Part shown: positions 1 to 64,000 of the stretch, one piece after another
Layout: each line of letters begins with the position of its first letter
Numbering within the stretch: position 1 is the stretch's first letter
Source of the DNA: Saccharothrix carnea
GTDB lineage: Bacteria; Actinomycetota; Actinomycetes; Mycobacteriales; Pseudonocardiaceae
Assembly (NCBI RefSeq): GCF_003014735.1
Contig: NZ_PYAX01000002.1
Span: 620,001 to 684,000, forward strand
Direction: 5' to 3'
DNA length: 64,000 nucleotides
Position numbers and translations under genes: made by a program
Notes under the pieces: model-generated
Told to the model about the DNA's origin: nothing
Databases searched by the model: none
The model's input: only the letters and a program-made list of their open reading frames with translations

Positions 1-29
1 AGGGGAGGTCGGTCCGGAACTCAACCCGG

Positions 30-46
30 TACTGTATCGACAGGTA
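30..46. promoter_or_regulatory. Possible TetR operator
   Basis: Short inverted repeat CTGT-ATCG-ACAG with partly matching flanks, about 20 bases before the TetR start. It could be the regulator's own operator. The TACTGT part also looks like a -10 box. Weak evidence from position and symmetry only. Confidence 0.3.
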
Positions 47-63
47 AAGAACGGGGGAGGGGC

Positions 64-663
64 ATGGCAGGCGGGCGCCCGAGGGCCTTCGACGCCGACG
101 CCGCGCTCGACCGCGCCCTGGAGGTGTTCTGGCGGCAGGGCTACGAGGGCACGTCGCTGACCGACCTGACCACCGCGCTCGGGATCAACCGGCCCAGCCT
201 GTACGCGGCCTTCGGCAACAAGGAGGAGCTGTTCCTCAAGGCGCTGGAGCGCTACAACTCCGGCCCGGGTGCCTACGCCGCCGAGGCCCTGGCGGCGCCC
301 ACGGTGCGGGAGGTCGTCCAGCGCTTGGTCCTCGGCGCCGTCGAGCTGACCACCGGACCGCACACGCCGCCGGGGTGCCTCACCGTGCACGGCGTCCACG
401 CCTGCGACCCGGATTCGGCGGCCGTGCGCCACGCGGCCATCGCCTGCCGGATGGCCGGCGAGGCGGCCCTGCGCCGCAGGTTCGAGCAGGCGGCGGACCT
501 GCCCGCGGACTGCGACGCCACCACCCTCGCCCGCCTGGTCCACACTGTCACCGACGGCATCGCGGTGCAGGCGGCGAGCGGTCGCACCCGTGACGAGCTG
601 CACCGGGTGGCCGAACTGGCACTCCGCACCCTGGTCCCCGAGACCGGCTCCGAGCGGCCGTGA
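64..663 (+). CDS. TetR/AcrR family transcriptional regulator
   Basis: 199 aa one-component repressor. The N-terminal helix-turn-helix (about residues 12-58) shows the family pattern FWRQGYEGTSLTDLTTALGI followed by PSLYAAFGNKEELF. The C-terminal half is the variable ligand-binding and dimerisation domain and resembles TetR_C domains found with oxidoreductase genes. ATG 64 is preceded by GGGGGAGG, a good Shine-Dalgarno. No partner gene is visible because the gene stands at the window edge and the next gene is convergent. It probably controls something left of the window, or itself through the repeat at 30-46. Ligand unknown. Confidence 0.9.
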   Translation: MAGGRPRAFDADAALDRALEVFWRQGYEGTSLTDLTTALGINRPSLYAAFGNKEELFLKALERYNSGPGAYAAEALAAPTVREVVQRLVLGAVELTTGPHTPPGCLTVHGVHACDPDSAAVRHAAIACRMAGEAALRRRFEQAADLPADCDATTLARLVHTVTDGIAVQAASGRTRDELHRVAELALRTLVPETGSERP

Positions 664-726
664 AGCGGTCGCCCGGCGTTCCTCCGCCCGACCAGGGCGT
701 GGCGGAAGTGCAGGTCGAGCCCGCTT

Positions 727-756
727 CACCACACCTGTGGTACCACAGGTGTGGTG
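727..756. terminator. 30-bp perfect palindrome between convergent genes
   Basis: Two 15-base arms with no spacer, centred on GGTACC. It lies between the TetR gene ending at 663 and the minus-strand DUF5703 gene ending at 820, so a bidirectional terminator is the simplest reading. There is no T-tract, as is usual in actinobacteria. An operator role cannot be excluded. Confidence 0.6.
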
Positions 757-819
757 GTAGGCCGGACGGGATCTCCGCCACCGCCCGAAGCGGTGGCGGG
801 AGGGCCGGGTCCGAGCGTT

Positions 820-1035
820 CTAGGTGATCACGCCCGGCACCACGGCGGCCGTCCGCTTGCGCCGCAGCCACACCTTGCGGGAACCGTCGCCGAACAACAA
901 CGTCCGCGACAGCTCCCACCCGGCGAACTCCGCGTGGATCGTCAGCTGCGTCGTCGCCGTGCGACGGGAGACACCGGCCGGCAACCGCAGCGGCCGGTAC
1001 TCCCAGTCCCCGTCGACCACCCCTTCGCCCGTCAT
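820..1035 (-). CDS. DUF5703 family small protein
   Basis: 71 aa, without signal peptide or membrane segment. It matches by eye the DUF5703 family of short actinobacterial proteins (WEYRPLRLP near residue 11, then HAEFAGWELSRTLLFGDGSR and a basic tail RKVWLRRKR). The family has no established function. Its ATG overlaps the stop of the upstream lipoprotein gene (ATGA, 1032-1035), so the two are translationally coupled and probably act together. Followed downstream by the palindrome at 727-756. Confidence 0.75.
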   Translation of the reverse strand: MTGEGVVDGDWEYRPLRLPAGVSRRTATTQLTIHAEFAGWELSRTLLFGDGSRKVWLRRKRTAAVVPGVIT

Positions 1036-2039
1036 CCGATCACCTGCATCCCTGCGCCGTTCCCGGACGCGACGAACACGCGCCCGCTGCCTGGATCAAC
1101 CGCCACCGAGTCCGGCTGCCGGACCGTGGCGTACCGGTGCCGCTCCACCGGCTCCGCACCGGACACGTCGAACGCCACGACCTCGTTGCGCCCGGTGAGC
1201 GTGATCCACACCAGGTCGCGCGCCTCGTCGTAGGCCATCCCGTACGGCTCGCCCGGCACGGGGTAGCGCAGCCGCATGATCAACGGGCCGGTGGAGAACG
1301 CCATCAGCTCACCGCCGCGCGTGTCCACCACCAGCACCCGGCCGAACCGGTCGGCCACCGCGTTCGTCGCACCCTCGCCCGCGCGCAGCCCGGCACCGGG
1401 GCCGTCCGCCGCCGGGTCCAGGTCGAACACCGCGCTGCGCGGCCGGTCCAGCACCACCGCCGCGCCGCCGACCGCGACCAGCCGGTCCGGGCTGGAGATA
1501 CCGCGCACCACGTGCCCGTCCACCGACACCTGCCGCAGGTCGCGCTGCGCCACCAACGTCCGCTCGCCCACCCGGACCACGTCCGCCGGGGCACCGTCCA
1601 CCGCGCGCTGCGACGTCGTGCCGTCCGGCCGGATCGTCACCACGGCACCGGCGGGGACCACGGCCTCCACCGCGTCACCGACCGTGACCAGCTGTTCGGC
1701 CGGACCGGGGAGCGGCACGATTACGGGTTCACCCAGCGTGTCGGCGGGGTAGAGGGCCACCGACGGCGGATCGGCCAGCGCCACCGCCACCCGCCCGCCC
1801 GCGACCGCGACCGCCGTGGCCCGTCCCAGCGGCACCACCCGGCCGTGCGGCGCGGTGCCCTGCTCCGGTGACGCGGCGGGCCGCGCGGGCTCCAACGTCG
1901 CCGCGAGCTGCAGCGGATCGGCCGGGTTCTCCTCGGTTGCACAGCCCGAGACCAAGGCGACCCCGGTGAGCACTACCGCCGCCAGTCGGCGCAACGTCGG
2001 ACCTCCCAGTCGACCCCGTTCAGCCCTCCCAGCATCCAT
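1032..2039 (-). CDS. Secreted lipoprotein with beta-propeller-like repeats
   Basis: 335 aa. The N-terminus is a lipoprotein signal: RR at 17-18, a hydrophobic run, and lipobox VSGC with Cys33, so the protein should be anchored on the outer face of the membrane. The rest is repetitive with short strand-like segments (for example PDSVAVDPGSGRVFVASGNG near the end and EPYGMAYDEARDLVWITLTG before it), the pattern of YncE/NHL-type beta-propellers that often bind ligands or partners. ATG 2039 was chosen because it gives a normal signal peptide; GTG 2042 is one codon upstream in frame. An open frame continues to 3272 but runs antisense through the metalloprotease gene and was discarded. Function unknown. 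Confidence 0.8.
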   Translation of the reverse strand: MDAGRAERGRLGGPTLRRLAAVVLTGVALVSGCATEENPADPLQLAATLEPARPAASPEQGTAPHGRVVPLGRATAVAVAGGRVAVALADPPSVALYPADTLGEPVIVPLPGPAEQLVTVGDAVEAVVPAGAVVTIRPDGTTSQRAVDGAPADVVRVGERTLVAQRDLRQVSVDGHVVRGISSPDRLVAVGGAAVVLDRPRSAVFDLDPAADGPGAGLRAGEGATNAVADRFGRVLVVDTRGGELMAFSTGPLIMRLRYPVPGEPYGMAYDEARDLVWITLTGRNEVVAFDVSGAEPVERHRYATVRQPDSVAVDPGSGRVFVASGNGAGMQVIG

Positions 2040-2165
2040 CACCGAACCACCATCGTCACGCAGGGGGCGGGTGTTGTCGTTGGTCTGGGCAGGTGATAGT
2101 CGCGCCCCACCCGTACCCCTCGCGCTTTCCCGGCGACTATCCCAAGTGAACGGGGAGGCGTCACG

Positions 2166-3233
2166 ATGACCGTCGAGGAGCTGCGCAACCGGCACGTGCA
2201 ACTGCTGCGGGACCGGCGGGTGGCCGACCACCTCGACCCACCGGCGCACCCCGCCGACACCGCCGCGCGCTACCACACCTGGACCCAGGTGGCCGCCGAG
2301 CCGCTGCCGGACCTGCTCGGGCGGCTGGCCGACGTGCGGGTCCGGCCCGCCGCCTACCGGCCCGCGCACCTGCGCGAGCAGCAACGCACCCTCGACGCCC
2401 TGCAGCCGGAGGTGCTGCACCTGGCCCGCGTCGCCGGGTGGGACGCCACCACCCCGATGCTGGCCGGCGTGTTCCCCACCGGCACGCTCGACGCGCTCAG
2501 CGTCCCCGTGCCGGGGCGCGGCGTGCTGGTGCTGGTCAACACCTCGCTGCTGGACCTGCTCGGCGCCGTGCTGAAGATCATGACCGGGGCGCTGCCGAAC
2601 TACGGCACCCCGCCCCTGCTGACCTCCGAGCAGGCGTCCTTCGCGCTGGCCGAGGCCGTCAACGCCCACCTGTACGGCAACGGCGCGGTCGAGGCGCGGC
2701 GGCTGCCCGAGCTGACCGGGCAGCGGGCCGCGCTGGTCTCGCTGATGGCGCGGCGCGCGACCCAGTTCGCGCTGGCCCACGAGGTCGGGCACGTGCTGGC
2801 CGGGCACCTGCTGCACGCCCGCCGCGTCACCGACACCCACACCCCGGTCGGCGCCCTCGACGCCCGGTCCGTCGGCTGGCCGCGCGAGCACGAGGCCGAC
2901 CGCGTCGCCGCCACGATCATGCTGCGCACCCTGGACGACCTCGGGCCCCGCGAGCTGGAGGCGTACGAGCCGTGCCTGGTCGGCGCGGTGCTGCTGGTGC
3001 TGTTCCTGCACGAGGTCACCGACCGACTGGCCGACGAGCTCGGCCTGGCGGTGCCGTTCGCGGGCAACCACCCGCCGCCGGTGCGGCGCATCCAGACCCT
3101 GGTCGAGCACCTCGCCGGGCACGTCCGCACGCCCCGTGCCCTCGACCTCGCCGCCGACGTCGCCACCTGGCTGGAAGGCCGGCTCGGCGGGGTGCGCGAG
3201 TGGTTCCGGCTCGTCGACGAAGCCCTGATCTGA
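2166..3233 (+). CDS. Soluble M48-like zinc metalloprotease
   Basis: 355 aa. The zinc site is clear: HEVGH at residues 205-209 and a third-ligand motif REHEADRVA near 240-248, the spacing and EADR context of M48-type gluzincins. Unlike HtpX or Ste24 it has no obvious N-terminal transmembrane helices; one hydrophobic stretch near 290 may be a core helix. No signal peptide, so probably cytoplasmic. ATG 2166 follows GGGGAGGCG. Divergent from the lipoprotein gene with 126 bases between them. Substrate unknown; similar orphan proteins occur in Streptomyces and Pseudonocardiaceae. Confidence 0.7.
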   Translation: MTVEELRNRHVQLLRDRRVADHLDPPAHPADTAARYHTWTQVAAEPLPDLLGRLADVRVRPAAYRPAHLREQQRTLDALQPEVLHLARVAGWDATTPMLAGVFPTGTLDALSVPVPGRGVLVLVNTSLLDLLGAVLKIMTGALPNYGTPPLLTSEQASFALAEAVNAHLYGNGAVEARRLPELTGQRAALVSLMARRATQFALAHEVGHVLAGHLLHARRVTDTHTPVGALDARSVGWPREHEADRVAATIMLRTLDDLGPRELEAYEPCLVGAVLLVLFLHEVTDRLADELGLAVPFAGNHPPPVRRIQTLVEHLAGHVRTPRALDLAADVATWLEGRLGGVREWFRLVDEALI

Positions 3234-3268
3234 GGCACCGGCGAAGGCACCGCTCCCGCCGGGGGACG

Positions 3269-4006
3269 TCACGTCAGACGGGTGACCTCGCCGGTGTCGA
3301 GCCGGTAGCTCGCCGCCACCACCCGCACCCCGTGGTGCCGCACCGCCGTGCGGATCGTCACCGACCGCTCCAACACCAGCGACGCCACCCGCCTGGCCTG
3401 GTTGTCCACCGCCGCCGCGAGGAACCGCGCCTCGTCGGCGTCGGCCGGCGTGGACAGCACGGCGGGCTCGATCGCCCGCACCAGCACGCTCACGTCACCC
3501 GACACCGCCGCCCGGCCGCGCACCACGTCCACCGCCGCCGACACCGCGCCGCAGTTCGCGTGCCCCAGCACCACCACCAGCGGAATGCCCAGGTGCTCCA
3601 CCGCGTACTCGACGCTGCCCAGCACACTGTTGTCCAGCACCTCGCCCGCGGCGCGGATCGTGAACAGGTCGCCCAGCCCGTGGTCGAACACCAGCTCCGG
3701 CGGCACCCGCGAGTCCGCGCAGCCCAGCACCACCGCGAACGGGTGCTGGCCCCGCACCAGCGACTCCCGCCACCGCAGCGACTCGTGCGGGTGGGTCTGC
3801 TGCCCGGTGACGAACCGCCGGTTGCCCTCGGCGAGCTTGCGCCACGCGCCCTCCGCGTCCAGGGCCGGCGCCGGTGCGGTCCGCCGCGTCGCCGGGTCCT
3901 GGGCCGACGCGGGCGCTCCGGCGGCCACGACGGTCGCCGCGGTACCGGCCGTGATGCCGAACAACCGGCGGCGCGTCACCGCGGCCGGCTCACTTGTCTC
4001 ACGCAC
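3269..4006 (-). CDS. Tat-exported beta-class carbonic anhydrase
   Basis: 245 aa. Interconverts CO2 and bicarbonate with a zinc centre. Zinc ligands and the Asp/Arg dyad are visible: CADSR at 96-100 (Cys96, Asp98, Arg100) and HANC at 149-152 (His149, Cys152). The N-terminus has a twin-arginine signal TRRRLFG at 11-17, a hydrophobic stretch and an ASA cleavage site near 34-36, so the folded enzyme should leave the cytoplasm. GTG 4006 is supported by a TAGGTT -10 box 6 bases upstream (4013-4018), so the mRNA is probably leaderless. Tail-to-tail with the metalloprotease gene. Confidence 0.92.
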   Translation of the reverse strand: MRETSEPAAVTRRRLFGITAGTAATVVAAGAPASAQDPATRRTAPAPALDAEGAWRKLAEGNRRFVTGQQTHPHESLRWRESLVRGQHPFAVVLGCADSRVPPELVFDHGLGDLFTIRAAGEVLDNSVLGSVEYAVEHLGIPLVVVLGHANCGAVSAAVDVVRGRAAVSGDVSVLVRAIEPAVLSTPADADEARFLAAAVDNQARRVASLVLERSVTIRTAVRHHGVRVVAASYRLDTGEVTRLT

Positions 4007-4118
4007 GACCCGAACCTAGACCCGACTCGAACTCTCGGCGTGACGCGGGGTCACGAACCCGACTGCCTCGGTCACGGAAAGCAACATTCCGGTCCATTTC
4101 GGACACGCCCGCGTGGCC

Positions 4119-5084
4119 TCAGCCCAGCGGCCGTTCGGGATAGCCGAGCTCGACCGCGCTCACGTCGTCCAGCGCCGCGCAGATCGCCGGCGGCAACGTC
4201 AGCTCCTCCGCCGCCAGCGACCCCAGCAACTGGGCCGTGTCCCGCGCGCCCACCACCGGCGCCACCACGCCCGGCCGGTCCCGCACCCACGCCAGCGCCA
4301 CGCACAGCGCGTTCGTGCCCAGCCCGTCCGCCGCCGTCGCCACCGCCTGCACGATCCGCGCCGCCCGTTCCGTGCGGTGCTGCTCCACGTACCCGGCGAA
4401 GTGCGCCGACGCGCCTCGCGAGTCCGATGGCGTGCCGTTGCGGTACTTGCCGGTCAGCACGCCACGCCCCAGCGGCGCCCACGGCAGCAGGCCGATCCCG
4501 TGGTGCCGCGCCGCGGGCACCACCTCCCGCTCCACGCCCCGCTCCAGCAGCGAGTACTCCACCTGCGTCGACACCAGCGGCGTGTGCCCCGGCAGCGCCG
4601 CCGCCGTGCCCAGCTGCCAGCCCGAGTAGTTCGACACCCCCGCGTAGCGGACCCGGCCCGACGACACCGCCGTGTCCAGCGCCGACAGCGTCTCCTCCAG
4701 CGGCACGTTCGCGTCCCACGCGTGCAACTGCCACAGGTCGATGTGCTCCACGCCGAGCCGGCGCAGCGACCCGTCCAGGGCGTTGAGCAGCGCGCCCCGC
4801 GACGCGCCGCCGCCGAACGGGCCGTCGTTGCGCCGCGCCACCGCCTTCGTCGCGATCACCAGCTCGTCGCGCGGCACGACCTCGCCCAGCAGGCCGCCCA
4901 GGATCCGCTCGCTCTCGCCCTCCACGTACACGTCGGCGGTGTCCACCAGCGTGCCGCCCGCCTCGGTGAAGGCCAGCAGCTGAGTGGCCGCTTCGTCCGC
5001 GTCGGTGTCCCGGCCCCAGGTCATCGTGCCCAGGGCGATCCGGGAGACCCGCAGTCCGCTGCGCCCGAGGTATCGCTGTTCCAC
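4119..5084 (-). CDS. Aldo/keto reductase
   Basis: 321 aa NADPH-dependent oxidoreductase of the AKR superfamily (YghZ/Tas-like). Visible features are the start strand YLGRSGLRVSRIALGTMTWG, the catalytic Asp in VDTADVY, the Lys in IATKAV, the His in LWQLHAWD, and the cofactor region VVGARDTAQL near the end. GTG 5084 was preferred over an upstream ATG at 5141 because a TAGGCT -10 box lies exactly 7 bases before it (5092-5097) and the family fold begins at once. Divergent from the F420 oxidoreductase gene. Substrate not predictable. Confidence 0.88.
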   Translation of the reverse strand: MEQRYLGRSGLRVSRIALGTMTWGRDTDADEAATQLLAFTEAGGTLVDTADVYVEGESERILGGLLGEVVPRDELVIATKAVARRNDGPFGGGASRGALLNALDGSLRRLGVEHIDLWQLHAWDANVPLEETLSALDTAVSSGRVRYAGVSNYSGWQLGTAAALPGHTPLVSTQVEYSLLERGVEREVVPAARHHGIGLLPWAPLGRGVLTGKYRNGTPSDSRGASAHFAGYVEQHRTERAARIVQAVATAADGLGTNALCVALAWVRDRPGVVAPVVGARDTAQLLGSLAAEELTLPPAICAALDDVSAVELGYPERPLG

Positions 5085-5212
5085 GCGGGGGAGCCTAAAG
5101 GGTGATCGACTTTCCGGCGGGTCGTGGCACGCGCCTGTCAAGGCCGAATCCCGTCACGATCGTGGCGCACCCGGCCTGGCGGAGCAGGTTACCGGCCGGT
5201 AGGGTCCGGTTC
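5085..5212. promoter_or_regulatory. Divergent leaderless promoters
   Basis: The gap between the aldo/keto reductase and LLM genes carries a -10 box for each side: TAGGCT on the minus strand (5092-5097) and TAGGGT on the plus strand (5200-5205). Each is 7 bases from a GTG start, the geometry of leaderless actinobacterial transcripts. No clear -35 boxes. Confidence 0.55.
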
Positions 5213-6262
5213 GTGCGACTGGGACTGAACCTCGGGTACTGGGGCGCGGGCAACGACGCCGCGAACCTCGAACTGGCCAGGGAAGCCGACCGACTGGGCT
5301 ACTCGGTGGTGTGGGCCGCCGAGGCCTACGGCTCCGACGCGCCCACGGTCCTGGCGTGGGTGGCCGCGCAGACCGAACGCGTCGACGTCGGCAGCGCGAT
5401 CCTGCAGATCCCCGCCCGGACCCCGGCGATGACCGCGATGACCGCCGCCACCCTCGACTCGCTGTCCGGCGGCCGGTTCCGCCTCGGCCTGGGCGTGTCC
5501 GGGCCGCAGGTGTCGGAGGGCTGGCACGGCGTGCGGTTCGACAAGCCGCTGGGCCGCACCCGCGAGTACGTCGACATCGTCCGCGCCGCCCTGCGCCGCG
5601 ACCGGCTGCGCTACGACGGCGAGCACTACACGCTGCCGCTGCCGGACGGCCCCGGCAAGGCCCTCACCCTCACCGTGCACCCCGTGCGCGAGCACATCCC
5701 CGTCTACCTCGCCGCCGTCGGCCCCAAGAACGTCGAGCTGGCGGGCGAGATCGCCGACGGCTGGCTCGCCCTGTTCCTGTCGCCCGAGCACTCCGGCGAC
5801 GTGCTCGCCTCGCTCAAGGCGGGCCGTGAGAAGGCGGGCAGGACCCTCGACGGGTTCGACATCGCCGCCACCGTGCCCGTGGTCGTCGGCGACGACTGGC
5901 GCACGTGCGCCGACCGCGTCCGCCCCTACGCCGCGCTCTACGTCGGCGGCATGGGCAGCCGGCAGAAGAACTTCTACAACGACAACGCCGTCCGCATGGG
6001 CTTCGCGGCCGAGGCCGCGCAGGTCCAGGACCGCTACCTCGCCAAGGACTACGACGGCGCGATGGCCGCCCTGCCCGTCGAGTTCCTCGACGCCACCTCC
6101 CTGCTCGGCCCGAAGGAGCGCATCGCCGAGAAGATGCGCGCCTACGCCGAAGCGGGGGTCACCACGCTCACCCTTTCGCCCATGCTGCAAGATCTCGAGC
6201 AGGGGATCGCCGCGCTCCGCACGGCGACCGAAGCTCTGGATCTGGCAGGAGTGGGTAGTTGA
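5213..6262 (+). CDS. LLM class F420-dependent oxidoreductase
   Basis: 349 aa flavin/F420 TIM-barrel enzyme of the luciferase-like monooxygenase superfamily, close to the Rv3520c-type subfamily. Family marks are [12 protein letters not shown] at the start, [19 protein letters not shown], the F420-site region [16 protein letters not shown], and [12 protein letters not shown]. These proteins use deazaflavin F420 as hydride carrier in the cytoplasm; substrates are mostly unknown. GTG 5213 is 7 bases after TAGGGT. Its stop overlaps the next start (TTGA at 6259-6262), so translation is coupled to uppP, a pairing also seen in other actinobacteria. Confidence 0.9.
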
Positions 6263-7083
6263 GCTGGTTGCAGGCCATCGTCCTCGGACTCGTCCAAGGG
6301 CTCACGGAATTCCTGCCCATTTCCTCGTCGGGTCACATCAGGATCGTCTCCACGCTGTTCTTCGGCAACGACGCGGGCGCGTCGTTCACCGCGGTCATCC
6401 AGCTGGGCACCGAGGTCGCGGTGCTGATCTACTTCGCCAAGGACATCGGCAACTTCATCGCCGCCTGGTTCCGCGGGTTGTTCAGCAAGGCGGCGCGCAA
6501 GACCGAGGACTACCGGATGGCCTGGTACGTGATCATCGGGTCCATCCCGATCAGCGTGCTCGGCTACCTGTTCAAGGACGAGATCCGGTCGTCGCTGCGC
6601 AACCTGTGGATCACCGCCACCGTGCTCGTGGTGTTCGGCATCCTGCTCGGCGTCGCCGACCACTTCGCCCAGCACCTCCGCAACAAGCTCCAGCTCAAGG
6701 ACGCGGTCGGCATGGGCCTGGCCCAGGCGCTGGCGCTGATCCCCGGCGTGTCCCGCTCCGGCGGGACGCTCACCGCGGGCCTGTTCCTCGGCCTGGACCG
6801 CGCCTCGGCGGCCCGCTACTCGTTCCTGCTGGCCCTGCCCGCCGTGTTCGGCGCGGGCCTGTTCAGCATCCCCGACGTGCTCGAACGCGCCGAGCCCAAC
6901 GCCGCCTCCGTGCCGCAGATGATCGTCGCCACGATCGTGTCGTTCGTGGTCGGCTACGCCACCATCGCGTGGCTGCTGCGCTACGTCTCCAAGCACAGCT
7001 ACTCGGCGTTCGTGTGGTACCGGCTGCTGCTCGGCATCGTCCTGATGGGGCTGCTGTCGATGGGGCTCATCAACCCGACATAG
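6259..7083 (+). CDS. uppP: Undecaprenyl-diphosphatase UppP (BacA)
   Basis: 274 aa polytopic membrane enzyme that dephosphorylates undecaprenyl pyrophosphate, recycling the lipid carrier for peptidoglycan and other wall polymers; overproduction confers bacitracin resistance. Both family signatures are intact: [13 protein letters not shown] (Glu17, Ser22-25, His26) and PGVSRSGGT at 162-170 with Arg166. About seven or eight hydrophobic segments. The start is TTG 6259 inside the TTGA overlap with the upstream gene. Length is normal. A histidine phosphatase follows after 10 bases, so the three genes form a compact unit, although that last gene also has its own -10 box. Confidence 0.97.
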
Positions 7084-7093
7084 GGTTGGCACC

Positions 7094-7789
7094 GTGGCTA
7101 CCGTGATCTTGTTGCGACACGCCCGCTCCACCGCCAACGGAGCGGGCGTCCTCGCGGGCCGCCAACCCGGCGTCCAGTTGTCCGAGCGGGGCGAGGAGCA
7201 GGCCGCGGCACTGGTCGACCGGCTCGCCGGCATCCCGCTCGCCGCCGTCGTCACCTCGCCGCTGGAACGCTGCCGGCAGACCCTCGCGCCCCTGCTCGAC
7301 CGGCTCGGCCTCGAACCGACCGTCGAACCCGACCTCGCCGAGGTCGACTACGGCCAGTGGACCGGCCGCGAGATCAAGGACCTGCTCGAAGAGCCCCTGT
7401 GGTCGGTCGTGCAGCAGCACCCGTCCGCCGCGGTGTTCCCCGGCGGCGAAGGCCTCGCCACCGTCCAGGCCCGCGCCGTGGCCGCCATCCGGGCCCACGA
7501 CGCCCGCGTCACCGCCGAACACGGCCCGCGTGCCGTGTGGGTGGCGTGCAGCCACGGTGACGTGATCAAGGCCGTCCTCGCCGACGCGCTCGGCGTGCAC
7601 CTCGACGGGTTCCAGCGCATCGTGGTCGACCCCGCGTCGGTGTCCGTCGTCCAGTACACCGAGACCCGGCCGTTCGTGCTGCGCGTCAACGACAACGGCG
7701 GCGACCTGTCCGTCCTCGTGCCGCCGCCGGAGAAGACCGGGGAACCGCCGTCCTCCGACGCCGTCGTGGGCGGCACCACCGGCGCCTGA
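7094..7789 (+). CDS. Histidine phosphatase superfamily protein (MSMEG_4193 type)
   Basis: 231 aa. The catalytic RHARS motif is at 8-12 (His9 is the phospho-acceptor), with Arg in SPLERCRQT, Glu in EVDYGQWTG and a second His in CSHGDVIKAVLADAL. It belongs to the actinobacterial phosphoglycerate-mutase-like group conserved next to uppP and usually followed by a DUF3090 gene. Here that gene is absent, replaced by a terminator and an integrase region. GTG 7094 lies 7 bases after TAGGGT (7081-7086), which itself overlaps the uppP stop. The C-terminal tail of about 25 residues is Pro/Gly rich. Physiological substrate unknown. Confidence 0.88.
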   Translation: MATVILLRHARSTANGAGVLAGRQPGVQLSERGEEQAAALVDRLAGIPLAAVVTSPLERCRQTLAPLLDRLGLEPTVEPDLAEVDYGQWTGREIKDLLEEPLWSVVQQHPSAAVFPGGEGLATVQARAVAAIRAHDARVTAEHGPRAVWVACSHGDVIKAVLADALGVHLDGFQRIVVDPASVSVVQYTETRPFVLRVNDNGGDLSVLVPPPEKTGEPPSSDAVVGGTTGA

Positions 7790-8134
7790 CGCGCTCGGCC
7801 TGAGCAGCGCGTGGCCCCCGAACAGTGCAGGGTAGTCCGGGGGCCACGGTGCGCTTGGTCGGGGCGGGCGACCACGTGCAGACGATCGTATGGGCGCCAC
7901 CACGCCGGTGAATGCCGTCGTGCGGGTGCGGTTTCTCACCGGTGCCACGGCACTTGCGCAGGTCAGCACGGCCACCCCGGACCGGGACGACGATCAAAAG
8001 CCCAGCTCAACACGGGTGGAAACACCGGCGAAACAAACCTGCAAGCAGTCCGGCGCGCTAACCTGTTGGACCGTTCGGCCCCGCCCGGACGGACCGGGCG
8101 TGTTAGAAGTTAACGACCCGGCGTGCGCTCTTGA
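7790..8134. other. Intergenic region between phosphatase and integrase genes
   Basis: 345 bases with no convincing gene. It holds the hairpin at 7810-7848 and then unstructured sequence with a more A-rich patch around 8000-8060. This is the place where homologues usually carry a DUF3090 gene. No recognisable attachment-site core or tRNA remnant was found. Confidence 0.5.
7810..7848. terminator. Terminator hairpin after the uppP unit
   Basis: Perfect 11-bp stem (CGTGGCCCCCG at 7810-7820 with its complement at 7838-7848) and a 17-base loop, 20 bases after the phosphatase stop. No T-tract. It sits between convergent transcripts and may act in both directions. Confidence 0.6.
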
Positions 8135-9289
8135 TCACAGTCCGAGACGGGTGACCGCGTTGTCCTCCAACGGATTCGCCGTGCGGATGTAGCGGTGCAC
8201 GGTGCGCGGGTTGGTCCAGCGGCCCTGCCGCATGATCTCCCGGTCGCTCGCGCCGCCCAGCGCCGCCTGGGTGGCGAACCCCGCCCGCAGCGAGTGCCCG
8301 CCGAACAGCGCCGGGTCCAACCCCGCCTTCGCCGCGTACCGCTTCACCACGTCCGACACCGCCCGGTCCGACATCGAACGGCCACCCATCCGCCCGTGCT
8401 TGCTCACCGAGGGGAACAGCGGGCCGCGCAACGGCCCCGGCCGGTAGGAGTGGCAGCGGTGCGTCGCCTCCGGGCCGCCCTCGCCGTCCAGCAGCGCCCG
8501 CGGGTCCGGTGCGGTCAGCACGTCCGCCCAATCCGCGAACGCGCACACCGGGCACGTCGGCCGCCGCGCGCCGCGCGGGAGCACCACGCGCTGCCGGTGC
8601 ACGCCCGTCCGGTCGGTCTTCGTGACGCCGAGTTCGACCAGCAGCAGCGGCTCGTGCGTGCGCGGGTCCACGTCCACCGTGACGTCCTCCAACGCCACCG
8701 CCGCCAGCTCGCTGCGCCGCAACGCGCCCGCGAACCCCACCAGCAGCAGCAACGCGTCACGCCGCCGGGCCATCCCGGTGGGCCAGCCGGGCGGCGGCAG
8801 CTCCGCCAGCAACGCCTCCAACGTGCCCAGCAGCACCGGCCGCTTGCGCCGCGGCTGCGCCTGCCGGGTGCGGCGGATACCGCGCAACGTCAACCGCACC
8901 ACGTCCGACCGGGTGGGGGAGGGCAGGCCGCCCGCCGCGTGCACCGCGGCGATCGCCGCCGCCTTGCGCTCCAACGTGGACGGACCGAACGCGGGGGAGC
9001 CGTCCGGCTTCGTCGCGTCCGCCGCCACGGCCAGGTACACCGCGACGTCCACCGGGTCCGCGGGCAACGCCACCCGGCCCTCGGCCTCGCACCACGCGGC
9101 CCACCCGACCCAGTCCGAGCGGTAGGCACGTACCGTGTTCGCCGACTGCGCCGCCCGCAGGTAGCCCGACAGCGCCTCGGCCTGCTCGTCGTCGAACCGG
9201 CGGCGTACCTGCTCCAGTGCCGCGAAGTCCACCGGTGCCGCGTGCCGCACCCGGTCGAGTTCCGCGCGCACCGGCTCCGGCAAGGTCAT
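8135..9289 (-). CDS. Tyrosine-type site-specific recombinase/integrase
   Basis: 384 aa. The N-terminal core-binding SAM-like domain covers about residues 35-140 (SANTVRAYRSDWVGWAAWCEAEG). The catalytic domain has Arg191/192 (ALRRSEL), Lys224 (VTKTD), HSLRAGF (His332, Arg335), Trp358 and the nucleophile in HRYIR (Tyr367), so it should be active. An inserted stretch with Cys246/Cys249 and Cys279/His280 (PTCPVCAF and HRCHSY) may bind a metal, an unusual addition. ATG 9289 follows TAGGGT by 6 bases. No excisionase, phage or plasmid genes and no att repeats are visible, so it is either a stranded element or a domesticated enzyme. Confidence 0.9.
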   Translation of the reverse strand: MTLPEPVRAELDRVRHAAPVDFAALEQVRRRFDDEQAEALSGYLRAAQSANTVRAYRSDWVGWAAWCEAEGRVALPADPVDVAVYLAVAADATKPDGSPAFGPSTLERKAAAIAAVHAAGGLPSPTRSDVVRLTLRGIRRTRQAQPRRKRPVLLGTLEALLAELPPPGWPTGMARRRDALLLLVGFAGALRRSELAAVALEDVTVDVDPRTHEPLLLVELGVTKTDRTGVHRQRVVLPRGARRPTCPVCAFADWADVLTAPDPRALLDGEGGPEATHRCHSYRPGPLRGPLFPSVSKHGRMGGRSMSDRAVSDVVKRYAAKAGLDPALFGGHSLRAGFATQAALGGASDREIMRQGRWTNPRTVHRYIRTANPLEDNAVTRLGL

Positions 9290-9361
9290 CCCGTCACCCT
9301 AACACCGTTGATAGTCTTGATATCTTCAGTGTGGACTAATATGCCTCTTGACCGTGGCCGC

Positions 9362-9367
9362 TACTAT
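9362..9367 (+). promoter_or_regulatory. -10 box of the ArsR gene
   Basis: TACTAT ends 8 bases before GTG 9376, consistent with a leaderless transcript. The surrounding 86-base gap shared with the integrase promoter is noticeably AT-rich for this genome. Confidence 0.5.
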
Positions 9368-9375
9368 GCGAAACC

Positions 9376-9684
9376 GTGCGAGCCCTACAACACCCGGACG
9401 TGGAGGACCTCCAACTCGCGACCGTGCTGAGCGCGCTCGCGGACCCCATCCGGCTGCGCATCGTGGCCGAGCTCGCACGATCGGGTGGGATCGTGTGCGG
9501 CCAGTTCGACGTGCCGGTCAGCATGTCGACGCTGTCGCATCACCTGAAGGTGCTCCGCGAGGCCGGGGTGCTCCGCGTGACGCCGCAGGGCAGCTACCGC
9601 ACCCACGAGCTGCGGCGCGCGGAGATGGAACACCGGTTCCCCGGCGTTCTGGACTCCATCACCAAGGCGATCGAAGCACTCTGA
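9376..9684 (+). CDS. ArsR-family winged-helix regulator
   Basis: 102 aa, one compact winged HTH: LSALADPIRLRIVAELA near 18-34, recognition helix SMSTLSHHLKVLREAGVLRV at about 49-68, wing near 70-75. No metal-site cysteine pair of the ArsR/SmtB type is present (one Cys only, in IVCGQF), so it may respond to another signal, as in the MFS-linked helix_turn_helix ArsR group. Divergent from the integrase gene. GTG start chosen from the -10 box 8 bases upstream. No target operon adjacent. Its stop codon lies inside the 122-bp repeat that starts at 9679. Confidence 0.85.
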   Translation: MRALQHPDVEDLQLATVLSALADPIRLRIVAELARSGGIVCGQFDVPVSMSTLSHHLKVLREAGVLRVTPQGSYRTHELRRAEMEHRFPGVLDSITKAIEAL

Positions 9685-9800
9685 CCTGCGCTTTTGCTGA
9701 CGGCCGTGTTCACGATCGGGTGATCATGCTCCCGACTTCAAAAAAAACGGTGTTATTATTCACCTGAAACGTCGGGAGAAACAACAAGGCCCGCCTCGAC
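9679..9800. repeat. 122-bp dispersed repeat, copy A
   Basis: Aligns without gaps to 63012-63133 in the same orientation. I count about 100 of 122 identical positions. The last 24 bases (AGAAACAACAAGG and on to CCTCGAC) are identical, as is GTTCACGATC near the middle. Internal features are an A-run and, in this copy, CTCCCGAC and GTCGGGAG arms about 30 bases apart that could form a hairpin. No transposase, target duplication or terminal inverted repeats are evident. Both copies read without stops on the minus strand, but substitutions show no third-position bias, so a coding role is doubtful. Confidence 0.75.
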
Positions 9801-10078
9801 CGGCCGCACGCCTCCAGCAGGCCCGCCGCCCTCTCGGGTGCCGCCCTTCGACGGTGCTGCGGGCCAAGGCCTCGGCGCAGGCGTGGCGCATCTGCACCGC
9901 CCGCGCTGTCCCGTCGCGGGAGTCGCGCGGTCGCGTGGAGTCGCGGTCGAACGCCGTCGATGCGGTCAGCGCGGGTCGCTCCAGCAGGAGCCGATCCCAC
10001 CCGGGCGGTGAACGCGCGTCTCAGCCCGCCGATGATCGTCGCGGTGCCGGGTGGTCTTCGCGCTCGGGCCGACACAGC
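9801..10078. other. Non-coding gap after repeat copy A
   Basis: With the repeat and the following terminator this makes about 450 bases without a gene between ArsR and the glycosyltransferase operon. GC-rich sequence. Open frames exist on both strands but none has a start signal or a recognisable product. Confidence 0.45.
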
Positions 10079-10112
10079 GGTGGGGCGGTCGGAATGCTCC
10101 GACCGCCCCACC
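10079..10112 (-). terminator. Strong terminator of the glycosyltransferase operon
   Basis: Perfect 15-bp stem with an ATGC loop, 21 bases past the stop of the minus-strand AftA-like gene. Arms begin GGTGGGGCGG and end CCGCCCCACC. No T-tract. Confidence 0.8.
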
Positions 10113-10133
10113 GGCGCGTGACGTGCCCGTGCG

Positions 10134-11810
10134 TCAGCCGTCTTCCGAGCGCGGGTGTGGCAGTTCGCCGCGCTTGGGGCTGAGCTCGGCCAGTTCGAGC
10201 AGCGACTCGTGGTAGCGCGGGTCGTTCTTCGTGAAGCAGCCCTTGCCCAGCGTGTGCGCGTAGGCGGCGCAGTTGCCGTCGGTCTGCCTGGTCAGGTGCG
10301 AGGCGAGGGCGAGGACGCCGAGCGAGTTGTCGGCGCGGGGCATGTAGCGGTCGCCGATCGAGGAGCCCGCGGAGGCCAGGAGGAGGAACACGGCGACGAG
10401 TGCGCCGAGGCCGAGCGAGGGTGAGGTGAGCGCGGCGCGGGCGCGGGTGACGGTGTCGAAGCGCCGGACGCCGTAGTAGGCGGCGAAGCCGGTGAGCAGG
10501 AGCAGGCAGTAGAGGAGTTCGGCGGTGCTGCGGGGGTACAGCTGCACGGCGTCGGCGGCGTACATCTGGGAGCCGAAGTGGAAGCGCAGCAGCCAGGCGC
10601 CGGCGAAGACGCAGGTGAGGGTGATGACGATGGTGCGGCTGCGTGCGACGGCGATCGCGGTGGCCAGGCCGATGAGGGCGAAGATGGTGAACAGGCCGAC
10701 GCCGCCGATCTCGCCGGGTGGGGGCCAGGGGCCGGTGGTGCCGGGGAGGTCGGTGCGCCACATGGCGATGTAGGTGGGTTCGGTCCAGGTGTCCCAGTAG
10801 AAGTAGCGGTCCTTGACCGAGCCGGAGGCGTCCAGCAGGCCGAAGAGGTGGCGGTAGGACACGGCGACGAAGGCGGCGGCGGTGATCGCGATGAGGGTGA
10901 GGCCCTTGGCCCAGCCGGTGCGCCAGGGGAACAGCACGAGGGCGGCGACCACGACGCCGGGTGCGGACCAGACGAACCAGCCGGAGTAGATGAGGAAGAT
11001 CACGCCGAGGGCGAGGCCGAAGCCGAGGGCGGGCAGGACGATGCCGCGCCAGGTGGTGTCGCCGGCGCGCCGGAGTCGGCGGAGCAGGGCGAGCAGCACG
11101 GGGACCATCACGACGAGCATGATCGTGGTGTAGGGCTTGTACGGCTCGATGAGCACGATGGCGGGGAGTACGCCGAGGGCGAGTGCCCACATGGGGGACA
11201 GCAGCAGTCGCCAGGCGAGGTAGGCGACGGGTCCGAACAGGGCGGTGCCGACGATCTGGAGGGGTTTGAGGAGGTTGTCGGGCGCGGTGTCGGTGAGCTG
11301 GGAGAGCCAGGCGGTGAGGTGGATCCAGGCGGGCGGGTAGTCGTCTTTCATGGTGCCGGTGTCGATGAGGGCTTGTGCCCAGTCGCTGAGGGTGCCGGCG
11401 TCGCCGTAGTTGGCGAACAGTCCCCAGGAGGTGCCGCGCAGGGCGATCAGGATCGCGCCGGCGACGAGGCCGCTGAACAGGCCTGCTGCCGCGGCGGCGG
11501 TGAGTCGGCGGGCGGTGGGTGCGTGGGCGGCCCAGCGGACGCGGGCGGTGATCACGACGAGGATCAGCAGCACGAGGACGATGAGGGCGTAGCGGAGTTG
11601 CAGTCCGGCGAGGCCGCTGATCTGGCCGATCCGGTCGAGGGGGTTGACCTCGATGCGGCGGGCGAGCAACACCATGAGCGCCGCGGCGGCCACGGACACG
11701 ACGGCTTCGGCGGCGAAGAGCCATCCTCTGCGGGGTTGTGCGGTGGTGGGTGGCGGCGGGGGGTGCTCGGGGCTGGTCCGCGGCGGTTGTTCTGGCGCGG
11801 TCGACAGCAC
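10134..11810 (-). CDS. AftA-like arabinofuranosyltransferase (GT-C membrane enzyme)
   Basis: 558 aa integral membrane protein with roughly ten to twelve hydrophobic segments and a short hydrophilic C-terminal tail. The first periplasmic loop carries an Asp-containing stretch, then TGTMKDDYPPAWIHLTAWLSQ, a KPLQI motif and EPYKPYTTIM. These line up by eye with the YPPGW, KPW and PEPYAAM motifs of mycobacterial AftA, which adds the first arabinofuranose to galactan from decaprenyl-phosphoarabinose. At 558 aa it is shorter than AftA (about 640), so it could be a paralogue using another acceptor. It starts 6 bases after the GT2 gene, forming a two-gene operon. Confidence 0.55.
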   Translation of the reverse strand: MLSTAPEQPPRTSPEHPPPPPTTAQPRRGWLFAAEAVVSVAAAALMVLLARRIEVNPLDRIGQISGLAGLQLRYALIVLVLLILVVITARVRWAAHAPTARRLTAAAAAGLFSGLVAGAILIALRGTSWGLFANYGDAGTLSDWAQALIDTGTMKDDYPPAWIHLTAWLSQLTDTAPDNLLKPLQIVGTALFGPVAYLAWRLLLSPMWALALGVLPAIVLIEPYKPYTTIMLVVMVPVLLALLRRLRRAGDTTWRGIVLPALGFGLALGVIFLIYSGWFVWSAPGVVVAALVLFPWRTGWAKGLTLIAITAAAFVAVSYRHLFGLLDASGSVKDRYFYWDTWTEPTYIAMWRTDLPGTTGPWPPPGEIGGVGLFTIFALIGLATAIAVARSRTIVITLTCVFAGAWLLRFHFGSQMYAADAVQLYPRSTAELLYCLLLLTGFAAYYGVRRFDTVTRARAALTSPSLGLGALVAVFLLLASAGSSIGDRYMPRADNSLGVLALASHLTRQTDGNCAAYAHTLGKGCFTKNDPRYHESLLELAELSPKRGELPHPRSEDG

Positions 11811-11816
11811 CGTTGA

Positions 11817-12725
11817 TCACTTCCTCACGGGTTTGGTGGTTCCGAATGCGTGGCGGACGAGGACTTTGGCGCTGGCGGTCTGCCGGGAGGTCACGGCGCC
11901 GGGCAGCATGAGCAGGGCGTGGAGTCGGGAGGAGAGGTGCAGGCGGGCGGCTTTGGCGGCGCGGTGCCAGCCGATGCCCTCCAGGTGTGCGGCGACGTCG
12001 ACGAAGAAGTCGCGTTCTTCGGTGAAGCGGCCGCCGAGGGAGGCCAGGGAGGAGGAGACGCTGGCGTTGTGGCGGCGGTACTGGAAGCAGACGTCGGGGA
12101 CGACGGCGAGTTGTCCGCCGCGTTGGAGCAGGTCGAGCATGAGGGCGAGGTCGAGGACGACGCTGAGGCCTTGGCGGAAGCCGAGGTCTTTGAGGGCGTC
12201 GCGGCGCCAGCACAGGGAGGGGAAGTAGGTCCAGTTGCCGCGCAGGAGGCTGATGGCGAGGTCTTCGCCGCCCATGAGTTTGGGGGTGGTGGTGTCGGGG
12301 GCGTAGATGCCGCGTTTGACGCGGTCGGTGAGGGGTCTTACGACCTGGCCGGTGCTGTCGATGACTTCGACGCCGGCTTGGACGACGTCGGCGTCGGGGT
12401 AGCGCTGGAGGGTCCGGCGGATGGTGCTGACGTAGTTGGGCAGCATCGCGTCGTCGGAGCCCATGACCACGAGGAAGTCGCGTTCGGCGAGGTCGAGGCA
12501 CTTCTGGAAGTTGGCGTTGATGCCGAGGTTGGCTTCGTTGCGCTGGTAGTCGATGCGGTCGTCGCGCAGCGCGTCGAACCAGTCGGGCAGGCCGTTGTCG
12601 GTGACGCTGTCGTCGATGACGGTGAGGTGCCAGTCGGTGTCGTCCTGGGCGATGATGCTGCGCACCGCGGTCTTCAGGTACGAGATGTCCCCGTAGTGGG
12701 GGAGCATGATGTCGATGCCGTTCAT
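11817..12725 (-). CDS. Family 2 glycosyltransferase
   Basis: 302 aa cytoplasmic GT-A fold enzyme. IMLPHYGDISYLKTAVRSI begins the nucleotide-binding domain, VIDDSVTDNG follows, and the metal-binding acidic motif is in VVMGSDDAML. WTYFPSLCWRRDAL and QYRRHNASVSSS fit the acceptor end of GT2 proteins. No membrane segment. ATG 12725 is preferred because GAGG lies 5 bases upstream; GTG 12731 is the alternative. It is transcribed just ahead of the AftA-like gene, so the pair probably modifies the same wall or surface glycan. Sugar specificity cannot be read. Confidence 0.82.
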   Translation of the reverse strand: MNGIDIMLPHYGDISYLKTAVRSIIAQDDTDWHLTVIDDSVTDNGLPDWFDALRDDRIDYQRNEANLGINANFQKCLDLAERDFLVVMGSDDAMLPNYVSTIRRTLQRYPDADVVQAGVEVIDSTGQVVRPLTDRVKRGIYAPDTTTPKLMGGEDLAISLLRGNWTYFPSLCWRRDALKDLGFRQGLSVVLDLALMLDLLQRGGQLAVVPDVCFQYRRHNASVSSSLASLGGRFTEERDFFVDVAAHLEGIGWHRAAKAARLHLSSRLHALLMLPGAVTSRQTASAKVLVRHAFGTTKPVRK

Positions 12726-13187
12726 GGTCACCTCGTAGGACCGACGATCAGGTTGCGGTGTGGAACACCCATCCCCCTGCCACGACCCTTCCCCTTGTGT
12801 CCTGTCCTTGGTGGTTCCACCCGAGGGCCGGGGATACCGGCTTTGCGGAGGTGGCGAGGAGGCAGCCTACTGTGTTGGTGTCGGGGGCAGGCATCATGCC
12901 CCGCTTTGGTTGTGGGTTGCCGTGGTTGTGGGTGGTTTTTCTCGGTTTCGGGGTGTGTGGGGTTACAGGTTTGTGGCGGTCGTGGGTCATCCGTCGTCGT
13001 GGGCGGCGGGGGGAACGTTCGGTGAAAGTTCGTGGCTGTTGTTGGTGGCGGTGGTGAGGCCGGTGACCATTTACCTCGCCGGTGTCGGGTGGAGTGGAAT
13101 GGCATCGTTCGCCGGTTTTGCGGTGACTTCGGCGGGTGGGGTTTCGGGCGGTTGTCCGCCGCGGTCGCGGTGGTGTGGGGGTCGGTG
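12726..13187. other. Promoter region upstream of the glycosyltransferase operon
   Basis: About 460 bases without a supportable gene. G/T-rich on the plus strand, with long open but low-complexity Pro/Thr/Arg frames on the minus strand that look spurious. A small GGCGG-TTGT-CCGCC hairpin at 13147-13160 lies just past the MBL gene stop and may be a weak terminator. Confidence 0.45.
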
Positions 13188-13904
13188 TCATCTGATCGTG
13201 AAGCTTTCGCCTGGTCGTGCGACGGGGGCGTGGGCGCGTTCGGTGGCTTCGGCGGTGCCGAGGGTGTGGCCGATGTGGGTGAGCAGGAGGCGTCGGGCGC
13301 CGCGGCCGGCCGTGGCGGCGTCTTCGGGGGAGCAGTGGTGTGGTCCGGTGCCGTCTGCTTCGCAGAGGAACAGGTCGGCGCCTTCGGCGAGGTCGTCGAG
13401 GGCCGGGCAGGGTCCGGTGTCGCCGGAGTAGGCGAAGGTGGTGTCGTCGTGGGTGGCGCGCAGGCCGAAGGCGGGCAGGCCGTGGTGGACGGCGCGGCTG
13501 GTGAGGGTGATGTCGCCGATCTCGGTGTGGTGGTCGTCGTGCAGTTCGTGGATGTCGAACGCGGCGGCGGCCGGGTTGGGGGTGGCGCCGGCGAGGAAGT
13601 GCTCGAGTCGGTCGGCGAGTCCGGGTGGGCCGTAGAGCGGGATGGGTGCGTGGGGTTGTCGGTCGGCGAACAGGAGTGCGTAGTAGTAGGGCAGTAGGTC
13701 GGCGGCGTGGTCGGCGTGGGTGTGGGAGATCCACACGGCGTCGAGCAGGTCGGGGCGGTGGTGGCGTTGCAGCTCGGCGAGGGTGCCGGGGCCGGCGTCG
13801 ACCCAGATTGCGGTGTGCTCGGTGCGCAGGAGGTAGCCCGAGCAGGGGTTGCCGGGGCGCGGGTAGGGCGTGGCGGTGCCCAGGACGGTGAGGCGGAAGG
13901 TCAC
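13188..13904 (-). CDS. MBL-fold metallo-hydrolase
   Basis: 238 aa metallo-beta-lactamase superfamily protein of the RNase Z/phosphodiesterase-like branch. Zinc motif HTHADH is at 61-66, a further ligand Asp in YSGDTGPC and a late His in LLTHIGH. No signal peptide. The start is GTG 13904, which overlaps the stop of the upstream propeller gene (GTGA); a longer frame to 14177 overlaps that gene and was discarded. Related actinobacterial proteins are annotated as ribonuclease Z-like or cyclic-nucleotide phosphodiesterases; the real substrate is unknown. Confidence 0.85.
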   Translation of the reverse strand: MTFRLTVLGTATPYPRPGNPCSGYLLRTEHTAIWVDAGPGTLAELQRHHRPDLLDAVWISHTHADHAADLLPYYYALLFADRQPHAPIPLYGPPGLADRLEHFLAGATPNPAAAAFDIHELHDDHHTEIGDITLTSRAVHHGLPAFGLRATHDDTTFAYSGDTGPCPALDDLAEGADLFLCEADGTGPHHCSPEDAATAGRGARRLLLTHIGHTLGTAEATERAHAPVARPGESFTIR

Positions 13905-14911
13905 GGGGCAGTGTGGCGCAGGACGTGGACGCCCGCCGCTGTTTTCAGGTAAGCCCAGGTGGTGGTGCCGGTGGTGGCGAGGCCGACGTGGGAGGCGGAG
14001 GTGCGGGCGAGGTCGTCGGGCAGGGCGACGGTGGTCCAGCGGTGGCCGGTCCAGCGGTGGAAGGCGGGTCGGGTGTCGAAGGAGCGGCGGGTGGCGCGGA
14101 CGCCCCAGGTCCAGCCGGCGGCGACGCCGTGGACGCTGAGGCGGCCGGTGTGGTCGGGGGTGGGGACGGCGTTCCACTGCCGGCCGTCCCAGCGGTGCAC
14201 GCGCAGGCCTTCGGTGTCGCGGACGTGGCCGAGCCAGATGTCGTCGGGTGCGGTGGCGGCGAGGCGGGCGACGTGGCCGCGTTCGAGGCGTGGTCCGGCG
14301 ATCTCGGTCCAGGTGTGGCCGTCCCAGTGGACGAGGACGGGGTAGTCGTAGGTGGCGGGTCCGGCGCCGGCGAGGCCTCCGCCGCCTGCCCAGACGTGGT
14401 GGGGTGCGGTGGCGGTGATGGTCTGCAGTCCTTCGCGGGCGGAGGACAGGGCGGTGCGGACGTGCCAGTGGGTGCCGTCGTAGTGCAGGGTGTCGCGGCC
14501 GGTGCCGACGACGTGGACGTCGTCGCGGGCGACGGCGGCGACGGCTTTGGCCCAGGTGATGGGTGGTGTGGTGACGGTGTGCCAGGTGGTGCCGTCGTAG
14601 TGCAGGACGAGGGGGTGGCCGTCGCTGTTGCCGACTGCCCAGACGTCGTCGGGCGCGGTGGCGGACACGCCGGACAGGCTCGCCGGTGCGGGCAGGTCGG
14701 GCAGTGGTTCCTCGCGCCAGGTCTCGCCGGTCCAGCTCAGCACCAGTGGTGCCGACGGGCGGCTGGTGAACACGCCGGTGGTGCCTGCCAGCCAGGCGTG
14801 GTGCTCGCCGGCGGTCGCCAGGTCGGCCAGTGCGGTGCTGGGCGGCAGCACGGGCACCGGCACGGGTCGGAACAAGCCAACTCCCCCTCGATGGGTCGTC
14901 CCCCGACTCAT
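13901..14911 (-). CDS. WxG-repeat beta-propeller-like protein
   Basis: 336 aa made of about seven repeats with the pattern PDDVWAVG...PLVLHYDGTTWH (for example near 85-115, 120-150, 165-205, 215-245). This is typical of actinobacterial Trp-rich propeller proteins sometimes annotated as sialidase- or kelch-like. No convincing signal peptide or membrane anchor: the N-terminus MSRGTTHRGG is short and polar. Coupled by a 4-base overlap to the MBL hydrolase gene, so the two likely form an operon. Binding partner unknown. Confidence 0.7.
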   Translation of the reverse strand: MSRGTTHRGGVGLFRPVPVPVLPPSTALADLATAGEHHAWLAGTTGVFTSRPSAPLVLSWTGETWREEPLPDLPAPASLSGVSATAPDDVWAVGNSDGHPLVLHYDGTTWHTVTTPPITWAKAVAAVARDDVHVVGTGRDTLHYDGTHWHVRTALSSAREGLQTITATAPHHVWAGGGGLAGAGPATYDYPVLVHWDGHTWTEIAGPRLERGHVARLAATAPDDIWLGHVRDTEGLRVHRWDGRQWNAVPTPDHTGRLSVHGVAAGWTWGVRATRRSFDTRPAFHRWTGHRWTTVALPDDLARTSASHVGLATTGTTTWAYLKTAAGVHVLRHTAP

Positions 14912-14992
14912 CGCATGATCCAGCTCATCGGCCGGTGCGCCGCCGCGCCAGCCGCCGAACGGCGGGTTGTGGTTGGCGCAACCGCACGCCTC

Positions 14993-15401
14993 CTACTCTT
15001 CGCGGGCGCGTTGTTCGAGGTAGCGGCGTTCCTTCGGCGTGCAGGGCGGCGATCGCGGCTTGGAGTTGGTAGGGCCGATCGCGGTGGTGGTCAGCGCGTC
15101 GCGGACCAGGCGGGTGCCTTCGGCGATGAGGGTGGTGTCCCAGCGGGTGCGGTCCTGGTCGGCGAGTGGCACGAGTGAGCCGTCGGGTCGGGTGCGTGCG
15201 GGTCGGCGGGCGTCGGGACGCGACGGTGATCAGCCAGCCGATGGGGTTGTCGGGTGTCCCGTCGACGGGCCAGCGGGTCGCGGCGGCGAGCAGGGCTTCC
15301 TGGACGGCGTCCTCGCAGGCGTCGAAGTCGCCGTGGTGGCGTACCAGCGCGCCGAGGACGCGGGGGGCGAGTTCCCGCAGCAGGGGGCCGATCGGGGTCA
15401 C
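14993..15401 (-). pseudogene. Decayed ECF42-type sigma factor
   Basis: Three separate pieces of an ECF42 sigma factor remain in order. Codons from GTG 15401 encode an intact region 2 start (ELAPRVLGALVRHHGDFDAC, then DAVQEALLAAATRWP and WLITVASRR). After a deletion comes the C-terminal extension piece (PLADQDRTRWDTTLIAEG, then PYQLQAAIAALHAE) with a one-base frameshift before PYQLQ near 15070. After another deletion comes the true C-terminus (KERRYLEQRAREE) ending at TAG 14993. An intact homologue lies at 35088-36305. The GTGA overlap with the DGPF remnant is preserved. It cannot make a functional sigma factor. Confidence 0.85.
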
Positions 15402-15586
15402 CGCGGGAAGTCGTCCAGGCCGGGCCGCGCGGGCCGCACCTCGACCAGGCCCAGCTGTGCTTCGGGGACGCGGGCCGCGATCTCGACCGCCCGTTCCCGG
15501 GTCGGGACGTCGATCAGGTAGAACCCGGCGAGCAGCTCTTTGGCCTCGGCGAACGGCCCGTCCGTGGTCAGGGCCGGGTCGGTCCC
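15398..15586 (-). pseudogene. Truncated DGPF (YCII-related) protein
   Basis: Only the C-terminal 60 or so codons survive, starting near DPALTTDGPFAEAKELLAGF and ending at TGA 15398. The DGPF signature and the following strand-helix match the C-terminal half of the intact protein at 36333-36689. The N-terminal half and its start are missing. DGPF proteins are the standard genomic partners of ECF42 sigma factors. The gene remnant precedes the decayed sigma gene in the usual order. Confidence 0.85.
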
Positions 15587-15638
15587 GGCAGAGCAACCTG
15601 ACGCGGTGCCCCGGGTCGGGCGGAGCCGGCAGTATCGG

Positions 15639-15664
15639 ACGTGGTGATCACGTGATCGCCACGT
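15639..15664. promoter_or_regulatory. 26-bp near-perfect palindrome, possible operator
   Basis: Twelve of 13 base pairs match between arms, with perfect core GATCACGTGATC. It lies 55 bases before the PEP-mutase-family gene and just above the decayed DGPF gene, so it may be the operator for either side. The cognate regulator is unknown. Confidence 0.5.
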
Positions 15665-15718
15665 GGACCCGGGTCGGATCGTCGGGCGACGCGACCCGGA
15701 GTCGAGACGGGAGCCGAT

Positions 15719-16474
15719 GTGACCAGGACCGATGTGACCGCGGCGGCCAAGGCGCTGCGGGCGCTGCACGTGCCGGGCAGCCCGCTGGTGGTGCCCAACG
15801 CGTGGGACGTCTCCTCCGCGCGGGTCTTCGCCGAGGCCGGGCACCCGGTGGTGGCGACGACCAGTGTCGCCGTGGCCGCCGCCTTGGGGATGGCGGACGG
15901 GCACGCCATGCCCGCCGACGTGGCGTTCGACGCCGTGCGCCGGATCGCCGACGCCGTCGACGTGCCGGTGACCACCGACATCGAGCGCGGCTACGACCTG
16001 CCGCCCGCCCGGATCGCCGAGCGCCTGGCGCAGGCGGGTGCGGCGGGCTGCAACTTGGAGGACTCCGACCCCCGCACCAAGGCCATGGTCGACGTCGGCG
16101 AGCAGGCCGCGTTCCTGGGCGCCGTGCGCGCCGCGGACGCCGACCTGGTGATCAACGCCCGGATCGACGAGTTCATCCACGGCGACAACTCGTTCGACGA
16201 CGCCGTGCGTCGTGCGCGGGCCTACTTCGAGGCGGGGGCGGACTGCGTCTACCCGATCCGGCTGCCCGGCGACCGGATCGCCGAGTTCGTCGAGGCGGTG
16301 GGCGGCCGTCCGGTGAACATCGCGCACGGTCCCGGCGCGCCGGCGCCGAAGGACCTGGGCCCGCTGGGCGTCGCCCGGGTCAGCTTCGGGCCCGGCCTGC
16401 ACAACGTCCTGATGAAGCAGCTCGCGAAGACCGCGGCCGACATGCTGGACGGCAGCAGCCCCTACCGCGGCTGA
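15719..16474 (+). CDS. Isocitrate lyase/PEP mutase family enzyme
   Basis: 251 aa TIM-barrel protein of the ICL/PEPM superfamily. Visible marks are LVVPNAWDVSSARVFAEAGH at the start, VTTDIERGY (metal-binding acidic residues), CNLEDSDPRTKAM, and NARIDEFI. The KKCGH loop of true isocitrate lyases is not present, so it is more likely a lyase on another 2-substituted 3-carboxy acid or an oxaloacetate-type hydrolase. GTG 15719 follows GGGAG at a good distance. It stands alone on the plus strand with the 26-bp palindrome upstream. Confidence 0.85.
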   Translation: MTRTDVTAAAKALRALHVPGSPLVVPNAWDVSSARVFAEAGHPVVATTSVAVAAALGMADGHAMPADVAFDAVRRIADAVDVPVTTDIERGYDLPPARIAERLAQAGAAGCNLEDSDPRTKAMVDVGEQAAFLGAVRAADADLVINARIDEFIHGDNSFDDAVRRARAYFEAGADCVYPIRLPGDRIAEFVEAVGGRPVNIAHGPGAPAPKDLGPLGVARVSFGPGLHNVLMKQLAKTAADMLDGSSPYRG

Positions 16475-16496
16475 ACTACCTATCGGTAACGCCCGT

Positions 16497-16502
16497 TAGG
16501 GT
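16497..16502 (+). promoter_or_regulatory. -10 box of the small ORF at 16510
   Basis: TAGGGT, exactly 7 bases before ATG 16510. This is the same arrangement as the leaderless genes at 5213 and 7094. Confidence 0.45.
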
Positions 16503-16509
16503 GGCTCCC

Positions 16510-16653
16510 ATGGACGAGTGGGACGCCGACACGCGGGTGGACTCGACGGGGGACGGGCGGTTGCCCGGCCGCCGGAGCGGCGGCGGCGGGCGGCTCGACG
16601 GCGGCTACCTCGTCGGGTCCTGCCCGCGGGCGCACCCCGACTCGCGCCGCTGA
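16510..16653 (+). CDS. Small leaderless ORF, unknown
   Basis: 47 codons. The product begins MDEWDADTRVDSTGDG, has an acidic N-terminus, an Arg/Gly-rich middle and one Cys near the end; no membrane segment or known motif. Support comes only from the TAGGGT box 7 bases upstream of the ATG. It could be a real small protein or a leader upstream of hrpA, which starts 52 bases after its stop. I do not recognise it. Confidence 0.35.
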   Translation: MDEWDADTRVDSTGDGRLPGRRSGGGGRLDGGYLVGSCPRAHPDSRR

Positions 16654-16705
16654 CCGGCCGATAATCGGCAGCCCCACCGGCCCACCCTCGATATCCTTGA
16701 CCCAA

Positions 16706-19700
16706 ATGAACCAGATGTCGCACGCTGACCTGCGTCAACGCCTGTCCGAACTGATGTCGCGGGACCAGCGGAGGCTGGCACGCAGGCTCGACGGGGCGCG
16801 CAAGGTCCGCGACGACTCCGCGCGCGCCGCCGTCCTGGCCGAGATCGAGTCCGACGTCGAGGCCGCCGAGCTGCGCGTCGCCCTGCGCCGCGAAGCCGTG
16901 CCGAAGATCACCTATCCGCCCGAGCTGCCCGTCAGCGCCCGCAAGGACGACATCGCCGCGCTCATCCGCGACCACCAGGTCGTGATCGTCGCCGGCGAGA
17001 CCGGCTCGGGCAAGACCACCCAGCTGCCCAAGATCTGCCTGGAGCTGGGCCGGGGCGTGCTCGGCCAGATCGGGCACACCCAGCCCCGCCGGCTGGCCGC
17101 GCGCACGGTCGCCGAGCGCGTCGCCCAGGAGCTGGACACCCCGCTGGGCGGCGCGATCGGCTACAAGGTCCGGTTCACCGACCAGTCCGGTGATGACACG
17201 CTGGTCAAGCTCATGACCGACGGCATCCTGCTGGCCGAGATCCAGACCGACCGGATGCTGTCGCGCTACGACACGATCATCATCGACGAGGCCCACGAAC
17301 GCAGCCTCAACGTCGACTTCCTGCTCGGCTACCTCAAGCAGCTGCTGCCGAAGCGGCCCGACCTCAAGGTGGTCATCACCTCCGCGACGATCGACCCGCA
17401 GCGGTTCTCCCGGCACTTCGGCGACGCCCCCGTCATCGAGGTCTCGGGCCGCACCTACCCCGTCGAGGTCCGCTACCGGCCGATCGTGGACCCCGACGAC
17501 CCGGACGCCGACCCCGACCGCGACCAGACGCAGGCCATCTGCGACGCCGTGCGCGAACTGCAGGCCGAAGGGCCCGGCGACGTGCTGGTGTTCCTGTCGG
17601 GCGAACGCGAGATCCGCGACACCGCCGACGCGCTGGCCGCGCTGGAGCTGCGCGACACCGAGATCCTGCCGCTGTACGCGCGGCTGTCGTTCGGCGAGCA
17701 GCACCGCGTGTTCCAGCCCCACCGCGGGCGGCGTGTCGTGCTGGCCACCAACGTCGCCGAGACGTCGTTGACGGTGCCCGGCATCAAGTACGTCGTCGAC
17801 CCCGGCACCGCCCGCATCTCCCGCTACAGCCACCGCCTCAAGGTGCAGCGGCTGCCCATCGAGCCGGTGTCGCAAGCCTCGGCCAACCAGCGCAAGGGCC
17901 GCTGCGGCCGCGTGTCGGAGGGCATCTGCGTCCGTCTCTACAGCGAGGACGACTTCGACGCCCGGCCGGAGTTCACCGACCCGGAGATCCTGCGCACCAA
18001 CCTCGCCTCGGTCATCCTGCAGATGACCTCGATCGGCCTGGGCGACATCGCCGCGTTCCCGTTCATCGACCCGCCCGAGGCGCGCAACATCACCGACGGC
18101 GTGCAGCTGCTGCAGGAGCTCGGCGCGATCCTGCCCGCCGAGCAGCAGCTCACGCCGCTGGGCCGCAAGCTCGCCCAGCTGCCCGTCGACCCCCGGCTGG
18201 CCCGCATGGTGATCGAGGCCGACCGCAACGGCTGCGTCCGCGAGGTCATGGTCATCGCCGCCGCGCTGTCCATCCAGGACCCGCGCGAACGCCCCTCGGA
18301 CAAGCAGCAGGCCGCCGACGAGTTCCACGGCCGGTTCAAAGACCCCGACTCCGACTTCACCGCGTTCCTCAACCTCTGGCAATACGTGCGCGAGAAGCAG
18401 AAGGAGCTGTCCAGCAACCAGTTCCGCCGGCTGTGCCGCGCCGAGTTCCTCAACTACCTGCGCGTGCGCGAGTGGCAGGACATCTACCAGCAGCTGCGGC
18501 AGGTCGCCAAGACCCTCGGCGTGCACGTCAACGACCAGCCCGCCGACCCGCGCAACATCCACCTCTCGCTGCTGTCCGGGCTGCTGTCCCACATCGGCGT
18601 CAAGGACGTCCCCAAGCGTGATCCGGGCAAGCGTGCCGCCACCGAGTACCTGGGCGCCCGCAACGCGAAGTTCGCGATCTTCCCCGGCTCCGCCCTGTTC
18701 CGCAAACCGCCCCAGTGGGTGATGGCCGCCGAACTGGTCGAGACGTCGCGGCTGTGGGGCCGCACGGTGGCCAAGATCGAACCCGAGTGGGCCGAGAAGC
18801 TCGCCGGGCACCTGGTCAAGCGCACCTACAGCGAACCGCACTGGGAAGCCAAGCGCGGCTCCGCCGTCGCCCTGGAGAAGGTCACCCTCTACGGCGTGCC
18901 GATCGTCGCCTCCCGCAAGGTCGACTACGGGCGCATCGACCCCGAGCTGTCCCGCGAGCTGTTCCTGCGCCACGCCCTCGTGCAGGGGGAGTGGACCACC
19001 CACCACAAGTTCTTCCACCGCAACCGGGAACTGCTCGCCGAGGTGGAGGAGCTGGAGAACCGGGCACGGCGCCGCGACATCGTCGTGGACGACGACACCG
19101 TCTACGACTTCTACGACCAGCGCGTGCCCGCCGACGTCGTCTCCGCCCGGCACTTCGACACCTGGTGGAAGAAGACCCGCCACACCCAGCCCGACCTGCT
19201 CACCTTCGACAAGGCGATGCTGGTCAACGACCGCGCCGCGGTCACCCCCGACGCCTACCCCGACCAACTGCGCCGCGGCGGCCTCACCCTGCCGCTGACC
19301 TACCGGTTCGAACCCGGCGCGGCCGTCGACGGCGTCACCGTCGAACTGCCCCTGCCCGCGCTGACCACCCTGCCCGACGACTCGCTGTCCTGGCAGGTAC
19401 CCGGCCTGCGCACCGAGCTCGTCGTCGCGCTCATCCGGTCGCTGCCCAAACCCGTGCGCCGCAACTTCGTGCCCGTCCCCGACGTCGCCGCCGCCGCGCT
19501 GTCCGGCATCGACGCCGACGAACCGCTGCTGCCCGCGCTGGAACGGGAACTGCGCCGGTTGACCGGCGTCGTCGTGCCGCGCGACCAGTGGCAGCTCGAC
19601 CAGGTACCCGAGCACCTCAAGCTCACCTTCCGCATCGTCGACGAGGACGACCGCGAACTCGCCCGCGGCAAGGACCTCGCCGCGCTCAAGGCCCGGCTGC

Positions 19701-20608
19701 GCGGCCAGCTGCGCGAAACGCTGGCCGCCGCCGCGAGCAACCTCGCCCGCACCGGCCTGACCACGTGGGACGTCGGTGACCTGCCGCGCACCGTGCAGCG
19801 GCAGCGGTCCGGCATCGTCGTCACCGCCTACCCCGCCCTGGTCGACAAGGGCGACACCGTCGCGGTGGAGATCCTCGACACCCCCGGCCGCCAGCGGCAG
19901 GCCATGTGGCGCGGCACCCGCCGACTGCTGCTGCTCACCACCCCGTCCCCGGTGAAAACCCTGCAACGCGGCCTCAACAACGCCGAGAAGCTCGCCCTGA
20001 CCCGCAACCCGCACGGCGGCGTCGCACCGCTGCTGGCCGACTGCATCTCCGCCGCCGTCGACAAGCTCCTGCGCGACGCCGGCGGCCCGGTGTGGACACA
20101 AGCGGCGTTCACCGAACTCACCGACCACGTCCGCCGCGGCCTGGGCGAGACCACGTTCGACGTCGTGCACAAGGTCCGCCGCGTCCTGGAAGCCGCCCAG
20201 GACGTCGAACTGCGCATCAACGGCGTGCGCGGCCCCGTGTTCGAGGAGTCACTGGCCGACGTCCGCGCCCAGTTCACCGGCCTCGTGCACGCCGGTTTCG
20301 TCACCGAGGCCGGCGCCGACCGGCTCGTCGACGTGCACCGCTACCTGCAGGGCATCGCCCGCCGGCTGGAGAAGCTGCCCGAGAACGTCCGCCGCGACCA
20401 GGAGTGGATGGACCGCGTCCACGCCGTGCACGCCGAGTACCGCGAACTGCGCGCCGCCCTGCCCGCCGACGAACCGCACGACGAGCTCGACGAGGTGCGG
20501 TGGATGATCGAGGAACTGCGGCTGAGCTACTTCGCCCAGACCATCGGCACCCGCTACACCGTCTCCGACAAGCGGATCTTCAAAGCCCTCGACGCCGTGC
20601 CCCGCTAG
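16706..20608 (+). CDS. hrpA: ATP-dependent RNA helicase HrpA
   Basis: 1300 aa DEAH-box helicase, full length for the family. Walker A AGETGSGKTT is at 96-105, DEAH at 194-197, then SATI, the C-terminal helicase motifs TNVAETSLTVPG and QRKGRCGRV, the HA2/OB-fold region, and the long bacterial DUF3418 C-terminal domain beginning around residue 690. Acts on RNA in the cytoplasm; in E. coli HrpA is linked to mRNA processing and rescue of stalled ribosomes. ATG 16706 lies 8 bases after TATCCT (16692-16697), which favours it over an in-frame TTG at 16697. Monocistronic. Confidence 0.95.
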   Translation: MNQMSHADLRQRLSELMSRDQRRLARRLDGARKVRDDSARAAVLAEIESDVEAAELRVALRREAVPKITYPPELPVSARKDDIAALIRDHQVVIVAGETGSGKTTQLPKICLELGRGVLGQIGHTQPRRLAARTVAERVAQELDTPLGGAIGYKVRFTDQSGDDTLVKLMTDGILLAEIQTDRMLSRYDTIIIDEAHERSLNVDFLLGYLKQLLPKRPDLKVVITSATIDPQRFSRHFGDAPVIEVSGRTYPVEVRYRPIVDPDDPDADPDRDQTQAICDAVRELQAEGPGDVLVFLSGEREIRDTADALAALELRDTEILPLYARLSFGEQHRVFQPHRGRRVVLATNVAETSLTVPGIKYVVDPGTARISRYSHRLKVQRLPIEPVSQASANQRKGRCGRVSEGICVRLYSEDDFDARPEFTDPEILRTNLASVILQMTSIGLGDIAAFPFIDPPEARNITDGVQLLQELGAILPAEQQLTPLGRKLAQLPVDPRLARMVIEADRNGCVREVMVIAAALSIQDPRERPSDKQQAADEFHGRFKDPDSDFTAFLNLWQYVREKQKELSSNQFRRLCRAEFLNYLRVREWQDIYQQLRQVAKTLGVHVNDQPADPRNIHLSLLSGLLSHIGVKDVPKRDPGKRAATEYLGARNAKFAIFPGSALFRKPPQWVMAAELVETSRLWGRTVAKIEPEWAEKLAGHLVKRTYSEPHWEAKRGSAVALEKVTLYGVPIVASRKVDYGRIDPELSRELFLRHALVQGEWTTHHKFFHRNRELLAEVEELENRARRRDIVVDDDTVYDFYDQRVPADVVSARHFDTWWKKTRHTQPDLLTFDKAMLVNDRAAVTPDAYPDQLRRGGLTLPLTYRFEPGAAVDGVTVELPLPALTTLPDDSLSWQVPGLRTELVVALIRSLPKPVRRNFVPVPDVAAAALSGIDADEPLLPALERELRRLTGVVVPRDQWQLDQVPEHLKLTFRIVDEDDRELARGKDLAALKARLRGQLRETLAAAASNLARTGLTTWDVGDLPRTVQRQRSGIVVTAYPALVDKGDTVAVEILDTPGRQRQAMWRGTRRLLLLTTPSPVKTLQRGLNNAEKLALTRNPHGGVAPLLADCISAAVDKLLRDAGGPVWTQAAFTELTDHVRRGLGETTFDVVHKVRRVLEAAQDVELRINGVRGPVFEESLADVRAQFTGLVHAGFVTEAGADRLVDVHRYLQGIARRLEKLPENVRRDQEWMDRVHAVHAEYRELRAALPADEPHDELDEVRWMIEELRLSYFAQTIGTRYTVSDKRIFKALDAVPR

Positions 20609-20615
20609 CCGACGA

Positions 20616-20642
20616 CCTGGAGCCGCTACGCCCCGGGCGACC
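20616..20642. repeat. Direct repeat 1, left copy
   Basis: 27 bases directly after the hrpA stop, matching 21560-21586 at 26 of 27 positions (CCTGGAGCCGCTACGCCCCG and on). The right copy is the 3' end of a truncated gene. The repeat brackets the choice-of-anchor K gene. Confidence 0.8.
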
Positions 20643-20669
20643 ACACACCGTGATCTCGCCGGCGAACCC

Positions 20670-20708
20670 GCAACAGTTGAATACCCGACATCACCGGTCG
20701 GCGACCCC
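20670..20708. repeat. Direct repeat 2, left copy
   Basis: 39 bases matching 21830-21868 at 33 of 39 positions, including TTGAATAC and GTCGGCGACCCC. The right copy abuts the MarR stop. Together with repeat 1 it frames the inserted gene between hrpA and MarR. Confidence 0.75.
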
Positions 20709-20739
20709 GGGCGGTAGCGGCGGAAAGCCCATCCGACGT

Positions 20740-21411
20740 TCAGCCACCGACCAACGGGTTCGTCCGCTCGAACCTGGCGATGATGTCGGCCTCGTTGTGC
20801 CTGCCCTCACCGCTGAGGAATTGGGGAAGAGGTTCGCCGTGGCCGCCCACCAGGAAACCGACGATCGACACCTTGTACTCGACGCCTTCGATGTGCACGA
20901 TCTCGTTGCCGGAGACCTCCGGCAATTTGACCTTGTCGTCCACGTAACCAGGCGAGTTGACGGTTTCGACGTGGGAGAAAACGACGGTGCACTTGTGCTT
21001 GGTACCATCGTCCTTGAACTCGATGTCGACTTCGAGAGTCGCCTGGAATTCTGTTTGCTGCCCCATTAAGATCACGTAGTTGTGGTGCGTGAACGTGCCC
21101 AGCGTGACCTCGAACTTGTTGCTGCCGTCGTGTTTCGTGTGAGCGAGGGCGCCGGTGAACTCGTACTCGCTCCGCCCGGCGTTCGGGTCACCCGTGGCCG
21201 GGACGCCCCACTTGATGTGATCGCTGTCCAGGCCGTCGAGCTTCATCTCGGGCGTGTTCGGATCGACTGAGATCCACTTGCCGATAGTGCGAATCTGGTC
21301 CACCACGAGGCGCTCCTTGCGCTTGGTGTTCTCCACGAACGAGTTATGCGCCAACAGTGGTGCGTGCTCGAGGGCATCCACATCAACCGAACGGGTGATC
21401 ATCTGGGACAT
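20740..21411 (-). CDS. Choice-of-anchor K domain protein
   Basis: 223 aa. The central domain matches by eye the choice-of-anchor K family: GKWISVDPNTPEMKLDGLDS, IKWGVPATGDPNAGRSEYEF, VTLGTFTHHNYVI and TLEVDIEF occur in the family order. Choice-of-anchor domains are usually found on secreted proteins with assorted sorting signals, but this copy has no signal peptide, LPXTG, lipobox or PEP-CTERM. Codon use is less G/C-biased than in its neighbours, suggesting transfer. It is framed by two pairs of direct repeats and starts beside a truncated gene tail. Function unknown. Confidence 0.7.
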   Translation of the reverse strand: MSQMITRSVDVDALEHAPLLAHNSFVENTKRKERLVVDQIRTIGKWISVDPNTPEMKLDGLDSDHIKWGVPATGDPNAGRSEYEFTGALAHTKHDGSNKFEVTLGTFTHHNYVILMGQQTEFQATLEVDIEFKDDGTKHKCTVVFSHVETVNSPGYVDDKVKLPEVSGNEIVHIEGVEYKVSIVGFLVGGHGEPLPQFLSGEGRHNEADIIARFERTNPLVGG

Positions 21412-21422
21412 CCTCGGCCGGC

Positions 21423-21590
21423 CTGGCGGCCACCACCGCGGAGACCGCCGGCGTCCGCGAGACCGCCACCGACGACCTGCCCTCGCAGTCGGCCGCGGTC
21501 GCGAAGCCGCGGCCCCGGATCATCACCCGCGAGGCCCCGCTGTCCGAGAGCCGGAACCACCTGGAACCGCTACGCCCCGGGCGACCGTGA
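21423..21590 (+). pseudogene. Truncated 3' end of an unrecognised gene
   Basis: 56 codons in one frame with almost every third base G or C, ending at TGA 21590 (start of the piece LAATTAETAGVRETATDD, end HLEPLRPGRP). No start: the 5' part stops at the choice-of-anchor K gene. Its last 27 bases are duplicated after hrpA (20616-20642). This looks like the tail of a gene cut by an insertion or rearrangement. Identity of the original gene not recognised. Confidence 0.5.
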
Positions 21591-21867
21591 TCACGCCTGA
21601 GATGGCCTGGCGTGGAGGCCTCGGAAGAAGAGCGGCAAGCGTGCGGCCGAGAAGTTCAAGACACCCTCGCTCGCGTACGAAGCTGTTCTCCTCAGGGCTT
21701 ACTTCGTATTCGAGCATTCGAGGCTCGACCGCATTGTGACCGCGATCGACAACGACACCGGCACCAGGGCTCCCGACTGGACGAGCTCGCCTGCTCACGA
21801 TCACTCACAGCAACCTCGGTGAAGCACTCGCGACATTTGAATACGCGATCTCACCAGTCGGCGACCC
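21591..21867. other. Remnant sequence with right-hand direct repeats
   Basis: No intact gene. It contains the right copy of repeat 2 (21830-21868). A frame reading LTITHSNLGEALATFEYAIS across 21805-21860 could be another gene fragment, but it has no start. Base composition is lower in GC than surrounding genes. Confidence 0.4.
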
Positions 21868-22353
21868 CTACTCGCACTGCTCCAGCAGGGTCCGCAGCGC
21901 GTCGGCGACCACCGTCCGGGTGTCGTCGTCCAACGGCTCCAGCAGCCGCGCGTAGTGCCGCATGTGCTCGGCCAGCATCCCGTCCACCAGCTCCGCGCCG
22001 CGGTCGGTGAGCTTGATCCGCACCACCCGCCGGTCCGCGGCGTCGGGCACGCGTTCCACCAGGCCCTTGGCCTCCATCCGGTCGATCCGGTTGGTGATCG
22101 CGCCCGCCGTGACCAGCGACGCGGACAGGAACGCGCCCGCCGTCATGCCGTGCGCCGACCCCGCCCGCCGCAGCGTGGTCAGCACGTCGAACTCGCCCGG
22201 CTCCAGGTCGAACCGGCCCACGAACTCCCGCAGCTCCCGTTCCAGCAGCCGCGCCAGCCGCGTCACCCGCGCCAGCACCGCCATGGGCGAGGTGTCGACG
22301 TCCGGGCGCTGCACCGACCACTGCGCCAACACCAGGTCGACCGCGTCCGCCAT
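21868..22353 (-). CDS. MarR family transcriptional regulator
   Basis: 161 aa winged-helix dimer. The core is LEPGEFDVLTTLRRAGSAHG, recognition helix LVTAGAITNRIDRMEAKGLV, and wing DAADRRVVRIKLTDRG, all in the expected places. ATG 22353 has GGCGGGAGGG upstream; a longer frame to 22638 lacks any start signal and was rejected. No partner gene adjacent. MarR proteins of this type often control efflux or aromatic catabolism. Ligand unknown. Confidence 0.9.
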   Translation of the reverse strand: MADAVDLVLAQWSVQRPDVDTSPMAVLARVTRLARLLERELREFVGRFDLEPGEFDVLTTLRRAGSAHGMTAGAFLSASLVTAGAITNRIDRMEAKGLVERVPDAADRRVVRIKLTDRGAELVDGMLAEHMRHYARLLEPLDDDTRTVVADALRTLLEQCE

Positions 22354-22707
22354 CAGCCCTCCCGCCGGGTCGGCGCCGTGCCGGACGGTCGCGTGCCCGG
22401 ACAGGACGGACGTGTACCCGAGATCGCGGGCCCCCCTTTGATCCGCACGACCCCAACCGTATTCGTGATCGACAACCCGTGCGGGCGTCCCGGCGAAAAC
22501 CGGCGCGACGGCCCACCTGCCCCCGCGCGCCCGGCCCAGCCGCGGCACCCGGTCGCCGACCTGTCCCTGCGCCAACTCCCCGGTCGCCGTTCGCCCCGAC
22601 GCCGTAGTCCGCCGCAGGAAGTCCGCCGGCAACGCCAACTCGGCGTCGACGGCCGCCGCGTCGGCCTGCCATCCGGGTTCGGGCTGCTCACCGCGGCCAC
22701 CCTCGCC
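22354..22707. other. Intergenic gap between MarR and FHA genes
   Basis: 354 bases. No gene supported. A plus-strand frame ends in a hydrophobic stretch (FGLLTAATLALGLLAA, stop near 22728) that could be a leftover of a membrane protein, but it lacks a start and overlaps the FHA gene end. Likely holds the MarR promoter and the end of the pknG operon transcript. Confidence 0.4.
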
Positions 22708-23385
22708 CTAGGCCTGCTCGCCGCCTGAGCGGTGCAGGGTGATCGTGGTCCACGCACCCACGTGAACCCGGTCGCCCGGCTCCAGCGGGTGCGGCCGGTC
22801 CGGCGGCAACGGGGTGTCGCCCTCGTTCACCGTCGTCCCGTTCGTCGAACCCACGTCCACCACCGCCCAACCACCACCCGACGCCACCAGCACCGCGTGG
22901 TGGTGCGAGACACCCGGGTCCTCCGGCGGGCCCACCAGGTCGATCTCCGGGAAGATCCCCCGCGACCGGCTCCGCCGCCCGATCGACACCTGCCGCCCCG
23001 ACAACGCGAACCGGCGCGGCGGGCAGAACCGCGGGAACGCCATCGCCCCCGCGTCCGGCCCGCCCACCGCCACCACCCGCTCGAAGTACGTCCGGTCCGC
23101 CTCCACCGTCACGTACCACGACACCGGCACCACCGGCCCGCCCACCACAGGCCGTTTCGGGGCCACCACCGGGCTCAACGAATCCTGCCCGCACTCCTCG
23201 CAGAACCGACCCACCCGCACCGCACCGCACGCCGCACACGTCTCCTCGACACCCCCGGCGGGCACCACCGGCCCCGACCCACCCGGCCCCGACCCACCCG
23301 GCCCGGAACCACCCGGCACCGGCGCGCCGCACACGTCGCAGTAGTCGTCGGTCGCCGAGTCGTGGCCCGCCGGGCAGGTCGCCAT
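22708..23385 (-). CDS. Zinc-ribbon FHA domain protein
   Basis: 225 aa. Two CxxC pairs (YCDVCG near 16-21 and TCAACG near 49, followed by FCEECG) form zinc ribbons. Between them lies a GGSGPGGSGP linker. The C-terminal FHA domain spans about 125-215 with SIGRRSRSRG, the phosphothreonine-binding VSHHHA and GSTNGTTVN. FHA domains bind phosphothreonine, so this is a likely reader of PknG output, in the role GarA has in mycobacteria, though no ETTS-type phospho-site like that of GarA is evident. Last gene of the operon, 3 bases after the VWA gene. Confidence 0.9.
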   Translation of the reverse strand: MATCPAGHDSATDDYCDVCGAPVPGGSGPGGSGPGGSGPVVPAGGVEETCAACGAVRVGRFCEECGQDSLSPVVAPKRPVVGGPVVPVSWYVTVEADRTYFERVVAVGGPDAGAMAFPRFCPPRRFALSGRQVSIGRRSRSRGIFPEIDLVGPPEDPGVSHHHAVLVASGGGWAVVDVGSTNGTTVNEGDTPLPPDRPHPLEPGDRVHVGAWTTITLHRSGGEQA

Positions 23386-23388
23386 CGC

Positions 23389-24675
23389 CTAGCCCTTCCG
23401 GACCCGCTTGGTCACCGTCGACCGGGTGTCCAGCGTCATCTCGTCCGCGTCGGCCACCCGCGCCCGCAGCTTCACCGTCCCCGTACCCGGGTCCTCCACG
23501 TCCACCACCCCGGCCAGCAGCTTCGCCGTGTCGGTGTTGCCCGACTCGTGCGCCAACCGCACCGCACGCCCCAGCTTCGCCGTCGCCCGGCCCACGTCAC
23601 CGGCCTTGCGCGCCTCCAGACCGTCCCGGATCGCCTCCGCCAGCTCCGCCTGCCCGGTGTAGTGGGCCACCTCCCGGTTGATCCGGGTCGACAACGCCGA
23701 GTCCTCCGTCCACACCGCCAGCACCCGACCCTGCCCCAGCACGTCACCGGACGGCCCCACCAGGCTCACCCGCGACGCCAACATCCGGTCGCCCACGTCC
23801 GCGGGCCGCACCCGCACCCGCAGGTGGTAGTCACGGCTCTCCGCGCCACCCCACGCCCCGGTCGGGTAGTCACCCGTCCGCGGCCCCGACTCCACGCGCC
23901 GCCCCGTCAGGTCCAACAGCCCCGGCGACACCTGCTTGAGCAGCACCACCCCCGCGCCCTCCGGCGTCCACAACCGCAGCGACACGTCCGCCACCGCCTT
24001 GCCCATCGCCGTCGCCGCCACCGACCGGAAGTCGTCCGCCAACCCCTCCGGGTCGGCCACGATGTCCACCGTCCCCAGCAACGCCTCGGCGATCCGGCGC
24101 AGCTCCGCCACCTGCCAGTCCGTGCCCACACCCCGGCAGTCGCACGTGAAGCGGCCCGCCACCGCCTCCAGCACCCGCGACAACTCGTGCGGCGACTCGT
24201 GCTGGTTCTCCCCGTCCGTCAGCAGGATCGCGTGCCGCGGCCCGCCCGCATACCCGTCGAACAGGCCGTCCGCGAGCTCGAGCCACCGGCCCATCGCCGT
24301 GCCGCCGTCCGCCCGCAACCGCCGCACCGCCTGCTTCGCCGCCAGCCGCGTCCGCGGATCCGCCGCCACCAGCCCACCCGCCCGCGGGTACACCACGCGC
24401 GCCGAGTCCGTGCCCGCCACCACCGCGAACCACACCCCGTCGCGCAACGTGTCGACCGCCGCCTCCGTCGCCCGCTTCGCCGCGGCCAGCTTCGACGCCG
24501 GAAAACCCATCGACCCCGACGTGTCGACGATGATCACCTCCGCCGCGTCGGCCGGCACCACCCGCGCCGCCGCGCCGGTCGCGGTCACCGTGACGATCGC
24601 GTCGACCTCCGCCGCCCCCCGCGGCAGGTACTCGTTCTGGAACACCTCGACCGCGAGATCAAGCCCCATGCCCAC
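23389..24675 (-). CDS. von Willebrand factor A domain protein
   Basis: 428 aa cytoplasmic protein. The N-terminal VWA domain has a complete MIDAS metal site: DTSGSM at about 50-55, a Thr in DGGTAMGRWL and Asp in ILLTDGEN. The C-terminal half has a beta region and helices with an ARKAGDVGRATAKLGRAV repeat-like stretch. Such proteins scaffold or couple metal-dependent binding to signalling. Its start overlaps the end of the phosphatase gene by 17 bases, so it is co-translated with the kinase operon. Precise role unknown. Confidence 0.9.
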   Translation of the reverse strand: MGMGLDLAVEVFQNEYLPRGAAEVDAIVTVTATGAAARVVPADAAEVIIVDTSGSMGFPASKLAAAKRATEAAVDTLRDGVWFAVVAGTDSARVVYPRAGGLVAADPRTRLAAKQAVRRLRADGGTAMGRWLELADGLFDGYAGGPRHAILLTDGENQHESPHELSRVLEAVAGRFTCDCRGVGTDWQVAELRRIAEALLGTVDIVADPEGLADDFRSVAATAMGKAVADVSLRLWTPEGAGVVLLKQVSPGLLDLTGRRVESGPRTGDYPTGAWGGAESRDYHLRVRVRPADVGDRMLASRVSLVGPSGDVLGQGRVLAVWTEDSALSTRINREVAHYTGQAELAEAIRDGLEARKAGDVGRATAKLGRAVRLAHESGNTDTAKLLAGVVDVEDPGTGTVKLRARVADADEMTLDTRSTVTKRVRKG

Positions 24676-25627
24676 CCCGCAACTGGACGACGACCACCGT
24701 GATGTTGTCGTGCCCGCCCGCCTTCAACGCGACCTCCACCAGCTCCCGCGCCACCTCGATCGGCGGCACCCCGCGCGGCAGCACCTCCAGCAGGTCCTCC
24801 GGCTCCGGCACGTAGTTCCACAACCCGTCGCTGCACAGCACCAGCAACCCCGGCGTCTGGACCTTGAACGTCACCGTCTGCGGCGCCTCCACCCCCGAGT
24901 CCGCGCCCAACCACCGCGACAGCACGTGCGCCCGCCGGTCGGTCAGCGCCTCCTCCTCGGTCAGCACCCCCTCGGCGACCAGCTGCGCCGCCCACGTGTC
25001 GTCCGTGGTCAACCGCGCCGCACCCGCCTCGGCCACCAGGTAGGCGCGGCTGTCGCCCACCCACCCCACCGTCGCCGAATCGTCGGTCACCACCACCGAC
25101 ACGAACGTGCAGGACGGCGCCACCTCCGCCGCCTCCGGCCGCGCCAACCGGCTCACCGCCTCGTTCGCCGCCACCACCGCGTCGGTCGTCAACGCCTCGG
25201 CGTCCATCCCGGACTGCAACCCCGTCAACAGCACGTCCGCCGCCGTGTCCACCGCCTGCTGCGACGCCTGCTCGGCCCGCTCCGACGACGCCACCCCGTC
25301 GCACACCACCGCCGCCACACCGCGCCCGCGCACCCGGCCGAACGCCATCGAGTCCTCGTTGCGCTGCCGCCGCTTGCCCCGGTCGCTCACCCCCGCCACC
25401 CCGGGCAGCACGAACTCCACCCGGTCCCGCGCCGACGGCCGCGCCCGACCGCACTGCTCGCAGAACCCGTCCGCGTCGAACTCCTCGCCACCGCACGCGC
25501 ACATCGGCGGCCACTGCGCGCCCGGACCACCCACCGGTGTCCGCTGCACCCGCAGGTTGCGCCCGCACGCCTCGCAGAAGCGGTCCTGCGACGCCACCGG
25601 CGACGCGCACTCGGGACAGGATTCCAT
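24659..25627 (-). CDS. PP2C-family Ser/Thr phosphatase with zinc ribbons
   Basis: 322 aa. N-terminal zinc ribbons (CPECAS...FCEACG and CACGG...FCEQCG) resemble those of the kinase and FHA proteins of the same operon. The PPM/PP2C domain has RNEDS, VCDGVASS, GWVGDSRAYLV, CSDGLWN and GGHDNITVVVV, giving the Mn/Mg-binding aspartates. It should remove phosphates from Ser/Thr and thus counter PknG. No transmembrane segment, unlike PstP. It starts 3 bases after the pknG stop. Confidence 0.93.
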   Translation of the reverse strand: MESCPECASPVASQDRFCEACGRNLRVQRTPVGGPGAQWPPMCACGGEEFDADGFCEQCGRARPSARDRVEFVLPGVAGVSDRGKRRQRNEDSMAFGRVRGRGVAAVVCDGVASSERAEQASQQAVDTAADVLLTGLQSGMDAEALTTDAVVAANEAVSRLARPEAAEVAPSCTFVSVVVTDDSATVGWVGDSRAYLVAEAGAARLTTDDTWAAQLVAEGVLTEEEALTDRRAHVLSRWLGADSGVEAPQTVTFKVQTPGLLVLCSDGLWNYVPEPEDLLEVLPRGVPPIEVARELVEVALKAGGHDNITVVVVQLRGGHGA

Positions 25628-25630
25628 CAG

Positions 25631-29244
<3,614 letters not shown>

Positions 29245-29245
29245 G

Positions 29246-30205
29246 TCAGTCCCGGTACACGGCGACGGGCGGGACCGGCGGGTCACCGAGCCACCGCTGG
29301 TGCAGCCGCGTCCACGTGCCGTCCGCCCGCAGCCGCTCCAGCAGCGCGTTGACGAACCGCACGAAGTCCTCGTCGGCCTTCGGGAACGCCATCCCGTACG
29401 GCTCGGCGGCGAACTGCGGCCCCACCACCTTCGTGTAGGGGTCCTGGGCGGCGAACCCGGCCAGGATCGTGTCGTCGGTGGAGATCGCGTCCACCTGGCC
29501 CTGCTGCAGCATCACCAGGCAGTCCGTCCAGTGCGCCACCGCCACCGGCACCGGCTTCGTCGGCCTGGTCGCCACGTTCGCCAGCGAACTCGACCCCTTC
29601 GTCGCGCACACCCGCTTGCCGCCCAGCCCGTCGATGTCGGTCACGTCGGAGTTCGACGGCACCAGCACCCGCTGCCCGGCCTGCAGGTACACCGTGGAGA
29701 AGTTCACCTTCCGCCAGCGCTCGCAGGTCGCCGTCATGGTCCGCACCACGATGTCGACCTCGCCGCGCTCCAGGGTCGGTACGCGCTGCTCGGAGGTCAC
29801 CACCGTGAACTGGATCGCGCCCGGGTCGCCGAAGATCGCCCGCGCGACCTCCCGCACCAGGTCGACGTCGAAACCCTCCAGCTCGCCCGAGAACGGGTTG
29901 CGGAACCCCATCAGGTACGTGTTCTGGTCCACGCCCGCGATCAGCCTGCCCCGCTGCTGGATCCGCGCCATGGTCGACCCGGCCGGCATCTGCCCCGGCG
30001 GCGGCAACGGCCCGGTCGGGCGCAGGCTCGCGGTCGGATCGCACGACTCGGACGGCACGCCCGCCGTGCTCGGCGGCGCCGTCAGCTCCACCGCCTCCGC
30101 CGGGCGCGGCGGCACCGGGGTCCCGCCACCGATCGGCGGCGCACCACTGGGCACCGGCGCGCACCCCGTCACCACCAGCGCGAGCACCACGAGCAGCCGT
30201 CTCAT
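29246..30205 (-). CDS. glnH: GlnH-type amino-acid-binding lipoprotein
   Basis: 319 aa extracellular solute-binding protein family 3. Lipobox VTGC with Cys15, then a Pro-rich linker, then the bilobed domain: LIAGVDQNTYLMGFRNPFSG, LEGFDVDLVREVARAIFGDP, IVVRTMTATCERWRKVNFS, VCATKGSSSLANV and DAISTDDTILAGF. The mycobacterial orthologue binds aspartate and glutamate and passes the signal to GlnX and PknG rather than serving an ABC importer; no permease is encoded here, which fits. Coupled to glnX by ATGA. Confidence 0.92.
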   Translation of the reverse strand: MRRLLVVLALVVTGCAPVPSGAPPIGGGTPVPPRPAEAVELTAPPSTAGVPSESCDPTASLRPTGPLPPPGQMPAGSTMARIQQRGRLIAGVDQNTYLMGFRNPFSGELEGFDVDLVREVARAIFGDPGAIQFTVVTSEQRVPTLERGEVDIVVRTMTATCERWRKVNFSTVYLQAGQRVLVPSNSDVTDIDGLGGKRVCATKGSSSLANVATRPTKPVPVAVAHWTDCLVMLQQGQVDAISTDDTILAGFAAQDPYTKVVGPQFAAEPYGMAFPKADEDFVRFVNALLERLRADGTWTRLHQRWLGDPPVPPVAVYRD

Positions 30206-31485
30206 CGGTACTCCTTCAACCGCTGCCACAACCCGAACACCGACGCCGCGGCCGCCAGCAGCGCCAGCACCACCACCGCGGGCACCGTGCCGCCCAACCC
30301 GGCCCGCGCCCGCCCGATCGCGTCGGTCAGCTCCGCCCGCGCCGTGCCGATCGCGTCCACCAGGTCCGAGTCCAACGCGTCGAACGCCGTGGCCGCACCC
30401 CGCGCGTCCTGACCCAGCGCCAACGCCACCGCCGTGGTGAAGTCGCCCGCTTCGTCGGCCGCGCGGATCTCGCGGTGCGCCTGCTGCCACCGCGCGTGGT
30501 GCTCCACCGCCTCCACCACCGGCGGTGTCCCGTTGACCAGCCGCAACCGGCCCAGCAGGTCGTCCAGCGCCCGGTCGGCCTCGACGTACTCCGCCTCGTA
30601 GGTCGCGCCGCTGCCCCGCGCCACCAGCGTCAACGTCTCGTCGCCCCGCGCGGTCAGCGTCGCGATCCGGGCCCGCGCCAGCAGGTCGACCACGGTGGCC
30701 TCGTTCTTGCTGGCCGACGCGTTGTGGACCACCAGCAGGCTGGCCACCAGCACCCACAGCAGCGAGATCGCGGTCAACGCGGTCGCCACCACCAGCCCCG
30801 GGTTGAGCACCCGGTTCGTCTTGCGGGTCAGGTACCGCTGCGCGAGCACCAGCACCACCAGCGCGAGCACGCCCAGCAGGAACTCCAGCCACGGCAGCGA
30901 CCCGGCGTCCTCCAGGTCGCGCACCACGTTGCCGGTCTCCACCCCGTACAGCTCCCGCGCCGCCGGCAGCAGCCGCGTCCGCATCAACGTCGACGCCTCA
31001 CGCAGGTACGCCGCACCCACCGGGTTGCCCTGCCGGTTGTGCGCGCGGGCCGTCTCCACCAGCCCCGTGTACACCGGCAACTGGCCCGACAACGTCGACA
31101 GCGCCCGCGTCAGCTCGGGGGAGCGGGTGATCTCGCTGGTCGCCGCCGACAACGCCGCGGCGGCCTTCGCCACGTCCGCCTCGTACCGGGCGCGCAGCGC
31201 CGCCGACTCCACCCCGCCGGACAGGAACGCGCTGGACGCGGTGGCGTCCGCGTCCGCCATCGCCCGGTAGACCTCCTGCGCGGCGAACGCCAGCGGCTCA
31301 CTGCGGTCGGCCAACGCCTCCAGCGCGTCCGACCGGCGCTGCACCGACCACGCGGTCACCGCGCCGACCAGCAGGCTCACCACGATCAGCAGCAGGGCCA
31401 CCAGGCTCAGCCTGCCCGGTGTGCTGCGGGCAAGACCCGTCACCCGGCGCAGGGCACCGCGGTTCCGCTGGGCCTCGACCAGCAC
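30202..31485 (-). CDS. glnX: GlnX-type membrane sensor
   Basis: 427 aa. Four hydrophobic helices: one near residues 25-45 (LSLVALLLIVVSLLVGAV), two in the middle (LEFLLGVLALVVLVLAQRYL and PGLVVATALTAISLLWVLVA), and one at the C-terminus (GTVPAVVVLALLAAAASVFG). The two extracellular helical domains between them resemble four-helix sensor domains. There is no kinase or GGDEF output, as expected for GlnX, which in mycobacteria relays GlnH binding to PknG. GTG 31485 was chosen for the GGAAGGGGG ribosome site. First gene of the seven-gene operon. Confidence 0.9.
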   Translation of the reverse strand: MLVEAQRNRGALRRVTGLARSTPGRLSLVALLLIVVSLLVGAVTAWSVQRRSDALEALADRSEPLAFAAQEVYRAMADADATASSAFLSGGVESAALRARYEADVAKAAAALSAATSEITRSPELTRALSTLSGQLPVYTGLVETARAHNRQGNPVGAAYLREASTLMRTRLLPAARELYGVETGNVVRDLEDAGSLPWLEFLLGVLALVVLVLAQRYLTRKTNRVLNPGLVVATALTAISLLWVLVASLLVVHNASASKNEATVVDLLARARIATLTARGDETLTLVARGSGATYEAEYVEADRALDDLLGRLRLVNGTPPVVEAVEHHARWQQAHREIRAADEAGDFTTAVALALGQDARGAATAFDALDSDLVDAIGTARAELTDAIGRARAGLGGTVPAVVVLALLAAAASVFGLWQRLKEYR

Positions 31486-31620
31486 GACCGCCCCCTTCCC
31501 GAGGTGATCGGCGCCACTCGCCGCCCAGACAGCGTAGATCCAACAACCGCCGATCGGGACGCGAACGGGCCCGCCGGGCGCGGCGCACGCCCGGCGGGTC
31601 GAGCTCATCGGGTGACGCGC

Positions 31621-32124
31621 TCACACCCGGCGCAGCCGCGCGCGCACCTCCATCAGGGCCTCGCCCAGCAGGTTCGACCCGAGCCAGGACGCCGGGTCGG
31701 CCGCGCGCGGGTCGTCGGCGGCGAGCCCGATGCCCCAGATCCGGTCCAGCGGGCTCGCCTCCACCAACACCCGGTCACCGGTGCCGAGCAGGAACCGGCG
31801 GGCGCCGTCGTGCGCGCCGAACTTCGCCAGGTTGCCCCGCACCACGACGTCCAGCCGGTTCGCCACCCACGTGTCCTCGGCGAACCCGCGCACCTGACGG
31901 CCCAGCGACCTCGCCTCACCGGGCGTGTCGGCCGCGAGCACCCGCCGCGCGGTGTCCTCGTCGCCGAACACCAGCGCCTTGCCGTGCATCATGAAGTGCT
32001 CGGCGGTGCGGAAGGTGTGCCCGTCGACCGTGAACGGCGACTCCCACCACTGGCTCAGGCACTCCTCGCCGACCGGCGCACCGGAACGCGACCCGGGTCC
32101 CCAGAAGAACACGTACTCCGTCAC
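31621..32124 (-). CDS. NADAR family N-glycosidase (YbiA-like)
   Basis: 167 aa. NADAR domain: EYVFFWGPG at the start, LSQWWESPFTVDGHTFRTAE, HFMMHGKALVFGD, ARSLGRQVRGF and RIWGIGLAADDP. Known members hydrolyse N-glycosidic bonds in damaged riboflavin intermediates or remove ADP-ribose from modified bases. GTG 32124 gives the normal family N-terminus; a longer frame runs into the neighbouring gene. Alone on its transcript or trailing the PNPOx-like gene by 52 bases. Confidence 0.9.
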   Translation of the reverse strand: MTEYVFFWGPGSRSGAPVGEECLSQWWESPFTVDGHTFRTAEHFMMHGKALVFGDEDTARRVLAADTPGEARSLGRQVRGFAEDTWVANRLDVVVRGNLAKFGAHDGARRFLLGTGDRVLVEASPLDRIWGIGLAADDPRAADPASWLGSNLLGEALMEVRARLRRV

Positions 32125-32176
32125 GGCGCAGACCGTGCCACACGCCCGACCGGCGACACCAACGGTTTGCCCAGCC

Positions 32177-32752
32177 CTAGCGGGGCGGCAGCGGCAGCGG
32201 CACCGCGGGCAGGCCGTCCATGCTGACCCCGACGAAGTCCTTGTTCTCGCAGTACGCGGCGAACTCCTCGTCGGACTTGCGGTCGAAGTACTCCTCGTGC
32301 AGCGTCCGCTCACCCCGGTAGTCCATGAACGGCACGGCGAACCCGCACGTGTCGCTGATCAGCTTCGCGGTCACCACCACGACCGCCCGCAACGCCGACC
32401 CGTCCGCGTCGCCGAACCCCGCCACCAGCTCCGCGAACCTCGGATCGTCCCGGAACACCGGCTCACCCGTGCCGTGCACGCGCACGATGTTCGGCGGGCC
32501 GTCGAACGCGCACCACATCAGCGTGATCCGCCCGTTCTCCCGCAGGTGGGCGATCGTCTCGGCGTGGCTGCCGCCGAAGTCCAGGTACGCCACCCGCTGC
32601 TCGTCCAGCACCCGCCACGTGCCCCGGCGGCCCTTCGGCGACAGGTTCACGTGCCCGTCCGCGGACAGCGGCGCGGTCGCGGTGAAGAACACCGGCTGCG
32701 CCTCGATGAACTCGCGCAGGCGTCCTTCGATCCGTTCGTAGGTCTTTCCCAT
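32177..32752 (-). CDS. Pyridoxamine 5'-phosphate oxidase family protein
   Basis: 191 aa split-barrel flavin protein. YERIEGRLREFIEAQPVFFT, HVNLSPKGRRGTWRVLDEQR, VAYLDFGGSHAETIAHLREN and GRITLMWCAFDG give the FMN-binding half; DTCGFAVPFMDYRGER follows. This branch is common in actinobacteria and is not the vitamin B6 enzyme itself. ATG 32752 starts the recognisable domain. Substrate unknown. Confidence 0.88.
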   Translation of the reverse strand: MGKTYERIEGRLREFIEAQPVFFTATAPLSADGHVNLSPKGRRGTWRVLDEQRVAYLDFGGSHAETIAHLRENGRITLMWCAFDGPPNIVRVHGTGEPVFRDDPRFAELVAGFGDADGSALRAVVVVTAKLISDTCGFAVPFMDYRGERTLHEEYFDRKSDEEFAAYCENKDFVGVSMDGLPAVPLPLPPR

Positions 32753-32880
32753 GACGCCAGTATCACCCGTCATCGACCCCACCTCGCCGCACAATTCTCT
32801 TTGCGCACCGCCTCCCCGCCTCACCAGATTCCCGCCATGACCTCCGAGATCCGCCGTTCCCTGGTCCAGCACTCCCGGCT

Positions 32881-36305
<3,425 letters not shown>

Positions 36306-36332
36306 GTCAGCGTCGTCACCTCACGCTCCACC

Positions 36333-36689
36333 TCAGCCGACGAAGTCCTGGAACGGCCGCACCTCGACCGGCAGCGCGCACGCCACGCCCATCCGCCGAC
36401 CCCACTCCAACGCCGCGTCCAGGTCCGGCACGTCGATGATGCTGAACCCGCCGATGAACTCCTTGCTCTCGGTGAACGGGCCGTCCGTCACCAGCACCTC
36501 GCCGTTCTCGCCCGGACGCAGCGTGGTCGCCGTCTCCGGCGCGTGCAGACCACCGGCGAACACCCACACCCCGGCCTCCCGCATGTCGGCGTCCACCGCC
36601 TGCACGTCCTTCATGATCTTCTCCAGCTCCGCCGGGTCCGGGATGTCGTAGCCGGCGGGCTCGATCACGCTGATCAGGTACTGGGTCAT
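36333..36689 (-). CDS. DGPF/YCII-related protein
   Basis: 118 aa dimeric ferredoxin-like fold. The signature is TDGPFTESKEFIGGF, here with DGPF at about 69-72, and VEVRPFQDF at the end. Always found next to ECF42 sigma factors; in Streptomyces the pair is linked to stress and secondary metabolism, but the biochemical role is unknown. ATG 36689 has GAGGAGCACGAG upstream. The upstream leader contains TAGAGGGT-like sequence that could be part of an autoregulated promoter. Confidence 0.92.
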   Translation of the reverse strand: MTQYLISVIEPAGYDIPDPAELEKIMKDVQAVDADMREAGVWVFAGGLHAPETATTLRPGENGEVLVTDGPFTESKEFIGGFSIIDVPDLDAALEWGRRMGVACALPVEVRPFQDFVG

Positions 36690-36773
36690 CTCGTGCTCCT
36701 CGAGGTCGGAGGGTTTCCGCACCCTCTACACGAACGGCCGGCGACGACTTCGACACCGCGACGGAGAAAATTC

Positions 36774-36944
36774 TCAGACCACTACGACGAGCTCGCCGAC
36801 CCGCTCCGACCGGTTCACCCCGGACGCGCCCACCTCCACCCGCACCCACCCCGGCAGCGGCTCGGGCACCGGCCGCCCGACCACGGCCGGGTTCTCCACC
36901 GGCCCCGGCCCGCTCAGCACCACCGCCCGCGTCGACCCGGTCAT
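36774..36944 (-). pseudogene. Truncated zinc-type alcohol dehydrogenase, N-terminal piece
   Basis: 56 codons from ATG 36944, overlapping the MarR stop (ATGA). The product TRAVVLSGPGPVENPAVVGR continues to GVNRSERVGELVVVV, the first strands of a GroES-like medium-chain dehydrogenase/quinone oxidoreductase, and then ends at TGA 36774. The catalytic and Rossmann domains are gone. The coupled start shows it was once the MarR-controlled gene of this operon. Confidence 0.7.
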
Positions 36945-37381
36945 CCGTGGTGCTCCAGGACCACGTTCAACACGCGCACCAACTCCTCGCGCTCGGCCGC
37001 CGACAACGGCGCCAGCAACGCCTCCTGAGCCCGCCCCAGCACCCGGTCCAGGTGACGGAGGTGGGCCGTGCCGGACGGGGTGACGCTGACGATGTTGCGC
37101 CGCTTGTCACCCGGGTCCGGCCGGCGCTCCACGAACCCCTTGTCCGCCAGCTCGTTGACCGTCGCCACCACGTCGCTGCGGTCCAGCCCGCCCCGCCGGC
37201 CCAGGTCAGCCTGGCTGGCCGGGCCGAACTCGTCCAGCGCGGCCAGCAGCGAGTAGTGGTAGCGCCGCGCGTCCACCGCGCCCAACGCCTCCGACACCAG
37301 CCGGTGCGCCTGGGTCGTGGCCTGCCCGAGCAGCCAGCTCGCCGTGCCGCGCAGCCGCCGCGGCGCGCCTGAGGTCTCCAT
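36941..37381 (-). CDS. MarR family transcriptional regulator
   Basis: 146 aa winged helix. YHYSLLAALDEFGPASQADL precedes the recognition helix LDRSDVVATVNELADKGFVE and wing RRPDPGDKRRNIVSVTPSG. ATG 37381 is 8 bases after TAGACT on the minus strand (37390-37395), so the transcript is probably leaderless. The inverted repeat at 37403-37417 lies in the -35 region and is the likely operator. Its former target, the alcohol dehydrogenase gene, is truncated, so it may now regulate only itself or distant genes. Confidence 0.9.
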   Translation of the reverse strand: METSGAPRRLRGTASWLLGQATTQAHRLVSEALGAVDARRYHYSLLAALDEFGPASQADLGRRGGLDRSDVVATVNELADKGFVERRPDPGDKRRNIVSVTPSGTAHLRHLDRVLGRAQEALLAPLSAAEREELVRVLNVVLEHHG

Positions 37382-37402
37382 GCGACCGCAGTCTACCCAC
37401 TT

Positions 37403-37417
37403 GTTGGCCCCACCAAC
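37403..37417. promoter_or_regulatory. Likely MarR operator
   Basis: GTTGG-CCCCA-CCAAC inverted repeat, 7 bases upstream of the TAGACT -10 box of the MarR gene. Position between -35 and -10 suits autorepression. Confidence 0.5.
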
Positions 37418-37451
37418 GGTCAGGAATTTCTGTTGTGCCAATCGGCGCGGT

Positions 37452-38549
37452 TCAGGCGTGACCGCCGACCGACACCGGGCCCAGGACCAACTCCGACCGC
37501 CCTTCCAGGAACTCGCCCACCCGCGCCACCTCCCGGTCCAACTCCGCCGCCCCCGCCCGCGACAACCCGCCGAACAGCTCCACCGTCACCACGATCCGTC
37601 GACCCGACCGCTTCTGGTGCCACACCCCGGCCACCACGCCGTCCACCAGCACCACCGGGAAGTTCCCCGCCTGCCCACCCGACAACGCCCGCTCGAACGC
37701 CCGACCCGGGAACACCACCTCACGCGGGTGGCTGCCCACCACGTAGGCGTCGAAGTAGGGGAGCAGCCGCACCCCGCCCGGCGGCTCGTCCGGCCACGAC
37801 GTGTCGCCCCGCACCACCCAACCGCCCTCGACCAGCTCCACGTCCGCCCGCTCGAACAGCGCGTCCACCCACCGCTTCGGCGCGGCCAGCCACCTCGCGA
37901 AGTGCGCCTCCGTCGCCGGCCCGTACGACCGCAGGTAGGCGTGCAGCAACTCCACCGCACCCTCCGCTGCCGGCGCGAAACCCGGCAACCACCGCCGCGG
38001 GCTCGTGTAGGCGACCTTGCGGCCCTTGTTCGGCGCGAAGCACATCGCGCCCCGGTTCGACGCCACCCCCATCGCCTCCACCCACCGCGGCCACGGCGTG
38101 CCGCCGAACGCCTCCATCACCCGCTCGCCCGCCCACGCGCCGGTCCGCGCCACCACCGCCTCGGTCAACTCGTCACCGGTCAGCTCGTCGTCCCGCAACG
38201 CGTCCGCGATCGCCGCCACCACCTCCGCTGTCTGCTCCTCGGTCAGCAACCGCAGCCGTTGCGGCAACGCCGACAACGCACCCGTCCACATCGGCAGGTC
38301 CGCCGCCGGCAGCAGGTGCACCGTGCCGCGAGGCCCCCGCGTCTTCACCAACGCCCGGTCCACCCACACCGCGTCCCGCACCCGCTGCCGGGTCAGCGTC
38401 GTGCGGATCCCGATCGACAACTCCGCCGCCGACATCACCTGGGCGTGCGCACCGCACATCGCCCGCACCACCGCCACCGGGTCCGCCGACGGCTCCACCA
38501 ACGAGTGCCGCCGCAACCGGCGGCCGATCACCCCGTCCACGACGCTCAC
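37452..38549 (-). CDS. Winged-helix DNA-binding protein (HTH_42/AlkZ superfamily)
   Basis: 365 aa. Matches the HTH_42 domain family: early HSLVEPSADPVAVVRAMCGA and AQVMSAAELSIGIR, ALVKTRGPRGTVHLLPAADL, then GEFLEGRSELVLGP at the end. Relatives include the DNA glycosylase AlkZ, which unhooks interstrand crosslinks, and its biosynthetic-cluster resistance paralogues; the AlkZ catalytic Q-x-Q motif is not evident in the matching HAQV region, so activity is uncertain. GTG 38549 overlaps the stop of a truncated leader gene (GTGA). A second family member is at 47438-48499. Confidence 0.8.
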   Translation of the reverse strand: MSVVDGVIGRRLRRHSLVEPSADPVAVVRAMCGAHAQVMSAAELSIGIRTTLTRQRVRDAVWVDRALVKTRGPRGTVHLLPAADLPMWTGALSALPQRLRLLTEEQTAEVVAAIADALRDDELTGDELTEAVVARTGAWAGERVMEAFGGTPWPRWVEAMGVASNRGAMCFAPNKGRKVAYTSPRRWLPGFAPAAEGAVELLHAYLRSYGPATEAHFARWLAAPKRWVDALFERADVELVEGGWVVRGDTSWPDEPPGGVRLLPYFDAYVVGSHPREVVFPGRAFERALSGGQAGNFPVVLVDGVVAGVWHQKRSGRRIVVTVELFGGLSRAGAAELDREVARVGEFLEGRSELVLGPVSVGGHA

Positions 38550-38677
38550 CGGACCTTCGCGAAGAACGTGTTCCGACACCCGTGCACCAGCAGCAACGGC
38601 AGCGCGTCGGCAGCGCCGCTGCACACGTGCAGGTCGGACTGCGGCACGGCGATGCGGAACTCCCGGAACTCGGTCAC
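38546..38677 (-). pseudogene. Truncated alpha/beta hydrolase fragment, now a leader ORF
   Basis: 43 codons from GTG 38677. The first part, TEFREFRIAVPQSDLHVC, is the N-terminus of an epoxide-hydrolase-like protein, then an ALPLLLVHG piece, then the stop overlapping the winged-helix start. It still has a TAGCGT -10 box 7 bases before its GTG (38685-38690), so it probably carries the promoter for the winged-helix gene. An internal deletion is likely. Confidence 0.55.
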
Positions 38678-38715
38678 GGCGACGACGCTAGAACCCGACC
38701 AGGACAGGAACGGTC

Positions 38716-39165
38716 CTAGATCAACCCGGGATGCCCGAACTGCGCGATCCGCAGCCCGCCCTCCACCACGACCGTGTCGACCAGCCGGAACCCCAGACCC
38801 TCGTACAACGCGATCGCGGGCGCGTTCGCCGCACCCGTCGACACGATCGCCGGACCGCCCTCAGCCAGCACCTGCTCCACCAGCCGCCTGGCGAACCCCA
38901 GCCGGAAGTGGCTCGGCGCCACGCACAGCCGGTCGATGTCCAGCACGCCGTCCACCTTCGCGAAGCCGACGAACGCCACCAGGTCGTTGTCGACGTACCC
39001 GCCCAGCCACCGCAACGGCACTCTCCGGATGTCCTCGACCGACTCGTGCAGACCCGGTATCGCCGTGCTGCCGATCAACTCCGACTCGATCGCGTACGAC
39101 TGCAACGCGATCCGGTGCACGGCGGTCGCCGTCCCGTCATCGGTGAGGTCCAGGGGAACGATCAT
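38716..39165 (-). CDS. GNAT family N-acetyltransferase
   Basis: 149 aa. IDRLCVAPSHFRLGFARRLV is the acetyl-CoA-binding motif A (Q/RxxGxG/A variant RLGFAR), VSTGAANAPAIALYEGLGFR is motif B. ATG 39165 has AAGGATGG 6 bases upstream and was preferred over ATG 39174. Single gene, divergent from the NTF2 cassette by 427 bases. Acceptor unknown. Confidence 0.88.
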   Translation of the reverse strand: MIVPLDLTDDGTATAVHRIALQSYAIESELIGSTAIPGLHESVEDIRRVPLRWLGGYVDNDLVAFVGFAKVDGVLDIDRLCVAPSHFRLGFARRLVEQVLAEGGPAIVSTGAANAPAIALYEGLGFRLVDTVVVEGGLRIAQFGHPGLI

Positions 39166-39592
39166 GCGGCCCATCCTTTCCCACGAGGTGACCCGCCGGT
39201 TACCCCTTTCGATCACCGCCGGAACGCCGACCTCGGCCGGGCACGAACCGGCCGGCGCGACCCCGCGAAGCCCTCGTCCCGCGCGGCCCCGGCCATCACC
39301 CAATGGAACGAATACAACACGTATGGCAATTCCGCCACGCCCGATGAGCGGATCCGTCCATCCAGGACGGCAGGTAATTCCAGCGCAACTCGAATCAGTA
39401 GTCATGTGCGCAAGAGTGAAGATGGCACTTCGCAAAAACCGGGGTGATGATGATTCAAGGGGTGGGTGAACGTCGCAACAGGTTCCGATAGTCACAGACC
39501 AGTGGTGTGTCGCTTTCCACCCTTCTGGACGGTAGCGCCGGCCGGTGCCGGCCCCTGTCTACCGACGTCCACCAAGAAACGAGGAGTCACCG
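39166..39592. other. Long promoter region upstream of the five-gene cassette
   Basis: 427 bases without a gene. The left half is GC-rich; around 39290-39480 the sequence is unusually AT-rich for this chromosome. A GCCGG-rich inverted stretch lies near 39535-39556, close to the ribosome site of the first cassette gene. It likely contains the main cassette promoter, but I could not assign a clear -35/-10 pair. Confidence 0.45.
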
Positions 39593-40069
39593 ATGACCAG
39601 TACGGCACCGAGCGTCGTCGATCGCGAGGCGATGCTCAATTCATACTACGGTCCGTTCACCAGCGAACAGGAGAAGGAAGTCCTCGGCGTCCCACTGCGC
39701 CTCGTCGGCGCCTGGGCGAAGAACGACGCCGCCGGCGTCGCGAACACCTTCACCGAGGACGGCATCCTGATCCTTCCGGGTGACGTGCTGAAGAAGGGCC
39801 GCGAGGAGATCCACGCCTTCATGAGCGAGGCCTACTCGGGCCCCTTCAAGGGCACCGGCGTCACCGGCAACCCGGTCGACGTCCGCTTCGTCTCCGACGA
39901 CGTCGCGCTGCTGCGCACGCACGGCGGCATCCTGGCCCCCGGCGAGACCGACATCGCGCCCGAGCGCGCCGTGCGGTCCACGTGGGTCTGCGTGAAGCAG
40001 GACGGTGAGTGGCGACTCGCGGGCTACCAGAACAGCCCTCGGGGCGACGGCGCGACCCTGCGCTGGTAA
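39593..40069 (+). CDS. SnoaL/NTF2-like protein (SgcJ/EcaC type), first of a tandem pair
   Basis: 158 aa. NTF2-like cone fold: EVLGVPLRLVGAWAKNDAAG, VANTFTEDGILILPGDVLKKG, a long strand region, and RSTWVCVKQDGEWRLAGYQN as the closing strands. SgcJ/EcaC-type members are small pocket proteins found in natural-product and catabolic clusters. ATG 39593 has ACGAGGAG upstream. First gene of the five-gene cassette. Clear paralogue of the next gene (shared YY..FT, PERxVRxTWV). Function unknown. Confidence 0.82.
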   Translation: MTSTAPSVVDREAMLNSYYGPFTSEQEKEVLGVPLRLVGAWAKNDAAGVANTFTEDGILILPGDVLKKGREEIHAFMSEAYSGPFKGTGVTGNPVDVRFVSDDVALLRTHGGILAPGETDIAPERAVRSTWVCVKQDGEWRLAGYQNSPRGDGATLRW

Positions 40070-40106
40070 TCGGCCGCTAGCCACACAGAACCAAGGAGTG
40101 CCAGAC

Positions 40107-40589
40107 ATGCCCACAGCGACCAACGGGTGGGGCGACGCCTCACAGCTCCTCGCCGAAGCCGGGGTCCCCGAAGACCCCACCTACTACCGGGGCTTCACCG
40201 CCGACGACGAGAAGGCGGTGCTGACCGTCCCCATGCGCATCCAGGAGGCGTGGGAGCGCAACGACGCCGACATGTTCGCCGACACCTTCGCCGACAACGG
40301 CAGCCTGCTGATGCAGGACACCCAGCTCACCAGCCGCGAGGACATCCGCCGGTACATGGCGGAAGGCTTCCGCGGCGGCCTCAGGGGAGCCCGGGTCCGC
40401 GGCGGACCACTGGAGATCAACTTCCTCACCGACACCGCCGCGATCGTGATCAGCGAAGGCGGCATCCAGCTCGCGGACGAGTCGGCCACCGCGCCGGAGC
40501 GCAAGGTCCGCGTCACCTGGGTGATCGCCAAGCAGGCCGACGGCACGCTGAAGCTGATCTCCCACCACAGCAGCCCCATCAAGGGCTGA
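40107..40589 (+). CDS. SnoaL/NTF2-like protein, second of a tandem pair
   Basis: 160 aa. Same fold and order as the previous protein: YYRGFTADDEKAVLTVPMRI, AWERNDADMFADTFADNGSL, then PERKVRVTWVIAKQADGTLK. The N-terminus has about 20 extra residues. Identity between the pair is roughly a third by eye, so the duplication is old and the two may form a heteromer or have different ligands. ATG 40107 follows AAGGAG. 37 bases separate the genes; the peroxiredoxin starts 24 bases later. Confidence 0.82.
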   Translation: MPTATNGWGDASQLLAEAGVPEDPTYYRGFTADDEKAVLTVPMRIQEAWERNDADMFADTFADNGSLLMQDTQLTSREDIRRYMAEGFRGGLRGARVRGGPLEINFLTDTAAIVISEGGIQLADESATAPERKVRVTWVIAKQADGTLKLISHHSSPIKG

Positions 40590-40613
40590 GGCCCACACGA
40601 CGAGAGGACTGCC

Positions 40614-41081
40614 ATGGCGGTCGAGGTCGGATCCCCGGCGCCGGACTTCACCCTGAGCGACCACAACCGCGAGGTGGTGACGGCGTCGTCGCTGTGGCGG
40701 GAGAAGAACCTGCTCGTGATCTTCTACCCGTTCGCGTTCAGCACGATCTGCCAGGACGAGATGTGCCTGGTCAGGGATGACATCGGCGAGTACGCCACCA
40801 ACGACGTGCAGGTCGTCGGCGTCTCCACCGACACGCCGTTCGCGCTCAAGGCCTGGGCCGAGCAGCAGGGGTACGACTTCCCCCTGCTGTCGGACTTCTG
40901 GCCCCACGGCGAGGTCGCCGGGAAGTACGGCGTCTTCCTCGAAGAAGCCGGGATCGCGATGCGCGGCACGTTCCTGGTGGACACCTCCGGTGTGGTGCGC
41001 TTCGCGGAGATCAACGGTCCCCGCGAAGCACGCGACCAGACCAAGTGGAAGAAGGCGGTGGCGGAACTGACCGCCGCCTGA
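40614..41081 (+). CDS. AhpE-like 1-Cys peroxiredoxin
   Basis: 155 aa. Reduces hydrogen peroxide and organic peroxides through a peroxidatic Cys. The active site is PFAFSTIC with Pro39, Ser43 and Cys46, matching the PxxxS/TxxC rule and the AhpE subfamily. A second Cys at 51 is close by and may change the mechanism. FYPFAFST and GTFLVDTSGVVRFAE complete the thioredoxin fold. ATG 40614 follows GAGAGGA. Placed directly ahead of a GMC oxidoreductase gene, it could scavenge peroxide made by that enzyme. Confidence 0.9.
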   Translation: MAVEVGSPAPDFTLSDHNREVVTASSLWREKNLLVIFYPFAFSTICQDEMCLVRDDIGEYATNDVQVVGVSTDTPFALKAWAEQQGYDFPLLSDFWPHGEVAGKYGVFLEEAGIAMRGTFLVDTSGVVRFAEINGPREARDQTKWKKAVAELTAA

Positions 41082-41476
41082 ATCCGTCACCGAAACCGTC
41101 GCGGGTTCCGGCACGAACGGTGATCCGGACGACGGCCATCCATTTGCCGCACAATCCGAAATGTGGCGCGTCCCTCGGATCGCGTTCTCCACGTCGGACG
41201 CGATCCGCGATGTCGAGACGCGTTATCGCGGTGAACCTGTGGTGATCCCGCCCGGCCTGACGGGAACGATTTCCGGATGGGCAACCACATCGGTGATCGC
41301 CCTGTCGGGCCGGGCGGGAACACAGCGGGAACACTCACCGCGACAGCCCTTTCCCAACGCACGAGAACGTCGTTCTGCCGGTCCGGCGTGAACCCGACCG
41401 AGCTTCCCGGAAAAACCGCGCCTGGACGGCGCACGCACACCCGAATCCGCCGTACGGCGGACGTGAGGAGGACCGG
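41082..41476. other. Intergenic region inside the cassette
   Basis: 395 bases between the peroxiredoxin and GMC genes, the only long gap in the cassette. No gene supported; a plus-strand frame from 41161 has no start signal. A perfect 14-bp palindrome CCGCCGTACGGCGG (41447-41460) lies just before the GMC ribosome site (GTGAGGAGG), so the last two genes may have their own regulated promoter. Confidence 0.5.
41447..41460. promoter_or_regulatory. 14-bp palindrome before the GMC gene
   Basis: CCGCCGTACGGCGG, fully symmetrical, 16 bases before ATG 41477. Candidate operator or leader hairpin controlling the GMC/aminotransferase pair. Confidence 0.4.
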
Positions 41477-43054
41477 ATGTACGATTACGTGATTGTCGGA
41501 GCGGGCTCGGCGGGCTGCGTGCTGGCGGCGCGACTCACCGAAGACCCCGATGTCACCGTGTGCCTGATCGAGGCCGGGCCCACCGACGACCTGGAGACCA
41601 TCCACATCCCCGTCGCGTTCGGCGACCTCTTCCGCACCTCGGTCGACTGGGACTACGACTCGCACGACGAGCCCCAGCTCGACCGGCGGCGGATCTTCCT
41701 GCCCCGCGGCAAGGTCCTCGGCGGCACCAGCTCGATCAACGCGATGCTGTACCTGCGCGGCAACAAGCTCGACTACGACGGCTGGGGCCAGCCCGGCTGG
41801 AGCTACGACGAGCTGCTGCCGTACTTCAAGCGCTCCGAGGACAACGAGCGCGGCGAGTCGTACTACCACGGCGCCGGCGGCCCCATGAGCGTGTCGGAAG
41901 GGCGCAGCCGGAACACGCAGTCGCAGGCGTTCCTGGACGCGGCGGCACAGGCCGGGTTCGCGTCCAACGACGACTTCAACGGCGAGTCCCAGGACGGCTT
42001 CGGCCACTTCCAGCTCACCCAGCGCAACGGCCGCAGGTGCTCGACCGCGGTCGCCTACCTGCACCCGGCCATGAACCGGCCGAACCTGACCGTGCGGACG
42101 AACTTCCAGGTGCACCGCATCGTCATCGAGAACGGCCGCGCGGTGGGCGTCACCGGACGCCGGTTCGACGAGAACCTCACCGTCCGCGCGAACCGCGAGG
42201 TGATCCTGTCGGCCGGCGCCTACAACTCGCCGTACCTGCTCATGCACTCCGGCATCGGCCCCGCCGACCACCTCGGTCAGCTCGGCATCCCGGTCGTCCA
42301 CGCCAACGACCGGGTCGGCGCCAACCTCCAGGACCACCCGCTGGTACCGCTGATCTTCGCCCACGACGAGCCGGTCAGCACCCTGATCGCCGACGACCCC
42401 CGGTACGTCAGGCAGTTCGAGGAGGAGGGCACCGGCCCGATGACCTCCAACGGCCCCGAAGCCGGCGGCTACGTGCGCACCCGCTCCGGGCTGGCCGCTC
42501 CGGACGCGGTGTTCTTCTCCGGCCCGATGATGTTCGCCGACAGCGGCCTGGGCCTGCCCACCGGGCACGCCATCACCTACGGGCCGGTGCTGCTGACGCA
42601 ACAGGCCCGGGGCACCGTGACGCTGGACTCCGCCAACCCCACCATGAAGCCCAAGATCCAGCACAACTACCACCAGACCGAGGACGACCTGGCCACGGCC
42701 GTGGCGGCGACGCGGATCGGGATGGAGATCGCGCGGCAGAAGGCGCTGTCCCGGTTCACCAAGGACTGGTACTCCGCCCCGGAATCGGACTCCGAGGCCG
42801 ACGTGCGCGCCTACGTCCGCGGCTACACGCACTCCATCTTCCACGGCTCGGGCACCTGCGCGATCGGCCAGGTCGTCGACGCCGAGCTGAAGGTGATCGG
42901 CATCGACGGCCTACGCGTGGCCGACGTGTCGGTCATGCCGACGCTCGGTCGCGGCGCACCCAACGCGTCCGCCATCGCGATCGGGGAGAAAGCCGCGGAC
43001 CTCGTGCTGGGCAAGGCGCCGCTGCCGGCGGCCCAGGCCTTGGCCACCGCGTGA
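41477..43054 (+). CDS. GMC family FAD-dependent oxidoreductase
   Basis: 525 aa. Oxidises an alcohol to an aldehyde or ketone. The FAD Rossmann motif VGAGSAGCVLAARL is at 7-20, the GMC signature 1 region GKVLGGTSSINAMLYLRG near 77-94, signature 2 GAYNSPYLLMHSGIGP, and the catalytic HGSGTCAIG and NASAIAIGEKAADLVL at the C-terminus. It resembles choline-dehydrogenase-like and aryl-alcohol oxidase-like enzymes; no signal peptide, so cytoplasmic. ATG 41477 has GTGAGGAGG. Followed after 35 bases by the aminotransferase, its likely partner. Confidence 0.93.
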   Translation: MYDYVIVGAGSAGCVLAARLTEDPDVTVCLIEAGPTDDLETIHIPVAFGDLFRTSVDWDYDSHDEPQLDRRRIFLPRGKVLGGTSSINAMLYLRGNKLDYDGWGQPGWSYDELLPYFKRSEDNERGESYYHGAGGPMSVSEGRSRNTQSQAFLDAAAQAGFASNDDFNGESQDGFGHFQLTQRNGRRCSTAVAYLHPAMNRPNLTVRTNFQVHRIVIENGRAVGVTGRRFDENLTVRANREVILSAGAYNSPYLLMHSGIGPADHLGQLGIPVVHANDRVGANLQDHPLVPLIFAHDEPVSTLIADDPRYVRQFEEEGTGPMTSNGPEAGGYVRTRSGLAAPDAVFFSGPMMFADSGLGLPTGHAITYGPVLLTQQARGTVTLDSANPTMKPKIQHNYHQTEDDLATAVAATRIGMEIARQKALSRFTKDWYSAPESDSEADVRAYVRGYTHSIFHGSGTCAIGQVVDAELKVIGIDGLRVADVSVMPTLGRGAPNASAIAIGEKAADLVLGKAPLPAAQALATA

Positions 43055-43089
43055 GCAGGCCGTCCACCGACGTGATCCCAGGAGGAACG

Positions 43090-44469
43090 TTGACCATCAC
43101 CCACGAGCCCACGACGTCGTCCGAGGTGGCGACCGAACTGGAAGACCTCGACCGCAGACACCTGTTCCGCTCCATGCAGCGCGGCGACATCACCGACCGG
43201 GTGGTCATCGTCCGCGGGCAGGGCTGCACCGTGTGGGACGCCAGGGGCAACGAGCTGCTCGACGCCGCCGGCGGTGGCGTGTGGCACTCGCCCCTGGGCC
43301 ACGGCCGCCGCGAACTCGGCGAGGTCGCCGCCCGGCAGATCGGCGAACTGGAGTACTTCACCAGCCTGCTGGAGTTCACCAACGACAAGGCGATCAGGCT
43401 CGCGTCCCGCATCGCGAACCTGGCGCCGGACGGCCTGAACCGCGTGTTCTTCACCAGCGGCGGCTCGGAGGCGGTGGAGACGGCGATCAAGGCCGCGCGG
43501 CTCTACCACCACCGGCGCGGCGACACCGACCGCACCTGGGTCATCTCGCGGAACTACTCGTTCCACGGGACCGCCTACGGCAGCGGCACGCTCACCGGCT
43601 TCCCGCCCGTGCACCTGGGCGTGGGACCGAACCTGCCCCACGTCGAGCGGGTCTCGCCGCCTTACCCCTATCGGGCGGCGGACCTCTACGGCGGCCGGGA
43701 CACCACCGACTTCCTGATCGACGAGCTGGAGCAGACCATCCGGCGTCTCGGCCCGGGCAACGTGGCCGCGATGATCGGCGAGCCGGTGATGGCGGCCGGC
43801 GGCGTGCTCGAACCGCCCGCCGACTACTGGCCGCGGGTGCGGGAACTGCTGACCCGGCACGGCATCCTGCTGATCGCCGACGAGGTGGTCACCGGCTACG
43901 GGCGCATCGGGTCGTGGTTCGACTCGCCGGGGCGTGGCATGGGAGCCGACATGATCACGTTGGCCAAGGGCATCGCCGGCGGGTACATGCCGCTGGGCGC
44001 GACGATCATGTCGGACGAGGTGTCGCAGACGCTGCTGGACACCGGCGGCTTCTTCCACGGCTACACGTTCCAGGGCCACCCGGTGGCCTGCGCGGTGGGT
44101 CTGGCGACGATCGACATCATCGAGCGGGAGAACCTGCTGTCGAAGGCCGACCTGATCGCCGAGTGGTGCCGCACCGGCCTGGCGCCGGTGGTCGACCTGC
44201 CCGCGGTCGGCGACCTGCGGGTCGTGGGGTCGCTCGCGGCCGTCGAGCTCGTGGCGGACCGCACCACCCGCGAGCCGATGGCGTGGGGGCCGGTGGAGCA
44301 GGTGGCCTTCGAGATCCGCAAGCGCCACGGCGTCATCGCCCGCCCCTACGGTCCGATGCTGGTCCTGGCGCCGCCGCTGGTGATCAGCCAGGCCGAGACG
44401 GCGCGCGCGACCTCCGCCGTGGTCGACGTGCTGGCCAAGCTCCGCCCGGACGGCACGATCGCCGCGTGA
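43090..44469 (+). CDS. Class III PLP-dependent aminotransferase
   Basis: 459 aa fold type I omega-aminotransferase. FFTSGGSEAVETAIKAARLY binds the cofactor phosphate, LLIADEVVTGYGRIGSWF holds the PLP Asp, and ITLAKGIAGGYMPLGATIMS the Schiff-base Lys. The branch includes taurine-pyruvate and beta-alanine-pyruvate aminotransferases, which convert terminal aldehydes or ketones to amines. The TTG 43090 start lies 3 bases after GGAGGAA. It ends the cassette and is followed by the hairpin at 44486-44536. Substrate unknown; together with the GMC enzyme it could turn an alcohol into an amine, or run the reverse. Confidence 0.92.
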   Translation: MTITHEPTTSSEVATELEDLDRRHLFRSMQRGDITDRVVIVRGQGCTVWDARGNELLDAAGGGVWHSPLGHGRRELGEVAARQIGELEYFTSLLEFTNDKAIRLASRIANLAPDGLNRVFFTSGGSEAVETAIKAARLYHHRRGDTDRTWVISRNYSFHGTAYGSGTLTGFPPVHLGVGPNLPHVERVSPPYPYRAADLYGGRDTTDFLIDELEQTIRRLGPGNVAAMIGEPVMAAGGVLEPPADYWPRVRELLTRHGILLIADEVVTGYGRIGSWFDSPGRGMGADMITLAKGIAGGYMPLGATIMSDEVSQTLLDTGGFFHGYTFQGHPVACAVGLATIDIIERENLLSKADLIAEWCRTGLAPVVDLPAVGDLRVVGSLAAVELVADRTTREPMAWGPVEQVAFEIRKRHGVIARPYGPMLVLAPPLVISQAETARATSAVVDVLAKLRPDGTIAA

Positions 44470-44485
44470 AGCAGCCCGCCGTCCA

Positions 44486-44536
44486 TCCCTGTGCTTGCTT
44501 CCGATAAGTGAACCTTATCGGAAGCAAGCACAGGGA
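44486..44536. terminator. 23-bp perfect-stem hairpin after the cassette
   Basis: Perfect inverted repeat with a TGAAC loop; arms begin TCCCTGTGCTTGCTTCCGAT on the left. Unlike most hairpins here it is A/T-rich in the inner half. Starts 17 bases after the aminotransferase stop, with no T-tract. Its length and perfection make it the most conspicuous secondary structure in the window. Confidence 0.75.
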
Positions 44537-44588
44537 CGTTCATAGCGTTGCGTTGTGTGCAGTAACGTTTGTTGTGACGAATTAGTGC

Positions 44589-44594
44589 TACGAT
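44589..44594 (+). promoter_or_regulatory. -10 box of the coiled-coil gene
   Basis: TACGAT, 6 bases before GTG 44601, so the mRNA is probably leaderless. The 60 bases upstream are AT-rich with repeated GTTGTG-like words (GCGTTGTGTGC, GTTTGTTGTGACG). Confidence 0.5.
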
Positions 44595-44600
44595 ATTGCC

Positions 44601-45746
44601 GTGACGACGGCTGAGACCTCCGCGTTGACCTGCAACTACCCCGGCTGCGCGCGTCCGGTGTTCCGGGGCAGTGGGCCGGGGCGCCCGGCGGAGTACTGCG
44701 ACCTGCCGGAACACACCCGGTGGCGGGCGTGGCGGGAGAGGCAGCGGTTGGCGCAGGCGGCGGAGGCGGAGCAGGAGATCGTCACCGTGACGAAAGGCCC
44801 GCAGGGAATCACCGCGGGCAAGATCAGGGCCGAAGAACTGCTGGAGCGGTTCCGGGTGCTGACCGAGCAGATGTCGACCACGCTGACCGGAGCCGTGGCG
44901 GAGCTGTCGGCGATCGCCGATCCGAGCGTGGCCGAGAGCCAGGTGCAGGCGGTCGAAGCCGAGGCAGCGCGGCGGGTCGCCGAGGCGGAGGCCGCGGTCG
45001 CGAAGGCGGAACGGCGCAGGCGTGACGCCGAACAGGCACGACAGGCCGCCGAGGCGACCACCGAGGACGCGGTCCGTGCCGCCGAACAAGCCGAACGCGA
45101 CGCCGAGGCCGCCTACGCGCAACGTGACGCCGCCCGGGCCGAAGCCGACGCGGCCGTCGAACGGGCCGAGCAGGAGATCGCCGCCATCCGCGTGGAAGCC
45201 GCAGCCGCCGTGGACGAGATCCGCCGGGACGCCCAAGCCCAGGTCGAGCAGGCCAAGGCCGACGCGGTCGCCCACGCCGAACAGGCCAGGCGGCAGGCGG
45301 TGCGGGAAGTCGACCAGGTCCGCGCGGACGCCCAGGCACAGATCGACCAGGCCCGGCACGACGCACAGGCGCAGGTCGACCGCGCCCGAGCCGAAGCGCA
45401 AGCCCGGGTCGACCGGGCCGTCGCCGAGGCCGAGGCGAGCGTCGAGCAGGCCCGGTCCGCCGCCCGAGCCGAAGCCGACGCGGCGAACCAGGCCCGGATC
45501 AAGGCCGAACGCGCCGAGCAATCCGCCCACGACGCCCGCGTCGAACTCGACCGCGCCCGAGCCGAGCTGACCGACCAGCGCGACACCCACCGCGCCCAGC
45601 TCGACCAAGCCGAACGCGCCGCCCGCGAACGCCTCGACGCCCTGGAACAAGCCCGCACCCAGACCCTCGTCCGCGCCGAACGGGCCGAGAGCCAACTCGA
45701 CCGGCTGCAAGCCGAACTGGACGCCCTGCGAGCCGAACGCGCGTGA
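44601..45746 (+). CDS. Long coiled-coil protein with Cys/His N-terminal motif
   Basis: 381 aa. Residues 10-45 hold a small Cys/His-containing module (CNYPGCARPVF, then EYCDLPEHTRWRAWRERQRL) that looks metal-binding. From about 50 to the end the protein is one very long Ala/Glu/Arg/Gln coiled coil with heptads such as AQVDRARAEAQARVDRAVAE repeated many times. No signal peptide or membrane segment. It recalls KfrA-type plasmid proteins and actinobacterial polar scaffold proteins, but neither match is firm. Own leaderless promoter; convergent with the FAD monooxygenase gene. Confidence 0.7.
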   Translation: MTTAETSALTCNYPGCARPVFRGSGPGRPAEYCDLPEHTRWRAWRERQRLAQAAEAEQEIVTVTKGPQGITAGKIRAEELLERFRVLTEQMSTTLTGAVAELSAIADPSVAESQVQAVEAEAARRVAEAEAAVAKAERRRRDAEQARQAAEATTEDAVRAAEQAERDAEAAYAQRDAARAEADAAVERAEQEIAAIRVEAAAAVDEIRRDAQAQVEQAKADAVAHAEQARRQAVREVDQVRADAQAQIDQARHDAQAQVDRARAEAQARVDRAVAEAEASVEQARSAARAEADAANQARIKAERAEQSAHDARVELDRARAELTDQRDTHRAQLDQAERAARERLDALEQARTQTLVRAERAESQLDRLQAELDALRAERA

Positions 45747-45758
45747 GCCGAGGCCGGG

Positions 45759-46889
45759 TCAGCGGCCGAGCCTGACCGGCTTGCCCACGAGTCCGGCGGC
45801 CACCACCCGGTCGACACCGGGCAGGTTCGACAGCCGCACCGCCACCCGCCGCGCCCGCAGCCGCCACGGCGAAGCGGGCAGGAACCACCGCGCGCCCGAC
45901 CGTGCCACCTGCTGCTTCTCCGCCACGACGGGCCGCCAGGCGCGTTCGTAGGCGCTCAGGTCGTCCACGTGCTCGGCCAGCACGTACGCGCCGCCGATCC
46001 CGAGCGACGCGCCCTGCCCGGCCAGCAACGACACCGCGCCGCACGCGTCACCCACCAGCACGACCCGCCCGGACGACCACCGCGGCAGCTCCACCTGTGC
46101 GACCTGGTCGTAGTAGATGTCCTCCGGGCACCGCGCCAACGCCCGCGGCACGACCCAGCCCAGCGACCCGTACGCCTCCAGCACCGCCGCGCGGGCCGAG
46201 GCGGGCAGGTCCGGTGACGGCGTCCGGTGCACGGTGAACGCCGCCACCCGCCCGTCGCGCAACCCGTAGAAGCCGACCTGGCGGCCCACGGTGTCGGTGA
46301 CGCAGAACCGCCCGTCCACCAGCGCGTGCACCGACGGGTCGTCGAACGTGAACGCCGCCGTGTGGAAACCCAGGTACCGGACGTGCCCGTCGCCGAACAC
46401 CAGCCGGCGCACCGCCGAGTGCACGCCGTCCGCGCCGACCAGCAGGTCACCGGACACGGTCGAGCCGTCCGCCAGCCGCACGTCCACCCCGGCCGCGCCG
46501 TCCTCGACCCCCACCACGCGGGCGCCGAACCGCAGCGTGACGGCGGCGGGCAGGTCTTCGCGGAACGCGCGTTCGACGTCCGGCCGCATCACGCTCACCA
46601 GCCGCCCGTCCACCGCCCGTGCGAACCGGTCGAAGCTCAGCCCCGCCACCCGGCGTCCCCGCGCGTCGACGTACGCGGCCTCCCGCACCCGGTAGCCCAG
46701 CTCCAGCAGGCGCGGCAGCACGCCCATCCGCTCGGCCGCGTCGTAGCCCGGGCCGAAGAAGTCGATCATGTACCCGGAGGTGCGCGGCGCGGCGGCCTGT
46801 TCCAGCACGACGACGTCGTGCCCGAGCGTGCCCAGGCGGTGCGCGAGCGCGAGTCCGGCGATGCCCGCCCCGCTGATCAGGACCTTCAC
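45759..46889 (-). CDS. FAD-dependent monooxygenase (PHBH fold)
   Basis: 376 aa. LISGAGIAGLALAHRLGTLG binds FAD; LVGADGVHSAVRRLVFGDG and VVLVGDACGAVSLLAGQGAS are the DG and GD motifs of class A hydroxylases. The C-terminal helix is basic with hydrophobic residues (RLRARRVAVRLSNLPG). This branch resembles TetX/oxidoreductase proteins often controlled by an adjacent TetR. GTG 46889 overlaps the TetR stop (GTGA), so the two are co-expressed. Substrate unknown, possibly an aromatic or drug-like compound. Confidence 0.88.
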   Translation of the reverse strand: MKVLISGAGIAGLALAHRLGTLGHDVVVLEQAAAPRTSGYMIDFFGPGYDAAERMGVLPRLLELGYRVREAAYVDARGRRVAGLSFDRFARAVDGRLVSVMRPDVERAFREDLPAAVTLRFGARVVGVEDGAAGVDVRLADGSTVSGDLLVGADGVHSAVRRLVFGDGHVRYLGFHTAAFTFDDPSVHALVDGRFCVTDTVGRQVGFYGLRDGRVAAFTVHRTPSPDLPASARAAVLEAYGSLGWVVPRALARCPEDIYYDQVAQVELPRWSSGRVVLVGDACGAVSLLAGQGASLGIGGAYVLAEHVDDLSAYERAWRPVVAEKQQVARSGARWFLPASPWRLRARRVAVRLSNLPGVDRVVAAGLVGKPVRLGR

Positions 46890-47407
46890 CGCAGCACCCG
46901 GCCCAGCACCGGCACGACGACGTCCGCGGACAGGTCGGGTGACAGCGCGCGGTGCAGCAGCACACCGTCCACCGCGGCCGCCAGCACCGCGGCCGTCTCC
47001 ACCGGCGTCGGCACGTTCCGCGAGGCCAGCCAGGCGGCGAGCGTGCGGCGGAACTCCACCAGCACCTCGCCCACGGCGTGGCGCAGCTCGTCGTTGCGGG
47101 TCGCGGCGAGGAACGTCTCGGTGAACAGCTCCTGCCCGCCGTGCCCGTCCAACGCGCCCAGCAGCAGCGCCAACGCCTCGGTCGGCGTGGACGCCCGTTC
47201 CAGCACCGAGGCGAGGCCGTCCACGGCGGACCGCAGCGCGCCGACCGACGCCTGCACCAGCACGGCCTGCGTGGAGTCGAAGTGGTAGTGCACGACGCCG
47301 GAACCGACGCCGGCGCGGTCGGCCAGCATCCGGGTGCTGACCGCACCCCAGCCCTTCTCGGCGATGAGTTCCGTGGCCGCGTGCAGCAGCCGTTCCCGAA
47401 CCGTCAT
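46886..47407 (-). CDS. TetR family regulator of the FAD monooxygenase
   Basis: 173 aa. N-terminal HTH: RLLHAATELIAEKGWGAVST, RMLADRAGVGSGVVHYHFDS. The C-terminal ligand domain is of usual length. ATG 47407 is preceded at 6 bases by a TACGAT -10 box on the minus strand (47414-47419), which lies within the two operator-like palindromes at 47408-47434. The arrangement implies tight autorepression of this gene and of the monooxygenase translated from the same mRNA. Confidence 0.92.
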   Translation of the reverse strand: MTVRERLLHAATELIAEKGWGAVSTRMLADRAGVGSGVVHYHFDSTQAVLVQASVGALRSAVDGLASVLERASTPTEALALLLGALDGHGGQELFTETFLAATRNDELRHAVGEVLVEFRRTLAAWLASRNVPTPVETAAVLAAAVDGVLLHRALSPDLSADVVVPVLGRVLR

Positions 47408-47434
47408 TGGACGATCGTACTGGACGATCGTCCA
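47408..47434. promoter_or_regulatory. Tandem TetR operator
   Basis: Perfect palindrome TGGACGATCGTCCA (47421-47434) preceded by a second copy of its left part, TGGACGATCGTAC (47408-47420), 13 bases apart. The copies cover the -10 box and reach the start codon of the TetR gene. Confidence 0.8.
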
Positions 47435-47437
47435 AAC

Positions 47438-48499
47438 CTAGAGCCGGACGTCCCCTCCGACGCCCGCGAACTCGAGCAGCCCGGCGCCTTCGGCCTCCAC
47501 GTCGGCCCGCTGCGCCCGGGTCAGCGGCCGGAACAGCTCGACGTCCAGGCCGTCGTCGGCGAGCTTCCAGGTGCCGTGCACGAAGCCGTCCACCAGCAGG
47601 GTCGGCTTGCCGCCGATGATGATCCCGCGCCGGTAGTCCTCGTCGGAGATGACGCGGGTGCGGTCGTCGTGGCCGAGCAGCACGTTGTCGAACTCGGGCA
47701 GGAACCGGGCCGGCGCGGGCGTGCCGGGGTCGGGCAGCGGCGCGCCCGGCAGGTCGTAGAGGGTGCGCCCGCGGTCGTCGGTGAAGACCCTCAGGTCGTC
47801 CATCGCCTCGACCACCGGCTTGAGCCGGCTCATGCCCGCCCACGTCTGCACGTCCTTGACCGAGGCCGGGCCGAACGCGGCCAGGTAGCGGCGCACGAAA
47901 TCGGCAGGTGACGCGGCGGGTCCGGCGGGTCCGAGCCACCCCGAGGCCGTGGTCCACCGCGCCGCCCCGGAGCGGCCCCACACCGCACGCGGCGGGACCT
48001 GCACGGACGGCACCAGGAAGCTGCCCGCGTAGCCCAGGGCGGAGGCGTCGCGGTCGGGCCACCGGGCGCCGAGTGCGTCGCCGATCTCGCGCCGGGTGCG
48101 CGGCTGTTCGTCCAGCAGGGCGGTGACTGCTCCGGTGAACTCGTCCACGTCGAGCCCGTCCATGACGAACCCGAACGGCGAGGACGCGAACCGGCGGTGC
48201 AGGAACGGCCGCAGCAGCGGTTCGATCCGGCCGTGGTCGGCGGCGGTGACGAGGTGGATCGTGGCGCGGTGCAGCGACGCCCGGACCACGTGGCGGTCCA
48301 GCAGCAGCGCGCCCAGCTCGTCGGGCCGGAACGACCGCAGGCGCGACCACAGGCCGTAGTAGGGCGAGAACGGCTCCTGCGCCTGCATCCCGACCAGGTG
48401 CTCCACCACGTCGCACGGGGTCCGGTCCGCCCGTTCGAGCAGGAACTGGCGGTGCAGGGTCGCCCGGTTCAACGCCCGGGTCGTCAACATCTCGGCCAC
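47438..48499 (-). CDS. Winged-helix DNA-binding protein (HTH_42/AlkZ superfamily), second copy
   Basis: 353 aa. LTTRALNRATLHRQFLLERA, HLVGMQAQEPFSPYYGLWSR (with the QAQ motif of the AlkZ group at about 39-41), RASLHRATIHLVTAADH and LLVDGFVHGTWKLADDG. AlkZ-like glycosylases use this QxQ pair to excise crosslinked or bulky N7-alkyl bases, so this copy, unlike the one at 37452, could be an active DNA glycosylase. GTG 48499 is 6 bases after TAGGGT (48506-48511). Tail-to-head with the TetR operator; transcribed alone. Confidence 0.8.
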   Translation of the reverse strand: MAEMLTTRALNRATLHRQFLLERADRTPCDVVEHLVGMQAQEPFSPYYGLWSRLRSFRPDELGALLLDRHVVRASLHRATIHLVTAADHGRIEPLLRPFLHRRFASSPFGFVMDGLDVDEFTGAVTALLDEQPRTRREIGDALGARWPDRDASALGYAGSFLVPSVQVPPRAVWGRSGAARWTTASGWLGPAGPAASPADFVRRYLAAFGPASVKDVQTWAGMSRLKPVVEAMDDLRVFTDDRGRTLYDLPGAPLPDPGTPAPARFLPEFDNVLLGHDDRTRVISDEDYRRGIIIGGKPTLLVDGFVHGTWKLADDGLDVELFRPLTRAQRADVEAEGAGLLEFAGVGGDVRL

Positions 48500-48575
48500 G
48501 CCGCCACCCTAGTCGTCATCGCGGACAACTCCGGTCCTCGATTCGGCCTCCCCTCGATCGTCCGCGATCTGCCGG

Positions 48576-49892
48576 TCAGCCGGCCCGGTTGACCTCGCGG
48601 CGCAGCGCGACGGCGTCCGCGCGGACCCGCTCGGGCGGTTCGCGGTCGATCAGGGCGCGGCGCATCAGCTCGGCGATGGCGGGCTGGTGCGCGGGGGTGA
48701 AGCCGCGACGGGTGATCTCCTGGGTGCCGATGCGCAGTCCGCGCAGGCCTTCGTCGATGCGCTGCCACGGCAGGCTGATGCCGCTGAGGTAGACACCGGC
48801 GTCGCCGAGCAGCGTGGCCGCCGCGTCGCCGCCGCCGAGGGTGAGGGCGTCGACGGCGAGGTGGTGGGAGCGGGTGAAGACGCCGTCGTGGCGGGCGACG
48901 TCGAAGCCGTGGTCGGCCAGCGCCCGGCCCAGTGCCTGGGCGTTGGCGATGCACGCCCGCGCGTAGTCGGGGCCGCGTTCGGCGAGTTCGGCGGCGGTGA
49001 CGGCGAGCGCGCCGAGGCGTCCGGCGTCGTAGTTGGCGAGCATGCCGGGGTAGGCGACGTTCGAGACGCGTTCGGCCAGGTCGGCGTCGCGGGTGACGAC
49101 GCAGCCGCCGGAGGGGCCGCCGAACGACTTGTAGGTGGAGAACGTCATCAGGTGCGCGCCCTCGTGCAGGGGCCGCTGGAACTCCTTGCCGGCGACGAGC
49201 CCGGCCATGTGGGAGGCGTCGTAGACGAGGATCGCGCCGACCTCGTCCGCCGCCGCGCGCACCGCGGCGACGTCGTGCGGGAACAGCATGAGGCTCGCGC
49301 CGATCACCACGATCCGCGGCCGGTGCACTCGCAGGAACCCGGGCAGCCTGCCGTAGTCGAGGTCGAGTTCGTCGGGCAGGTACGGCAGGTCGACCACGGT
49401 CAGGCCGCGGATCGCGGGCACGCCCTGGGCGTGGTGGCTGGCGTGGCCGCCGGCGAACTCGGGCAGCACCGCGATCTTGTCGCCGGCACGGGCGAACGCG
49501 GTGTAGACGGCGAGGTTGGCCAGGGTGGCGCTCTGCAGCCGGACCTCGGCGAACCGGCCTTCCATCAGGTCGGCGACGAGCATCGGCGCGAGGACTTCGA
49601 GGGTGTCCAGGTGGTCGAGGCCGACCTGGTACTTCTCGCCGGGCCAGCCCATGCTCGGCCGGCTGGACACGGTGGCCCGCGCGGCGGCCGCGGCGGCGGG
49701 GCTGAGCACGTTGGTGCCCGCGTAGAGCACGATCCCGTCGTCGTCGACCTGGGCGGTGTGCGCGTCGAGTGCCTTGCGGACGGTGTTCGCGACACCGGCG
49801 GCGGTCAGGTCGGCGGAGACGGCGGCTTCGACCTCGGCGAGCCTGCGTCGTGCCTGCGGGGAGGCCCAGGGTGCGATCCTGCTGTTCGTCAC
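48576..49892 (-). CDS. Serine hydroxymethyltransferase-like PLP enzyme
   Basis: 438 aa. Aspartate-aminotransferase-fold enzyme with SHMT features: LYAGTNVLSPAAAAAARATV, VRLQSATLANLAVYTAFARA, ILVYDASHMAGLVAGKEFQR, and the Schiff-base region LMTFSTYKSFGGPSGGCVV. It departs from canonical GlyA: the N-terminal NEQFEN-type glycine-loop sequences differ and the Lys motif is TYKSFGGPSGG rather than TTHKTLRGPRGG. It may be a specialised aldolase on beta-hydroxy amino acids or a methylserine hydroxymethyltransferase. GTG 49892 is 8 bases after TAGCGT. Divergent from a PucR regulator, which suggests regulated catabolism. Confidence 0.82.
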   Translation of the reverse strand: MTNSRIAPWASPQARRRLAEVEAAVSADLTAAGVANTVRKALDAHTAQVDDDGIVLYAGTNVLSPAAAAAARATVSSRPSMGWPGEKYQVGLDHLDTLEVLAPMLVADLMEGRFAEVRLQSATLANLAVYTAFARAGDKIAVLPEFAGGHASHHAQGVPAIRGLTVVDLPYLPDELDLDYGRLPGFLRVHRPRIVVIGASLMLFPHDVAAVRAAADEVGAILVYDASHMAGLVAGKEFQRPLHEGAHLMTFSTYKSFGGPSGGCVVTRDADLAERVSNVAYPGMLANYDAGRLGALAVTAAELAERGPDYARACIANAQALGRALADHGFDVARHDGVFTRSHHLAVDALTLGGGDAAATLLGDAGVYLSGISLPWQRIDEGLRGLRIGTQEITRRGFTPAHQPAIAELMRRALIDREPPERVRADAVALRREVNRAG

Positions 49893-49967
49893 GATCGAGA
49901 ACGCTAGGGCGTCGGCGTCGGGTGGGGCGACCGTCCGCGGACTGGAGTTGTTCCTACAGTTGTCGGA

Positions 49968-50810
49968 ATGCAGGAGCTGCTGGACGAGCTGTCCCGGGTG
50001 TTGGGGCGCGGGGTGTCGGTGGACGACGTGGCGGGCCGGGTGGTCGCGCACAGCGCCCAGACCGACGACGTGGACCAGGCCCGGGTGCGGGCGATCCTGA
50101 CCCGGCGGGTGCCGGCGGACGTCGCGGCGTGGCAGGAGCAGCACGGCATCGCGACGGCGACGGGGCCGGTGCGGGTGCCGGAGAACGCGGCGCTGGGGTT
50201 CCAGCAGCGGGTGGGTTTCCCGTTGCGGCACAACGGGGTGCTGGTCGGCTACCTGTGGGTGCTCGGCGACGTGCCCGGGCTCGACCTGGGTGGGCGGCTG
50301 GCGGCGTTGGCGGCGCAGGTGCCCGCGGGTGAGCGGACGCCGGTGCGGGTGGTGGTGGCGTTGGAGCCGCGGGTGGTGCGCACGGTGCCCGCGGCCGACG
50401 CGGTGCCGGACCTGCCGGGCTACGTCGGGGTGAGCGATCCGCACCCGCCGGACCGGACCGGTGCGGCCTACCAGCAGGCGTTGGCGGCGGCGGAGCTGGC
50501 GCGGCTGGACCCGGCGTTGCCGGACCGGGTGCGGTGGTCCGAACTGGGCGCGTACCGGCTGCTGCTCGGCGCGGCGCCCGACGAGGTGCTGGCCGGGTTG
50601 TCGGAGGTGCTGCTGCGGACGTTGGAGGTGTACCTGGACTGCGGCTGCGAGGTGCGTGCCGCGGCGGAACGCCTGCACCTGCACCGCACCAGCCTGTACT
50701 ACCGGCTGGGTCGGATCGCCGAGCTGACCGGCCGTGACCTGGCCGATGGCGGTGCCCGGCTGGAGCTGCACCTGGCGCTCAAGCTCGTCCGGCTGGCGCG
50801 GCGTCCGTAA
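49968..50810 (+). CDS. PucR/CdaR-type transcriptional regulator
   Basis: 280 aa. The N-terminal half is a GAF-like sensor (LLDELSRVLGRGVSVDDVAG, PLRHNGVLVGYLWVLGDVPG). The C-terminal HTH_30 domain is CEVRAAAERLHLHRTSLYYR with LGRIAELTGRDLADGGARLE. ATG 49968 follows a TACAGT box by 7 bases, and the SHMT-like gene starts 76 bases away on the other strand, so it most likely activates that gene in response to a small molecule. Effector unknown. Confidence 0.9.
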   Translation: MQELLDELSRVLGRGVSVDDVAGRVVAHSAQTDDVDQARVRAILTRRVPADVAAWQEQHGIATATGPVRVPENAALGFQQRVGFPLRHNGVLVGYLWVLGDVPGLDLGGRLAALAAQVPAGERTPVRVVVALEPRVVRTVPAADAVPDLPGYVGVSDPHPPDRTGAAYQQALAAAELARLDPALPDRVRWSELGAYRLLLGAAPDEVLAGLSEVLLRTLEVYLDCGCEVRAAAERLHLHRTSLYYRLGRIAELTGRDLADGGARLELHLALKLVRLARRP

Positions 50811-50820
50811 GGTCGACGGC

Positions 50821-51453
50821 GTGCTCCTGTGGATCAACGGGCCGTTCGGCGGCGGCAAGACGCAGACCGCGCACGAGCTGCAGCGGCGGCTGCCGGGCAG
50901 TTTCCTCAGCGATCCCGAGCACGTCGGGTTCGCGCTGCACCGGATGACGCCGCGGCCGTTGCGCGGCGATTTCCAGGACCTGGCGTCGTGGCGGCAGGGC
51001 GTGGTCGAGGTGCTGGACCGGGCGGCGAGCGGGCACGACGGGGTGATCGTGGTGCCGATGACGGTGGTGGAGCCCGCGTACTTCCGCGAGATCGTGGGCG
51101 GGTTGCGCGACCGGGGCCACGACGTGCGGCACTTCGCGTTGTTGGCCGAGCGGGAGACGGTGGTGCGGCGGCTGTCGGAACGCGTCTTCGGGCGTGCGGC
51201 GCGGGTCGTGCTCGGCCGGGAGGTGTCGCTGCGGCGGGAGAGCTTCGCGCTGCGGGTGCTGGACCGCTGCCTGGAGCGGCTGCGCGAGCCGGAGTTCGCC
51301 GAGCACGTGTGGACCGACCACCTCACCGTGGCGCAGGCCGCGGAACGCGTCGCCGCGTCGGCGGGGCTGGCGTTGAGCCCGAACACCGACGGCAGGCTGC
51401 GCGGCCGGGTGCGGCGCACGTGGACTTCGGTGAAGCACATCCGCCTCGACTAG
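50821..51453 (+). CDS. TmrB-like P-loop ATPase/kinase
   Basis: 210 aa. VLLWINGPFGGGKTQTAHEL at the start contains Walker A (GPFGGGKT); SDPEHVGFALHRM and HFALLAERETVVRRLSERVF follow, and the C-terminal LRGRVRRTWTSVKHIRLD tail is conserved in the group. Relatives include TmrB tunicamycin-resistance proteins and small nucleoside/antibiotic kinases. GTG 50821 is 7 bases after a TAAGGT box that overlaps the PucR stop; an upstream ATG inside the regulator gene was rejected. Substrate unknown. Confidence 0.8.
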   Translation: MLLWINGPFGGGKTQTAHELQRRLPGSFLSDPEHVGFALHRMTPRPLRGDFQDLASWRQGVVEVLDRAASGHDGVIVVPMTVVEPAYFREIVGGLRDRGHDVRHFALLAERETVVRRLSERVFGRAARVVLGREVSLRRESFALRVLDRCLERLREPEFAEHVWTDHLTVAQAAERVAASAGLALSPNTDGRLRGRVRRTWTSVKHIRLD

Positions 51454-51605
51454 GTGTGTGCGGAGCGTGGCGGTCGGTGGCTGTGGTGTGCCCACAGTCG
51501 AGGAGAGCGTCACTCGTTCGTGTCATGTTGGTTCGTCGGTGATACACGTCCGGTGACGGCGACGAGTTCATCTACATCCGCAATGACGCGAGAGGGAGCA
51601 CCGAG

Positions 51606-52598
51606 ATGAACGAGCCGCAGCGAGGATCGCCCGAGTACCCGGAGCGCTGGGAGGACCTCGTCCGCCGGCCCCGCCTGCGGGCGAGTGCCCGGCCGCCGGA
51701 CGAGTTCCGCGAGCTGTTCGAGGGCCCACCGCGGCACACCCGGGAGATCCGCCGCGTCGACCGGACGCAGGAGTCGTGGACCCGGATCGGCGCGGACCCG
51801 GTGGAGTCCTACCGCCCGGACTGGGTCGAGGCGGCGGGCAAACCGCGACAGGCCAAGCTGCCGCCGCCACCGCGGGTGCGCCACCGCGGCGGGGCCGAGC
51901 TGGAGCCGCTGGTCGTCTGGCACCCGGACGACCGCAGGACCTACAACGACCACGCCTTCCCGTGGGGCTGCGTCTGCCTCATCACGACCGCCTTCGGCTC
52001 CCGGGGTTCGGGGGTGATCATCGGCCCCCGCCACGTCCTGACCGCCAGCCACGTGGTCGAGTGGTCCACCGACCAGGCCGAGACCATCGAGGTCCACCGC
52101 CACGGCACCGGCTTCCGCGCCCGCACCCACGCGACGTTCGCGATGGCGTTCACGCAGATCGGTGACGTGGGCGCGACCACGCTGGACGAGGACTACGCGG
52201 TGCTGGTGACCGAGCAGCGCCTCGGCGACGCGTTCGGCTTCCTGGGCACGAGGGAGTACGACAGCGGCTGGGACGACGATCACCTGTGGGACACGATGGG
52301 CTACGCGACCGACGTCCCGCAGGGCACCGGTCAGGGCCTGATCCCCACGTTCCAGCAGCGCGTGGCGCTGGACGAGGACGAGTTCGACCTGGGCTCGGGG
52401 CGGGCCATGACCACCACCGCCGACGCCATGAAGCGGCAGTCGGGCTCGCCGATGTTCGGCACGTGGGGGGACCAGACGCAGGTCGTCGCCGTCATCTCCG
52501 CGACGGGTGAGGTGTTCCTGTCCGGCACCGAGAACTGGTGCTCGGGCGGCTCCGACCTCAACCGGCTCGTCCGCAAGGCGCGCACCGACTTCCCGTGA
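51606..52598 (+). CDS. Trypsin-like serine protease domain protein
   Basis: 330 aa. The N-terminal 110 residues are charged and disordered-looking. The protease domain then has SGVIIGPRHVLTASHVV (His149), a candidate Asp in DEDYAVL (194-196) and KRQSGSPMFG (Ser279). The usual GDSGGP is changed to RQSGSP, a variant seen in actinobacterial V8-like proteases. No signal peptide or membrane anchor is visible, odd for this fold, so it may act inside the cell or use an unrecognised export route. ATG 51606 has GAGAGGGAG upstream. Single gene. Confidence 0.8.
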   Translation: MNEPQRGSPEYPERWEDLVRRPRLRASARPPDEFRELFEGPPRHTREIRRVDRTQESWTRIGADPVESYRPDWVEAAGKPRQAKLPPPPRVRHRGGAELEPLVVWHPDDRRTYNDHAFPWGCVCLITTAFGSRGSGVIIGPRHVLTASHVVEWSTDQAETIEVHRHGTGFRARTHATFAMAFTQIGDVGATTLDEDYAVLVTEQRLGDAFGFLGTREYDSGWDDDHLWDTMGYATDVPQGTGQGLIPTFQQRVALDEDEFDLGSGRAMTTTADAMKRQSGSPMFGTWGDQTQVVAVISATGEVFLSGTENWCSGGSDLNRLVRKARTDFP

Positions 52599-52721
52599 CC
52601 GCCTGACCGCCGCGACGTGCGGTGTCGGTGGACGTCGCGCTGAAGACCGTCGACCGGCACCGCGCGGCAGGCACGACACGATAGGGTGATCGACTTCTCT
52701 GACCGATGTCAAAGGAGTGCC

Positions 52722-53150
52722 GTGCCCGACGACCTCGGCCTGCTGCTGTACCTGCCGCACCGCGAGCTGGAGAACCGGGTGTTCGCCGCGCTGGCCGAGG
52801 CCGGGTTCGACGACGTGACACCGGCGCAGGCGCGCGTGTTCCACCGGATCGGCCGTGACGGGTCGCGGTTGACGGAGCTGGCGGAGGCCGCCCGGGTCAC
52901 CAAGCAGACCGCCGGGTTCCTGGTCGACCAGCTCGAACGCGCCGGTTACGTGGAGCGCGGCCCGGACCCGACCGACGCGCGGGCCCGGCTGATCCGGGTG
53001 GCCGAGCGGGGTCGGCGGGCCATCCCGGTCGGCGTGGCCGCGATCGCCGAGGTGCAGCGGGAGTGGACGGCGCACCTGGGCCGGTCGCGGATGGTGGCGC
53101 TGCTCGACGCGCTGGCCAGGTTGCGCGAGATCACCGACCCGGACCGGTAG
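52722..53150 (+). CDS. MarR family transcriptional regulator
   Basis: 142 aa winged helix. FHRIGRDGSRLTELAEAARV, TKQTAGFLVDQLERAGYVER, and wing DPTDARARLIRVAERG. GTG 52722 has AAAGGAG at a good spacing; a TAGGGT box lies further up (52682-52687), so this gene has a leader of about 35 bases. Convergent with the membrane protein gene. No obvious target nearby. Confidence 0.9.
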   Translation: MPDDLGLLLYLPHRELENRVFAALAEAGFDDVTPAQARVFHRIGRDGSRLTELAEAARVTKQTAGFLVDQLERAGYVERGPDPTDARARLIRVAERGRRAIPVGVAAIAEVQREWTAHLGRSRMVALLDALARLREITDPDR

Positions 53151-53153
53151 CGC

Positions 53154-54020
53154 TCAGGGGCAGCCGGGCGGGTGCGGGCCGTGGACCAGTTCGACGCGGA
53201 TCTCGTCGTTGTCGGCGAGCACGACGACCGTGCCGCGCTCGCGGGTCCACCCGTCGGAGATCAGGAAGTACTTGGGCCCGACCTTGCCGAACAGGCGCAG
53301 GCCCCGGTAGCGGACCCGGTAGCGGGAGCCCTCGGCGGGCAGGGGTTCCTCGCAGGCGCCGGGCGCGGTGATGTGCAGGCGTTCGCGGGCGTAGACGACG
53401 ACTGCGGGCTGCCCGTGCACGTCGGAGGCGAAGCCGCGGGCCAGCTCGACGCCCCGGACCTCGGCGTAGTTGCCCGCCGACCAGAACAGCGAGAGCGACA
53501 CGACGGCGAAGACGATCACCCTGGTCCAGGCCGGGTGCCGGTCCGGGCGGCGCAGCAGGCTCGCGTACAGCGCCAGCAGGATCCCGCCGCCGACCGCGAG
53601 CGGGAACGCGTAGAAGCTGGTGACCGGGAACAGCACGCCGAGCGCCACGGTCAGCGCGGGCAGCAGCAGCCAGGCCAGCGACAGTGCCGCCGACAGCGCC
53701 CGGGCCGCCTTGCCCGGCTTCCCGCTCGCCGCCCGGACGCGGGGTTCCAGCCACCGGCAGACCAGGGCGATGCCCACGACGACGGCCAGCAGCAGGAACA
53801 CCGGCCCGACGCTGCGCAGCACGTAGTCGGTGGTGGACATGCCCAGCACGGAGCTGTCGACGCCCAGCTCGCGGGCCTGCACGTCGCTGCGCCGCCAGCC
53901 GAAGTACACCAGCAGGCCGGTGAGCACGGTGACGTTGGCCAGGGCCTCGCCGACCCGCTGCACCGCGTCGGGCTGGTCGGAGCCCTTGCCGGGCGCGTCC
54001 CGGTCGGCCGGCGCCGTCAT
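53154..54020 (-). CDS. Membrane protein of unknown function
   Basis: 288 aa. About five hydrophobic segments: NVTVLTGLLVYFGW, VLRSVGPVFLLLAVVVGIAL, ALSLAWLLLPALTVALGVLF, AFPLAVGGGILLALYASLL and VIVFAVVSLSLFW. A soluble C-terminal domain of about 90 residues follows (HGQPAVVVYARERLHI to the end), probably extracytoplasmic and ending HGPHPPGCP with two Cys overall in that domain. Coupled by ATGA to the Thr-rich lipoprotein gene. Similar unknown proteins occur in Streptomyces. Confidence 0.75.
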   Translation of the reverse strand: MTAPADRDAPGKGSDQPDAVQRVGEALANVTVLTGLLVYFGWRRSDVQARELGVDSSVLGMSTTDYVLRSVGPVFLLLAVVVGIALVCRWLEPRVRAASGKPGKAARALSAALSLAWLLLPALTVALGVLFPVTSFYAFPLAVGGGILLALYASLLRRPDRHPAWTRVIVFAVVSLSLFWSAGNYAEVRGVELARGFASDVHGQPAVVVYARERLHITAPGACEEPLPAEGSRYRVRYRGLRLFGKVGPKYFLISDGWTRERGTVVVLADNDEIRVELVHGPHPPGCP

Positions 54021-54691
54021 GACGTCGTCGTGGTCGTGGTGGTGCCGGTGGTCGTCGTGCGGGTGGTGGTCGTGGTGGTCGTGCTTGTCGTCGTAGTGGT
54101 GCTGGTGGTGGTCCGGTCGGTGTCGGTGCGCGGGTCGTCACGGTCGACGTCGTCCGGCCACTCCGGCGGTCGCCCCTCCACGCAGGTGAAGGAGCGGGGG
54201 TCCCGCTGCTCCAGGACGCTGCGCACGGCCTGGTAGGTGGCGCAGTCGACCTCGCCGCTGCCGTCGCCGCCGTGGTTCACCGCCCAGCCGTACCGGGAGG
54301 CGCGGTCGAACACCGCGCGGCCCGCCGACTCCTCGCCCCGGCACAGGTGGACGGCGGCCTGGTAGAGCAGCACGTTGCGCGGGCTCGTCATCGACCTCCA
54401 CTGGGCGTCGAGCGTGGCCTGGGCCGTCGTGCAGTCCAGCGACTTCAGCGGCCGGTACACGTTGTCCTCGGGGAAGCTCGGCGAATCCGGTCCCTCGGGG
54501 AGGAACCAGCCGTACCGGGTCCCGTTCGTGGTGGTCGTGGTGGTCGTGCCCGTGTCGGTTCCGGTGGGTCGGGTGGTCGTCGGGTCGGTCGTGGTGTCGC
54601 CGCCCGGTCGGTCGAACACCCCGCTCTCGCACGAGGTGACACCGACGACGAGCGCCGCCGCTACCGCTGCCCTGGTGATCCGCGCCAACAT
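54017..54691 (-). CDS. Lipoprotein with Thr-rich linker and tail
   Basis: 224 aa. Signal peptide ARITRAAVAAALVVGV with lipobox VTSC (Cys21). A Thr-rich linker (35-60) precedes a domain of about 120 residues with five Cys (for example LDCTTAQATLDAQWRSMTSP and VHLCRGEESAGRAVFDRA), then a C-terminal tail that is almost only Thr with Ser, Arg and Gly. The tail looks like an O-mannosylation substrate. ATG 54691 has AAGGAGG upstream. Operon with the membrane protein. Function unknown. Confidence 0.75.
   Translation of the reverse strand: MLARITRAAVAAALVVGVTSCESGVFDRPGGDTTTDPTTTRPTGTDTGTTTTTTTNGTRYGWFLPEGPDSPSFPEDNVYRPLKSLDCTTAQATLDAQWRSMTSPRNVLLYQAAVHLCRGEESAGRAVFDRASRYGWAVNHGGDGSGEVDCATYQAVRSVLEQRDPRSFTCVEGRPPEWPDDVDRDDPRTDTDRTTTSTTTTTSTTTTTTTRTTTTGTTTTTTTS
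54021..54119. repeat. Low-complexity GTGGTC-type tract
   Basis: About 100 bases of (GTG/GTC) triplets on the plus strand encoding the poly-Thr tail of the lipoprotein on the minus strand. Prone to slippage, so tail length may vary between strains. Confidence 0.8.
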
Positions 54692-54748
54692 GAGCCGGCC
54701 TCCTTCACCATCACTCCACGAGCTAGGAGCCTGGTACGGAGGGTGGGG

Positions 54749-54774
54749 ATACGCGGCCTGATCCCCCCGATCGG
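54749..54774 (-). terminator. Possible terminator after the M20 gene
   Basis: GGGGAT and ATCCCC arms with a 10-base loop, about 15 bases past the M20 stop. Short stem, so a weak candidate. It also lies upstream of the lipoprotein gene. Confidence 0.35.
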
Positions 54775-54785
54775 GTGAACGAGGG

Positions 54786-56072
54786 CTACGAGGAGAGGAA
54801 CCGGTCGAGGACGCGGGTGCCGAAGCGGAGTCCTTCGACGGGAACGCGCTCGTCCACGCCGTGCGGCATGGCGCGGTAGTCGTAGCCGGGCGGCAGGGAC
54901 AGCGGGGCGAAGCCGTAGCAGTCGATGCCGAGCCGGGTGAACGCCTTGGCGTCCGTGCCGCCGCCCAGGCAGTAGGGCACGACCACGGCGCCGGGGTCCT
55001 CCGCGCGCAGCGCCGCGGCCATCGCGTCGAACCACGGCGAGTCGATCGGCGCCTGCACGGGCGGCTCGTCGGCGAGGAACTCGCGCCGCACGTCCGGGCC
55101 GAGGGCGGCGTCGATCGAGGCCAGCAGGTCGTCCACGGTGCCGGGCAGGGTGCGCACGTCCAGGTCGGCGGTGGCGCTGCCGGGGATCACGTTCACCTTG
55201 TACCCGGCGCGCAGCACGGTGGGCGTGACGCTGTTGCGGACGGTGTTCTCGACCAGGCGGGCGGCCGGGCCGAAGCGGGCGATGGTGGCGTCCACGTCGG
55301 CCAGGTCGACCGGCACGTCGAGCGCGGCGCCGACCCGTTCGACGAACGCCCGCACGGTGGGCGTGAGCCGCACGGGGTGTTCGATGGCGGCGACGCGGGC
55401 GAGCGCGGCCAGGAGCTTGGCCACGGCGTTGTCGTCGTTGCGGCGGGAGCCGTGCCCGGCCCGCCCGGTGGCGGTGAGCCGCAGGTGGGACGTGCCGCGC
55501 TCGGCGGTGCCGACGGGGTAGACGCGGTGGCCGCCGACGGGGTAGGAGAAGCCGCCGGACTCGCCGATCGCGGTGGTGCAGCCGGCGAAGAAGTCGGCGT
55601 GGTGGTCGACCAGCCAGTGCGCGCCGAACTCGCCGCGGTCCTCTTCGTCGGCGACGAACGCGAGCACGATGTCGCGGCGCGGCCGGCGCCCCTCGCGGGA
55701 CCAGCCGCCCAGCACGGCCAGCACCATGGCGATCATGTCCTTCATGTCGACCGCGCCGCGGCCCCACAGGTAGCCGTCGTGTTCGACGCCGGCGAACGGC
55801 GGCACGCTCCACTCGGCGGCGTCGGCGGGCACCACGTCCAGGTGGGCCTGCACGAGCAGCGCGGGCAGGTCCGGTTCGGTGCCGGGCACGCGGGCCAGCA
55901 CGTTGCCGCGGCGCGGCGCGGGTTCGAGCACGGTGGCCGGCACGCCGACCGCGTCCAGGTGGGCGGCGACGAACTCGGCGGCCTCCCGTTCGCCCGCGGA
56001 CTCGCCGCGGCCGTGGTTGGTGGTGTCGAACCGCAGCAGCGCGGCGCACAGGTCGACGACGTCCTCAGCCAT
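54786..56072 (-). CDS. M20 family metallopeptidase
   Basis: 428 aa dinuclear zinc peptidase (ArgE/DapE/CPG2 group). Metal ligands: LLVQAHLDVVPAD (His77, Asp79), GRGAVDMKDM (Asp109), VADEEDRGEFGA (Glu143/144) and a late His in RAMPHGVDE. The dimerisation domain lies between about 190 and 310. Cytoplasmic. Its start overlaps the M55 gene end by 8 bases, so the two peptidases are co-translated. With the divergent peptide transporter it should hydrolyse imported peptides or acylated amino acids. Confidence 0.92.
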   Translation of the reverse strand: MAEDVVDLCAALLRFDTTNHGRGESAGEREAAEFVAAHLDAVGVPATVLEPAPRRGNVLARVPGTEPDLPALLVQAHLDVVPADAAEWSVPPFAGVEHDGYLWGRGAVDMKDMIAMVLAVLGGWSREGRRPRRDIVLAFVADEEDRGEFGAHWLVDHHADFFAGCTTAIGESGGFSYPVGGHRVYPVGTAERGTSHLRLTATGRAGHGSRRNDDNAVAKLLAALARVAAIEHPVRLTPTVRAFVERVGAALDVPVDLADVDATIARFGPAARLVENTVRNSVTPTVLRAGYKVNVIPGSATADLDVRTLPGTVDDLLASIDAALGPDVRREFLADEPPVQAPIDSPWFDAMAAALRAEDPGAVVVPYCLGGGTDAKAFTRLGIDCYGFAPLSLPPGYDYRAMPHGVDERVPVEGLRFGTRVLDRFLSS

Positions 56073-56892
56073 AGATGCCCTCCACCGCCCCCGCGGCGAT
56101 CGCGGTGACGACCTTGAACGCCTGCATCGCCAGGGTCATGGACTCGGCGTCGAACCCGACCCGGCGTGTTCCGACCCGCTCCACCGTAGGGACCACCGCC
56201 GCGGCGGCGGCCAGGTGGGTGGCGTCGAACTCCACTTCGACGCGGTGCGGGGCGGCCGCACCCGGCACCCGTCCGGCGCGGTTCGTGGCGGCACGGGCGG
56301 CGGTGGTGATCAGCTCGGCGGTGACCGCGGGTGGCGCGCACACGGCGGCGTAGCGGCTGACGCACTCCTTGACGGCGACGAACCCGGCGTCGGGCGCGTA
56401 GTCGCGGGCGTCGTCGCACGCCTTGTCGTCGCCGGTCACGAGCAGCACGGGGACGCCGTGCTCGGCGGCCAGCGCGGCGTTGAGCCTGCCCTCGCTCGCG
56501 GGCACGCCGTCGAGCCACACCCCGGTGATCGAGTTCTCCAGGTAGGTGTGCGCGAGCACGCCCTCCTGGCCGGCGCCCGCGTGGTAGCCGAGGAACACCA
56601 CGCCGTCCACGCCGGAGTCGACGCCCTGCATCATCGACAGCGGCTTGTGCCGCCCGGTGAGCAGCCTGGCGCCGGTGTGCAGGTCCTCCAGCAGGAGGTT
56701 GCGCTGCGACGAGTGGGCCTCGTTGACGAGCACGTCGGTCGCGCCGCCGGCGAGCAGGCCCGCGACGCAGGCGTTGACGTCGCCGGTGAACAGCCGGCGG
56801 AACCGCTGCCACTGCTCGGTCTGCGGGACGACGTCGGCGGTCCAGGTGACCCCCGTCGCCCCTTCCATGTCCGCCGAGATCAAGATCCGCAT
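56065..56892 (-). CDS. dppA: M55 family D-aminopeptidase DppA
   Basis: 275 aa. All DppA metal ligands and the catalytic His are in place: ISADMEG (Asp8, Glu10), NEAHSS (His60), GYHAGA (His104), AHT (His115) and SEG (Glu134). The enzyme removes N-terminal D-amino acids from short peptides such as D-Ala-D-Ala; in Bacillus it belongs to the dpp dipeptide operon. ATG 56892 is 6 bases after TACGGT (56899-56904). Divergent from the ABC transporter operon with 94 bases between. Confidence 0.93.
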   Translation of the reverse strand: MRILISADMEGATGVTWTADVVPQTEQWQRFRRLFTGDVNACVAGLLAGGATDVLVNEAHSSQRNLLLEDLHTGARLLTGRHKPLSMMQGVDSGVDGVVFLGYHAGAGQEGVLAHTYLENSITGVWLDGVPASEGRLNAALAAEHGVPVLLVTGDDKACDDARDYAPDAGFVAVKECVSRYAAVCAPPAVTAELITTAARAATNRAGRVPGAAAPHRVEVEFDATHLAAAAAVVPTVERVGTRRVGFDAESMTLAMQAFKVVTAIAAGAVEGIYG

Positions 56893-56922
56893 GCCGTCAC
56901 CGTACCGAGGCCATGTCGGTTC

Positions 56923-56951
56923 TTGACGCGCGCCACGACGTAGTGGTTACT
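56923..56951 (+). promoter_or_regulatory. Promoter of the peptide transporter operon
   Basis: TTGACG (56923-56928), 17-base spacer, GTTACT (56946-56951). A ribosome site GGGAGG follows before GTG 56987. Shares its region with the divergent dppA promoter. Confidence 0.5.
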
Positions 56952-56986
56952 TCTTGACTTCCACTCACGGGCGGGAGGCGGTCACT

Positions 56987-58768
56987 GTGGGTATCCGGCG
57001 ATTCGGCGCGGTCACGGCGGCGATGGCATTGGTGGTGTTGCTCGCGCCCACACCGGCGCCGGCGCAACAGGCGGTGACCCTGCGGGTGGCGATCACCCAG
57101 CAGGTGGATTCGCTCAACCCGTTCCTGTCGATCTTCCAGGCGGGCACCGAGGTCGGCAGGCTGATGTACGACTACCTGACCGCCTACGACGTCAAGGACC
57201 AGCGGCCGGTGGAGGGCCTGGCCGACCGGTGGGAGTCCTCGCCGGACCGGCTGACGTGGACCTTCCACGTGCCCGAGGGCAAGAAGTGGTCGGACGGGCA
57301 GCCGATCACCGCGCGCGACGCGGCGTTCACCTACAACCTGATGATGCGCGACGAGGTCGCCGCCACGGCCAACGGCAGCTTCACCGCCACCTTCGAGTCC
57401 GTCACCGCGACCGACGACCGCACCCTGGTGATCAGGACCAAGCAGCCGCAGGCCACCATGCTCGCGCTGGACGTGCCGATCGTGCCCGAGCACGTGTGGT
57501 CGGAGGTCACCGACATCGGCGAGTACCGCAACGACCAGACCCCCGTCGTGGGCAGCGGGCCGTTCGTCCTGACCGAGTACCGGGCCAACGAGTTCATCCG
57601 GTTCAAGGCCAACAAGGACTACTGGCGCGGCGCGCCCGAGTACGACGAGCTGACGTTCACCTACTACAAGACCTCCGACGCCGCGGTGCAGGCGCTGGGC
57701 AAGGGCGAGGTCGACCTGGTCAACCGGATGGGTCCGGCGCAGTTCGACTCGCTCGAGGACAAGGAGGGCATCACCCGCAACCAGGCGCAGGGACGCCGGT
57801 TCAACGAGCTGGTGATCAACTCCGGTGCCGCGACGAACGCCGGTCAGCCCATCGGTGACGGGCACCCGGCGTTGAAGGACGTCGTGGTGCGCCGCGCGAT
57901 CGCCAAGTCGCTGGACCTCGACGCGATCATCGAACGGGTCAACGGCGGCTACGCGCAGCGCGGCACCGGCCCGATCCCGCCCGTGTTCGGCGACTACCAC
58001 CTCAAGCCCGAACCGGCGCACCCGTACGACCCGGCCGCGGCGAACGCCGACCTGGACCGGGCGGGCTACGCGCGCGGCGCGGACGGCATCCGCGTCTCAC
58101 CCGAGGGCAGGCGGATGGAGCTGCGGCTGCTCGGGCACGCCAGCCGCGCCTACGACGAGCAGACCGGCGAGTTCGTCAAGCGGTCGCTGGCCGACCTGGG
58201 CATCGCGGTGGACGTGCAGATCGTGTCGGACAACCAGCTCAACGAGTCCAGCACCGCCGGGACGTTCGACCTGGTGTTCTCCGGCTGGGGCACCAACCCC
58301 GACCCCGACTTCATCCTGTCGCTGCACACGTGCGGCCAGCGGCCCAACGCCGACGGCAAGGGCGGCACCACCGACACGTTCTTCTGCGACCCCGAGTACG
58401 ACGCGCTGTACGCGCGGCAGCGCGCCGAGTTCGACCCGGCCAAGCGGCGCGAGCTGGTGCTGGAGATGCAGCAGCGGTTCTACGACCAGGTGCCCGCCGT
58501 GGTGCTGGGCTACGACAACGCGCTGGAGGCCTACCGCAGCGACAAGTTCGCCTCGTTCCCGGTGCAGCCCGACCCGGGCGGCGTGATCATGGCGCAGAAC
58601 GGCGTGTGGGGTTACTACGGCGCGACACCGGTCGCGACGGCGGGCTCCGACACCGGCTCGAACACCGGCCTGGTGCTCGGCGTGGTCGGCGGCGCGCTGG
58701 TCGTGCTGGTCGGCGGCGTGTGGCTGATGGGGCGGCGGCGCGGGCTGCGCGCGGAGGACCGCGAGTGA
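56987..58768 (+). CDS. Peptide-binding protein of a Dpp/Opp ABC transporter, C-terminally anchored
   Basis: 593 aa family 5 solute-binding protein. A Sec signal (FGAVTAAMALVVLLAPTPAP) is followed by VTLRVAITQQVDSLNPFLSI and typical SBP_bac_5 motifs (LTWTFHVPEGKKWSDGQPIT, VVGSGPFVLTEY). There is no lipobox Cys. Instead the C-terminus has a single transmembrane helix (GLVLGVVGGALVVLVGGVWL) and a basic end, an alternative anchor. GTG 56987 has GGGAGG. Its stop overlaps the first permease start (GTGA). Confidence 0.92.
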   Translation: MGIRRFGAVTAAMALVVLLAPTPAPAQQAVTLRVAITQQVDSLNPFLSIFQAGTEVGRLMYDYLTAYDVKDQRPVEGLADRWESSPDRLTWTFHVPEGKKWSDGQPITARDAAFTYNLMMRDEVAATANGSFTATFESVTATDDRTLVIRTKQPQATMLALDVPIVPEHVWSEVTDIGEYRNDQTPVVGSGPFVLTEYRANEFIRFKANKDYWRGAPEYDELTFTYYKTSDAAVQALGKGEVDLVNRMGPAQFDSLEDKEGITRNQAQGRRFNELVINSGAATNAGQPIGDGHPALKDVVVRRAIAKSLDLDAIIERVNGGYAQRGTGPIPPVFGDYHLKPEPAHPYDPAAANADLDRAGYARGADGIRVSPEGRRMELRLLGHASRAYDEQTGEFVKRSLADLGIAVDVQIVSDNQLNESSTAGTFDLVFSGWGTNPDPDFILSLHTCGQRPNADGKGGTTDTFFCDPEYDALYARQRAEFDPAKRRELVLEMQQRFYDQVPAVVLGYDNALEAYRSDKFASFPVQPDPGGVIMAQNGVWGYYGATPVATAGSDTGSNTGLVLGVVGGALVVLVGGVWLMGRRRGLRAEDRE

Positions 58769-59721
58769 TCCGGCACCTGGCGGGCAAGGTCGGCGGCGCG
58801 CTGGTCAGCCTGCTGTTCGTGGTCGCGCTGGGTTTCCTGCTGTTCCGGGTGATCCCGGGCGACCCCGTGGTGGCGATGACGCGGGGCCGCCCGGTCACCG
58901 GCGACCAGCTCGCCGAGCTGCGCGCCCGGCTGGGCGTGGACAAGCCGCTGACCGAGCAGTTCGCGGACTACCTGGCGGCGGCTGTGCGCGGTGACTTCGG
59001 CACGTCCTACGTCTACAGCCGGCCGGTGTTGGAGCTGATCGGCGAACGGCTGTGGCCGACCGTGCTGCTGACCGGCACGTCGACCGTGCTGGCCGTGGTG
59101 ATCGGGCTGTGGCTGGGCATCCGGGGCGCGTGGCGGCGCGGGTCGCGGTCGGACCGGATCTCCACCGGGCTGGCGCTGGCGCAGTGGGCGATGCCGACGT
59201 TCTGGCTGGGCATGCTGCTGTCGCTGGCCACCGGCGACCTGTTCCCCAGCGGCGGCATGCGCTACCCGGACACGCCGTCGGACTTCGTGTCGCAGGCGGT
59301 GGACGTGGCCCACCACATGGTGCTGCCGTGCCTGACCATGATCGCGGTGGTCTACGCGCAGTACCTGCTGGTGATGCGGTCGTCGTTGCTGGAGGAGATG
59401 CACGCCGACTACCTGACCACGGCGCGGGCGAAGGGGTTGCGCGACGACCTGGTGCGGCGGCGGCACGCGGTGCCCAACGCGTTGCTGCCGACCGTGACGC
59501 TGGTGTTCCTGCACCTGGGGCTGGTGGTGTCGGGCGCGATCACAGTGGAGACGGTGTTCTCCTGGCCCGGGCTGGGGCTGTTGACCTACGAGGCGCTGAC
59601 CGGGCCGGACCTGCCGCTGCTGCAGGGCACGTTCGTGGTGCTGGCGGGAGCGGTGATCGCCATGAACGTGGTCGCGGACCTGCTGTACCGGGTGCTCGAC
59701 CCGCGGGTGCGTGCGTCGTGA
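58765..59721 (+). CDS. Peptide ABC transporter permease, DppB type
   Basis: 318 aa, six hydrophobic helices. VVALGFLLFRVIPGDPVVAM at the N-terminus is typical of DppB/OppB; the EAA loop for ATPase contact is DYLTTARAKGLRDDLVRRRH. Forms the channel with the next permease. GTG start in a 4-base overlap with the binding-protein gene. Confidence 0.93.
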   Translation: MIRHLAGKVGGALVSLLFVVALGFLLFRVIPGDPVVAMTRGRPVTGDQLAELRARLGVDKPLTEQFADYLAAAVRGDFGTSYVYSRPVLELIGERLWPTVLLTGTSTVLAVVIGLWLGIRGAWRRGSRSDRISTGLALAQWAMPTFWLGMLLSLATGDLFPSGGMRYPDTPSDFVSQAVDVAHHMVLPCLTMIAVVYAQYLLVMRSSLLEEMHADYLTTARAKGLRDDLVRRRHAVPNALLPTVTLVFLHLGLVVSGAITVETVFSWPGLGLLTYEALTGPDLPLLQGTFVVLAGAVIAMNVVADLLYRVLDPRVRAS

Positions 59722-60602
59722 CGGCGATCGCGTGGCAGCGGCGGCGGGCCGCGGCACGGGCGACGTGGCGGGAGTTCGCCTCCCAGCGCGGCGGCCTGGT
59801 CGGCTTGATCGGGCTGGCGGTGATCACCGTGCTGGCGGTGCTGGCGCCGCTGGTGACCGACGCGTCCGGGCTGGACGTGACGCGGGTGACCGCGCGGCCG
59901 TGGGAGCCGCCTTCGGCGTCGCACTGGCTGGGGACAGACCACAACGGGCGGTCGGTGCTGCTGCTGACGTGGTGGGGCACCCGGATCTCGCTGGTCGTGG
60001 GGCTCGCGGCCACGGTGCTGTCGGTGCTGATCGGTACCGTGGTCGGGATCGCGGCGGCGCACTTCGGCGGGTGGGTGTCGGCGGTGCTGATGCGGTTCAC
60101 CGACTTCTTCCTGGTGCTGCCGTCGCTGGTGCTGGCGATCGCGCTGTCGACCGTGCTGCCCCGCGGGCTGGGCACGATCGTGCTGGCGATCGGGGTGACG
60201 TCGTGGCCGGCGACGGCGCGGCTGGTGCGGGCGCAGACGCTGGCGGTGGAGGCGCGGCCGTTCATCGAGCGGGCGCGGGCGTTGGGCGGCGGGCACGGGC
60301 ACGTGATCGGGCGGCACGTGCTGCCCGCGGTGCTGCCGCTGGTGTTCGTGAACACGACGTTGACCGTGGCCAGCGCGATCGTGGCCGAGTCGACCCTGTC
60401 GTTCCTGGGGTTGGGCGACCCGACCCGGGTGTCGTGGGGGTCGCTGCTGCACGCGGCGAACATGCACGGCGCGGTGTCGCAGCGGGCGTGGTGGTTCCTG
60501 GTGCCGCCCGGTCTGGGCGTGGTGTGCGTGGTGCTGGCGTTCACGCTGTGCGGGCGGGCCCTGGAGACGGTGCTCAACCCGCGGCTGAAGGGGGAGCGGT
60601 GA
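59718..60602 (+). CDS. Peptide ABC transporter permease, DppC type
   Basis: 294 aa. FASQRGGLVGLIGLAVITVL, HWLGTDHNGRSVLLLTWWGT, the EAA loop FIERARALGGGHGHVIGRHV, and STLSFLGLGDPTRVSWGSLL mark the DppC/OppC family. Overlaps the preceding and following genes by 4 bases each, so the operon is fully coupled. Confidence 0.93.
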   Translation: MTAIAWQRRRAAARATWREFASQRGGLVGLIGLAVITVLAVLAPLVTDASGLDVTRVTARPWEPPSASHWLGTDHNGRSVLLLTWWGTRISLVVGLAATVLSVLIGTVVGIAAAHFGGWVSAVLMRFTDFFLVLPSLVLAIALSTVLPRGLGTIVLAIGVTSWPATARLVRAQTLAVEARPFIERARALGGGHGHVIGRHVLPAVLPLVFVNTTLTVASAIVAESTLSFLGLGDPTRVSWGSLLHAANMHGAVSQRAWWFLVPPGLGVVCVVLAFTLCGRALETVLNPRLKGER

Positions 60603-62185
60603 GCAGCCTGCTGGAGTTGCGTGACCTGAGCGTGCACTACCGGACCGCGCGCGGCGAGGTGACGGCCGTGCGGTCGGTGTCGCTCGGGCTGGCGGCCGGG
60701 CAGACGCTGGGGCTGGCGGGGGAGTCCGGGTGCGGTAAGTCGACCGTGGCCATGTCGGTGCTGCGGCTGCTGCCGCGCACCGCCCGCGTCGAGGGGCAGG
60801 TGCTGCTCGACGGCGAGGACGTGCGGGGCATGTCGTGGGGCCGGCTGCGGGCCGTGCGGTGGGCGGCGGCGTCGGTGGTGTTCCAGGGCGCGATGCACGC
60901 GTTGAACCCGGTGCACCGGGTGGGTGAGCAGATCGCCGAGCCGATGCGGCTGCACGGCGTGACGGGGTCGGTGTCGGCGCTGCTGGACCAGGTCGAGCTG
61001 CCCGCCCGCGCGGCGCGGGCCTACCCGCACGAGCTGTCCGGTGGGCAGAAGCAGCGGGTGATGATCGCGATGGCGCTGGCGTGCGAGCCGCGCCTGGTCG
61101 TCGCCGACGAGCCGACCACGGCGCTGGACGTGGTGGTGCAGGCGCAGGTGCTCGACGTGCTCAAGCGGCTGGTGTCCGAGCGGGGCATCGGGTTGGTGAT
61201 GATCAGCCACGACCTGTCGGTGCTGGCGTCGACGTGCGACCGGTTGGCCGTCATGCGGCACGGGCAGGTGGTGGAGGAAGGACCGGCGCGGGAGGTGATC
61301 ACGTCGCCGACCCACCCGCACACGCAGGCGTTGGCGGCGGCGTTCCCGACCGTGGGCGATCCGGCGTCACGGCAGGTCACGCCGTCTGAGGGTGCCGGTG
61401 GGCCGGTGCTGCTGCGCGCTTCGGACCTGCACGTGTCCTTCGGCGCGACGAAGGCCGTGGCCGGGGTGGACCTGGAGGTGCGGGCCGGGGAGATCGTCGC
61501 GCTGGTCGGCCAGTCCGGCTCGGGCAAGACGACGTTGGCCCGCACCCTGCTGGGCCTGCGGAAGCCGACCTCGGGCCGGGTGCTGTTCGAGGGGCGCGAA
61601 CTCCCCCGGTCGGCGTCGGGTCTGCGCGCCTACCGGCGGCAGGTGCAGTTGGTGCTGCAGGACCCGACGAGCGCGCTGAACCCCCGGCACTCGGTGTACG
61701 AGGCGGTCGCGGAAGGTCTGCGCATCCACCGGGTGGACGGCGACGAGTCCGCGCGGGTCGCCGAGGCGTTGTCGCAGGCCGAACTGCGGCCGCCGGAGCT
61801 GTTCTTCCCGTCGCTGCCGCACGAGCTGTCCGGCGGTCAGCGCCAACGCGTCGTGATCGCGGGCGCCCTGGCCCTGGGACCTCGGCTGCTGGTGGCCGAC
61901 GAGCCGGTGGCGTCCCTGGACGCCTCCGTGCGCGGGGAGATCCTGGCGCTGCTGCTGCGACTGCGCCGCGAGCTGGGCCTGGCCGCGCTGGTCATCACCC
62001 ACGACCTGGGCCTGGCCTGGACGATCGCCGACCGGGTCGCGGTGATGTACCGGGGCGAGCTGGTCGAGCAGGGCACGGTGGAGCAGGTCCTGCTGTCACC
62101 GCGGCACGACTACACGCGCACCCTGCTCGCCGCCGTGCCTCACGCCCAGCGCAGCACCCGGCCGAACTGGACCAGCTCCCCGTAG
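60599..62185 (+). CDS. Peptide ABC transporter ATPase, two fused ATP-binding domains
   Basis: 528 aa carrying both ATPases (DppD and DppF equivalents) in one chain. Domain 1: Walker A GESGCGKST, signature LSGGQKQR, Walker B LVVADEPT. Domain 2: GQSGSGKTT, LSGGQRQR, LLVADEPV. The C-terminal Opp/Dpp oligopeptide helix region follows each domain. Such fusions are common in actinobacteria. GTG 60599 overlaps the permease stop. The last 46 bases overlap the convergent SDR gene. Confidence 0.95.
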   Translation: MSSLLELRDLSVHYRTARGEVTAVRSVSLGLAAGQTLGLAGESGCGKSTVAMSVLRLLPRTARVEGQVLLDGEDVRGMSWGRLRAVRWAAASVVFQGAMHALNPVHRVGEQIAEPMRLHGVTGSVSALLDQVELPARAARAYPHELSGGQKQRVMIAMALACEPRLVVADEPTTALDVVVQAQVLDVLKRLVSERGIGLVMISHDLSVLASTCDRLAVMRHGQVVEEGPAREVITSPTHPHTQALAAAFPTVGDPASRQVTPSEGAGGPVLLRASDLHVSFGATKAVAGVDLEVRAGEIVALVGQSGSGKTTLARTLLGLRKPTSGRVLFEGRELPRSASGLRAYRRQVQLVLQDPTSALNPRHSVYEAVAEGLRIHRVDGDESARVAEALSQAELRPPELFFPSLPHELSGGQRQRVVIAGALALGPRLLVADEPVASLDASVRGEILALLLRLRRELGLAALVITHDLGLAWTIADRVAVMYRGELVEQGTVEQVLLSPRHDYTRTLLAAVPHAQRSTRPNWTSSP

Positions 62186-62961
62186 TGCTCCGGTCGGCGG
62201 GTGCCGAGCGCCAGGTCGAGCACCGGCCCCGCCGCCTCGGCCGGGCTCGCCGCGTCGCTCATGTCGGCGAACCACGGCCGGGAGGCGTCGGTGTCGACCA
62301 GGCCGGGGCAGACGGCGGCGACCAGCGTGCCGGTCGCGATGTCGGCGGCGCGGCGTTGCGCGGCGATCGCGCGCACGGCGGCCACTTGGCCGACCTTCGA
62401 CGGGACGTTGATCCAGTGCGGCCAGCCCCGGTCGGCCGCCGTGCCGGCGAGTACGGAGTCGCGCCAGGCGAGCATCGTGGCGTCGATGTCGTCCAGCGAC
62501 CGTGCGGCGAAGTGGCCGTGCAGGTGCGTCGGCAGTTGGCGCAGGGTGCCGAAGGAGCTGGCGACGACGAGCAACGCGCCGCCGGGGCGCAGCAGCGGCG
62601 TGAACGCGCGCAGCACACGCGTGGTGCCCAGGTTGTTGGTGTCCACGAACGGACCGACCTGCTCGCTCCACGGCACGTCCGGCGTGAGCCGCGCCGCCGC
62701 GTTGGACAGCACGGTGTCCACCCCACCGTGACGTGCCCGCAGGTCATCGGCGAATGCACCGACAGCCTGCCCGTCCCTGACATCCAGCACGTGCGTCCTG
62801 ATACGACCGCGCCCGATCCTGTCCGCCGCGTCCGCCACCCGCCCGGCGTCCCGGCCGGTGAGGTAGACGACATCGGTCGGCGCGGCACGGCGCACCAGTC
62901 CTTCGACGAGGGCGAATCCGAGGCCCTGATTCGCGCCGGTGACAACGGAGACACGGTTCAT
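62140..62961 (-). CDS. SDR family oxidoreductase lacking the catalytic Tyr
   Basis: 273 aa Rossmann-fold protein of the carbonyl-reductase-like group. VVTGANQGLGFALVEGLVRR gives the NAD(P) motif, then VLSNAAARL and VVASSFGTLRQL (Ser). The active-site YxxxK is changed: HWINVPSKVGQVAAVRAIAA has Asn where Tyr should be, while Lys is kept. The C-terminal CPGLVDTDASRPW is normal. Either an altered enzyme or a non-catalytic binding protein. ATG 62961 starts the first strand. Repeat copy B lies upstream. Confidence 0.85.
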   Translation of the reverse strand: MNRVSVVTGANQGLGFALVEGLVRRAAPTDVVYLTGRDAGRVADAADRIGRGRIRTHVLDVRDGQAVGAFADDLRARHGGVDTVLSNAAARLTPDVPWSEQVGPFVDTNNLGTTRVLRAFTPLLRPGGALLVVASSFGTLRQLPTHLHGHFAARSLDDIDATMLAWRDSVLAGTAADRGWPHWINVPSKVGQVAAVRAIAAQRRAADIATGTLVAAVCPGLVDTDASRPWFADMSDAASPAEAAGPVLDLALGTRRPEHYGELVQFGRVLRWA

Positions 62962-63291
62962 GCCCCCGACATTCGCACGCCCACAGGAACCAATCGGTTC
63001 CTACCGCAACCCTCTGACCTGCGTCTTCTTCGACTACCGCGTTCACGATCGAGTGATCGTCACTCCGGCGTCAAAAAACACGGCGTTATCATTCACCTCA
63101 AACGTCGGAAGAAACAACAAGGCCCGCCTCGACCCGGCCCTAGGCCCCCACCCAGCCTCCCCCTCTCGGAACACCCACCGCCAAGCCCCACCGCGCGGCA
63201 ACCTTCGGCCTGCACCCCCGCCGCCCGCCTCCAGCACGGCGCCGGACCGGACGCCCCGGGTCGTGTGCTCACGCGCCGCACGCTCGCGTGG
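62962..63291. other. Gap with repeat copy B between SDR and HxlR genes
   Basis: 330 bases. Contains the repeat at 63012-63133 and then Pro/Arg-rich, non-coding-looking sequence up to the HxlR stop. No other gene supported. Confidence 0.5.
63012..63133. repeat. 122-bp dispersed repeat, copy B
   Basis: Partner of 9679-9800, same orientation, no gaps. CGATC-GAGT-GATCG in this copy is a perfect small inverted repeat (imperfect in copy A). Lies 51 bases upstream of the SDR start, so it may contribute to that promoter. Begins with the same CTCTGACCTGCG word that in copy A holds the ArsR stop codon. Confidence 0.75.
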
Positions 63292-63663
63292 TCACCCCGC
63301 CCCGGCGCGACCACGCGAGCCCACAGCCTGCGCGTCCTGACCTTCCCGCCGAGCGTCGAGCAGCTCGCCGGTGTGCTCCTCCGCCCACGCGGCGAGCGCG
63401 CGGACGGGCGCGAGCAGCGACCGACCGAGCCCGGTCAGCTCGTGCCACCCGTCCGCGCTCGTCAGCAGCCCGTTGCCGCGCAGCCGGGCCAGGGTCTGGG
63501 TGAGCATCTTGTTGCTGATGCCGCCGATCCGGTCCAGCAGCTCCCCGTACCGCAGCGGCCCGTTGCCGAGGGCCACGACGACCACGACCGACCACGTGTG
63601 CCCGACGACCTCGAGCGTCGTGCGGGCCGGGCAGTCGGCGAGGAAGACGTCGTAGTCGCTCAC
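63292..63663 (-). CDS. HxlR family winged-helix regulator
   Basis: 123 aa. CPARTTLEVVGHTWSVVVVV at the start with the single conserved Cys11 (redox/aldehyde-sensing in HypR/HxlR proteins), then LRYGELLDRIGGISNKMLTQ and LARLRGNGLLTSADGWHELT. GTG 63663 starts 4 bases after the acyl-CoA dehydrogenase stop. The last 20 residues are charged and not part of the fold. HxlR proteins often control nearby SDR-type enzymes, and the SDR gene is next on the same strand. Confidence 0.9.
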   Translation of the reverse strand: MSDYDVFLADCPARTTLEVVGHTWSVVVVVALGNGPLRYGELLDRIGGISNKMLTQTLARLRGNGLLTSADGWHELTGLGRSLLAPVRALAAWAEEHTGELLDARREGQDAQAVGSRGRAGAG

Positions 63664-63667
63664 CCCG

Positions 63668-64000
63668 TCACAGATACCGCTTGAGCTCCCGCTTCGCCAA
63701 CGACATCCGGTGCACCTCGTCGGGGCCGTCTGCCAGGCGCAGGGTGCGCGCCGACGCCCACAGCTCGGCCAGCGGGAAGTCCTGGCTCACGCCGCCCGCG
63801 CCGTGCGCCTGGATCGCCTTGTCCAGCACCCATTCCGCCATCAGCGGCGTGCCGATCTTGATCGCCTGGATCTCGGTGTGGGCGCCCTTGTTGCCGACGG
63901 TGTCCATCAGCCACGCCGTCTTGAGCACCAGCAGCCGGGCCTGCTCGATCCGCACCCGCGACTCGGCGATCCACTCCTGCACCACACCCTGCCGCGCGAT
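63668..64000 (-). CDS. Acyl-CoA dehydrogenase, C-terminal part (runs off the window)
   Basis: About 110 codons of the C-terminal four-helix domain: WIAESRVRIEQARLLVLKTA, GAHTEIQAIKIGTPLMAEWV, IQAHGAGGVSQDFPLAELWA and RTLRLADGPDEVHRMSLAKR are standard for the ACAD family (QAHGGxG and RIxDGPxEVH motifs). FAD-dependent dehydrogenation of acyl-CoA in the cytoplasm. The start and catalytic base lie beyond position 64000. Confidence 0.9.
   Translation of the reverse strand: MARQGVVQEWIAESRVRIEQARLLVLKTAWLMDTVGNKGAHTEIQAIKIGTPLMAEWVLDKAIQAHGAGGVSQDFPLAELWASARTLRLADGPDEVHRMSLAKRELKRYL

What the first reader, a model, noticed from the sequence alone, without database searches (positions are those of the whole stretch)
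39593..44469. Five-gene alcohol-to-amine-like cassette with two tandem NTF2-like proteins
Two tandem NTF2-like paralogues, an AhpE-like peroxiredoxin, a GMC oxidoreductase and a class III aminotransferase lie on one strand, closed by a long hairpin. GMC enzymes make an aldehyde or ketone and often H2O2; the peroxiredoxin could remove the peroxide, and the aminotransferase could aminate the carbonyl. The NTF2-like pair could bind or isomerise the intermediate. No regulator, transporter or ligase is included. I know of no described pathway with exactly this set.
Basis: partly seen in the sequence, partly recalled or inferred. Interest (0 to 1): 0.6.

Follow-up and report, generated by a model that had tools for sequence, protein, structure and literature searches.

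The report
Detached enediyne tailoring gene cassette
Five neighbouring genes in an actinobacterium look like a cut-off piece of the machinery that decorates enediynes, a family of DNA-breaking antitumour compounds, and two of them probably put an amine on such a molecule.

Summary
The five genes are real and as described: two SgcJ-type NTF2-like proteins, an AhpE-type peroxiredoxin, a GMC oxidoreductase and a class III aminotransferase (AT), then a perfect 23-bp hairpin. Their meaning lies outside the window. The NTF2 proteins match crystallised SgcJ of enediyne biosynthesis. The AT belongs to a clade whose 33 searched genomes all carry an enediyne-type polyketide synthase (PKSE), against 1 of 15 other searched genomes; GMC lies within 5 kb of the AT in 25 of those 33 loci and in 0 of 46 others. 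The window's genome holds a PKSE/SgcE10-type locus and a second GMC/AT/SgcJ/epoxide-hydrolase/UnbV locus on other contigs, at least about 280 kb away. Saccharothrix luteola has the cassette at the same site with four further enediyne-type genes; the five genes kept here are under purifying selection. The closest clustered relative is Salinispora pacifica, whose enediyne clusters are mostly of the nitrile-bearing cyanosporaside type. Best reading: a reduced enediyne tailoring island detached from its PKSE, in which GMC oxidises an alcohol and the AT aminates the carbonyl, possibly toward a nitrile. Substrates and product are unproven.

The parts
39593..40069 (+). NTF2a, SgcJ-type NTF2-like protein (158 aa)
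   Evidence: TIGR02246 121.0 bits; PDB SgcJ 4i4k 148.6 bits; 95% identical in S. luteola, dN/dS 0.11
40107..40589 (+). NTF2b, second SgcJ-type NTF2-like protein (160 aa)
   Evidence: TIGR02246 74.2 bits; PDB SgcJ 4ovm 85.0 bits; relatives at 58-61% in 4 of 200 family genomes besides its own, next to an NTF2a relative in all four
40614..41081 (+). AhpE-type peroxiredoxin with CxxxxC (155 aa)
   Evidence: Rv2238c 167 bits; 93% in S. luteola; in no other locus mapped
41082..41476 (.). 395-base gap; in S. luteola two genes, divergent NTF2c and flavoprotein FADx, lie here; only the last ~60-100 bases (from 41374 or 41415) align to S. luteola
41477..43054 (+). GMC oxidoreductase (525 aa), enediyne-cluster clade
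   Evidence: PF00732/PF05199; 64% to own C9 copy; tree
43090..44469 (+). class III (omega-type) aminotransferase (459 aa), TTG start
   Evidence: PF00202 280.5 bits; tree; Lys in AKG and conserved Arg in RPYG (their roles are recalled)
44486..44536 (+). perfect 23-bp hairpin ending the block; a matching inverted stretch is in S. luteola
39230..39497 (.). junction: about 270 bases stand where S. luteola has 12.8 kb, including epoxide hydrolase, acyl-CoA-dehydrogenase-like flavoprotein and MFS transporter
   Evidence: blastn of the whole window with G200:C15, gene list

Best explanation
The cassette is a reduced tailoring island of a nine-membered-type enediyne pathway, physically separated from the enediyne polyketide synthase locus. 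SgcJ-type NTF2 proteins assist processing of the enediyne polyene or core; the GMC flavoenzyme oxidises an alcohol on the core or its side chain to an aldehyde or ketone; the omega-type aminotransferase converts that carbonyl to an amine; the peroxiredoxin removes peroxide if the GMC enzyme or another flavoenzyme makes it. In some relatives the amine may be oxidised further to a nitrile, as the link to cyanosporaside-type clusters suggests. Shown: family membership, clade, co-occurrence, linkage, missing genes relative to S. luteola, purifying selection, dispersal in the assembly. Inferred: substrates, order of steps, working together with the loci on contigs C9 and C11. My estimates: enediyne tailoring 0.85; GMC then AT on one substrate 0.5; nitrile as end product 0.2.
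For: SgcJ match. Own genome: PKS at C11 beside a thioesterase matching SgcE10 4i4j (243 bits), CalE7 and DynE7, with an acyltransferase domain matching DynE8; locus C9 with GMC 64%, AT 58%, NTF2 56%, epoxide hydrolase, UnbV, MFS. PKSE in 33 of 33 searched genomes of the AT clade versus 1 of 15 others. GMC within 5 kb of AT in 25 of 33 clade loci and 0 of 46 others; epoxide hydrolase 14 of 33 and 0 of 46; FADx 14 of 33 and 0 of 46; PKSE, UnbV or thioesterase inside the held stretch 9 of 33 and 0 of 46. Congruent trees and Mantel r 0.91. S. pacifica CNR114 has NTF2a, an NTF2b-like gene, AT 72% and GMC 72% on the PKSE contig, about 14 kb from the PKSE. S. luteola has the fuller island at the same site. 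dN/dS 0.11-0.31, as in four flanking genes 0.13-0.32.
Against: No product, expression or enzyme data. The own genome has a second GMC/AT pair on C9, so the cassette may be redundant. Eight other genomes of the genus carry the PKSE but no AT at E<=1e-100, so the AT is not needed for the core. PKSE is common in the family (70 of 200 genomes), so co-occurrence alone is weaker inside the family (5 of 5 genomes with AT at 55% or more; Fisher p 0.005). Eight of 33 clade loci show no GMC within 5 kb. No shared promoter motif was found among the three loci. The peroxiredoxin was seen with the set only in Saccharothrix.
Confidence: 0.6

Rival explanations
1. Decaying leftover: the island was lost piecemeal after the C9 locus took over, and the five genes no longer contribute.
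For: At least four genes that adjoin the cassette in S. luteola are missing here; C9 holds relatives of GMC, AT and NTF2.
Against: All five ORFs intact; dN/dS 0.11-0.31, the same range as flanking genes, although a very recent loss of function would not show. Cassette AT and GMC belong to a different subclade from the C9 copies, so they are not recent duplicates.
Confidence: 0.15
2. GMC and AT are enediyne tailoring enzymes but act on different parts, for example GMC on the core and AT on a peripheral moiety.
For: Eight of 33 clade loci have no GMC within 5 kb of AT; in L101 and L119 the held stretch begins within 0.5 kb of AT and in L118 it ends 1.8 kb after it, leaving five without that excuse.
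Against: 25 of 33 loci pair them against 0 of 46 others; GMC and AT distances correlate strongly.
Confidence: 0.2
3. Self-protection module: SgcJ-like proteins bind the reactive compound, peroxiredoxin and GMC handle oxidants.
For: Two NTF2-like proteins and a peroxiredoxin sit together; sequestering proteins are known in other enediyne producers (recalled).
Against: An aminotransferase does not fit; SgcJ is reported as required for C-1027 biosynthesis (PMC8488855, passage).
Confidence: 0.07
4. The first reader's stand-alone alcohol-to-amine pathway, unrelated to enediynes.
For: By ORF inspection I saw no PKS or transporter directly beside the cassette in the window.
Against: SgcJ identity, clade-wide PKSE co-occurrence and enediyne-type genes beside the cassette in S. 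luteola.
Confidence: 0.08

Closest known systems
Enediyne cluster of Salinispora pacifica CNR114 (most likely cyanosporaside-type)
   Same: NTF2a 71%, an NTF2b-like gene, AT 72%, GMC 72% in one block with epoxide hydrolase, UnbU/UnbV, PKSE and thioesterase on one contig
   Different: No peroxiredoxin or FADx mapped; order is NTF2a-NTF2b-AT-GMC; cluster in one place. That it is the cyanosporaside type rests on a paper saying 20 of 23 S. pacifica strains carry that cluster (PMC8609351, passages), not on a test of this strain
SgcJ of enediyne biosynthesis (PDB 4i4k, 4ovm)
   Same: Direct sequence match over nearly the whole NTF2 domain
   Different: Here two tandem copies, with a third in S. luteola, away from the PKSE
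Own-genome C9 locus and Saccharothrix deserti cluster
   Same: GMC, AT, SgcJ-type NTF2, epoxide hydrolase, FADx
   Different: Different AT and GMC subclade; no tandem NTF2 pair mapped; in S. deserti all on the PKSE contig
Borrelidin nitrile genes borI/borK/borJ (recalled)
   Same: Works like: oxidation, transamination by an aminotransferase, further oxidation to nitrile
   Different: P450 and dehydrogenase rather than GMC; modular macrolide PKS. No sequence comparison was made

Membership tests
SgcJ/EcaC NTF2-like family (TIGR02246) | Score above curated cut-off | tested here: met
   121.0 and 74.2 bits against 33.95
Enediyne biosynthetic cluster, nine-membered type | Enediyne PKS with ACP-polyene thioesterase in the cluster | tested here: not met
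   The two whole-genome PKSE matches above 700 bits are on C11 and C29, not in the window. So the cassette alone is not an enediyne cluster
Enediyne biosynthetic cluster, nine-membered type | SgcJ homologue | tested here: met
Enediyne biosynthetic cluster, nine-membered type | Epoxide hydrolase and UnbV/UnbU with the set | tested here: inconclusive
   Not beside the cassette here; epoxide hydrolase adjoins it in S. luteola; both on own C9
Enediyne biosynthetic cluster, nine-membered type | Enediyne product | not testable with these tools
   no metabolite data
Class III (omega) aminotransferase | Aminotran_3 domain and PLP lysine | tested here: met
   280.5 bits; AKG, or SKG in G161, in all 47 tree rows; role of the Lys recalled
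GMC oxidoreductase | N and C domains and catalytic His | tested here: met
   residue roles recalled
AhpE peroxiredoxin | Closest to Rv2238c, its Cys kept | tested here: met
   167 bits

The most novel reading that the evidence does not exclude
One enediyne pathway is run from three loci far apart on the chromosome (PKSE/thioesterase, core-maturation genes, and this cassette), with two divergent GMC-AT pairs that give the same strain alternative aminated (or nitrile) enediyne products; GMC-AT then marks an unexplored group of nitrogen-tailored nine-membered enediynes in dozens of actinobacteria.
Probability: 0.3. Interest if true: 0.68.

Novelty: new variant of a known kind. Interest (0 to 1): 0.5.

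Why it matters
Few nine-membered enediynes are known (a 2023 paper counts five intact and four cycloaromatised; PMC10381858, passage), and a 2024 paper says nitrile genes of cyanosporaside are only proposed (PMC11611611, passage). A conserved GMC-AT pair whose clade tracks PKSE in 33 of 33 searched genomes gives a concrete, testable enzyme pair for putting nitrogen on an enediyne scaffold, and cassettes detached from the PKSE would be missed by mining that looks only around the PKS.

Tried and rejected
Generic alcohol-to-amine pathway: set low once NTF2a/b matched SgcJ and related loci carried PKSE. Recent duplication of the C9 genes: rejected by AT and GMC trees. Shared promoter motif among C2, C9 and C11: 14-mers with up to 2 mismatches hit at most 3 of 15 regions, as in the reversed control (summed hits 102 against 77); not supported. 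Promoter/terminator scan uninformative. The location of UnbV in S. luteola is not settled: the search failed, and the stretches mapped (60 kb of C3, 120 kb of C15, 95 kb of C8) did not show it. One search was meant for Salinispora, but the genus drawn is evidently wider; 2 of 31 genomes there have the AT at 55% or more. No structure prediction was run.

Literature, ten searches: no held paper combined enediyne, biosynthetic gene cluster, GMC and aminotransferase; two searches found none; for only the 15 listed rows were seen. Papers were seen as passages only: PMC11611611, PMC10381858, PMC5181780, PMC8609351, PMC8488855, PMC3469384, PMC6426641. The cyanosporaside cluster paper and the pentaene polyol paper are not held, so whether they already describe this GMC-AT pair could not be checked.

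Full report
OBSERVATION. The window is G000:C2:620001-684000 of an 8.9-Mb, 40-contig genome. Pfam and NCBIfam give SnoaL/DUF4440 with TIGR02246 SgcJ/EcaC for both NTF2-like proteins, AhpC-TSA, GMC and Aminotran_3.

WHAT THE NTF2 PAIR IS. Against the PDB sequences both proteins hit SgcJ first (4i4k and 4ovm: 148.6 and 141.1 bits for NTF2a; 83.8 and 85.0 for NTF2b). SgcJ is described as required for biosynthesis of the enediyne C-1027 (PMC8488855, passage). In 200 family genomes NTF2b has relatives at 58-61% identity in four besides its own, each next to an NTF2a relative (69-79%) and, in the stretch read, a third, more distant NTF2 gene.

OWN GENOME. Copies of NTF2 (56%), GMC (64%) and AT (58%) lie together on contig C9. 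With them are an epoxide hydrolase that matches solved bacterial epoxide hydrolases 5f4z and 4i19 at 592 and 513 bits, a DHA2-type MFS transporter, an AhpD-core protein and a large GMC protein related to cholesterol oxidase, and a protein with the UnbV_ASPIC domain. Neighbours I name by inspection or recall only: an AraC-type regulator, a UnbU-like membrane protein (no Pfam or NCBIfam hit) and a flavoprotein, FADx (no Pfam hit at 1e-5 for the C9 fragment; its S. luteola relative matches PF01494). Contig C11 carries an iterative-type PKS whose acyltransferase domain matches DynE8 (176.8 bits over 400 residues; many other PKSs match its ketosynthase part, and score higher overall) and beside it a thioesterase matching SgcE10 4i4j (243 bits), CalE7 (214) and DynE7 (139). 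I call this PKS the PKSE; no reference PKSE was aligned, so the label rests on these matches and the neighbours. A second PKSE-like gene (49% over the query) is on C29, with a UnbV-type gene by inspection.

DISPERSAL. The cassette is at 660-664 kb of an 890-kb contig, the PKSE at 54-60 kb of a 223-kb contig, the C9 locus at 235-256 kb of a 419-kb contig. Even if contig ends were adjacent, cassette and PKSE would be about 280 kb apart and cassette and C9 about 390 kb. Misassembly cannot be excluded for C9 and C11, but an independent S. luteola assembly is largely collinear with the window and also has its PKSE (92%) on another contig than the cassette.

AT CLADE AND PKSE. One scan of a collection of 84,980 species genomes with an alignment of six ATs returned 80 loci, the best of 144 relatives. 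In a tree of 47 ATs a branch with 100/99 support separates 38 rows, including both own-genome ATs, from 9 others. All 33 genomes of that clade that were searched through handles carry the PKSE (E<=1e-120). Of the 15 other searched genomes 1 does (L141's genome); 7 of these 15 ATs are in the tree outside the clade and 8 (44-48% identity) were not placed in it. Fifty of the 80 loci were asked; L134 is not held and L099 and L100 are one genome, so 48 genomes were searched. Binned by identity instead, it is 30 of 30 at 55% or more and 4 of 18 below. Related genomes are not independent, and PKSE is common in the family: 70 of 200. There, the five genomes with AT at 55% or more all have PKSE. Eight other PKSE-bearing genomes of the genus lack the AT at E<=1e-100, so AT is a tailoring gene, not a core gene.

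LINKAGE. By tblastn over all 80 loci (L100 left out as a copy of L099), within 5 kb of AT: GMC in 25 of 33 clade loci and 0 of 46 others; epoxide hydrolase 14 of 33 and 0 of 46; FADx 14 of 33 and 0 of 46; any of PKSE, UnbV or thioesterase anywhere in the held stretch 9 of 33 and 0 of 46. Of the 8 clade loci without GMC, three are cut by contig ends near AT. The peroxiredoxin was mapped only in S. luteola, and within 5 kb of AT in none (in S. luteola it is just over 5 kb away). GMC and AT distance matrices over 29 loci correlate at r 0.91 (0 of 5000 permutations reach it; G157, a duplicate of L132, dropped). In both trees the window proteins group with S. luteola, Amycolatopsis kentuckyensis, Salinispora pacifica and Catellatospora (AT also with Streptomyces sp. 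FH025, whose contig is cut before GMC), 100/100, apart from the C9 copies, which pair with S. deserti. The cassette is therefore not a recent copy of C9.

CLOSEST CLUSTERED RELATIVE. In S. pacifica CNR114 NTF2a (71%), an NTF2b-like gene (43%), AT (72%) and GMC (72%) are one block, with another NTF2b relative (54%) on the other strand; the PKSE, thioesterase, UnbU/UnbV, large GMC and epoxide hydrolase are on the same 302,390-base contig, PKSE about 14 kb from AT. Of 23 S. pacifica strains 20 are reported to carry an enediyne cluster linked to cyanosporaside and 3 a shortened sporolide cluster (PMC8609351, passages). Cyanosporasides are cyano compounds (title in the reference list of PMC10381858); a 2024 paper says their nitrile genes are only proposed (PMC11611611, passage). 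Among the genes of this stretch that I scanned with Pfam (10 proteins) or mapped the AT is the only aminotransferase I saw; but the contig ends there and not every ORF was scanned. The nitrile route (alcohol, aldehyde, amine, nitrile) is modelled on borrelidin, from recall only.

A REDUCED ISLAND. S. luteola contig C15 aligns with window 13654-39229 and 39498-64000 at 84-95% identity, largely collinear (one segment, window 33.5-35.1 kb, is displaced locally). Where the window has about 270 bases (39230-39497) S. luteola has 12.8 kb, and between the peroxiredoxin and GMC it has two further genes. The extra genes next to the cassette are an acyl-CoA-dehydrogenase-like flavoprotein, an EHN epoxide hydrolase (65% to the C9 copy), a divergent NTF2c and FADx; relatives of each sit in other enediyne-type loci. 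The rest of the 12.8 kb (MFS transporter, and by inspection a DUF899-type, an aldehyde dehydrogenase and xanthine-dehydrogenase-type genes) may be unrelated. Loss in the window lineage is more economical than gain for the enediyne-type genes, but no outgroup for the site was available. Comparison of the two species gives dN/dS 0.11, 0.31, 0.18, 0.17, 0.25 for the five genes and 0.13, 0.32, 0.14, 0.18 for four flanking genes: no relaxed selection is visible. A putative enediyne cluster has been reported before in the genus, in S. espanaensis (PMC3469384, passages).

MECHANISM. Shown: enzyme families, conserved motifs, clade, co-occurrence, linkage, constraint. Inferred: GMC oxidises an enediyne-derived alcohol; AT, which keeps the PLP lysine and an Arg at the place where omega-aminotransferases bind the amino-acid cosubstrate (roles recalled), aminates it; SgcJ-type proteins assist an early core step; peroxiredoxin protects against peroxide. 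Substrates, order and cooperation with C9 and C11 are untested.

VERDICT. A real and interpretable feature: a new variant (detached, reduced, with tandem SgcJ genes) of a known kind (enediyne tailoring genes). Whether the GMC-AT pair is already described for cyanosporaside could not be read here.

Noticed in passing
41446-41461: Perfect 16-bp palindrome TCCGCCGTACGGCGGA just before the GMC ribosome-binding site; partly kept in S. luteola. Could be an operator; seen by eye in the outputs.
   Followed up: partly
GMC 41477-43054: The residue after the presumed catalytic His (xHxxGTC motif) is Gly here, in S. luteola and in A. kentuckyensis, Ala in 3 and Pro in 16 of the 22 rows where the motif pattern matched (9 of 31 rows did not match it); NAPT/NAPV is NASA or NATA in the same three. 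A subclade signature that may mean another substrate.
   Followed up: partly
L074 (G000:C29:37791-43868): A second, divergent enediyne-type PKS with UnbV-type and P450-type genes (by inspection) in the same genome.
   Followed up: no
L099/L100, G200:C3 and C15 (S. luteola): The first 60 kb of one scaffold matches another at 99.5-100% identity, including the cassette: a large repeat, chromosome-end repeat or assembly artefact.
   Followed up: partly
L052, G000:C9:208197-209132: A thioredoxin-like gene (by inspection) next to a second AhpE-like peroxiredoxin (58% to the cassette one), outside the enediyne locus.
   Followed up: no
44601-45746: Long Ala/Glu/Arg-rich, coiled-coil-looking protein right after the hairpin, conserved in S. 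luteola (92%, dN/dS 0.13).
   Followed up: no
L131, L159: AT relatives (47-48%) in two Rhizobium species; the L131 genome has no PKSE hit, so this AT lineage probably has another role outside enediynes.
   Followed up: no
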